Source: Candidatus Argoarchaeum ethanivorans (GTDB taxonomy: Archaea > Halobacteriota > Methanosarcinia > Methanosarcinales > EX4572-44). Taken from it: DNA of 33,455 nucleotides. The notes under the pieces are model-generated. The model was not told the DNA's origin. It searched no databases and saw only the letters and a program-made list of their open reading frames with translations. Within the stretch, counting starts at the first letter, position 1; every line of letters starts with the position of its first letter. This document shows positions 1 through 33,455 of this stretch, piece after piece. A program made the position numbers and the translations under genes. The stretch is taken from assembly GCA_905067555.1 (NCBI GenBank), contig CAJHIS010000008.1:1-33455 (forward strand), read 5' to 3'.

Positions 1-1
1 A

Positions 2-685
2 CGGTCTGTATCCAATAAAGTATGGCTATTTATGCTTCCCGGGGCAGTGGTTTTTTTTCTCATCGATCTATCGAATAATTTTCTGGCACACCTCACATCA
101 ACAATTCTATCGACAGGCATGATATTCAGCATCGCCTATATCTTTTTCAGACTTGGATTCATGGGTGGTGCAGATGTCAAGGCGTTGACAATCATATCCT
201 TTATTCTGCCATTATTTCCACAATTTACACTTGCAGAATATACCTTCCCATTACTTGGCTTACCAGTAATACCTCTTTTTACAGCAGCGGTCTTTTATAA
301 TGCTGCAATCATTGGTGCAGTGATCTTCCCAACTCTTCTAATATGGAATCTTTTACATCATGGTGTAAGAGAGTTTCTATACCATCCACATTATTTTTTT
401 CTTGGATACAGAACCGATATACAAAATATCACACACATGCATGCAAAGCTACTTGAAAACTATATCGAGGAGGGGGGAAAAATCAAACCGGTCTTTTCAA
501 AAAAAGGCATTGAAATAACAGATGAAGTGCAAAAAACACTATTGAGTCTTGCAAAAAAAGGAAAGATAGAAAACTGGATATGGGTCACACCAACCATTCC
601 ATATATTATCCACATAACTCTTGGCTTTCTTACAGCAGCATTGATAGGAGATGTGCTGTTCTGGATAGTTCAGCAAATTTGGTGA
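2..685 (+). CDS. flaK: Preflagellin/prepilin peptidase, A24 family (5' end outside window)
   Basis: Membrane aspartyl protease of the FlaK/PibD type, which removes the short signal peptide of archaellins and related pilins. The reading frame is open to the left edge: it begins with residues SVSNKVW, which in this family follow the first catalytic Asp, so the start and that Asp lie outside the window. The second catalytic motif is visible as GGAD, followed by VKAL, in the cytoplasmic loop after the second visible hydrophobic segment. Several membrane segments follow, then a soluble C-terminal part (KPVFSKKGIEITDE) and a last transmembrane helix, as in euryarchaeal FlaK-like enzymes. It lies just upstream of the archaellin genes, its expected substrates. 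An internal ATG at 32 would remove conserved sequence and is unlikely to be the start. Family assignment is firm; specificity for archaellin is inferred from location. Confidence 0.85.
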   Translation, partial: RSVSNKVWLFMLPGAVVFFLIDLSNNFLAHLTSTILSTGMIFSIAYIFFRLGFMGGADVKALTIISFILPLFPQFTLAEYTFPLLGLPVIPLFTAAVFYNAAIIGAVIFPTLLIWNLLHHGVREFLYHPHYFFLGYRTDIQNITHMHAKLLENYIEEGGKIKPVFSKKGIEITDEVQKTLLSLAKKGKIENWIWVTPTIPYIIHITLGFLTAALIGDVLFWIVQQIW

Positions 686-719
686 TTTGCAAAAGGTTCA
701 TTTGCAAAGAAATTAATAA
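685..719 (+). promoter_or_regulatory. Twin TTTGCAAA palindromes before an AT-rich TATA-like box
   Basis: Two copies of ATTTGCAAA (685-693 and 700-708), each containing the palindrome TTTGCAAA, start 15 bp apart. They are followed by ATTAATAAA (711-719), which could be a TATA box, though it lies close to the next ATG at 729. The paired sites could bind a dimeric regulator. This is seen in the sequence only; function is a guess. Confidence 0.3.
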
Positions 720-728
720 AACTGCATT

Positions 729-1262
729 ATGATAGGGCCTGAAGAACAAAGGCGCATACTGCAAACCCTTCGCAGCCGTGTTGTTGCAACCCGCTTCATG
801 GCACTGAAGCGCCTCTCCTCAATGGCAAGAGATACACCTTCAGAATTTGAGCAATGGGAGCTTGAAGATAGTGCAGCCTTGGAAGAACTGCTGCTTGTAA
901 TACGTGACCTGGAAAACGAGAGCGGAGATGAAAGCCTGCAGAGAGAGGCGAAGATATGCCTTCGCACTATAAAATCTACGCTCGGTCCGAAATATAGGAA
1001 AACTGCTTTAAGATGCCCATCATGTCGCAGGGTGCTTTGCTATGGATGGGACTGCTGCCCTTATTGTGGAGCCCTTGTGCAGTACAGTGAAGAAAACAGG
1101 TGCCTTGACTGTAAAATGAGCCTTGATAGTGAATGGATTTTTTGCGTAAAGTGCGGCAGGAAATTAAAAGAGCCTTTAATCTCTTCAAGATGTCCACAGT
1201 GTAATACGGAAATCCATGAAAACTGGGTAGTATGTCCTTTATGTGGAAAAATGCTGAAATAA
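729..1262 (+). CDS. Zinc-ribbon protein with three CxxC pairs of ribbons
   Basis: Soluble 177-residue protein of unknown function. The first ~90 residues are predicted helical and charged. The rest carries a run of zinc-knuckle halves: CPSC and CPYCG, then CLDC and CVKCG, then CPQC and CPLCG. That makes three zinc ribbons in tandem, of the double-zinc-ribbon (DZANK-like) kind often seen in archaeal adaptor proteins. It sits between the preflagellin peptidase and the archaellin cluster. The last six codons (GKMLK and stop) are echoed as non-coding sequence at about 2315-2332, so its 3' end was included in the duplication that multiplied the archaellin genes. A role in motility is suggested only by position. 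Confidence 0.75.
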   Translation: MIGPEEQRRILQTLRSRVVATRFMALKRLSSMARDTPSEFEQWELEDSAALEELLLVIRDLENESGDESLQREAKICLRTIKSTLGPKYRKTALRCPSCRRVLCYGWDCCPYCGALVQYSEENRCLDCKMSLDSEWIFCVKCGRKLKEPLISSRCPQCNTEIHENWVVCPLCGKMLK

Positions 1263-1269
1263 TTGCACA

Positions 1270-1307
1270 TGCACCTACGTATACAGCCACGCATCTTATT
1301 ATATACT
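1270..1307 (+). promoter_or_regulatory. Archaellin-type promoter (upstream copy)
   Basis: Two diverged copies of a 12-bp unit (TGCACCTACGTA at 1270, TACAGCCACGCA at 1282) are followed by a TATA box (ATTATATACT, 1298-1307). The arrangement matches the promoter at 2341-2390 in front of the second archaellin. Its own archaellin has been reduced to a remnant, so this promoter may now drive the archaellin starting at 1638 through a long leader. Confidence 0.6.
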
Positions 1308-1353
1308 CTTTTGGTTTTATCTATGTGATAACGCCAGATATGATGAATATAGA

Positions 1354-1449
1354 GTAGGTAAAACAGATCTTAGCCAACTGATAATTAAAATGTCCAATGG
1401 TACGAGAATTGTGGATAACTTGAGATATAATAGAAATGGTGCAAATTAA
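1354..1449 (+). pseudogene. Archaellin remnant (about 31 codons)
   Basis: Translating from 1354 gives VGKTDLSQLIIKMSNGTR followed by IVDNLRYNRNGAN and a stop. This matches the middle of the two intact archaellins, for example [14 protein letters not shown] and MVDNLVYN in the second one. The upstream sequence is a copy of the archaellin promoter and leader, but it joins directly to this mid-gene segment. The ribosome-binding site, start codon and roughly the first 80 codons are therefore missing, as is the entire C-terminal half. It is the stump of a third archaellin gene. High confidence that it is a decayed copy. Confidence 0.85.
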
Positions 1450-1637
1450 TGAGGAAGCAAGGACAATGTTAAAGTATTGCTAAACCCAAGCAATATTGCT
1501 TTATAGATAGAAGTATTTAATATGGATTAGTTACATAAAGTGAACACTTGTATGGAGGACTAATTATTATGTCGAGAGGTCGGATTGAACAGGCATTTGA
1601 TGATACATCACCTGCGAAAATCCATAGAGGATGGGAT

Positions 1638-2264
1638 ATGAAAAAATCAAAAACTTTATCCAGGAATGAAGAAGGTGTAGTTGGTATAGGGGCACTCATC
1701 ATCTTCACTGCCACAATATTAGTAGCTGCGGTAGCAGCAGGAGTGATGATCGATACTTCATCTACGCTGCAGCAGAAAGCAGAGAAAATAGGATTGGAAA
1801 CAATAATAGAAGTCTCATCGAGCGTGGGGGTGGATACAATTGTTGGTGAAAGAAGCAGTTCTACAGCACTAAATCTCACTCACATGAAGATTACCATTTC
1901 GCCAGCTGAAGGAACAGATGAAATAGATCTGAACCAAATGTTAATTAAACTATCCAATGGCACGAAAATGGTAGACAATTTGAGGTATCATAGCAGTACG
2001 GCAGATAGCACACACTTTACTGTAACAGAGCTAAGAGACAGGGATGACTCGTTCACGAAAACCACACCTGTGATAAACAGTGGAGATATTGTTTGCATAA
2101 CTATAAAAGTTGATCCAACCGATGGCAGTTCAGCAAACATCCGGTTTCCAGTAAGACAGACATTACATCTCGAGCTGATACCAGAGTTTGGGGCATCTGC
2201 GACCATTGACACAATCACTCCTGCAAGCTATGGGGTAGATACTATTGTAATCCTGTACCCATAA
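1638..2264 (+). CDS. flaB1: Archaellin (archaeal flagellin) 1
   Basis: Structural subunit of the archaellum filament, 208 residues from the chosen start. It has a class III signal peptide: a short charged leader (MKKSKTLSRNEEG), the cleavage site before VVGIG, and the hydrophobic filament-core helix ([18 protein letters not shown]). N-glycosylation sequons NLT and NGT are present. The protein aligns end to end with the next gene, including the shared ending YGVDTI..LYP. The start at 1638 is chosen because it aligns with the second archaellin and has GAGGATGG upstream. An in-frame ATG at 1569, behind a strong GGAGGA, would add 23 residues of unrelated sequence before the leader. Transcription probably comes from the box at 1298 or from TATTTAATA near 1513. 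Confidence 0.9.
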   Translation: MKKSKTLSRNEEGVVGIGALIIFTATILVAAVAAGVMIDTSSTLQQKAEKIGLETIIEVSSSVGVDTIVGERSSSTALNLTHMKITISPAEGTDEIDLNQMLIKLSNGTKMVDNLRYHSSTADSTHFTVTELRDRDDSFTKTTPVINSGDIVCITIKVDPTDGSSANIRFPVRQTLHLELIPEFGASATIDTITPASYGVDTIVILYP

Positions 2265-2314
2265 GAGGAAATTTAAACTTCAGCACAAGCTCGAAAAGAG
2301 GGGGAAATGATAAG

Positions 2315-2418
2315 CAAAAAATGCTGAAATAACCCGTACATACACCTGCGTATACACCTGCGTATACAGCTACGCATCCTGTTATATACTCTTTTAGTTC
2401 CATGTATGTGATAACGCC
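2315..2418 (+). repeat. Second copy of the zinc-ribbon 3' end plus archaellin promoter
   Basis: The stretch AAAAATGCTGAAATAA at about 2317-2332 repeats the end of the zinc-ribbon gene (1247-1262). It continues as a diverged copy of 1263-1340, including the TATA box TTATATACTCTTTT and GTGATAACGCC. The unit [gene end - promoter - archaellin] was thus duplicated in tandem about 1.07 kb apart. Confidence 0.85.
2341..2390 (+). promoter_or_regulatory. Archaellin promoter with three tandem 12-bp repeats
   Basis: TACACCTGCGTA at 2341 and again at 2353, then TACAGCTACGCA at 2365, abut a TATA box (GTTATATACT, 2381-2390). The repeats sit just upstream of the place expected for the TFB-recognition element, where the euryarchaeal archaellum activator EarA is known to bind in Methanococcus. 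Use as an activator site here is inference. The leader to the ATG at 2454 would be about 40 nt, with GGAG as ribosome-binding site. Confidence 0.65.
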
Positions 2419-2453
2419 AAATACGGCGAATAAACACAAAAGGAGAATATAAT

Positions 2454-3095
2454 ATGAAAAAAACAAAAACTTTGTTTAGGAATGAAGATGGTGCGGTTGG
2501 TATAGGGACTCTCATTATCTTCATTGCCATGGTATTGGTAGCTGCGGTAGCAGCCGGAGTGCTGATAAGCACCTCAGGCACATTGCAGCAGAAAGCACAG
2601 ACAACAGGAACGGAAACAATCGCAGAGATTTCATCGAACCTGATGGTGGATACAATTGTTGGTGAAAAAAGCAGTTCTACAGCATTAAATTTCACTCACA
2701 TTAATATTACCATCTCACCAAATGCAGGATCAGCTAAAATAGATCTAAGCCAGATGATCATTAAGGTATCCAATGGCACAAGAATGGTAGACAATTTGGT
2801 ATATAACACTACTACAGACGGCATTGCAGATAACGAGACCTTCATTGTAACAGAACTGAGAGACGAGGATGGTTCATTCACAGAAGCCACGCCTGTTATA
2901 AACACCGGAGATCTTGTCTACATAACTTTAAAAGTTGACCCACTCGCCGATGCAAACGACTCAATATGTATCGACTTCCCGGCAAGACGGCCATTCCACC
3001 TCGAACTGATACCAGAGTTTGGAGCAACTGCGATCATTGACACAACCACACCTTCAACCTATGGCGTGGATACTATTATAAGCCTGTACCCATAG
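2454..3095 (+). CDS. flaB2: Archaellin (archaeal flagellin) 2
   Basis: Second filament subunit, 213 residues. The leader [13 protein letters not shown] is followed by the cleavage site before AVGIG and the core helix [19 protein letters not shown], the classic archaellin N-terminus. The C-terminal globular region carries NGT and NET sequons and ends [11 protein letters not shown]. Ribosome-binding site AAGGAG lies upstream of the ATG. It has its own well-formed promoter with tandem repeats and is followed 41 bp later by flaC, so it probably heads the accessory-gene transcript. It is clearly paralogous to the preceding archaellin, with variation mainly in the surface-exposed part. Confidence 0.95.
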
Positions 3096-3136
3096 AGGAA
3101 TTTTAACTTCCTCTATTTTGTTTTTTTGGTGGTATT

Positions 3137-3619
3137 ATGAACATAATGAAAAAGCTCAGGAGAAAAAAAAGTGATGTGGCAAAAGCCCGGGAAGAAGAGG
3201 AAATAATAAGCGAAGAAGAATCTACTGTTGAAACGCAGCAGCCGCTGCAGGAAAGTGCTGTTGACCCAATAGTTCTTGAACGAATAACAAACATTGAGAA
3301 TAAAACTCCAAGGATAGAAACAAGCATATCTGTCCTGAAACGGGAGAATGATGAAATAAAAAACCGGATCACTCAAGTGGATACAAAACTAATAGACATG
3401 CTCTCTCTCTATGAAGTGGTTGCTAATCAAGTCAACCCGTTCGTTGGACTTTCCAAAGTAACAACCGCGAACATCGAAAAATTGGAGAGGTTGCAGCAGC
3501 AGGCAGAAACAATGGAAAACCAAATGATATCAATAGAGAATGATCTTAGAATAAGCCTTGGTGAACTGGATATTGTAGGTATTATTAGAACGCAGTTGGA
3601 GGAGGAAGCGTATGCATGA
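3137..3619 (+). CDS. flaC: Archaellum accessory protein FlaC
   Basis: Cytosolic component of the euryarchaeal archaellum motor platform, 160 residues. The N-terminus is highly charged (Lys/Arg then Glu-rich). Residues 45-90 look like a coiled coil. The family signature follows at about residues 90-106, SLYEVVANQVNPFVGLS, typical of FlaC/FlaD. In euryarchaea FlaC and FlaD/E form the ring that links the motor to chemotaxis signalling (CheF). The gene overlaps the next one by 8 nt. ATG at 3137 has GGTGG upstream; an in-frame ATG at 3146 is possible. Confidence 0.9.
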   Translation: MNIMKKLRRKKSDVAKAREEEEIISEEESTVETQQPLQESAVDPIVLERITNIENKTPRIETSISVLKRENDEIKNRITQVDTKLIDMLSLYEVVANQVNPFVGLSKVTTANIEKLERLQQQAETMENQMISIENDLRISLGELDIVGIIRTQLEEEAYA

Positions 3620-4427
3620 TGAAACTGGAGAATCAGAAGAAGAAACACAATATGTTGATGTAAAAAAAGATTACACAGATATGATAGACAGCAAATTAGC
3701 TGAGATGAAAAAGCGCCTTCCAAGCTATATCCTCAACGAGCTTGGTGATTCTATGAAGGCAATGCAATTATCTGAGAAAGAATGTGATGCAATACTAAAC
3801 AAAACAGTTGCTGAATTTGAACAACGCAGGGAAAGTATAAAAGATCTCAATGAAAGAACTGCATCTATTGAATCAAATATCGCGAAACTTGCTGAGTTGT
3901 TTCAGCGCACTCTTAGCCAGCCAAAGCCTGACACCCGGCCAATGGCAGAAGCCGCGGTACCAAAACTGCATGCAACGCAGGCAGAGAACACCGGGCTCTC
4001 TGAGATCCGACCAAAGCCAGAAGCCGCAATATCAAAAGAGTCAGAGCAAAAACAAAAAACAGAACCGAGGCTTGTGAAAATCAACGAGGATGTTAAAAGT
4101 GTCATCGTTATGTTAAAATGGATCGAGTTTCTTATGGAAAAAGTCGGAAGAGAGAACCTGATTCATACGCTGGAATTCTACGTGGATATAGGATGGATTG
4201 GCGATGAAATTTTCTCCCAGATAATAACCTATGCCAAGGGCATGAACATACCCCAGCAGAATTCAGATTGTATATTTACATCAGAACTTACTGCAAAAGA
4301 CCATATCCAGTCTTTGCTTTTCATCGAGAGACTGCGCGGAAATGAGATAGATAGGCAGATGATAAGCATGCTTGAAAGAGAAGTAGCCAGCATAAAGAAG
4401 GGGTCTGAAGAGATATATGGGATTTAG
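3612..4427 (+). CDS. flaD: Archaellum accessory protein FlaD/FlaE
   Basis: 271-residue motor-platform protein. A charged N-terminal half with probable coiled coil (residues ~20-100) and a Pro/Ala/Glu-rich linker (~100-155) precede the conserved FlaD/E domain. That domain starts near MLKWIEFLMEKVGRENLIHT and includes YVDIGWIGDEI and the LTAKDHIQSLLFIERLRG segment. Only one D/E-type gene is present, so it probably combines both roles together with FlaC. It starts inside flaC (8-nt overlap), indicating translational coupling. After its stop comes a 134-bp gap filled with hairpin repeats before flaF. Confidence 0.9.
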   Translation: MHDETGESEEETQYVDVKKDYTDMIDSKLAEMKKRLPSYILNELGDSMKAMQLSEKECDAILNKTVAEFEQRRESIKDLNERTASIESNIAKLAELFQRTLSQPKPDTRPMAEAAVPKLHATQAENTGLSEIRPKPEAAISKESEQKQKTEPRLVKINEDVKSVIVMLKWIEFLMEKVGRENLIHTLEFYVDIGWIGDEIFSQIITYAKGMNIPQQNSDCIFTSELTAKDHIQSLLFIERLRGNEIDRQMISMLEREVASIKKGSEEIYGI

Positions 4428-4432
4428 TGTCA

Positions 4433-4549
4433 CTCGATTGCGAAGCAATCGAGAGTTGTTTTCTGCACTCGATTGCTATCGCAATCGAGAATTACTGGTC
4501 ACCTTCTGCAGAACGAAGTTGTGCAGTTCTGCAAAGCGCAGCTTTGCAG
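4433..4549 (+). repeat. Cluster of four short hairpins inside the archaellum operon
   Basis: Four palindromes in a row: 4433-4453 (stem CTCGATTGC/GCAATCGAG, loop GAA); 4468-4489 (same stem, loop TATC); 4506-4526 (CTGCAGAAC/GTTGTGCAG, loop GAA, one mismatch); and 4529-4549 (CTGCAAAGC/GCTTTGCAG, loop GCA). All have 9-bp stems. Related elements occur at 13381-13549, 16020-16136 and 17526-17546. They lie between flaD/E and flaF and end just before the flaF ribosome-binding site. Confidence 0.9.
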
Positions 4550-4561
4550 GGAGGAAAAAAT

Positions 4562-4972
4562 ATGGGATTTAGCGTGTCTGCCACTATAGCTGTACTGTTC
4601 ATAGCTTTTATGGGAATAGGCGCGGTTAGCTTTAACATGGTTTCAGAGAGCTTCTTCTCGGTGCAGAATGCTTTAGCAGATCGCAATAAATTAATGTATG
4701 ATCAATTGAACACTGATATAAAAATACTGAATCACAGTGACGATGGCAGCAATCTCACTCTCATGGCTGAGAACACAGGAAGTACAGTAATTGAGCCAGT
4801 ATATTTGAATGCGCTTGTGGATGGAAAGCTGGTTGATGCCGCAAGTGACGATACGATCTGGTTTCCCGAAGAAACTTTAAACATTACCATGGCGGTGCAA
4901 ACTGGTGAGCCGCATAGAATAAAGATAGTTACAGGCAGGGGAATTGCTGCCTACTACGCTGTTAATACTTAA
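4562..4972 (+). CDS. flaF: Archaellum stator protein FlaF
   Basis: 136-residue protein with one N-terminal hydrophobic helix (SATIAVLFIAFMGIGAVSF) and an exported beta-rich domain. In other archaea ArlF binds the S-layer and anchors the stator. The start at 4562 is chosen because it follows GGGAGG at good spacing and places the membrane helix at residue ~4 as in the family. The frame is open further upstream to 4427, but that part reads through the hairpin repeats and is not protein-like. Followed 13 nt later by flaG, a related protein with which it forms a complex. Confidence 0.88.
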   Translation: MGFSVSATIAVLFIAFMGIGAVSFNMVSESFFSVQNALADRNKLMYDQLNTDIKILNHSDDGSNLTLMAENTGSTVIEPVYLNALVDGKLVDAASDDTIWFPEETLNITMAVQTGEPHRIKIVTGRGIAAYYAVNT

Positions 4973-4985
4973 ATGGATGATTTTT

Positions 4986-5399
4986 ATGGCAGGGTCTTCT
5001 ACATCAGAACTGATTTTTTTCATTGCATCCCTCATTGTAGCAACCGGGTTAGCTGCAGCTGTTGGAACCACCACACTCTCGATAAGCAAGAGCATGCATG
5101 ACAATGGCATGATTCTGTCTGAACAGTACAAAAGCAGCATTACCGTAATAAACGACCCGGTGAACACTTTCAACAATATTTATGTGAAAAACACTGGCAG
5201 AACGATTCTTTATCCTGATCTTGTGGATGTGTTCATAGACGGCACATTTACCTATGTAAACAATAGCACAATCGAAGAAGGGACCCATTGGACACGAGGA
5301 GATGTGCTCAATATCACAGCGCCTTTGCCAAATGGTACACATACCGTGAGAGTGGTTGTAGAAAGTGGTGTCTCAGATACGTTTATTTACAGGAAGTGA
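4986..5399 (+). CDS. flaG: Archaellum stator protein FlaG
   Basis: 137 residues. N-terminal membrane helix (ELIFFIASLIVATGLAAAV), then a beta-sandwich-like domain with the family pattern IYVKNTGRTILYPDLVDVFIDG and VLNITAPLPNGTHTVRVVV. ArlG polymerises in the pseudoperiplasm and is capped by ArlF to form the stator. The start at 4986 gives the membrane helix the expected position; the frame is open upstream into flaF, and that extension was rejected. flaH begins 4 nt after the stop. Confidence 0.88.
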   Translation: MAGSSTSELIFFIASLIVATGLAAAVGTTTLSISKSMHDNGMILSEQYKSSITVINDPVNTFNNIYVKNTGRTILYPDLVDVFIDGTFTYVNNSTIEEGTHWTRGDVLNITAPLPNGTHTVRVVVESGVSDTFIYRK

Positions 5400-5403
5400 G
5401 ACG

Positions 5404-6096
5404 ATGAATCCTATTTCATTTCAATTATCAAGGGACGAATTAAATCAACGTTTTGGTGAAGGAATACCTAAAGGCTCAATAGTCATTGTAGAAGGTGGGC
5501 ATGGAAAAGGTAAGAGTGTGATATCCCAGCGCATGGCTTATGGATTTTTAAGCAACAATCACACGATTACCATTGTTTCTACCCAGCACTCAACCACGGA
5601 TTTTATAAAACAGATGTATTCCATCGATTACCCTGTGATGAAATTTATGATACAGGGAGCACTCCTGTATATACCAGTTTATCCCCTTGTAAGCGAGACG
5701 ACCCAGCCTTACGATTTTTTAGAGAAGCTTATGGGAGCAAAGGCACTTTTCGAGAGTGAAATAATTATTATTGATGCTCTTTCAAGGCTTATAAAATACA
5801 GCGCAGATGAGTACAAAATCATGGATTTGATATCTTTCTTCAAGCGATTAACAGGAACTGGCAAGATCATAGTGCTGTGCATTGAGCCTGAAGAGATAGA
5901 TAATGCTATCTTAGTACAGCTGCATTCAATCTCAGACATATCCCTGACAGTTGAGTCTAAAATTATGGGAGGAGATGTAAAATGTTCAATTATCATCAAC
6001 AAATATAATGGCGCTCTTGCTCCTTTTGCAAAGATAACCGGTTTCCGGATCGAGCCGGGAATAGGGTTTGTAACAGAAATATCATCAATATCCTGA
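5404..6096 (+). CDS. flaH: Archaellum motor ATP-binding protein FlaH
   Basis: 230-residue RecA/KaiC-like protein that binds ATP and docks on FlaI beneath the motor. The Walker A motif GGHGKGKS is at residues 31-38, and a Walker B-like strand (EIIIIDALSRL, Asp124) follows. The start at 5404 is placed 4 nt after flaG stops, with GGAAG in the end of flaG as ribosome-binding site; an upstream in-frame ATG (5365) would overlap flaG heavily. Part of the tightly packed flaF-flaJ block. Confidence 0.93.
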   Translation: MNPISFQLSRDELNQRFGEGIPKGSIVIVEGGHGKGKSVISQRMAYGFLSNNHTITIVSTQHSTTDFIKQMYSIDYPVMKFMIQGALLYIPVYPLVSETTQPYDFLEKLMGAKALFESEIIIIDALSRLIKYSADEYKIMDLISFFKRLTGTGKIIVLCIEPEEIDNAILVQLHSISDISLTVESKIMGGDVKCSIIINKYNGALAPFAKITGFRIEPGIGFVTEISSIS

Positions 6097-6102
6097 AGAA
6101 TC

Positions 6103-7704
6103 ATGAACCTGAAAGAAGCTGCTGCCAATAATCCTCACCTCTCTCGTTACGTTGCCGAGTTTACCAGAAAGTCAGGAAAGGCTCCTGTATTTTATGCTTC
6201 TTTATCTAAAGAGATGGGGGATATTGAGTTTATAAATATAATTTATCCAGTCGGCGATCCCATATTTATACATGTATTCGGCGCCAAGGAAAACAGGAAG
6301 TACCATACCATAGAACCCAAGCTAAACAGTGTTGAGAAAATAAAATACAAGAAACTCTTATCCATAATCTTAGAGAAGGCTATACAGGAACCTGTCCCAT
6401 CGGACGATACAGAACTCAGGCAAACCATTATAAAACTCGTTGATAAAAATACCAGCTCGAATACCAGCTTTTTAAACAGGGGTCAGAATAAGGTCCAGAT
6501 AAACCAGAATGAGAAAAAGAAAGTTATTTATTTTATAGATCGAGACATCATCGGAAACTCTATACTTGAACCCATAATGAGGGATCCATATATAGAAGAT
6601 GTCCACAGCATAGGGGCAAATAACATATTCCTCATTCACAAAGTTTTCGATCTGATTGAGACAGATATCAGGTTCGGGGATGAAACCCATCTGTCTAACT
6701 TTTTAAGAAACATGAGTGAGCGCATAGACAGGCCTGTGAGCGAAGCAAAACCAATCGTTGATGCCAGTATGCCTGACGGCTCGAGGATTAATATAATTTT
6801 TAGCAATGATATAAGCAGGCGCGGCGCAAGCTTTACTATACGCAAATTTCAGGATACTCCCTCAAGCATCATACAGCTGATAAAATGGGGAACCATATCT
6901 ACTGAGATAGCTGCCTATCTATGGCTCTGTCTCGAATACGGGATGAGTGCTTTCGTGTGCGGTGAAACTGCCAGCGGCAAAACCACGGCTTTAAATGCTG
7001 CCATGGCTTTTATCAATCCGGCATCCAAGATATTCACTGCAGAAGATACTGCCGAGGTAAAACCTCCGCACAGGGTTTGGCAGCAACTTTTGACCAGGGA
7101 ATCAGGACCTGCAGAATCGAGAGTGGAAATGTTTTCACTGCTCAAGGCGGCCCTGCGTTCTCGTCCGGACTACATAATAGTTGGCGAAATAAGGGGCGAA
7201 GAGGGATCTGTGGCATTCCAGGCTATGCAAACTGGCCACTCAGTCATGGCAACCTTCCATGCTTCATCTGTTAAAAAGATGATTCAGCGCTTTACAGGAA
7301 ATCCCATCAACGTTCCGGTAACTTTCATAGATAACCTCAACATCTGTATAATCCTTCAGGCAGCTTACGTGAAAGGTAAATTCTTACGAAAGTGCACTGC
7401 GATAGAAGAGTTGGTAGGCTATTCACAAGAGGCAGGTGGTGTGATTACCCGGGCTGTTTTCGAGTGGAATCCAAGCACAGATGTACATCTTTTTCGGGGA
7501 TTAAATAACAGCTATATTTTAGAGAACAAAATCGCAGAAAAAGCAGGCTATCTGGATAAGAGGGAGATATACGAAGAGATGTTCCTTCGCGCAAGGATTC
7601 TTGATGAGATGGTTACAAGGGATATTGTAGAATATGATAAGGTTTTGGAAATCATCTCCAGCTACTACTCAAAAGGGATGGATGGTCTTCCTTTTTCCAT
7701 CTGA
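6103..7704 (+). CDS. flaI: Archaellum assembly and rotation ATPase FlaI
   Basis: Type II/IV secretion-superfamily ATPase (533 residues) that powers both assembly and rotation of the archaellum. Visible motifs: Walker A GETASGKT at 287-294, the Asp box region (FTAEDTAEVKPPHR), Walker B with IIVGEIRGEE (Glu362), and the His box (MATFHASSV). The N-terminal ~130 residues form the variable domain. Length is normal for the family. Six nt after flaH and 6 nt before flaJ, so certainly one operon. Confidence 0.96.
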   Translation: MNLKEAAANNPHLSRYVAEFTRKSGKAPVFYASLSKEMGDIEFINIIYPVGDPIFIHVFGAKENRKYHTIEPKLNSVEKIKYKKLLSIILEKAIQEPVPSDDTELRQTIIKLVDKNTSSNTSFLNRGQNKVQINQNEKKKVIYFIDRDIIGNSILEPIMRDPYIEDVHSIGANNIFLIHKVFDLIETDIRFGDETHLSNFLRNMSERIDRPVSEAKPIVDASMPDGSRINIIFSNDISRRGASFTIRKFQDTPSSIIQLIKWGTISTEIAAYLWLCLEYGMSAFVCGETASGKTTALNAAMAFINPASKIFTAEDTAEVKPPHRVWQQLLTRESGPAESRVEMFSLLKAALRSRPDYIIVGEIRGEEGSVAFQAMQTGHSVMATFHASSVKKMIQRFTGNPINVPVTFIDNLNICIILQAAYVKGKFLRKCTAIEELVGYSQEAGGVITRAVFEWNPSTDVHLFRGLNNSYILENKIAEKAGYLDKREIYEEMFLRARILDEMVTRDIVEYDKVLEIISSYYSKGMDGLPFSI

Positions 7705-7710
7705 GGCAAT

Positions 7711-9366
7711 ATGGATTATATTAGAGCATTTTATAGTTTGGATAAAACACCTATAAAGTATATCACTCACTTTATGCTGCCTATAGTCGGTGGTGGGGTT
7801 GCAGTCGTACTTCTTTTGAGTTTTTTAATTCCACAGGCATTTGAAGGTATAACCTCTGTGTTATTGTATACCATCCCGGTTTACATCTTCATATTCACAC
7901 TAATTTACCCAATATTTATCTCAGAACGTAAAAAAATTGATATAGAAAAAAATATTCATTTTTTTATAACTCATATAGGTGCTCTCGCCACCTCTGATAT
8001 GCCAAGAAAAGACCTGTTCAAAACAATTTCAAAAAAACCTGAATATGGTGAGCTTGCAAAAGAGTGCGGCAAATTGTACATGATGATGGATACATGGCAC
8101 ATGAGCCTGGCAGAAGCTTGTCGTTTCTTATCCAAGCAAACACAAAGCAAAATTTTTTCAGATTTTTTAGAACGCTTTGCTCACGCCATGGAATCAGGAC
8201 AAAAGATGGAAGACTTCCTGGGTAGTGAACAGGATGTTGTTATGGTAAATTATGAAGTAATGTACCATGGAGCGCTATATGATCTCGATATGATGAAAGA
8301 AATTTTGGAATCTATCGTTATAACTCTGATTTTTATTATTTCATTTGCAGTTATCATGCCTTTTCTAACGGGCCAGGACATTGTTCAGCTACTGAGCATA
8401 TCTCTTTTCATATTCACCACTGCTGAGATAATGATAGCCTACTTTATGAAAAGTAAGGTTCCACATGATAATATATGGCATTCTCTAAACATGAAAACTG
8501 ACGTTGAGAAGAAGTTTAAACTTTTTTTAATAATCTCTGTGGTTGGTTGTATTATTATTTTTATATTAGTACTATCGGTGGGAAAAACCCTTCCTTTACC
8601 TCTGAAAGCCGCATTATCTTTTACACCTCTTATCATTGCTGGTTTTTTTGTCCGCAAAGAGGAGGTATTAATCAAATGCAGAGATGAGGACTATGCTGAA
8701 TTCATACGCTCACTTGGAAGCTCTGCTGATACGAGGGGGGGGATAATAGAAAAAGCTTTGATGTATATTACTTTACACGATTTTGGGACGCTGAGCAAAA
8801 ATATACGCAACCTTTACAAAAGGCTCAGGACTCGCATTGATAAGCTGGCATCATGGCAACACTTTGAAGCAGAATGTGGTAGCAATCTAATACAGCGCTT
8901 CAGTGAGATGTTTGTAGAATCCCTGAATGTGGGAGGTAAACCTCTTCCTATCAGCAAGATTATAAGCAAGAATTTCGGTAAAATACAGGCACTTAGAAAG
9001 CAGCGCTATCAGAACACCTCCAGTTTCATAGGAATAATGTATGGTCTGCAGGCTGGTATAGCGTTTTCTGTTTACATTTCTTTTGGGGTGGTAAAGATGA
9101 TGAATAATCTCTTTATTAGTATAGATGTGCCTGAAGAAATCACATCATCTCTTCTCTACACTTTTGAACCTTCTGAAATCAATATTATACCTTTTATGCT
9201 TTTGGCAGTGCTTATAGCACACGCCTTGATTTCTGCCGTTTTAATACGAATAGCAGACGGTGGACGTATGCTTAATACGTTGATTCATTTTGTAGGTATA
9301 GTCTGGGTTGGCGCTCTTACTGCTATTGTGGTAGAAAAGATGCTGGCTTCGCTTCTTCCAGGTTAA
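7711..9366 (+). CDS. flaJ: Archaellum membrane platform protein FlaJ
   Basis: 551-residue polytopic membrane protein, the anchor on which FlaI turns. It shows the FlaJ plan: two N-terminal membrane helices, a basic cytoplasmic domain (around residues 75-190), a set of helices (~195-310), a second cytoplasmic domain (~315-430, including RSLGSSADTRGGIIEKAL) and C-terminal helices. Last gene of the archaellum operon. The start ATG follows TGAGG at the flaI stop. No clear terminator is seen in the 93-bp gap to the next gene. Confidence 0.94.
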   Translation: MDYIRAFYSLDKTPIKYITHFMLPIVGGGVAVVLLLSFLIPQAFEGITSVLLYTIPVYIFIFTLIYPIFISERKKIDIEKNIHFFITHIGALATSDMPRKDLFKTISKKPEYGELAKECGKLYMMMDTWHMSLAEACRFLSKQTQSKIFSDFLERFAHAMESGQKMEDFLGSEQDVVMVNYEVMYHGALYDLDMMKEILESIVITLIFIISFAVIMPFLTGQDIVQLLSISLFIFTTAEIMIAYFMKSKVPHDNIWHSLNMKTDVEKKFKLFLIISVVGCIIIFILVLSVGKTLPLPLKAALSFTPLIIAGFFVRKEEVLIKCRDEDYAEFIRSLGSSADTRGGIIEKALMYITLHDFGTLSKNIRNLYKRLRTRIDKLASWQHFEAECGSNLIQRFSEMFVESLNVGGKPLPISKIISKNFGKIQALRKQRYQNTSSFIGIMYGLQAGIAFSVYISFGVVKMMNNLFISIDVPEEITSSLLYTFEPSEINIIPFMLLAVLIAHALISAVLIRIADGGRMLNTLIHFVGIVWVGALTAIVVEKMLASLLPG

Positions 9367-9384
9367 TTCATTATGATTACATAA

Positions 9385-9394
9385 ACTATATATG
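9385..9394 (+). promoter_or_regulatory. TATA box before the winged-helix regulator
   Basis: ACTATATATG lies about 66 bp before the ATG at 9460 and could give the regulator/methyltransferase pair its own promoter. It could equally be read through from flaJ. Confidence 0.4.
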
Positions 9395-9459
9395 TGATGG
9401 TGAAAGATGAAAGAAATATTAAAAAAGACATAATAAGAAGGATATAGGTAAAAATAGCG

Positions 9460-9777
9460 ATGAATTCTTTTATTTATCATGACCCTATTATCACTCGCTC
9501 CTTAAGGAAGAGCAGAGTGAGAATACAGATACTTTCACATCTATTCAAGATTTATCCTAAGATGTCTTATCCTAACGAAATTGCGCGCAGGGCGGGGGTT
9601 GCCCCATCAAATGTACTCGGTGGACTTCGTGGAATGGGCAACAGGTATAACGGTAACAGCTCATTGGTGGAGATGGGGCTTGTAGAGGTTATAGAAACAA
9701 ACGGCGATGCCTTCTACAAATTAACTGAACTTGGGAAAGAAATCTGTGAATATATGAATACAGAAAAATGCTTATGA
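9460..9777 (+). CDS. Winged-helix transcriptional regulator (EarA-like)
   Basis: 105-residue DNA-binding protein. It opens with FIYHDPIITRSLRKSRVRIQ, a pattern common to a euryarchaeal family of small winged-helix proteins, then a helix-turn-helix (YPNEIARRAGVAPSNVLGGLRG) and a wing ending in FYKLTELGKEI. The family resembles EarA, the archaellum activator of Methanococcus, and the gene lies directly after flaJ, so control of the archaellin promoters is a reasonable inference. Its stop overlaps the next start (ATGA at 9774), coupling it to a methyltransferase. HTH assignment is secure; the EarA role is tentative. Confidence 0.75.
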   Translation: MNSFIYHDPIITRSLRKSRVRIQILSHLFKIYPKMSYPNEIARRAGVAPSNVLGGLRGMGNRYNGNSSLVEMGLVEVIETNGDAFYKLTELGKEICEYMNTEKCL

Positions 9778-10742
9778 CTGTGGATGAACTTAAAAAAGCA
9801 GTAAGATTTGCTTATTCAGCACTATTAGGAAATCTTATTGTGCTGGGCACTTCAGCCAATATTTTCAGTGCCATTAATGATGGAATAAACAGCACAGACA
9901 GGATTGCAACAAAGTATAACTACAGAAATAAGGAAATCCTTGAAAAATATCTGGATACCTTGGTGAAATATCACATATTAGAAGAAGAAAATGGAGAATA
10001 TATTTTAACTGGATCTTTTTTAAACAAAATCGATAATGAAGAGCTTAAGATATCAAAAATAACCGAAGATTTCACCACCTACGCATCTGCTTTAATGAGA
10101 TTTTTCAATCACTATCTGATAGATAGAAATCACCCCTATGTAACAACAAGCTTCATAAATGACTCTGATGTGTGGGGCTTATGGCTCGAAAACAGGTGGT
10201 TCAAGCTTTCAAGGGAAGTTATTGCAAGTGAGTGTAAAATAGGTAAAGGCGAAGCTCTCCTTGATGTGGGATGTGGTTCAAGCTCTCCCGTATACTATGG
10301 CAAGCTCGTAGGACCATATGGTAGGGTATTGGGGATAGATAAGTCAGAAGGCTTGATAGATGTTGCAGAAAAGCGCATTAAAAAATTGGGATACGGTTGG
10401 ATATCTGTAAAAAAAAGCAATATCGAACAATCATGCATATTTAAAGAAAAATACGACATAGCTGTTCTCGCCGATCTACTTCAGTACGTTAGAAATATAA
10501 AAAAGGTTTTATGCACCATTGACACGGCGATTAAAAGGAATGGAAAAATAATAATATTTACTCCTTGCTTTGCAGACTCTAAAGAAGAGTACGTCCCTAT
10601 GATGGAATTCATTAATGCGCATGTGAAAGATTACGTGAATAACGTTTCAAGAGAAGAAGTGGAAAAAGAGCTGGGCCGTCTTGGCTATGAAGTACAGGAA
10701 GTAAGTGAAAAGAGCATGTTGCTAATGGCACAGAAATTATAA
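9774..10742 (+). CDS. SAM-dependent methyltransferase with N-terminal dimerisation domain
   Basis: Class I methyltransferase, 322 residues. The first ~95 residues form a winged-helix-like dimerisation domain (IFSAINDG, then TDRIATKYNYRNKEILEKYL), as in O-methyltransferases. The Rossmann domain carries motif I LLDVGCGSS at about 162-170 and the acidic end of strand two, VLGIDKS. The substrate is unknown. The ATG at 9774 forms an ATGA overlap with the regulator's stop; an in-frame ATG at 9768 is the alternative. Being co-translated with an archaellum-adjacent regulator, it might modify a signalling or surface component, but nothing in the sequence proves this. Confidence 0.8.
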   Translation: MTVDELKKAVRFAYSALLGNLIVLGTSANIFSAINDGINSTDRIATKYNYRNKEILEKYLDTLVKYHILEEENGEYILTGSFLNKIDNEELKISKITEDFTTYASALMRFFNHYLIDRNHPYVTTSFINDSDVWGLWLENRWFKLSREVIASECKIGKGEALLDVGCGSSSPVYYGKLVGPYGRVLGIDKSEGLIDVAEKRIKKLGYGWISVKKSNIEQSCIFKEKYDIAVLADLLQYVRNIKKVLCTIDTAIKRNGKIIIFTPCFADSKEEYVPMMEFINAHVKDYVNNVSREEVEKELGRLGYEVQEVSEKSMLLMAQKL

Positions 10743-11158
10743 CATCAACCCCCAAATCACTTAAAGGACGTGTTCAAGCTAAAGTTTTTCCTCCAGATCC
10801 CTACTGTCCTTCCAGCCATCTTTTGACCCATTATTCTATTTTGTATATAGGACATATGTCAATATAAAAGTATTAATTTTTATTTAATTACTCTATCCTG
10901 CAGCTCTGCTGCATCCGGAACAAGTCCTGTGGCGAGCTTTTTTAAGCTGGGAAATGGTGGACGGGTTAGCAGGTGTGTAGACAATATTGAAACAGAGCTG
11001 GACTATTCAAGATTCTCATCCGTGTTTTAATATGTTTTAATGTTGGTGATGTGTTCGTTAGATTTATATGTTGCCTGGTTGTTTTATAAATATGTGGCAG
11101 AGCGTAAGAAGTGGTATATTGGTTTTGATGTTTGCTGCAATAAAAAGGTGATGCTCTA
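10743..11158 (+). other. 416-bp intergenic region with promoter for HMG-CoA synthase
   Basis: No gene is recognisable. A TATA box TTTATAAATA (11083-11092) lies 67 bp before the TTG start of the next gene, and a second AT-rich box (GATTTATATG) is at 11061. AAAGTATTAATTTTTATTTAATT near 10867-10889 could be terminator-like or another promoter. On the reverse strand, a short frame around 10770-10835 reads somewhat like a fragment of a mobile-element protein, but it is too short to assign. Confidence 0.5.
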
Positions 11159-12202
11159 TTGACTAATATTGGAATCGTATCCTACGGTGCATACATACCA
11201 AGATATCGAATCAAGATTGAAGAGATTGCAAAGATATGGGGTGATTCTCCTGATGCGATTAAAAATGGATTAAAAGTGTATGAAAAGTCAGTGCCGGATA
11301 TCGACGAAGATACTGCAACCATGGCAGTGGAGGCAGCAAGAAACGCGGTAAAAAGAAAAAACATAGACACAACACGCATCGAGGCTATATACACCGGTTC
11401 GGAAAGTCATCCTTATGCGGTTAAGCCTACAAGCACAATCATTGCAGAAGCAATTAGTGCATCACCTATACTTACAGCAGCAGACGTTGAATTTGCCTGT
11501 AAAGCTGGTACCGCGGCAATGCAGATGTGCATGGGGCTGGTAAAATCAGAAATGATAGACCTCGGGCTTGCCATTGGGTCTGACGTGGCACAGGGTGCAC
11601 CGGGAGATGCCCTGGAATACACGGCAGCAGCGGGGGCAGTTGCATACGTCATCGGTAGAGATGAGCTTGCAGCAGAGATCGAAGAGACCTACTCAGTTAC
11701 AACCGATACTCCGGACTTCTGGAGACGAGAAGGCATGCCATACCCGGAACATGGCGGACGATTTACAGGTGAGCCAGGCTATTTCAAACATGTAACTTTG
11801 GCAGCAAGAGGGTTGATGGAAAAAACGAACACAGCACCAGAAGATTATGATTATGCAGTATTTCACCAGCCAAATGGCAAATTTCCATTCAGGGTTGCAT
11901 CCATACTTGGCTTTACAACGAAACAGCTAAAACCAGGATATGTGGTACCATATCTTGGAAATACCTATTCAGGGTCTGCGATGATGGGGCTTGCAGCCAC
12001 GCTTGATGTTGCAAAAACCGGAGAGCGAATCTTTGTAACCTCTTTTGGTTCTGGTGCAGGAAGCGATGCTTTTAGTATCACGGTGTGTGATTGCATCGAG
12101 GAAATCAGAAACAAAGCACCAACAGTACAGCATCTGCTTGAAAATCCGTTATATCTTAGTTATGGCATGTATGCAAAACACAAAAGAAAAATAAAGGTGT
12201 AA
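11159..12202 (+). CDS. Hydroxymethylglutaryl-CoA synthase, archaeal type
   Basis: Condenses acetoacetyl-CoA with acetyl-CoA to HMG-CoA, the second step of the archaeal mevalonate route to membrane lipids. At 347 residues the length is typical. Catalytic residues are visible: Glu82 in [13 protein letters not shown], Cys114 in [12 protein letters not shown] and His236 in [11 protein letters not shown]. The start is TTG at 11159, supported by GGTGAT 6 nt upstream and by the conserved beginning ([17 protein letters not shown]). Thiolase starts 2 nt after its stop and DUF35 follows, the gene trio whose products form a channelling complex in methanogens. Confidence 0.95.
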
Positions 12203-12204
12203 TA

Positions 12205-13368
12205 ATGAGAGACGTTGCAATAATCGGAATCGGCTGCACAAACTTTGGAGAACTCTGGGACAAATCATTCCGTGATATCTTTGTTGAAGCAGGTGTTATG
12301 GCTATAGAAGATGCAGGTGTGCAGGGTGAAGAGATAGACGCCATCTATCTTGGAAATATGAGCGCTGGCAGATTCATAGAACAGGAACATTTAGCATCAC
12401 TGGCAGCAGACTACGCAGGACTTGCGTCAATTAACATACCCTCAACCAGAGTTGAAGCTGCCTGTGCTTCTGGAGGACTTGCTTTGAGACAGGCTGTTCT
12501 TGCAGTAGCATCAGGCTACCATGACATAGTAATTGCAGGCGGTGCAGAAAAAATGACTGATGTTGACACTGATGCTACAACCGACGTGCTCGCGGCGGCA
12601 GCAGACCGTGAATGGGAAGGAATCATGGGCGCAACATTCCCAAGTATATACGCGATGATTGCACGGCTTCACATGCACAAATATGGCACCACAAGCGAAC
12701 AACTTGCAGCAGTTGCAGTCAAGAACCACTACAACGCGTCCATGAATTCCCGTGCTCAATACCAAAGTCCGGTAAGCATTGAAAATGTACTGAACTCTTC
12801 TCTAATCGCAGATCCCCTTCACCTGCTTGACTGTTCGCCAATAACAGACGGAGCAGCAGCCGTAATAGTCGCACCGGCAGAGATTGCAAAACAATACACC
12901 GATACTCCTATACATATTCTTGCATCTACACAGACAAGCAGCACCATCGCACTACATGATCGTAAAGATATTACAACACTTGATTCTACTGTTGTAGCAG
13001 CAAACAAAGCATTTAACACAGCAAAACTTACCCCAGGCGACATTGACATTGCAGAGGTCCATGACTGCTTTACCATCGCAGAAATCCTTGCCATCGAGGA
13101 TATAGGTTTTTTCAAGAAGGGTGAAGGTGGCAAAGCAACAGAAGACGGGCTCACAGCCATTGGTGCGGAAATACCAGTAAATGCATCTGGTGGACTAAAA
13201 GCCTGTGGACACCCTGTAGGCGCAACAGGCATCAAACAAGCAGTAGAGATTGCAGAACAACTGCGCGGCGAAGCTGGCAGACGACAGGTGGAAGGGGCAG
13301 AGATTGGACTTATTCACAATGTTGGAGGCTCAGGCGGAACCGCGGTTATACACATACTTTCAACTTGA
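12205..13368 (+). CDS. Acetyl-CoA acetyltransferase (archaeal thiolase)
   Basis: 387-residue SCP2-type thiolase that makes acetoacetyl-CoA and hands it to HMG-CoA synthase. The nucleophile is Cys87 in VEAACASGG; the C-terminal active-site elements are [14 protein letters not shown] (His336) and IHNVGGSGG. It is separated from HMG-CoA synthase by 2 nt, and DUF35 follows after a 193-bp gap filled with hairpin repeats. In Methanothermococcus the three proteins form one complex sharing a CoA-binding site, which is expected to hold here. Confidence 0.94.
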
Positions 13369-13380
13369 TTGCTTGACGCA

Positions 13381-13549
13381 CTCGATTACTGCATAATCGA
13401 GAATTAAAGGATACAATTAAGAGTTGTAATTAAGATTCGTTATTTTCTGCACAACGAAGTTGTGCAGTGCTTGCGCACTTGATTACTAACGCAATCAAGA
13501 ATTATTTCCGCACACGTAGTGTGTGGTTCTGCACAACGAAGTTGTGCAG
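13381..13549 (+). repeat. Hairpin repeat cluster between thiolase and DUF35 genes
   Basis: Five palindromes: 13381-13401 (CTCGATTA/TAATCGAG, loop CTGCA); 13447-13467 (CTGCACAAC/GTTGTGCAG, loop GAA); 13478-13499 (CTTGATTAC/GCAATCAAG, loop TAAC, one mismatch); 13508-13526 (CCGCACAC/GTGTGTGG, loop GTA); and 13529-13549 (a second exact copy of the CTGCACAAC hairpin). The last ends just before the ribosome-binding site of the next gene. Spacer ends such as GAATTA recur after several of them. Confidence 0.9.
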
Positions 13550-13561
13550 AGGTGAAAAAAT

Positions 13562-13951
13562 ATGGCAGTATCACGATTTTGGAGAAAACTCAGACACCGG
13601 TATAATCTCATAGGCACCCACTGTACCACGTGTAATACCTATTATTATCCACCAAGAAAGATGTGTCCACAATGTCGGCGAGATGGAAGGATCGAGGAAT
13701 GTAGGTTCAAAGGGAAAGGTGTGATTGTGACCTACACAGTAATTCATGCAGCACCAGAGAATAAGGCAGTACAAACACCTTATGTGCTTGGAATAGTGCA
13801 GCTTGATGAGGGTCCTCGTCTTACAAGCCAGATTGTATGCAAACCGGATGACGCTCGCATTGGGATGAGAGTACAATCAGTTTTTAGAAAACTTGGCGAA
13901 GATAGTGAACATGGCATGATCTACTATGGGACAAAATTCATAGAGGATTGA
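13562..13951 (+). CDS. DUF35 zinc-ribbon/OB-fold protein of the thiolase-HMGCS complex
   Basis: 129 residues with an N-terminal rubredoxin-like zinc ribbon (Cys21, Cys24, Cys35, Cys38 in CTTCNTYYYPPRKMCPQC) and a C-terminal OB-fold (GVIVTYTVIHAAPENK to YGTKFIED). In archaea this protein bridges thiolase and HMG-CoA synthase and helps pass acetoacetyl-CoA between them. GAGGTGA precedes the ATG. It is separated from the thiolase gene by hairpin repeats, which may influence its expression relative to the other two. Confidence 0.9.
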   Translation: MAVSRFWRKLRHRYNLIGTHCTTCNTYYYPPRKMCPQCRRDGRIEECRFKGKGVIVTYTVIHAAPENKAVQTPYVLGIVQLDEGPRLTSQIVCKPDDARIGMRVQSVFRKLGEDSEHGMIYYGTKFIED

Positions 13952-13965
13952 AGTTATTGCATGAG

Positions 13966-14012
13966 TTTTCATAGCCTCTGAAAATCACCATCAAAAGACT
14001 GGAATGATTTTC
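13966..14012 (+). promoter_or_regulatory. Two mutually exclusive hairpins in the Kae1 leader
   Basis: TTTTCA (13966-13971) can pair with TGAAAA (13979-13984). The same segment, as GAAAATCA (13980-13987), can instead pair with TGATTTTC (14005-14012), which ends one base before the ATG at 14014. The second structure would sequester the initiation region. This looks like a switchable leader; function is inference. Confidence 0.4.
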
Positions 14013-14013
14013 T

Positions 14014-15006
14014 ATGAAAGGTAACTATGTACTTGGAATCGAGGGTACTGCATGGAACTTAAGTGCAGCTATCGTGGATGAAAAAAACGTAATGATAGAA
14101 AAGACTGCAACCTACAAACCAAGAGCAGGTGGAATACATCCAAGAGAGGCAGCACAGCACCATGCAAGTCACATCACAGCACTACTGAAGAATGTGCTTT
14201 GTTATGCCTCAAAAAATAATATCACCCTTGACGCTGTAGCCTTTGCGCAGGGACCGGGTTTGGGACCGTGCCTTCGCACCACAGCAACCGCAGCCCGAGC
14301 CATCTCGTTAAGCTGCAACATTCCATTAATCGGAGTGAATCATTGTATTGCACACATTGAAGTTGGAATCTGGAAAACAGAGGCAGAAGATCCTGTAACC
14401 CTGTATGTGAGCGGTGCAAACTCACAGGTATTAGCATACCGGAAAAAAAAATATCGCATCTTTGGTGAAACCATGGATATCGGAATTGGGAACGCTCTTG
14501 ACAAATTCGCCCGTGCAGCAGGGCTTGTGCATCCTGGTGGACCACAGATAGAAAAACTTGCCAGAAGCGCGACACACTACATACCACTCCCTTACACTGT
14601 AAAAGGCATGGACTTCTCGTTTTCCGGACTAACCACCGCGTGTATGGAATCACTGAAAAATGGTGAACTGCTGCCAGATGTGTGTTATTCGTTTCAGGAG
14701 ACAGCTTTTGCCATGCTCGTTGAAGTTACGGAACGTGCAGTAGCCCACACTGGAAAAAAAGAAGTACTTCTCACTGGAGGTGTTGGTGCAAACAAACGCC
14801 TGGTTGGTATGCTCCAAACAATGTGTGATGAGCGTGGCATTAATTTTTATGCACCGGAAAAAAGATACATGGGGGATAACGGCACGATGATTGCGCATCT
14901 TGGTTACCTGCAATACGAGGCAGGAGATACAACACCAATAGAAAAATCTGCTGTGAATCCAAACTTTCGACCGGATGAAGTAACAATAACATGGAAGCAT
15001 CCGTGA
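14014..15006 (+). CDS. kae1: tRNA N6-threonylcarbamoyladenosine synthase subunit Kae1
   Basis: ASKHA-fold metalloprotein of the KEOPS complex, which transfers threonylcarbamoyl to A37 of ANN-decoding tRNAs. Seen here: GIEGTAWNLSAAIVD at the N-terminus, REAAQHHASHI, metal ligands His110 and His114 in NHCIAHIE, nucleotide-binding GNALDKFAR and HPGGPQIE, and Asp288 in MGDNG. At 330 residues it is Kae1 alone; the Bud32 kinase, fused to Kae1 in some methanogens, is absent and must be encoded elsewhere. The preceding 62-bp gap holds the possible hairpin switch. Confidence 0.95.
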   Translation: MKGNYVLGIEGTAWNLSAAIVDEKNVMIEKTATYKPRAGGIHPREAAQHHASHITALLKNVLCYASKNNITLDAVAFAQGPGLGPCLRTTATAARAISLSCNIPLIGVNHCIAHIEVGIWKTEAEDPVTLYVSGANSQVLAYRKKKYRIFGETMDIGIGNALDKFARAAGLVHPGGPQIEKLARSATHYIPLPYTVKGMDFSFSGLTTACMESLKNGELLPDVCYSFQETAFAMLVEVTERAVAHTGKKEVLLTGGVGANKRLVGMLQTMCDERGINFYAPEKRYMGDNGTMIAHLGYLQYEAGDTTPIEKSAVNPNFRPDEVTITWKHP

Positions 15007-15077
15007 CATCGACAATATGCATCTGTATGCAAGCAGAATCATTTCGAAGAGTATATGTGTTGTATGACTCATGCAAG

Positions 15078-15086
15078 TTTATATAG
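15078..15086 (+). promoter_or_regulatory. TATA box of ftr
   Basis: TTTATATAG lies 31 bp before the ftr ATG, implying a very short leader that just includes GGAG (15095). Confidence 0.65.
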
Positions 15087-15108
15087 ATTTTAATGGAGAA
15101 CTTTTGTT

Positions 15109-16002
15109 ATGAAACAGAATGGAATAGAAATCGAAGATACCTTTGCAGAAGCCTTTGGGATAAAAATAGCACGTGTACTGATAACCGGGGTAACGAAGCG
15201 ATGGGCACTTGTATCAGCAACAGAGGCTACAGGTTTTGGCACATCTGTAATCATGTGTCCATGTGAAGCTGGAATTGAAAAAGTGGTCGATGGAAGCCAG
15301 ACACCTGACGGCAGACCTGGTGTGTATATTCAACTGTGCACCTTCGGGTACAAAGCTCTGGAAGAACAGTTGCTCTCACGGATTGGTCAATGCGTACTTA
15401 CGGCACCTACAGCTGCCATGTTTAACGGCTTACCTGATGCTGAAAAACAGTTTGATACCGGTTTTAAACTCAAGTTCTTTGCCGACGGATATGAATCTGA
15501 AACAGAAATTAGCGGGCGCAAGACATATAAGATTCCTATGATGGAGGGCGACTTTATTGCAGAGCACAGCATCGGTGCAGTGGATGGTATAGCTGGTGGC
15601 AACTTCTTTATTCTTGCTGAAAATCAGATGGCAGCCCTTGCCGCTGCAGAATCAGCAGTTGATGTCATAAGTCTTATGGATGGGACAATAACACCTTTTC
15701 CGGGAGGTATTGTAGCAAGCGGATCAAAAACAGGTGCTAATAAATACAAGTTTATGAAAGCAACAACAAATCATCGCTATGCACCATCCTTAAAGGACAA
15801 AGTCCCTGATACGTTAATACCAAAGGATGTAAATGCGATATACGAACTTGTGATTAATGGCATAAACGAAGATGTGATAAAAGAAGCAATGAAAGCCGGG
15901 ATTGAAGCAGCTGTAATGGTTCCTGGTGTAAAGAAGATTACTGCTGGCAACTATGGCGGAAGTCTTGGCAAATATCGGATTAACCTGCACGATCTGTTCT
16001 AA
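15109..16002 (+). CDS. ftr: Formylmethanofuran:tetrahydromethanopterin formyltransferase
   Basis: Cytosolic enzyme that moves the formyl group between methanofuran and H4MPT, the second step of CO2 reduction to methane or the penultimate step in the reverse direction. At 297 residues it has the usual Ftr length and is recognisable throughout: the start EIEDTFAEAFGIKIARVLIT, the glycine-rich segment GAVDGIAGGNFFI, TPFPGGIVASGSKTGANKY, and the end GGSLGKYRINLHDLF. Monocistronic with a clear TATA box; hairpin repeats follow its stop. It is one of the strongest markers that the organism has the C1 methanogenesis pathway. Confidence 0.97.
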   Translation: MKQNGIEIEDTFAEAFGIKIARVLITGVTKRWALVSATEATGFGTSVIMCPCEAGIEKVVDGSQTPDGRPGVYIQLCTFGYKALEEQLLSRIGQCVLTAPTAAMFNGLPDAEKQFDTGFKLKFFADGYESETEISGRKTYKIPMMEGDFIAEHSIGAVDGIAGGNFFILAENQMAALAAAESAVDVISLMDGTITPFPGGIVASGSKTGANKYKFMKATTNHRYAPSLKDKVPDTLIPKDVNAIYELVINGINEDVIKEAMKAGIEAAVMVPGVKKITAGNYGGSLGKYRINLHDLF

Positions 16003-16019
16003 ACTCGATTGCTCCAGCA

Positions 16020-16136
16020 CTTGATTGCTATCGCAATCAAGAATTAAATGTTACCGGTTATTTTCTGCACAACGAAGTTGTGCAGTGCTTCGTAATCAAG
16101 AGTTAATCTTCGCTCACGTTGTGTGTAGAACACACA
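16020..16136 (+). repeat. Hairpin repeat cluster downstream of ftr
   Basis: 16020-16041 (CTTGATTGC/GCAATCAAG, loop TATC), 16065-16085 (CTGCACAAC/GTTGTGCAG, loop GAA) and 16120-16136 (TGTGTGT/ACACACA, loop AGA), with half-copies at 16003-16012 and 16090-16100. They lie between the convergent ftr and the reverse-strand methyltransferase, where they could also form transcription-termination structures. Confidence 0.85.
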
Positions 16137-16167
16137 CCACAGATTTAAGGTAGCATCTGTTTTATTG

Positions 16168-16725
16168 CTAACTCTTTTTTAAAATCACTGTTTTGTTAAG
16201 AATTATTTTCGGTCCTTCGACTGGCGTGAATCCGGAGTCTTGTGCCTTTCTGATAGTTTTCTTAAACATCCTCTTTGATACATGGAATGGCGGTTCTACT
16301 ATGAGCACTTGCCCTTTTGGATTAAGTAGTACTCTTATCTCATTAAAAAATTCTTCCTGGTTAGGAACTTCGTGTACCATATAGAAAGCCAGGACAAAAT
16401 CAATCTTCTCTGACACACCTATTTTGTTCTCTTCGCACTTATGCAGTGTGATGCGGTTCTCAAGCTCTGTTCCGTGAATCTTGTCCCCCAATTTATGAAG
16501 CATTCCTTCTTGTAAGTCAGAGGCGATTACCCGACCCGTTTTACCAACCAATTGAGCCATATCAATAGAAAAAAAGCCTGGACCACAACCAATATCCAAC
16601 ACTGTCATCCCCTCTTCAATATACGGCCCCAATATTTTTTGAGGGTTTTGAAACCATCTCCGAATTCTATTATCGAGATTGCCTGCTCTTTCGACTGGAC
16701 ACACGCGATTGGTTCTATTACTCAT
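16168..16725 (-). CDS. Class I SAM-dependent methyltransferase
   Basis: 185-residue protein of the UbiE/Methyltransf_11 type. Motif I VLDIGCGPG lies at residues ~42-50, followed by the acidic strand VIASDLQEG and the post-motif VLAFYMVHEVPNQEEF, and a late strand VLIVEPPFH. The substrate is unknown. The N-terminus RTNRVCPVERAGNLDNRIRR resembles a group of small archaeal and bacterial methyltransferases. A ribosome-binding site (AAGGAA) and a promoter with an inverted repeat lie upstream on the same strand. It is the only gene on this strand here and is convergent with ftr. Confidence 0.85.
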   Translation of the reverse strand: MSNRTNRVCPVERAGNLDNRIRRWFQNPQKILGPYIEEGMTVLDIGCGPGFFSIDMAQLVGKTGRVIASDLQEGMLHKLGDKIHGTELENRITLHKCEENKIGVSEKIDFVLAFYMVHEVPNQEEFFNEIRVLLNPKGQVLIVEPPFHVSKRMFKKTIRKAQDSGFTPVEGPKIILNKTVILKKS

Positions 16726-16780
16726 GATATATTTTTCCTTTTAATGGATAATGGTTAAGTTTGGAATGGAGATGAGATGC

Positions 16781-16826
16781 TCAAACATACCACATTATTA
16801 TTAGTCATGTTTGATTATATATAACA
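16781..16826 (-). promoter_or_regulatory. Promoter and inverted-repeat operator of the methyltransferase gene
   Basis: On the reverse strand a TATA box (TTATATATAATC, about 16812-16825) is followed by an inverted repeat with arms TCAAACAT (16781-16788) and ATGTTTGA (16807-16814). The right arm touches the TATA box. A repressor bound there would block initiation, so regulation by a dimeric factor is plausible. Confidence 0.5.
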
Positions 16827-17008
16827 TTTTTGACTCCAATCGCTTTTGCTTACATCCCGTGCGTACGTAAGGGCAAAAACTGAAAGGAAACGGGCGATGT
16901 TTGAGAGCTCCCTGAGAAATGGTAAAACGCGTGTGTCAGGACGTTCTCCGATGCGTGGAATATCCGGGCGCGCGTGTTTGTGTAATACCCGGCAGAATTG
17001 TGGTATGA
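16827..17008. other. Gene-free stretch between methyltransferase promoter and TnpA remnant
   Basis: No convincing gene. The part 16850-17000 is richer in G+C (for example CCGGGCGCGCG) than its surroundings and may be foreign sequence brought in with the transposon remnant. Confidence 0.3.
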
Positions 17009-17317
17009 TTATTGTAAGATTAATTTGGAATTATTATAATAGTCTCTTAAATGAGAAAAGTGCTGTCTGGATATCCTGCTCGTTCTTCCCTTAATCTTCT
17101 TTGCGATAAAACTTACAGAACAATTTGAAGGGTACTTTATGAAAAGATGAGCATGATCCACATTCATTGTCATATTCATCCCCCCAATACATTCTTGCAT
17201 GTATTCCTGATAAACCCCTCTGTAGCCAGCACAAGCGTCTCTGACCAGTATCTTACCCCTATGTTTGAGTGCAATCACACTATGGTCAGTTAATAAATAA
17301 ACCGTGTGTCGGTCATG
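17009..17317 (-). pseudogene. Truncated IS200/IS605-family TnpA transposase
   Basis: On the reverse strand the frame reads RHTVYLLTDHSVIALKHRGK, then GGMNMTMNVDHAHLFIKYP, SVSFIAKKIKGRTSRISRQ and HFSHLRD. This is the HUH single-strand transposase pattern; the HUH pair corresponds to DHAHLFI, and KGRTSR is the usual next block. It is broken at both ends. A stop precedes HDRHTVY with no proper start, and after HFSHLRD the sequence ends (YYNNSKLILQ) without the catalytic-tyrosine helix. No partner TnpB is present. A dead insertion. Confidence 0.8.
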
Positions 17318-17425
17318 TCAAAGAATCCCTTTGCTCCCTTCACTGAATTCTATAAAAAGCAACCAATGCAGGGAGCAACCTCTGAGTGTCATGCCCAAAA
17401 ATCAAATTGCTGTAGCACTATAACT

Positions 17426-17496
17426 TGCGATTGCCGGGAATCGAACCCGGATTAGTGGCTTGGGAAGCCACTGTCATACCATTAGACCACAATCGC
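17426..17496 (-). tRNA. tRNA-Gly (anticodon CCC)
   Basis: 71-nt cloverleaf on the reverse strand: acceptor GCGATTG/CAATCGC with discriminator A; D arm GTC..GAC with the loop containing GG; anticodon stem GTGGC/GCCAC with loop TTCCCAA (anticodon CCC); T arm CCGGG-TTCGATT-CCCGG. No intron and no encoded CCA, as usual in archaea. An AT-rich box (GATAAATAAAG on the reverse strand, about 17513-17523) lies upstream as a likely promoter. Confidence 0.97.
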
Positions 17497-17525
17497 ACAG
17501 GTGAACACTGCTTTATTTATCACTT

Positions 17526-17546
17526 CTGCACAACGAAGTTGTGCAG
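17526..17546 (+). repeat. Single CTGCACAAC-type hairpin
   Basis: Exact copy of the hairpin with stem CTGCACAAC/GTTGTGCAG and loop GAA, also at 13447, 13529 and 16065. A degenerate relative (CTGTACAC/GTGTGTAG) follows at 17560-17579. It lies in the promoter region shared by the divergent tRNA-Gly and NAD kinase genes. Confidence 0.9.
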
Positions 17547-17607
17547 TTGCTGGTTATCTCTGTACACGTTGTGTGTAGCTGTTTACCTATACGAAGTGGA
17601 TTATACA

Positions 17608-17617
17608 GTATATAATA
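17608..17617 (+). promoter_or_regulatory. TATA box of nadK
   Basis: AGTATATAAT lies about 64-73 bp upstream of the NAD kinase ATG. Confidence 0.5.
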
Positions 17618-17680
17618 ATTACGATTTGTCTAAAGTTATATAGGATGAAATAAATACTGTGATTCTTGGTGCTTGTGTAG

Positions 17681-18505
17681 ATGATGAAAAAGCTCGGTGT
17701 AATATCCAGATGTGATAGACCTGATGCAATAGCAATGGTCAAAGACCTGCAGAAACACCTTGAAGGAAAGGCTGAACTCTTAATCGACCCGGAAACAGCA
17801 AAGAGACTCAACACAGATGGCGTTCCAGTGGGAGATATGAGAGAGCAGGGCGCTGTGGGACTGGTCTCAGTCGGGGGCGATGGTACGGTACTTCGCGGCA
17901 TACAGGAAATGGAAGATCCGCTTCCTGTGCTTGGTATAAATATTGGTACAATTGGGTTTCTTGTTGATGTTGGTGCACATGAAGCATTTGGTGCGGTCGA
18001 TGAAATCATCGAAGGATTTGAGATAGATGAACGCTCTCGTATTGATGTGCAGATTAATCATCAGTATCTGCCGCCAGCAACCAACGAGGTAGTAATCGTC
18101 ACAGCAAGTCCGGCAAAGATTCTATCGTATACTATCCTTATCAACCAAAAAAAATTAGATGAACTTCGTGCTGATGGGCTTGTACTTGCCACTCCCACAG
18201 GCTCAACAGCGTATGCCATGAGTGCGGGCGGACCTATTATTGACCCAAGGGTTTGTGCCATTGACATTGTGCCGATTGCACCGTTTAAGCTCTCAGCAAG
18301 ACCATGGGTGATACCAGATGACAGCACCATAACAATAAACCTGTCCAACCATGACAAGGATGCTTTTGTTGCAGTTGACGGACAATACACGCAAAAAATA
18401 ACCCACAGTGACACAGTGACAATTACCCGCTGCAGCACGCCAGCAAGATTTATCGTGATTGGGCAAAATGGATTTTATGAAAAAGTGAAAAGCAAACTTG
18501 CATAA
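17681..18505 (+). CDS. nadK: NAD kinase
   Basis: Phosphorylates NAD(H) to NADP(H) in the cytosol. 274 residues with the defining GGDGT motif at 65-69 (catalytic Asp67), the NE pair in PPATNEVVIVT, the conserved LDELRADGLVLATPTGSTAYAMSAGGP split across the substrate site, and a C-terminal beta domain. Start ATG at 17681; ATG at 17684 is equally possible. Ends 5 nt before the next gene, with which it is probably co-transcribed. Confidence 0.95.
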   Translation: MMKKLGVISRCDRPDAIAMVKDLQKHLEGKAELLIDPETAKRLNTDGVPVGDMREQGAVGLVSVGGDGTVLRGIQEMEDPLPVLGINIGTIGFLVDVGAHEAFGAVDEIIEGFEIDERSRIDVQINHQYLPPATNEVVIVTASPAKILSYTILINQKKLDELRADGLVLATPTGSTAYAMSAGGPIIDPRVCAIDIVPIAPFKLSARPWVIPDDSTITINLSNHDKDAFVAVDGQYTQKITHSDTVTITRCSTPARFIVIGQNGFYEKVKSKLA

Positions 18506-18509
18506 AGAG

Positions 18510-19607
18510 ATGACAAAAATGGAGATAAGCGAAACTATTAACACTTCAAGACACACAAAACAAGAGGCAGCTAAAATACTCAAGGATAAATTATCCGAAA
18601 CTGCAATATTAATACTTGTGGGGCCGCAGGGTGGCGGCAAGACCACCGTTGCAATCGAATCTCTTGACGAGAACACCGGGGCAATCTTTGAAGGACGTGT
18701 GCGTGCCGCACAACCGGTAATCATGATTCGAAAAGATGCTGTAAAAAAACTTAAGAACCTGGTGGTAGAACACAGGCCCCTGCCAATTTATGAAGGAGAT
18801 CAACAATTATACACAGAAATTACTGCTTATGACGCCATCCGCGCAACGATTGAAAACATATTCGACATCCTTGAACTTGGGGAAATCGAACTTGCAACCA
18901 AAATAAGCGGCATAGCAAAAGAACACGGGATAGACACCAGAATAATAGAGCTGATTGCTGAGCCAGATGAACTGCGCATTCGCAGGAAATATAGAAAAGA
19001 TGATGCAAAAGCCCGTCTCTCCACTCTCATCTACAAGGAAAAAAAATACCACATCGATTCGGACATCCTGAGTATACAGGGTGCAAAAATACTTGATATT
19101 ATTAATCGGGACAGGGTTGGTGCATTCTCGGATGACGAGATTTCCCGCACCACAGATGATTTTGGTAAAACCATACAAACCGATGGTAAAACCATTGCCG
19201 AGTGCCTTAAAATCCTTATCCAAACATCAAAACAGGAAAAAAGAGAAGCAGGTTTTCTTGTGTTACACAAGTACAAACACGAGCGAATCATAAGCGATAT
19301 TATCCTTGCCGGAGAGCATTCGACGATTGGTGTAACACTGCTTGAAGTGTATGTAGGATTCAGACAGAAGGGCGGAATCCTTGGAATTCAAGAAGTCTAC
19401 AAACCGGATATTGTCGGTGTGATTGAAGTAATACACTCACACCACGGAGATGGTGAATTACTCTCAACTGAAGATCGTGGTGCAGCAGGACGATTTGGGA
19501 TTATCGTAACAGTGATAGGGGCGAACGGACGTATCGATTCCACACATTATCCACGTAAAGAAACACTGCAAGGGATAATGCATGAAGAGCAAAAAACGGA
19601 AAAGTAA
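18510..19607 (+). CDS. P-loop protein with C-terminal JAMM/MPN-like metalloprotease motif
   Basis: 365-residue cytosolic protein that I do not recognise as a named family. The N-terminal part has a Walker A motif GPQGGGKTT (about residues 38-46). The middle is charged and helical. The C-terminal ~130 residues contain REAGFLV (Glu246) and, about 60 residues later, HSHHGDGELLSTED (His309, His311, Ser319, Asp322). This fits the JAMM signature E...HxH-x7-S-x2-D used by zinc isopeptidases of the Rpn11/AfJAMM type. A role in removing ubiquitin-like SAMP modifiers, driven or gated by nucleotide, is therefore conceivable but unproven. Starts TTG at 18498 and ATG at 18519 are alternatives. It sits between nadK and nop5 in one direction with gaps under 10 nt. 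Confidence 0.7.
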   Translation: MTKMEISETINTSRHTKQEAAKILKDKLSETAILILVGPQGGGKTTVAIESLDENTGAIFEGRVRAAQPVIMIRKDAVKKLKNLVVEHRPLPIYEGDQQLYTEITAYDAIRATIENIFDILELGEIELATKISGIAKEHGIDTRIIELIAEPDELRIRRKYRKDDAKARLSTLIYKEKKYHIDSDILSIQGAKILDIINRDRVGAFSDDEISRTTDDFGKTIQTDGKTIAECLKILIQTSKQEKREAGFLVLHKYKHERIISDIILAGEHSTIGVTLLEVYVGFRQKGGILGIQEVYKPDIVGVIEVIHSHHGDGELLSTEDRGAAGRFGIIVTVIGANGRIDSTHYPRKETLQGIMHEEQKTEK

Positions 19608-19615
19608 TTTTTAGC

Positions 19616-20569
19616 ATGTGTGAGAGTATTCAATATTACACGTGGTTTGGGGTTTTCACTATTAAAAACGAAAAAGTTGTTGATTGCAATCTTTTTCCAA
19701 AAGATGCCCATAAGCTTGCAGAACTCATGGAAGAAAGAACTGCAGCGTTTTCAGGCAGTAAAACCTGTTGTATTGATATGGTAAATCTTGCCATAAATCA
19801 GGGTGTTGTTAATACGAGAGAGGAATACTACGACTTACTGCAGGATGTTATGCTTGAAGTTGTAAAAAACAAAATCAGAACACAGTGGACAAAAGATGTT
19901 CAGATAATACAGGCAGCAAGCACGATTGATGAACTCGATAAAATCATAAATCTTCTGCAGGAACGATTAAACACAGGCTACAGTATTCACTTTCCAGAGC
20001 ACGGCATGCACGCACTGAAACTTGCAGAATTAATCACTACTTATGGAAGCAGAAACAACATTCCAGCCGATCATGCACTCTATGAAAAGGCTATAAACTC
20101 TACAGGCATGAATCTTACAGGTCAGGAAGAACAGCTTCTGCAGGCACTTGCAGCAAACATCCTGCATCTGTACAAACTGCGAGGAGAGAGCGAAGATTAC
20201 CTGAATCACACTCTTCCACAGTTTGCACCAAACCTGACGTCTATATTAGGAGCGAATCTTGCGGCACGTATGATAAGCCTTGTTGGCAGCCTTGAAAAAC
20301 TCTCGGAAAAACCTGCAAGCACTGTACAGGTAATTGGTGCAAGCAAGGCTCTGTTCAAACATCTACGTAAACATGCACCATCTCCCAAACATGGAATCAT
20401 ATATCAGCATCCACTGGTAAAGAATGCCCAGTACAAGCTTAGGGGAAAAACATCAAGAGCACTCGCTGGAAAAATTGCTATATCAGCGCGCATCGACTAC
20501 TACAATGGAAGCTTAAATCCACAAACAGAACAGGATCTAAAAAAACGAATTGCACAGATTAAGGGGTAG
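19616..20569 (+). CDS. nop5: C/D box RNP protein aNop5 (Nop56/58 family)
   Basis: Scaffold of the archaeal box C/D RNP that guides 2'-O-methylation of rRNA and tRNA; it binds L7Ae-RNA and fibrillarin. 317 residues: an N-terminal fibrillarin-binding domain (to ~110), a coiled-coil stretch, and the Nop domain from APNLTSILGANLAARMIS through PASTVQVIGASKALFKHL and SPKHGIIYQHPLV, ending RIDYYNGS. It lacks the long lysine-rich tail of some homologues. The usual next gene, fibrillarin, is absent; accessory DNA with an IS1-family element follows directly. Confidence 0.93.
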   Translation: MCESIQYYTWFGVFTIKNEKVVDCNLFPKDAHKLAELMEERTAAFSGSKTCCIDMVNLAINQGVVNTREEYYDLLQDVMLEVVKNKIRTQWTKDVQIIQAASTIDELDKIINLLQERLNTGYSIHFPEHGMHALKLAELITTYGSRNNIPADHALYEKAINSTGMNLTGQEEQLLQALAANILHLYKLRGESEDYLNHTLPQFAPNLTSILGANLAARMISLVGSLEKLSEKPASTVQVIGASKALFKHLRKHAPSPKHGIIYQHPLVKNAQYKLRGKTSRALAGKIAISARIDYYNGSLNPQTEQDLKKRIAQIKG

Positions 20570-20869
20570 TCGTGTCAGCTATTTTATTTTTAGGCGGGCG
20601 AGAATATTTGATAGTTTATATTGTGAAATTCTAAGGAATCTCACAAATAATGATTTACTTGAACTGTATCACTTTTCAGGAATTTTTAAGACACAGATTA
20701 ATGCAAGTCAGTGACCCCAGACGACGCTGCCGCCCTGTCTGAGGTATCGGGAGTATGATCGCGTTATATATCACTATGGCTTCTTGTTTTAATATTCAAT
20801 TCAGGCACTGATTTTTAAACTTATATAAGCACTTCAACAACAATTCTTGGCTTTTCCAGACATTACTTT
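20570..20869 (+). other. Non-coding gap between nop5 and the IS1-family element
   Basis: No gene or RNA could be recognised in these 300 bp. A TATA-like palindromic box ACTTATATAAGC is at about 20819-20830. GGTAGT followed by GTGTC at 20565-20576, across the nop5 stop, weakly resembles the terminal repeat of the IS1-family element at 21833 and might be its far end. Confidence 0.35.
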
Positions 20870-21363
20870 TCATTTGTCAGCAGCTCTTTGTTCAAACACT
20901 CGTGCGTGAGCACCACAGTTGTTTGTATATGGACACTTTTGCATTGAACCTTTTTCAAATGATTCAAAAGACTTGCATTTACCGCTATCGAAATTCTTTG
21001 CTTCAGAAGGGTAAACAGTTTGTTGATAGATTAGGCTTCCGAATATTCCACAAATTTGAATCGTTTCAATGTCATTTAAAGTTAAATTTAAAGATCGAAA
21101 CACTTTTTCTAGAAATTTATTAACCTTTTCTGCATATTTAGAAATTTCTTGAAAAGCATCATCCGTTACCAGAACATTATATTTCGTCTTACCAAGTCGG
21201 TCGTGATAATAGGATACTTTCTTCATCATCCGCCCGCAACTCTCTTGGGTCCATTTCCCAACTGAAAAAGCCACGAAAAGGTAGGTACTTCGCTTTATGC
21301 AGGTATAGATCCAAGCATCACCTTCTTCAGTCCAATTTGGGCTGCCGGGCTCAATATTTTTTT
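20870..21363 (-). CDS. IS1-family transposase core (InsB'-like, reached by frameshift)
   Basis: About 164 residues in the -1 frame. GDAWIYTCIKRSTYLFVAF and VGKWTQESCGRMMKK match the catalytic-fold strands of IS1 transposases, and VLVTDDAFQEI supplies the second Asp. The expected third catalytic block (Glu) cannot be located; after EKVNKFLEKVFRSLNL the sequence is unlike standard IS1. The C-terminus is cysteine-rich (QICG, GKCK, KCPYTNNCG), suggesting either an extra metal-binding tail or divergence or deletion. An ATG at 21385 exists, but independent initiation is not needed. Activity is doubtful. Confidence 0.7.
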
Positions 21364-21768
21364 GTTTTTTTGGGCATTGCTCCATAGTTCATCGCATTCG
21401 AATGGTGTAAGCCCGAGGTTCTTTATGAGATACTCGTTCATCGCTTCCGCATGCTCAGCCATATCTTCTAACAGTCTGCCTATGGTGTCTCTGTGATGAC
21501 CTGTGAGCCGTTCGATACTCCGTATACCGTTTTTCTCTACCAGATGCTTGCAAATATTGATTATTTCACTTTCAGGAAGTTGTTTCCGATATAACGGTGT
21601 GCCCTTTGTCTCCATGAAATAAGTCTCGCAATGCTTGCAGTAATACCTCTGGTGATCGGTGCTCTTGTACCTGCCACTTTTGATAATGTCTTTCCCAGCT
21701 TCTTTTCGGTAATAACGGCACCCGGGGTTCTGACAGACAACATCGATTTTTCCTCTTGGTCGTGCCAT
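21295..21768 (-). CDS. IS1-family InsA-like protein (upstream frame)
   Basis: 157 residues. The N-terminal zinc finger has paired cysteines (VCQNPGC and YYCKHC) and is followed by a helix-turn-helix (SIERLTGHHRDTIGRLLEDM), which binds the element's ends. It continues into FECDELWS, whose Asp-Glu belongs to the DDE core, then crosses the slippery site and ends after an out-of-frame tail. The ATG at 21768 (MARPRGKI) is preferred over the TTG at 21780 because of GGTGA just upstream. The full transposase requires a -1 frameshift near residue 135. Confidence 0.82.
   Translation of the reverse strand: MARPRGKIDVVCQNPGCRYYRKEAGKDIIKSGRYKSTDHQRYYCKHCETYFMETKGTPLYRKQLPESEIINICKHLVEKNGIRSIERLTGHHRDTIGRLLEDMAEHAEAMNEYLIKNLGLTPFECDELWSNAQKNKKILSPAAQIGLKKVMLGSIPA
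21364..21370 (-). promoter_or_regulatory. Programmed -1 frameshift heptamer A-AAA-AAC
   Basis: Reading the InsA frame on the reverse strand gives CAA AAA AAC, so the heptamer A AAA AAC is in exactly the phase used by E. coli IS1. Slipping by -1 enters the downstream frame and continues to the stop at 20870, giving a fused product of about 299 residues. Confidence 0.75.
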
Positions 21769-21833
21769 GATGTTCACCAAGAGTGTGGTTATGCTACATG
21801 TTATAATATACTATCGTAGATTGGGACACTACC

Positions 21834-22102
21834 AGAAATTCCGCCCATTTTTTAACGCCCCCTCATTTTTCGTATCAGGTCCGATTAACTGCATGTTTGC
21901 CTGCTACGAAAGGGGCTAAAATGTGGCAGAACTCTGTGGCACTTCGTGCCTTGCCATTTGGGTCGGATAACATACCACTCGTGTTCGATTAAGTCCAAGT
22001 TCTATATAAATCTATGGCGATATATTTAAATATAAGATACTCTTAACTGAACACCTATGGACCGTTATACGCAACTGAAAATCAAGCCAGCCCCTCTATT
22101 AT
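21834..22102 (+). other. Gene-free stretch with palindromes and a promoter
   Basis: It holds an imperfect inverted repeat (GCCCCCTCATTTTTCGTA at about 21858 with TACGAAAGGGGC at about 21906-21917), a small hairpin GGCACTTCGTGCC (about 21939-21951) and a strong TATA-like box (GATATATTTAAATATA, about 22018-22033). A 27-codon frame starts at 22057 right after this promoter (leaderless position) and stops at 22140; it has no recognisable features. Confidence 0.4.
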
Positions 22103-22276
22103 ATGCCAAGATACAAAAGGAAAAATCGAAAAAATTATAATAAACCAAGAAATTATTATCCTAAAAGGAAGAGTAAAAATAAATACAAATCCCAATATAG
22201 ACCAAAAAATGAGTGCAGAAAAAAGAATTTTTGGAGAAGGTTTTTCTTCAGGTATACTTGCAGGTATTGCAATTAA
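22103..22276 (+). CDS. Small very basic ORF, possibly the N-terminus of the next gene
   Basis: 57 codons starting MPRYKRKNRKNYNKPRNYYP, packed with Lys, Arg, Tyr and Asn. The overlapping next frame begins at an AAAAAA run (about 22203-22208). Removing one A there would fuse residues 1-35 to the membrane protein starting at 22209, giving one sensible protein of about 140 residues with a basic head. Either a frameshift, a sequencing slip or a chance ORF; low confidence. Confidence 0.35.
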   Translation: MPRYKRKNRKNYNKPRNYYPKRKSKNKYKSQYRPKNECRKKNFWRRFFFRYTCRYCN

Positions 22277-22526
22277 AACAGGTATTTCAGTAGATGAAGG
22301 AATCATAATGACTATGATTATGAAAGCATTTTGTGAAGCAACTGAAGGTATGCAAAGCAGTTTTAATTGTTGGGGATTTGTTGTAATAATTTCATTGCTT
22401 GCTTTATTAGCATCTGGAGTAGCAATCTTCGAAGCTGTTACAAACGCAGATGATTGGAGAGTTGGAGCTATGATTTATGGGGCTGGCTTTATTGTAGGAG
22501 TTCTTCTAATTGTAATATTTGCATAG
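22209..22526 (+). CDS. Small membrane protein of unknown function
   Basis: 105 residues. A glycine/alanine-rich amphipathic start (FGEGFSSGILAGIAIKTGIS) is followed by two clear membrane helices (GFVVIISLLALLASGVAIF and GAMIYGAGFIVGVLLIVIFA) separated by a short loop with Asp-Asp-Trp-Arg. No family recognised. No ribosome-binding site precedes the ATG, which supports the idea that translation really starts further up in another frame. A good intrinsic-type terminator follows 18 bp after the stop. Lies between an IS1-family element and a toxin-antitoxin pair. Confidence 0.55.
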   Translation: MSAEKRIFGEGFSSGILAGIAIKTGISVDEGIIMTMIMKAFCEATEGMQSSFNCWGFVVIISLLALLASGVAIFEAVTNADDWRVGAMIYGAGFIVGVLLIVIFA

Positions 22527-22543
22527 GATTTGATTTTCAACTG

Positions 22544-22561
22544 AGCCTTCGGCTTTTTTTT
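22544..22561 (+). terminator. Hairpin plus T-run terminator
   Basis: Stem AGCC/GGCT with a TTC loop, followed by eight T residues, 18 bp after the small membrane-protein gene. It resembles a bacterial intrinsic terminator; archaea terminate efficiently at such T-runs. Confidence 0.7.
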
Positions 22562-22585
22562 CTTGCAGAAAAAACGTATAACAAT

Positions 22586-22634
22586 GATTATGAGGAAAAT
22601 CCCTTGCAGGATTTTTCGCAAACTTCTCATAATC
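22586..22634 (+). repeat. Nested inverted repeat
   Basis: Outer arms GATTATGAG (22586-22594) and CTCATAATC (22626-22634); inner arms AAAATCC (22596-22602) and GGATTTT (22609-22615). Together they could fold into a long interrupted hairpin just after the terminator and before the toxin-antitoxin promoter. Confidence 0.7.
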
Positions 22635-22732
22635 CTGATGTTATCTGAAATCGGCGTAGATATTCATTTAAGAAATGGTTTTAGCGATACATTGATATAC
22701 AAGTAAACATGTGTATTACGTAGGCGGTAGGA

Positions 22733-22951
22733 ATGTCTGTAGCTGTTTCAATTCGATTACCAGAAAAGATTATACATGATTTAGAAGCACTAGCAAATAC
22801 AATAGAGCGCTCAAAAACATTTATAGTTCGTAAAGCAATCGAGTCATATTTAGAAGATTATGCAGATTATTTGGTTGCTTTGGAACGTTTGAGAGATAAA
22901 GATGATGAGATTACTTCAAGTGAAGAATTGAGGGAACATCTTGGTTTATAA
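22733..22951 (+). CDS. RelB/CopG-type ribbon-helix-helix antitoxin
   Basis: 72 residues. The N-terminal ribbon-helix-helix (SVAVSIRLPEKIIHDLEALA, then RSKTFIVRKAIESYLED) binds DNA; the acidic C-terminus (DKDDEITSSEELREHLG) is expected to cover the toxin. It overlaps the toxin gene by 11 nt, the usual antitoxin-first order, and such complexes repress their own promoter. Ribosome-binding site GGTAGG before the ATG. Confidence 0.88.
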   Translation: MSVAVSIRLPEKIIHDLEALANTIERSKTFIVRKAIESYLEDYADYLVALERLRDKDDEITSSEELREHLGL

Positions 22952-23192
22952 AATTGAATATAAATCATCTGTTGGTAAAGATTTAAAAAAATTAGAGAAG
23001 AAAGCAATTAAACGGATTCTTAACGAATTAGAGAAGAATTTGAGAGAAAAGCCAAACACTGGTGTACCTCTCTCTGGACAATTTAAAGGCTTATTTAAAT
23101 ATCGTGTTGGAGATTATCGTATAATCTACGCCAAAACCATAACAGGAGTCCTTATTCTTCGAATCGGACATCGAAGTAAAATATACAAATAG
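22941..23192 (+). CDS. RelE/ParE-superfamily toxin
   Basis: 83 residues, beginning VYKIEYKSSVGKDLKKLEKK and containing the family core FKGLFKYRVGDYRIIYAK and the end ILRIGHRSKIY. In RelE-type members the conserved basic and tyrosine residues here cut mRNA on the ribosome. The start is TTG at 22941, with GAGGGA just upstream inside the antitoxin gene. Pairs with the preceding antitoxin. Confidence 0.87.
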   Translation: MVYKIEYKSSVGKDLKKLEKKAIKRILNELEKNLREKPNTGVPLSGQFKGLFKYRVGDYRIIYAKTITGVLILRIGHRSKIYK

Positions 23193-23243
23193 AACACGCC
23201 GACATCGGATAAGAGTGATTTTAACCTTCAGGAGGAATGGAAT

Positions 23244-23888
23244 TTGAGTTTTGTAGAACGAGTAATAGGAACAATAAAGAACCCGAAAAGCGCTATGGAA
23301 GGCATCGCAGAGCATCCCATGATAGAGGAAGCGGTTATAATCGTGGGAGTGTACGCGGTCTTGAGTGCCATCTCAGGGCTTGTGATGGCTGACAAAATCA
23401 CCTATGTTTTTGAGGGAATGGAAGATATGCCGTCTTCGATTGAATCGATTACAAGAGTATCCAGTCTTGTTGCCCCGCTAATAGGAGCTTTTATTCTGTG
23501 GATCGTTGTCACAGGAATCCTTCATCTGGTATCCCTTGCTCTTGGTGGGGAAGGAAAGTTCTATCCCCAGATGATGACTGTTGTCGGGTTCAGCATGATC
23601 CCTTTCATCTTCGGAGGCATCATCGGAATTCTATTGATTTCTATGGTTGAACCAATAACTGTAACAATTTCAGCGACAAATCCGTGGGCTGCAAAAGATG
23701 CGCTTAACAATCCATACCTGACTGCCTCAAGTGTATTTGGAACGCTCATGCAGTTCTGGGCTGCAGCGATAATATTCTTTGGGGTTAAGAATGCTCATCG
23801 TCTCTCGCCCGGGAAGTCTGCAATTGTTGCAGGAATTCCTGTTGTGATTGCGATTATCTCCCTCATATGGGGTAGCGGCATTGTATGA
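23244..23888 (+). CDS. Yip1-domain membrane protein
   Basis: 214 residues with about five hydrophobic helices, following a soluble start (FVERVIGTIKNPKSAMEGIAEHP), the typical opening of archaeal Yip1-like proteins. The start is TTG at 23244, chosen for its strong GGAGG 8 nt upstream; an ATG at 23237 is in another frame. The stop overlaps the ABC ATPase start (ATGA, 23885), so it is the first gene of the export operon. Its exact job is unknown. Confidence 0.8.
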   Translation: MSFVERVIGTIKNPKSAMEGIAEHPMIEEAVIIVGVYAVLSAISGLVMADKITYVFEGMEDMPSSIESITRVSSLVAPLIGAFILWIVVTGILHLVSLALGGEGKFYPQMMTVVGFSMIPFIFGGIIGILLISMVEPITVTISATNPWAAKDALNNPYLTASSVFGTLMQFWAAAIIFFGVKNAHRLSPGKSAIVAGIPVVIAIISLIWGSGIV

Positions 23889-24556
23889 ACATTCTTAAAA
23901 TAGAGGACTTGTTCAAGTCATACAGTCTTGGCAGGCTCGATGTACCTGTACTGCACGACATTAATCTTGCAGTTGATGCTGGCGAGTTTGCTGCGATAAT
24001 GGGTCCATCTGGCAGCGGTAAGAGCACCCTTATGAGTCTCATCGGCTGCCTTGACCGACCAACATCCGGGAAGATAACGATTGGGGGTGAGGATATTTCC
24101 CTGCTTGCGGAAACAGATCTTGCTCGTATTCGTGGTGAGAGAGTCGGTTTTGTCTTCCAGACGTTTAACCTGATATCCCGTCTCACTGCACTTAAAAACG
24201 TGGAGCTTCCAATGGTTTACCAGGATATTTCGCGGGGCGAGAGGCTCAAACGAGCGGCCGAGCTTCTTCGAATGCTTGGTCTAATGGATCGGGCAAACCA
24301 CAAGCCGCCCGAGCTTTCTGGAGGGCAGCGCCAGAGGGTTGCGATTGCACGGGCGCTTGCGAATGAGCCGGATATTCTGCTTGCTGATGAGCCAACAGGA
24401 AACCTTGACTCGAAGACAGGTCTTGAAATTATGCAAATATTTAATGACTTGCACAGCGAAGGGAGGACTATTATAATGGTTACCCATGATCGAGCTCTGG
24501 CAGAGAACTGCGATCGGATTATCAGGTTAAAAGATGGTGGGATTGAAAATGAATAG
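23885..24556 (+). CDS. ABC transporter ATPase, MacB/LolD type
   Basis: 223-residue ATPase with Walker A GPSGSGKS (40-47), Q-loop VFQTFNLISRL, signature LSGGQRQ (144-150), Walker B ILLADEPTGNLD and the H-loop MVTHD. This subgroup works with FtsX/MacB-like permeases that move substrates out of the membrane by mechanotransmission. Overlaps the Yip1 gene by 4 nt, and its own end overlaps the stump of another ATPase gene. Its permease partner is the gene at 25900. Confidence 0.93.
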   Translation: MNILKIEDLFKSYSLGRLDVPVLHDINLAVDAGEFAAIMGPSGSGKSTLMSLIGCLDRPTSGKITIGGEDISLLAETDLARIRGERVGFVFQTFNLISRLTALKNVELPMVYQDISRGERLKRAAELLRMLGLMDRANHKPPELSGGQRQRVAIARALANEPDILLADEPTGNLDSKTGLEIMQIFNDLHSEGRTIIMVTHDRALAENCDRIIRLKDGGIENE

Positions 24557-24668
24557 CGTGGAAGTGTTGCACATCTCAAAGTCTTTTGATGGACATGTTG
24601 TGGTCAGTGATTTATCCTTTGATATCAGAGCAGGTCTACTGATGTATGGAAAAAAAACCAACTATTAA
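24549..24668 (+). pseudogene. N-terminal stump of a second ABC ATPase
   Basis: Starts ATG at 24549, overlapping the upstream stop. It reads MNSVEVLHISKSFDGHVVV then SDLSFDIRAG, the classic first 29 residues of an ABC-2/drug-type ATPase just before Walker A, and then breaks off into LLMYGKKTNY and stop. Everything from Walker A on has been deleted. The lost gene stood in the operon between the ATPase and the secreted protein. Confidence 0.85.
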
Positions 24669-24682
24669 AGAGGTAATAAAAT

Positions 24683-25903
24683 ATGTACGAGCGAATTAAG
24701 GTGCTGCTTGCAGCAATAATTATACTATCTTCCGCGGGAATATCAGGGGCAGTACTTGCTGAGAACACGCTAAAGATCAGTCTCATAAAATATGACCCCT
24801 ATCCTGTCAGCCCTGGTTCTGACTTTAATATATGGGTTCAGGTAAAAAACATTGGAGATAACGAGGTAAGCGGTACATCAATCGAGTTTGTCCCTGAATA
24901 TCCGTTCGCAATTAAACCTGGTGAAAGTATGGTGAAGTATCCCGGAACAATACGGGAAAAGGATGAAATAGTGTACAGGTACGCTTTGCACGTTGACAAG
25001 GATGCTTTTATTGGCACAAACACAATCAATATAGGTTACAGAATCGATGGCACCTTCACCAAAAGGGAGTTTGACATCGAGGTTGGAAGCGAGGTTGTTG
25101 ACGCCAGAGGAACGGTTAGACTTGAAAACTGCATGGTTAATCCGGAAGCAATCATTCCAGGCGATACAGCTATTCTAACACTCAAACTCACGAACGGCGC
25201 CTCACAGTACACGATTAAAATGGATGGGAGCGACTACAGCATGAATGCCCAGATACAGTCAGCAGAACTTTCAGGAGACGATGGGATGATAGACGTAACA
25301 AGCGAGCCGTACTACAGCGTGGGCATAATAGGACCAGGGGACTCAGTGGAACTTCCATTCATGATACAGGTTAAAAATAACACGCCAGACGGCACGTATT
25401 TTCTCGACTTCAATCTTGAGGGCAGTGCCAGACTCTACAGCCTGAACCTGAAAATACCTGTAACTGTTGACTCCTCAAGTATTGACGTTGTACTTTCAGA
25501 GACTCCAGAGTTAAACCCCAGTATAATCATACTCAGTGTTGCAAACAACAGACCAAACACTGTAAACGCGGTCTCTGTGATTCCATCAGGCAATGCAACC
25601 TTTGAGCCAAGCGAATATTTCATCGGCACAATGGAATCTGATGAACTTTTCACAGTTAAGTTTGACATGAAACCAAAAGATAATCTAACAGATGTCAACT
25701 TCAAGCTCAGATTCAAAAACGGGAACAACTGGCATGAGACAGACGTACTGACTGTAGCACTCAAAGATTCAACGAGCCAAGACGCCCAGAAGAAAGAATC
25801 ATTCATGAACCTGACTGTTATTGCAATCCTTGCAGCCGTACTTATTATTGTCTCCGGATTTTTCATACTCATGAGGCGCCGCAGGAGAGCGAAAGTAGAG
25901 TGA
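24683..25903 (+). CDS. Secreted, membrane-anchored CARDB/NEW3-like protein of an ABC operon
   Basis: 406 residues: signal peptide (VLLAAIIILSSAGISGAVLA), three or so beta-sandwich repeats of the CARDB/S-layer-associated kind (for example YPVSPGSDFNIWVQVKNIGDN and IIPGDTAILTLKLTNGA), several N-x-S/T sequons, a C-terminal helix (LTVIAILAAVLIIVSGFFIL) and a basic anchor MRRRRRAK. Such proteins commonly sit between the ATPase and the MacB-type permease in methanogen operons and probably act as the extracytoplasmic adaptor. The permease start (GTG) overlaps its stop by 4 nt. Confidence 0.8.
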   Translation: MYERIKVLLAAIIILSSAGISGAVLAENTLKISLIKYDPYPVSPGSDFNIWVQVKNIGDNEVSGTSIEFVPEYPFAIKPGESMVKYPGTIREKDEIVYRYALHVDKDAFIGTNTINIGYRIDGTFTKREFDIEVGSEVVDARGTVRLENCMVNPEAIIPGDTAILTLKLTNGASQYTIKMDGSDYSMNAQIQSAELSGDDGMIDVTSEPYYSVGIIGPGDSVELPFMIQVKNNTPDGTYFLDFNLEGSARLYSLNLKIPVTVDSSSIDVVLSETPELNPSIIILSVANNRPNTVNAVSVIPSGNATFEPSEYFIGTMESDELFTVKFDMKPKDNLTDVNFKLRFKNGNNWHETDVLTVALKDSTSQDAQKKESFMNLTVIAILAAVLIIVSGFFILMRRRRRAKVE

Positions 25904-27123
25904 AGCTAATCGATGCGCTCGAACAGGTCTCAATCAGCTTTAAGAGCAACAAGTTCAAAACCATCATGTCAAGCCTTGGCATAATAATAGGTGTCATTGC
26001 AATCGTTGTCATGCTCTCGGTAGGAGAGGGGCTTCAGGAGGGCGTGGGCGAGGCATTCGGTGAAGCAGACCTTGACGTAATCACTGTATTTCCCGGTGGT
26101 TTGCCCGACACCCCCGGTCCCGGGACTGGAAGATTTGTTTACAAAAAACCAGCAGAGTTTGATGACAAAGACGTGCACGCACTCGAAAACGTCCATGGCG
26201 TTAAAACCGTCTCGGCAAGAAATGGCGGTAGCATGCTTGTAGAATTCAGAAACGAAGAACGCTCAATATCAATAACCGCAATTACTGCTACAAAAGAGCC
26301 AGACCTATTGGAACTGGTAGACAAGGGGCGTTTTTTCACAGACTCTGACAGGAGCGCAATCGTAATAGGAAGCGACATCGCTAACAAGATGTTCAAGGTA
26401 CCACTGAACCCGGGAATGCGAATGACCCTCACAAACAGGAATAACGACATAGAAAAGGAATTCACAATCGTCGGAATACTTGAAGAAAAAGAGCAAATAT
26501 CAGCATTTGGCGGCAACACAAACATGGAAATTCTTACCACACACCATGCACTAAAAGAACTCCTCGACGTAACAAAATATTCTTACTCCCATATTCTTGT
26601 CACAGTAGGAGACCAGAACCAGATAGAGGCTACAGCAGAAAAACTGGAAGACTCACTTGAAAGGCTTCACAAAGACGAGGCATACACCGTTTTCATGATG
26701 AAATCCATCCTCGAAGGAATAGAAAAAGTGCTTACAATGATTAAATACGGGCTCGGAGGAATTGGCGCAATATCACTCGTTGTGGGGGGAATCGGCATAG
26801 TCAATGTAATGATGTTGACAGTCCACGAGAGAATCAAAGAGATAGGCGTGATGAAAGCAGTCGGAGCAACCCGCGGGGACATCCAGACACTCTTCATGCT
26901 TGAATCAGGACTGCTTGGACTTGTAAGCGGGCTAATAGGAATTACAATCGGCGCAACAATTTCAATCTTGATATCATCACTTGGCGACTTTCCACTCAAA
27001 GTATCATGGACATCACTCGCGATCGGCTTAGCCTTTGGAATGATCACAACAACAGTAGCAGGCGTCTACCCGGCAAACAGGGCAGCAAGACTCGACCCAG
27101 TCGAAGCACTGCGAAGAGAATAG
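25900..27123 (+). CDS. MacB/FtsX-type ABC transporter permease
   Basis: 407 residues. One N-terminal membrane helix (MSSLGIIIGVIAIVVMLSVG), a large external MacB periplasmic-core-like domain (to ~280), then three helices (GAISLVVGGIGIVNVMMLT; LLGLVSGLIGITIGATISI; IGLAFGMITTTVAGVYPA). The FtsX hallmark between them is ERIKEIGVMKAVGATRGDI and the end is PANRAARLDPVEALRRE. Start GTG at 25900 overlaps the previous stop (GTGA). Forms the transporter with the ATPase at 23885. Confidence 0.93.
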   Translation: MKLIDALEQVSISFKSNKFKTIMSSLGIIIGVIAIVVMLSVGEGLQEGVGEAFGEADLDVITVFPGGLPDTPGPGTGRFVYKKPAEFDDKDVHALENVHGVKTVSARNGGSMLVEFRNEERSISITAITATKEPDLLELVDKGRFFTDSDRSAIVIGSDIANKMFKVPLNPGMRMTLTNRNNDIEKEFTIVGILEEKEQISAFGGNTNMEILTTHHALKELLDVTKYSYSHILVTVGDQNQIEATAEKLEDSLERLHKDEAYTVFMMKSILEGIEKVLTMIKYGLGGIGAISLVVGGIGIVNVMMLTVHERIKEIGVMKAVGATRGDIQTLFMLESGLLGLVSGLIGITIGATISILISSLGDFPLKVSWTSLAIGLAFGMITTTVAGVYPANRAARLDPVEALRRE

Positions 27124-27228
27124 TGAAAAGAGTGGCAAGTGTGGTGTTTCGCGAAACCAATCTCGGTTAACGAAACCCAAGCACATCTGAACCTTTTTAT
27201 ACGCTATTGGGTAAAGGAGGTATGTAGC

Positions 27229-27846
27229 ATGATTAAGAAGTTCAGAATAGCTGAGGATGTGGATGTTGTGATGATGGAGTGTATTGTTGATGAGATGCGG
27301 GATCTGCTTCAAAAGTTGGTTTCTGGTGAAGTGCTGAATGAAAATAACTATGTACTCTCTGATCTAATGGATTTTTGCATATCGCTTATTGATGGTCAGA
27401 GAGGAGAGATTGGAGTGAAGTCGGGTTCATGGTGTGTGGCACCGTCTGCAAAAGGCATGCCAAGTGATGCTCGTGTATATTTAGTTTTCTTTCCCACATA
27501 TATTGCAATTGCGATTCTTACGAGAGTGTTGCTTGATTATCCTGAAATTCCTGAGGAACTACCAGAGTATGGAGATGTTTTGCGGAGGGGTTTTAAGTTT
27601 GCAACGTATCGCAGGTTACGAGGACATGGGATTGGAGCGGAAACAGAGATGATTGAGGTTTTAGAGATTTTATCATCGGGAGGGGTTATGAAATATCTCT
27701 CATTAAACCCGGATTTCTGCCCTGAGTTGCTTCAAATCTTAAAGAAGATAAAAGAAGAATTATCTGATGCTCTTGGAAGAGGTGTGACCAGTGGATCGTG
27801 GGGTGAGGATTATGTCAGGGCTTTTGAGTTTGTGAAGGATTGCTGA
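27229..27846 (+). CDS. Protein of unknown function with two SGSW motifs
   Basis: 205 residues, soluble, mostly helical with an acidic N-terminus. Two similar motifs, KSGSWCVAP near residue 72 and TSGSWGEDY near the end, are its most distinctive feature. A hydrophobic stretch (VYLVFFPTYIAIAILTRVLL) is probably buried rather than a membrane helix. Start at 27229 is set by AAAGGAGG 8 nt upstream; the longer in-frame start at 27139 lies before that site. CTTTTTATAC at about 27191-27200 may be its TATA box. The nuclease-like gene follows after 99 bp in the same direction. Confidence 0.7.
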   Translation: MIKKFRIAEDVDVVMMECIVDEMRDLLQKLVSGEVLNENNYVLSDLMDFCISLIDGQRGEIGVKSGSWCVAPSAKGMPSDARVYLVFFPTYIAIAILTRVLLDYPEIPEELPEYGDVLRRGFKFATYRRLRGHGIGAETEMIEVLEILSSGGVMKYLSLNPDFCPELLQILKKIKEELSDALGRGVTSGSWGEDYVRAFEFVKDC

Positions 27847-27945
27847 ACGCGGTGTAACATCTGATTTAGGCGTGTTTTCATTTCTTGCACTCATGTGTAT
27901 CGACATGGTTATATCAAGTCAAGTATAATTAATTGTGGGGTATTT

Positions 27946-29772
27946 ATGTTGATTGATTGGTCAAAAGTCAAAGAAACACACGTGAAAGAGGCATGCTCTC
28001 GCTACAATGCAGGGGATGTGCAATCGAAGAGTGCTGCAAGAAATACCTTTCTGCTGTTGGATGAGAATCGCTATCCTGCAAAGTTTATCCGGGGATTGGC
28101 GTACGAGGTTGCAACAGAATACAGGTTAAGCTCGGATGAGTATTCGGGTGGAATGGAAACGGTGAACTTTTTCAGATCGCTGGGGTTTTCAGTTGAATAC
28201 AAAAATGAGGTGATAAAAGGCAACGGGAACAAGCCCGTGTCGGGAGACTCGACACGCCACGAGAATAACGCTGTAAAAGATAAGAACGCCTCAAAACCGA
28301 AGACACAGAAGGTTTTTCTTCAGAGACTTTTAGAGAAGCGGTTCGGGTGCGTCAAAACTGAAGTCAGCTTTGACTGGTTGAGAGTTCCAGAGTGTGCCTC
28401 AATGGATGGCGTTCTGAGAAAGATCTACGATGATCTCGTCTCGATTCGTGGTCACAGAGACTTTTTAACACCAGAGTATCCGCTTGCCTGTGACTTCTAC
28501 ATACCCACAAAAAACACGATCATAGAATACGATGAACGACAGCATTTTACCGAACAACGAGCAAGATCGCTTACACATTACCCATCCGATCTGAATCTTG
28601 ATTTCAAGATTGATGAATGGTGCAACGAGTGTGAGACGGTCAAAGCCACTGATTCCAATCCGATATATCGGGATGAACAGAGAGCATTCTATGACAGTGT
28701 CAGGGATATATGTGCTGTACATGAGGGCGTGTCCCTGATACGGATAAAGCATGGAGATTATAACTGGGAAGTAGAATCAAGCAAGGAGATGCTCGAAAAG
28801 CTTCTCAATCCGTCTGAAACAAGCACAGGCGTTCTGAATCTTGAAGAGTTTATCGAAGAGACTATCAGAGGGCTTGCATGTGACTTCTCGCATCTTCAGC
28901 AAACATATCGTGATTGGACGAAACAGTTTCACACGCATGAAGACGTTATCGGATGGCTAAAAGAACATAAAATTATAGCCACTGACCGGGTAATCCCTAA
29001 ACAGGAGGACTGTTTCAATCTCGCTTCAAGCCACTGGAACACTATAACCCTACCTGTCCTACACATGTTAGCTCCAGACCAAATAAGCATGATGAAGAAT
29101 CGGTTCAATGGGCTATTCGAGAACCGTTCAAGTGAAGATATCAAACTGGCATGGTACCTCCTGTACTTTATTCACCCAGTCAGACACGAGCTCTACTACT
29201 TTAATCTCCACTATAGAGACGGTCCAGACGATCTAAACGGTCCAGACGATCTAAACGGTCCAGACGATCTAAACGGTTACCATTCCAGATTGGCAAGACT
29301 CATCCGATCACACAGATTGGGGTTAAAAAGTGCTAAGACCTACCTCAGTAAAGAGGAACGGGAAATCGATGGTTCTCACATCAAGGCTTGTGGCACAGTA
29401 GCATTCAAACATCTCCACCTACATCCAACAACAAGCAGACAGGGTAAACAAGATCTTCAAGACCTGAAAAAGCGAATACTCAATCTTGAAATAGGCGAAA
29501 CAGGAAAACTACTGACAGGTGAAGAAATGAACATCGCAATGGCTCTCAGCAAATCTTCATGGATTAACTTTGAAAAATGGATCGGATATGCACCCTGTGC
29601 AATAAATGAGGGACCAATCTTCACACTGGAGAAAAATAAGAGTCATTCAGACTGTTTCAATGAGATAGTCAGGACTTTTGAAGTGGCAGATCGAACAGAT
29701 CATAAGCAGGAAGCTATACGCGCTATATTGGAAGCATATTATAACATCAAGCCGATACGCAGTGAGCAATAG
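27946..29772 (+). CDS. ScoMcrA-like head domain fused to a PD-(D/E)XK nuclease-like domain
   Basis: 608 residues. Residues ~1-85 match the N-terminal head domain found in ScoMcrA-like and other modification-dependent restriction proteins (FLLLDENRYPAKFIRGLAYE and DEYSGGMETVNFFRSLGF). After a charged linker, residues ~120-290 look like a Vsr/DUF559-type nuclease: Asp183 in ACDFYIP, then Glu194-x-Asp196 and Gln199-His200 in IIEYDERQHF. The C-terminal half is unassigned; it contains three copies of GPDDLN (426-443). Start ATG at 27946 has GTGGGG upstream; an in-frame ATG at 27895 is less likely. Probably a DNA-processing or defence protein; cleavage activity is inferred. Confidence 0.7.
   Translation: MLIDWSKVKETHVKEACSRYNAGDVQSKSAARNTFLLLDENRYPAKFIRGLAYEVATEYRLSSDEYSGGMETVNFFRSLGFSVEYKNEVIKGNGNKPVSGDSTRHENNAVKDKNASKPKTQKVFLQRLLEKRFGCVKTEVSFDWLRVPECASMDGVLRKIYDDLVSIRGHRDFLTPEYPLACDFYIPTKNTIIEYDERQHFTEQRARSLTHYPSDLNLDFKIDEWCNECETVKATDSNPIYRDEQRAFYDSVRDICAVHEGVSLIRIKHGDYNWEVESSKEMLEKLLNPSETSTGVLNLEEFIEETIRGLACDFSHLQQTYRDWTKQFHTHEDVIGWLKEHKIIATDRVIPKQEDCFNLASSHWNTITLPVLHMLAPDQISMMKNRFNGLFENRSSEDIKLAWYLLYFIHPVRHELYYFNLHYRDGPDDLNGPDDLNGPDDLNGYHSRLARLIRSHRLGLKSAKTYLSKEEREIDGSHIKACGTVAFKHLHLHPTTSRQGKQDLQDLKKRILNLEIGETGKLLTGEEMNIAMALSKSSWINFEKWIGYAPCAINEGPIFTLEKNKSHSDCFNEIVRTFEVADRTDHKQEAIRAILEAYYNIKPIRSEQ
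29221..29274 (+). repeat. Three perfect 18-bp tandem repeats in frame
   Basis: GGTCCAGACGATCTAAAC occurs three times without change, each encoding GPDDLN, preceded by DG and followed by GYHS. Perfect identity means recent expansion or ongoing slippage. Confidence 0.97.
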
Positions 29773-29814
29773 ATGAGGAACGAAGATGCGGCGTGTCTCA
29801 AAAACGTAGATAGC

Positions 29815-30102
29815 CATCGACGACCGTGAGATGCAGAGACTGACCCAAGAAGGCAACCGCGCGGTCGAAGAGGTAAACCGGTTCTTTGCGGACAGGAAGT
29901 TCGATCAATCCAAAAACGCCTATTAGAACGCTAAAACCACATTCAACAGTGTTCTGACGCTCGCAGGGAAAAGAAACATCGCAGCAATCCAAAAGAACAT
30001 CACCACGTGCAGAATTCTATCGGCACGGAAATTACGATAGAAGCGAAGAGTAAATTCGAGAAGCACGATTTTGATGGTGCTATTTGGAGTTACAGGGAAT
30101 CT
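29815..30102 (+). pseudogene. Decayed TPR-like repeat protein
   Basis: One frame reads REMQRLTQEGNRAVEEVNRF then FADRKFDQSKNAY, a TAG stop (29924-29926), and NAKTTFNSVLTLAGKRNIAA, IQKNITTC. After a frame change near 30012 it continues NSIGTEITIEAKSKFEKH then DFDGAIWSYRES. The helix-pair pattern (EAKSKFEKHDFDGAIWSY) is TPR-like. With one stop and one frameshift, and the end cut off where aroD begins, this is a pseudogene of a TPR protein. Parent family unknown. Confidence 0.7.
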
Positions 30103-30798
30103 TCAACTCTTTTTCTGGTAGAAGAGTTTTATCAGTTTTTTGACTGTATCCACACGTAGTTGACCGGGTGCAGTAGCCTCTTCAACAGAAGCATAAGTTA
30201 AGACTGACCCATACAAGCCAGCGATAATACGTGTGTGCTTGCCAAGTTCACCCATGGCAATCGTACACACCGGATGACGAGAAGCAACGCCAGCCTGCAG
30301 CAAATTCAACACATCCTGTGAAGAGTGAGGGGTAACGGCAAGTTTCGAGATATCACCACCAACACGATGCTCTTCTTTGAGTATACTGGCTAACTCGTCA
30401 AGTGGTTTGGTTTCAACAAAGTCGTGTGCTGAAACAATAACAATCTTATCCAATTCTTTTGCTTTATTAATTACTACATCACGAAGTGGTGCTTTAAGCT
30501 CTATATCAACGGCATCTGATAATGGCATCAAGGTTGTTAAAAGCTCAACCCGCTTTAATTCACTCTCTTTCCAGCCGCCGCCTTCCTCTGCCAGTCGGTT
30601 AGTTATAATAACCGGAAGACTAAAGTTCTCTTTTATGTAGGAGATGCTGTCATAAATATTGCTGGTAGAATCTAATAGATCCAGGCGTATCTCTACCACA
30701 TCAGCCCCAAGTTCTGATGCAAGAGCAGCATTATTAATGATATTACCGCTGATTGCAGCTACAACAAGCGGCGTATCAACAGAGCCAAACAGTTTCAT
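30103..30798 (-). CDS. aroD: 3-dehydroquinate dehydratase, type I
   Basis: Third step of the shikimate pathway for aromatic amino acids: removes water from 3-dehydroquinate through a Schiff base. 231 residues, TIM barrel. Catalytic His125 in VIVSAHDF and Schiff-base Lys152 in GGDISKLAV, Glu36 in VVEIRLDLL, and the substrate loop region in ATAPGQLRVDTVKKL. The gene stands alone; other aro genes are not in the window. Its 3' end abuts a decayed TPR gene on the other strand. Confidence 0.95.
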   Translation of the reverse strand: MKLFGSVDTPLVVAAISGNIINNAALASELGADVVEIRLDLLDSTSNIYDSISYIKENFSLPVIITNRLAEEGGGWKESELKRVELLTTLMPLSDAVDIELKAPLRDVVINKAKELDKIVIVSAHDFVETKPLDELASILKEEHRVGGDISKLAVTPHSSQDVLNLLQAGVASRHPVCTIAMGELGKHTRIIAGLYGSVLTYASVEEATAPGQLRVDTVKKLIKLFYQKKS

Positions 30799-31039
30799 TT
30801 AATTCCTAAATAATCAGCGATCACATAAGACTTTGGATGTGTTTAAAATATCCTCGTCCGATTCGACGTTCTTTATATAACTGCAACTCTTCCTTTTAAC
30901 CCATAAGCCGCATATTTTACAATAGAATTATGTTTTATCAATTCTATTGGATTATTTATTAAGGTAGTAGCATTGCGTTATAGGCTATCCAGGTGGTATC
31001 TATTCTTCATTCATTCGTCTTGGTTACGCAGTGCTCAAG
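30799..31039. other. Intergenic region with aroD promoter
   Basis: On the reverse strand TTATATAAAG (30871-30880) is a good TATA box for aroD, about 75 bp from its ATG. An imperfect palindrome CAATAGAATT...AATTCTATTG lies at about 30920-30951. No gene was seen. Confidence 0.5.
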
Positions 31040-31102
31040 GCTTAAAATAAATACAAAAAAAGTAAAAGAAAAAAAGAGGTTAAAGAGGTTTTATCGCCTC
31101 TT
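31040..31102 (-). terminator. Terminator of the cytochrome gene
   Basis: On the reverse strand AAAGAGGC and CCTCTTT can pair around the stop codon (about 31083-31102), followed by long T-runs (TTTTTTTC, TTTTACTTTTTTTG). T-runs are the main archaeal termination signal. Confidence 0.65.
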
Positions 31103-32236
31103 TGCAAGATAGAACATTACCAAGAAGAGTCCAAGAAACGCGGTTATAATTCCAAATCCAGGAGATCCTTGAGTTTCTTCTGCTGGTGTTTCTTCTTCTG
31201 CTGGTGGTTTTGTTGCAGGAGCTTCAGTTTCTGGTGGAAGTAGACTGACTAACTGATCAATCCTCTCTTGGGGGATGAATGAACCTCCCTTTCCAAGTAT
31301 TTCACCTTCGCAGCCTTCACAGAACACTTCCGGGTTGTCGTGGCAGAATGCGCAATCTTTTGCCTTATCTGTTACCGTGTGTGAGAACCATTCACCATAT
31401 CCTACATGTGTAGCATTGTTATACATAGTCTCCATCTTCATGAACGGTTTTATCTTGCCATCAGAAGCCACGCCAAGATAGAACTCGTCAGCTGAAAACT
31501 GAGTGCCTGTCCTTGTGTCTAAATGGCAGTTCGTGCAGGTTAGTGACCATCCGGTGTGACATGCTGTGCAGTCAAGTTTATCCTCATGCATAGCGTGCGC
31601 ACCATCATCAGTTGAATACTGCGTTACTGTCATACCCTTGACGGTCTTTCCCGGGCTGTTGTGACAGTCTTCACACGTTGTTTTAACTGCCTCGAGCTGA
31701 CTTGCGTATGTGTTTCCATCACCGTGCAGATCAGCCGCACCATGGCAGTCCGTGCATATTAAACCCTTCTCATAGTGAATATCAGCATGAGGTGCCTTGC
31801 TCTTATGCATCGGCATATCTCCTACAAAGGTTGAGGTTTGTTTTTTGAAGTGGCATGGGTCACATGTATCTATCGTTATCTCTTGAGTTTGGTCACCATG
31901 TCCCATCTTAGCTTCATATCCCACATGGCACTTGTCACAGGTTACAGCATGGCATTTAGCGCAGTTCCACTCTGAATAATATTCATCCATGTCAATTCCA
32001 AACTCTTTTGCCGCATACTTCGTATACTCGTCCTTCATCCCTGCACCGGTGTAATGAAGCGAAGTCGCAAAATTCTCGGCAATTTCCGAGTGACACATTT
32101 CACAGCCACCGAAATCAGTCGCAGCCTCTTCTGCTATCAATGTGGGGGTAGCCTCTTCTGCTACCGATGTACATGCAAGTGACACCGATAGCACTCCTGC
32201 AATAAGCAGAACTAATACATTTTTTACAATATTCAT
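31091..32236 (-). CDS. Nine-haem c-type cytochrome with PGF-CTERM-like surface anchor
   Basis: Extracytoplasmic electron carrier, 381 residues. Signal peptide at 1-26. Nine CxxCH haem sites start at Cys45, 92, 100, 125, 161, 188, 223, 234 and 295. A tenth site at 306 reads CEGCE, lacking the His. After a Pro/Glu/Thr linker (residues ~335-357) comes SPGFGIITAFLGLFLVMF and a basic end (AKRR), which fits the PGF-CTERM signal processed by archaeosortase A, so the protein is probably lipid-anchored on the cell surface. Ribosome-binding site GAGAGG. Likely role: moving electrons across the S-layer or from a membrane carrier. The partner is not in the window. Confidence 0.9.
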   Translation of the reverse strand: MNIVKNVLVLLIAGVLSVSLACTSVAEEATPTLIAEEAATDFGGCEMCHSEIAENFATSLHYTGAGMKDEYTKYAAKEFGIDMDEYYSEWNCAKCHAVTCDKCHVGYEAKMGHGDQTQEITIDTCDPCHFKKQTSTFVGDMPMHKSKAPHADIHYEKGLICTDCHGAADLHGDGNTYASQLEAVKTTCEDCHNSPGKTVKGMTVTQYSTDDGAHAMHEDKLDCTACHTGWSLTCTNCHLDTRTGTQFSADEFYLGVASDGKIKPFMKMETMYNNATHVGYGEWFSHTVTDKAKDCAFCHDNPEVFCEGCEGEILGKGGSFIPQERIDQLVSLLPPETEAPATKPPAEEETPAEETQGSPGFGIITAFLGLFLVMFYLAKRR

Positions 32237-32267
32237 TTTTCAAAACCTCTCAAAATCTATATAAACT

Positions 32268-32277
32268 CTATATATCT
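32268..32277 (-). promoter_or_regulatory. TATA box of the cytochrome gene
   Basis: AGATATATAG on the reverse strand lies about 32 bp upstream of the ATG, giving a short leader that contains GAGAGG. The gene is divergent from the marker-8 gene, so the 178-bp gap is a shared promoter region. Confidence 0.6.
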
Positions 32278-32363
32278 ATCAGACTTGTGTTGTGTGTCAT
32301 AACGTATAAAGTTTGTTATTTTGATCCATCCTTGAACTTCGTATTCTGACAAAAAAACAGAAC

Positions 32364-32373
32364 ATATTAAATA
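32364..32373 (+). promoter_or_regulatory. TATA box of the marker-8 gene
   Basis: ATATTAAATA lies 42 bp before the ATG at 32415. Transcription would begin near 32395, downstream of the upstream in-frame TTG at 32376, which supports the shorter start. Confidence 0.6.
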
Positions 32374-32414
32374 CCTTGATATCTGAATTGTTTGAATATC
32401 AAGGTGAATTATTC

Positions 32415-33284
32415 ATGGTAAAAGATCGACATGTTATGGAAATGCTCGGAAAAACGCGAGTAGTAGTAGAAAATGGAAAAGTAGTGGAAGTCGGCGAGCC
32501 TGTTACTGAATACTGTCCAATCTTTGAAAAAGCGAGAGGTTACACCAGACTCACAGCAGAGACTGTAAGAGAAAATGCAGAGTTCAGGATTGCTGACTTT
32601 GGACTATTCACAGAGGAGCGGAAGATTGAAATGGAAACTTTCGTGGGATTCGGAGCTTCTGAAGTATTTCAAACAGCCCTCAATCGCAAACTGCTGGATT
32701 GTGCTGTTGTTGCCGGGGAAGGTCTTGGCACTATAATTGCCTTTAGTCCGGTACTTGTGCAGGGCATTGGGTCAAGGATATCAGGGCTTGTCGAAACAAC
32801 TCCTATACCAAAGCTCATCAAGCGAGTTGAAGAAGCAGGAAGCATCGTACTTAATCCTGCAACAGCAGCACTCGATATGGCAGCGGGAGTTGAAAAAGCC
32901 ATAACACTTGGATACAAGAAAATAGGAGTAACAGTTGCAGATCATAACACTGCAAAGAAAATCCGTGAAATAGAGGCAAAACATCCAGGAGTTACAGTAG
33001 TGGTATTCGGGGTGCACACAACTGGTATGTTACCTGAAGATGCAGAAGAATTTGTTAAACTGGTAGATCTAACCACCGGGTGCGCTTCCAAATGGATGCG
33101 TCATTTCTCACAGGAACGGGGACCTATTATGCAAAGCGGCACATCTGTTCCAATATTTGCTTTCACACAAATTGGAAAAGAACTGTTGTTGGAGCGGGCC
33201 AAGGATATTGAGAAACCACTCCTTCTAAACACAGAAAAACTGCCAAATCTCTCGGGAGAGAGGCAGCCAAAGCCGTTAGTGTAG
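32415..33284 (+). CDS. Methanogenesis marker protein 8 (DUF2099 family)
   Basis: 289-residue protein found almost only in methanogens and their methane/alkane-oxidising relatives; its biochemical role was unknown to me at the time of writing. Family features: the start HVMEMLGKTRVVVENGKVVEVGEP, EYCPIFEKARGY, the glycine-rich VVAGEGLGTIIAFSP, TPIPKLIKRVEEAG, and the cysteine block TTGCASKWMRH. Start at 32415 is chosen over TTG at 32376 for AAGGTGA at good spacing and agreement with the TATA box. Divergent from the cytochrome gene. Confidence 0.9.
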   Translation: MVKDRHVMEMLGKTRVVVENGKVVEVGEPVTEYCPIFEKARGYTRLTAETVRENAEFRIADFGLFTEERKIEMETFVGFGASEVFQTALNRKLLDCAVVAGEGLGTIIAFSPVLVQGIGSRISGLVETTPIPKLIKRVEEAGSIVLNPATAALDMAAGVEKAITLGYKKIGVTVADHNTAKKIREIEAKHPGVTVVVFGVHTTGMLPEDAEEFVKLVDLTTGCASKWMRHFSQERGPIMQSGTSVPIFAFTQIGKELLLERAKDIEKPLLLNTEKLPNLSGERQPKPLV

Positions 33285-33455
33285 TTAGTGTTTTGACAAT
33301 TTAATTTTCAGACAAAAATCAGAAAGTCCGATAAAGTCAGGACAATTCAACCACAGAGGGCACAGAGTACACAGAGAGTTTTAATTGATCCTGCATGTTA
33401 TTCCATCCTTAAGGGGAGTCATATTAAAATAATTAGCAGTCAAGGGCGTTTTCCA
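33285..33455 (+). other. Right-edge intergenic sequence with CACAGAG repeats
   Basis: No gene is visible. At 33351-33378 three imperfect copies of CACAGAG plus 2-3 bases follow each other (CCACAGAGGG, CACAGAGTA, CACAGAGAG). I have seen similar ACCACAGAGG-type sequences in intergenic DNA of many unrelated prokaryotes. Confidence 0.5.

Follow-up and report, generated by a model that had tools for sequence, protein, structure and literature searches.

A protein in which a P-loop NTPase domain, a conserved linker and a C-terminal domain with the predicted JAMM/MPN fold are combined in a single chain is encoded in a 33,455-nucleotide stretch of Candidatus Argoarchaeum ethanivorans (contig CAJHIS010000008.1, called the window throughout). 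The gene is a genuine, unannotated and lineage-restricted P-loop-MPN fusion which exists in MPN+ and MPN- forms. We favor, with a probability of roughly 0.6, a two-domain switch in which nucleotide at the P-loop domain would control, via an invariant linker, how the MPN domain engages a partner. The features discussed below are (positions of the window, strand, description):

18519..19607, +, P-loop-MPN fusion gene (362 amino acids from ATG 18519, 365 from ATG 18510; open reading frame and orthologue comparison)
18525..19079, +, N-terminal P-loop NTPase domain, residues 6-190 (weak AAA_33 match, AlphaFold2 model, alignment)
18621-18647, +, Walker A motif GPQGGGKTT, residues 38-46 (sequence)
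19062..19175, +, conserved linker, residues 185-222, with SIQGAKILDIINRD and ISRTTDDF (invariant positions in orthologues)
19173..19604, +, predicted C-terminal JAMM/MPN domain, residues 222-365, 144 residues (AlphaFold2, Foldseek, profile comparison)
19245-19247, +, candidate catalytic Glu E246 in KREAGFL (invariant in 56 distinct orthologues)
19434..19475, +, JAMM loop HSHHGDGELLSTED with H309, S310, H311, S319 and D322
17681..18505, +, NAD kinase gene nadK, upstream neighbor (NCBIfam NAD(+) kinase, E 4.9e-76, below the model cut-off)
19616..20569, +, aNop5/Nop56-like gene nop5, downstream neighbor (NCBIfam NF011121, E 2.8e-77, below the model cut-off)

Results

Gene start and sequence motifs

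The reading frame is open from TTG 18498, ATG 18510 and ATG 18519 to the stop codon TAA at 19605-19607. Judged by the N-terminal sequence (MEISETINTS versus MEIEETIDTS in Ethanoperedens), ATG 18519 is the best-fitting and more likely start; residues are numbered here with ATG 18510 as M1. The window protein is 95-96% identical to a Candidatus Argoarchaeum ethanivorans protein, which places the window in an ethane-oxidizing archaeon of the GoM-Arc1 group. Both motifs named in the first-pass annotation, Walker A GPQGGGKTT and HSH-x7-S-x2-D, are present as described and with exact spacing, the latter at 19434-19475 with the codons of H309, H311, S319 and D322 starting at 19434, 19440, 19464 and 19473, respectively. 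The same annotation had claimed an exact JAMM signature including the Glu, which holds for the His/Ser/Asp loop but not for the register of the Glu: it lies two residues before the Gly (E-A-G) in the window protein and three in the ordinary JAMMs of relatives (EACG, EFAG). By chance, sequence composition would produce H[ST]H-x7-S-x2-D roughly 0.002 times in a 33-kb window and 0.07 times in a 1.2-Mb genome. In the loci of relatives, 14 of 542 predicted genes carried the motif, one per locus and in the HSH-bearing lineages only.

Predicted fold of the C-terminal domain

AlphaFold2 (AF2) modeling yielded a pLDDT of 80.9 and a pTM of 0.80 for residues 222-365, and a pTM of 0.75 for the full-length protein. 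The modeled order is helix-strand-strand-helix-strand(HSH)-helix(S-x-x-D)-strand, where HSH closes its strand and S-x-x-D opens the following helix, as in MPN proteins. When the domain was compared with the PDB by Foldseek, ranks 1-14 were all occupied by Rpn11, CSN5, PfJAMM1, RadC, EMC8/9 or AfJAMM (E 2e-3 to 6.5e-2, none passing 0.001; probability 0.82-1.00), and the search with the full-length model was led by RadC, AfJAMM and PfJAMM1. AfJAMM and Rpn11, which the first-pass annotation had singled out for structural comparison, are both among these 14 matches.

Sequence profiles gave a fainter signal. The HSH-bearing alignment rows, a subset picked after the motif had been seen, scored 30.3 against ordinary JAMMs (40 column shuffles reached at most 17.8), with HSH, the S-x-x-D helix and the following strand in register, while comparison of the full set with the ordinary JAMMs of the order was near noise (22.3; shuffle maximum 21.7). 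E values of 0.008-0.12 were obtained with hhalign against JAMM. The search against MPN+ families that the first-pass annotation had put forward as a check stayed below the curated cut-off: the C-terminal domain scored 12.4 bits against Prok-JAB (PF14464; cut-off 25, E 0.15). Searches of the organism's own genome with Prok-JAB and JAB (PF01398) returned no match at E <= 0.001, and a PDB profile search with the MPN domain returned none either. No curated cut-off was reached by the gene in the Pfam and NCBIfam scans, which agrees with its description as overlooked. Based on the models and fold matches, the C-terminal 144 residues are predicted to adopt the JAMM/MPN fold; together with the intact Walker A motif of the complete orthologues, this supports the proposed coexistence of P-loop and JAMM/MPN domains in one chain.

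P-loop domain and linker

The N-terminal half has a weak match to AAA_33 (Pfam; E 2.1e-4, residues 34-166, below cut-off). Otherwise only sub-threshold matches to many classes were seen, no named class was reached above cut-off, and a Walker B motif was not identified in the domain. GxxxxGK[ST] is present in the window protein and GPQGxGKT in 112 of 116 alignment rows, the other four being truncated or devoid of the motif; all complete orthologues have an intact Walker A, with K44 and T45 invariant among 56 distinct sequences. The helix spanning residues 152-180 follows a strand and carries an invariant RRxxRxxDAxxRL pattern, which may correspond to the Arg-rich LID of P-loop kinases. Invariant residues in the linker are I189, Q190, G191 and A192 (IQGA), D196, R200, R213, and D217 and F218 (DF). 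A PDB profile search with the P-loop domain gave generic Walker A matches without a family assignment. A defence-system library produced weak matches only, which are best explained by P-loop similarity and were dismissed.

Distribution of orthologues

Across the 238 genomes of the class that were searched, the gene was confined to four families of one order, namely GoM-Arc1 (Argoarchaeum/Ethanoperedens), ANME-2a/b, ANME-2c and Methanoperedens (ANME-2d), and both domains reside in one chain in all four lineages. In the strain table of Chadwick et al. (PMC9012536), ANME-2a/b corresponds to Methanocomedenaceae and ANME-2c to Methanogasteraceae. No orthologue came from the fifth family of the order, which its size and genome quality suggest to be Methanosarcinaceae; two borderline matches there span the P-loop region only. 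A phylum sample of 394 genomes contained weak P-loop matches and no further orthologues, and no relative was found in collections of phages, plasmids and viruses. The suggestion that this is a core gene is thus appropriate within ANME-2/GoM-Arc1 but does not extend to the other relatives surveyed. Within ANME-2c, all five genomes of one genus (g4: G007, G018, G038, G050 and G067; 72-90% complete) were devoid of the gene, which suggests loss or strong divergence.

Active-site conservation and the MPN+/MPN- split

Among 56 distinct near-full-length sequences, K44, T45, E246, H309, S310, S319 and D322 are invariant. Position 311 is His in only 14 of them, all from GoM-Arc1 and ANME-2c; the other 42 have Tyr (Methanoperedens) or Phe (ANME-2a/b), and HxH-x7-S-x2-D is consequently not conserved across the family. 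In all 42 HSY/HSF sequences the loop is extended by an insert of some 20-26 residues that starts with HS[YF]T, contains an invariant Leu-Gln and is common to ANME-2d and ANME-2a/b. The five JAMM residues, whose lack of conservation had been named beforehand as evidence against a JAMM site, therefore divide into Glu, first His, Ser and Asp, which are kept, and the second His, which is not.

Without the second His, zinc should not be bound in the manner typical of JAMM proteins, and a proteolytic role can therefore not be taken for granted for every member of the family. With H311 kept in two lineages only, a zinc-protease reading can hold for two of the four. The replaced zinc-binding His and the loop insert in ANME-2a/b/d make an MPN- module most likely there. 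In the full gene tree ANME-2d groups with ANME-2a/b (100/99), but the constraint joining GoM-Arc1 and ANME-2d was not rejected for the part preceding the JAMM loop (AU test, p 0.247). A single origin of the HSY/HSF form was therefore not upheld, and the gene tree does not decide between two losses and transfer.

Genomic context

In the window, nadK ends 4 bp before the P-loop-MPN gene and the nop5-like gene begins 8 bp after it, confirming the reported tight packing between these two genes; this order was found only in the genus Argoarchaeum, and elsewhere the neighbors differ. Ethanoperedens shows the order ahbC-nadK-gene and shares only the adjacency to nadK. In Methanoperedens and ANME-2a/b a co-oriented thermosome subunit gene immediately precedes the P-loop-MPN gene (37 of 56 loci, within L065-L116), an adjacency not seen in GoM-Arc1 or ANME-2c. 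In several ANME-2c loci (L068, L069, L083) it is followed by a gene for a methyl-CoM reductase component A2-like ABC protein (332 bits, cut-off 517) and then by ahbC. No neighbor is common to all lineages, and we therefore draw no functional link or substrate from the neighborhood; the search for a partner or substrate among these housekeeping-like genes was dismissed.

Several further observations concern the surroundings of the gene. The Nop5/Nop56-like protein has only 317 amino acids, and its match to the family model starts at position 90; the N-terminal part therefore appears short or divergent. The heme synthesis gene ahbC (12,18-didecarboxysiroheme deacetylase) is two to three genes away in L068, L069 and L083 and in the Ethanoperedens locus L063. 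HMG-CoA synthase is encoded near the P-loop-MPN gene in 12 loci (L066, L069, L077, L084, L092; L073, L074, L079, L088, L097, L099, L113) and adjoins it in ANME-2c, and in several Methanoperedens its gene lies up to about five genes away, together with those for thiolase and an OB-fold partner. The same HMG-CoA synthase/thiolase/OB-fold trio is located at 11159-13951 of the window, some 4.6-7 kb upstream of the gene. The window also encodes a T2SSE/T2SSF-type secretion or pilus pair (6103-9366, +) and a multiheme cytochrome with a c7/c3-type match (31091-32236, -).

Discussion

A proposed two-domain switch and its alternatives

According to the switch model, nucleotide binding or hydrolysis at the P-loop domain would shift the linker, and the movement of the linker would in turn control the engagement of a protein partner by the MPN domain. 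In GoM-Arc1 and most ANME-2c the protein retains all of Glu/His/His/Ser/Asp and could act as a zinc peptidase or isopeptidase (MPN+). In Methanoperedens and ANME-2a/b, where Tyr or Phe takes the place of one zinc His and the loop is extended, the domain is most likely a binding or scaffold module (MPN-). What all orthologues share is thus probably the nucleotide-dependent binding of a partner, not proteolysis, although the invariant Glu, His, Ser and Asp of the HSY/HSF proteins could form an altered yet catalytic site. More tentatively, and with considerable doubt on our side, the orthologues may represent a new type of JAMM protein, gated by nucleotide within a single chain and limited to ANME-2 and GoM-Arc1, in which the site was rebuilt to give orthologous MPN+ and MPN- forms and the MPN- members retained a possibly different chemistry.

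The first-pass annotation had suggested nucleotide-controlled removal of ubiquitin-like modifiers or trimming of a partner. The corresponding reading, an active zinc isopeptidase that cleaves SAMPs from their targets under nucleotide control, we regard as rather unlikely, even though the window protein combines an exact JAMM motif with a predicted MPN fold, archaeal JAMMs are described as deSAMPylases (PMC4443979) and Methanoperedens genomes are reported to encode SAMP and E1 (PMC12660748). H311 is lost in ANME-2a/b/d despite the SAMP and E1 of Methanoperedens. ThiS/MoaD-like and ThiF/E1-like genes were both found in Ethanoperedens and ANME-2a/b, as well as in one ANME-2c genome devoid of the P-loop-MPN gene; the four Argoarchaeum genomes (G000-G003), incomplete at 57-82%, contained neither a ThiS/MoaD-family match nor a ThiF/E1-family match above cut-off, a result that makes SAMP-type modifier removal somewhat less likely. 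This uncoupling of SAMP/E1-like genes from the P-loop-MPN gene argues, weakly, against a deSAMPylase role. Separate ordinary JAMM-family genes are in addition already present in 57 of the 60 genomes of the order, and for a complete Methanoperedens genome a structural survey reports two deSAMPylases with the expected active-site residues, while no mention of the P-loop-MPN protein was found in the available text of that survey (PMC12660748). The available parts of the literature on JAMM/JAB domains fused to P-loop domains, or on JAMM proteins in Methanoperedens, likewise yielded no such fusion.

Alternatively, the protein might be a P-loop kinase acting on a small molecule or a protein, with a purely structural MPN domain whose JAMM residues are fold-stabilizing remnants. 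The weak AAA_33-type match, the LID-like RRxxRxxDAxxRL helix after a strand and the loss of the second His in two lineages are compatible with this idea, but no kinase family was reached above cut-off, and the invariance of Glu, first His, Ser and Asp in 56 sequences, together with HSH in 14, exceeds the needs of a scaffold; we consider a kinase of this kind quite unlikely. It is hardly credible that a differently folded domain carries the JAMM motif by coincidence. Sequence profiles barely detect JAMM and the Glu is out of register by one residue, but the motif is far rarer by chance than one per window, the 14 best Foldseek matches are all MPN proteins, and the residues, four of five invariant, are located at the strand end and helix start as in MPN domains.

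Comparison with known systems

Rpn11 works beside P-loop ATPases in a larger complex, the proteasome coupling it to an ATPase ring, and the proteasome, COP9 and BRISC/BRCA1-A complexes pair MPN+ with MPN- subunits. Complexes that contain Rpn11 and CSN5, from the proteasome lid and COP9, are the top two fold matches of the domain; in those systems ATPase and MPN domains are separate subunits, whereas here they form one chain. The window protein resembles AfJAMM (AF2198), PfJAMM1 and HvJAMM1 in its predicted MPN fold and in Glu and HSH-x7-S-x2-D, and the archaeal JAMM/MPN+ deSAMPylase structures 1oi0, 5ld9 and 5lda are among the fold matches. The archaeal deSAMPylases are, however, stand-alone domains of about 105-140 amino acids, while the domain described here follows a P-loop NTPase, has no Pro after HxH, carries its Glu one residue nearer to the Gly and, in most orthologues, has no second His. 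Similarity to zinc-free MPN- proteins is seen in the EMC8/9 fold matches and in the incomplete ligand set of the ANME-2a/b/d orthologues; the P-loop-MPN family differs from them in that Glu, the first His, Ser and Asp are invariant, with the complete set retained by close orthologues.

The N-terminal half has Walker A, a LID-like Arg helix and weak Pfam matches in common with P-loop kinases of the AAA_33/AAA_18 type, but it remains below cut-off, has no clear Walker B and is fused to an MPN domain. In bacterial ubiquitin-like operons, JAB domains fused to E1-like domains have been described (Iyer et al. 2006, PMC1779556). These also join a JAB/MPN domain to a nucleotide-using domain, but their partner is an adenylating Rossmann-fold E1 instead of a P-loop NTPase (PMC1779556), and no E1, E2 or ubiquitin-like gene was noted beside the P-loop-MPN gene.

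A single chain whose orthologues differ in MPN status would provide a small system for studying the control of an MPN domain by a nucleotide site, and the family would also help to study the interconversion of MPN+ and MPN- forms. For the methane- and ethane-oxidizing Methanosarcinales, it represents a conserved gene that is unnamed in protein-family libraries and that was not found in the other relatives surveyed here.
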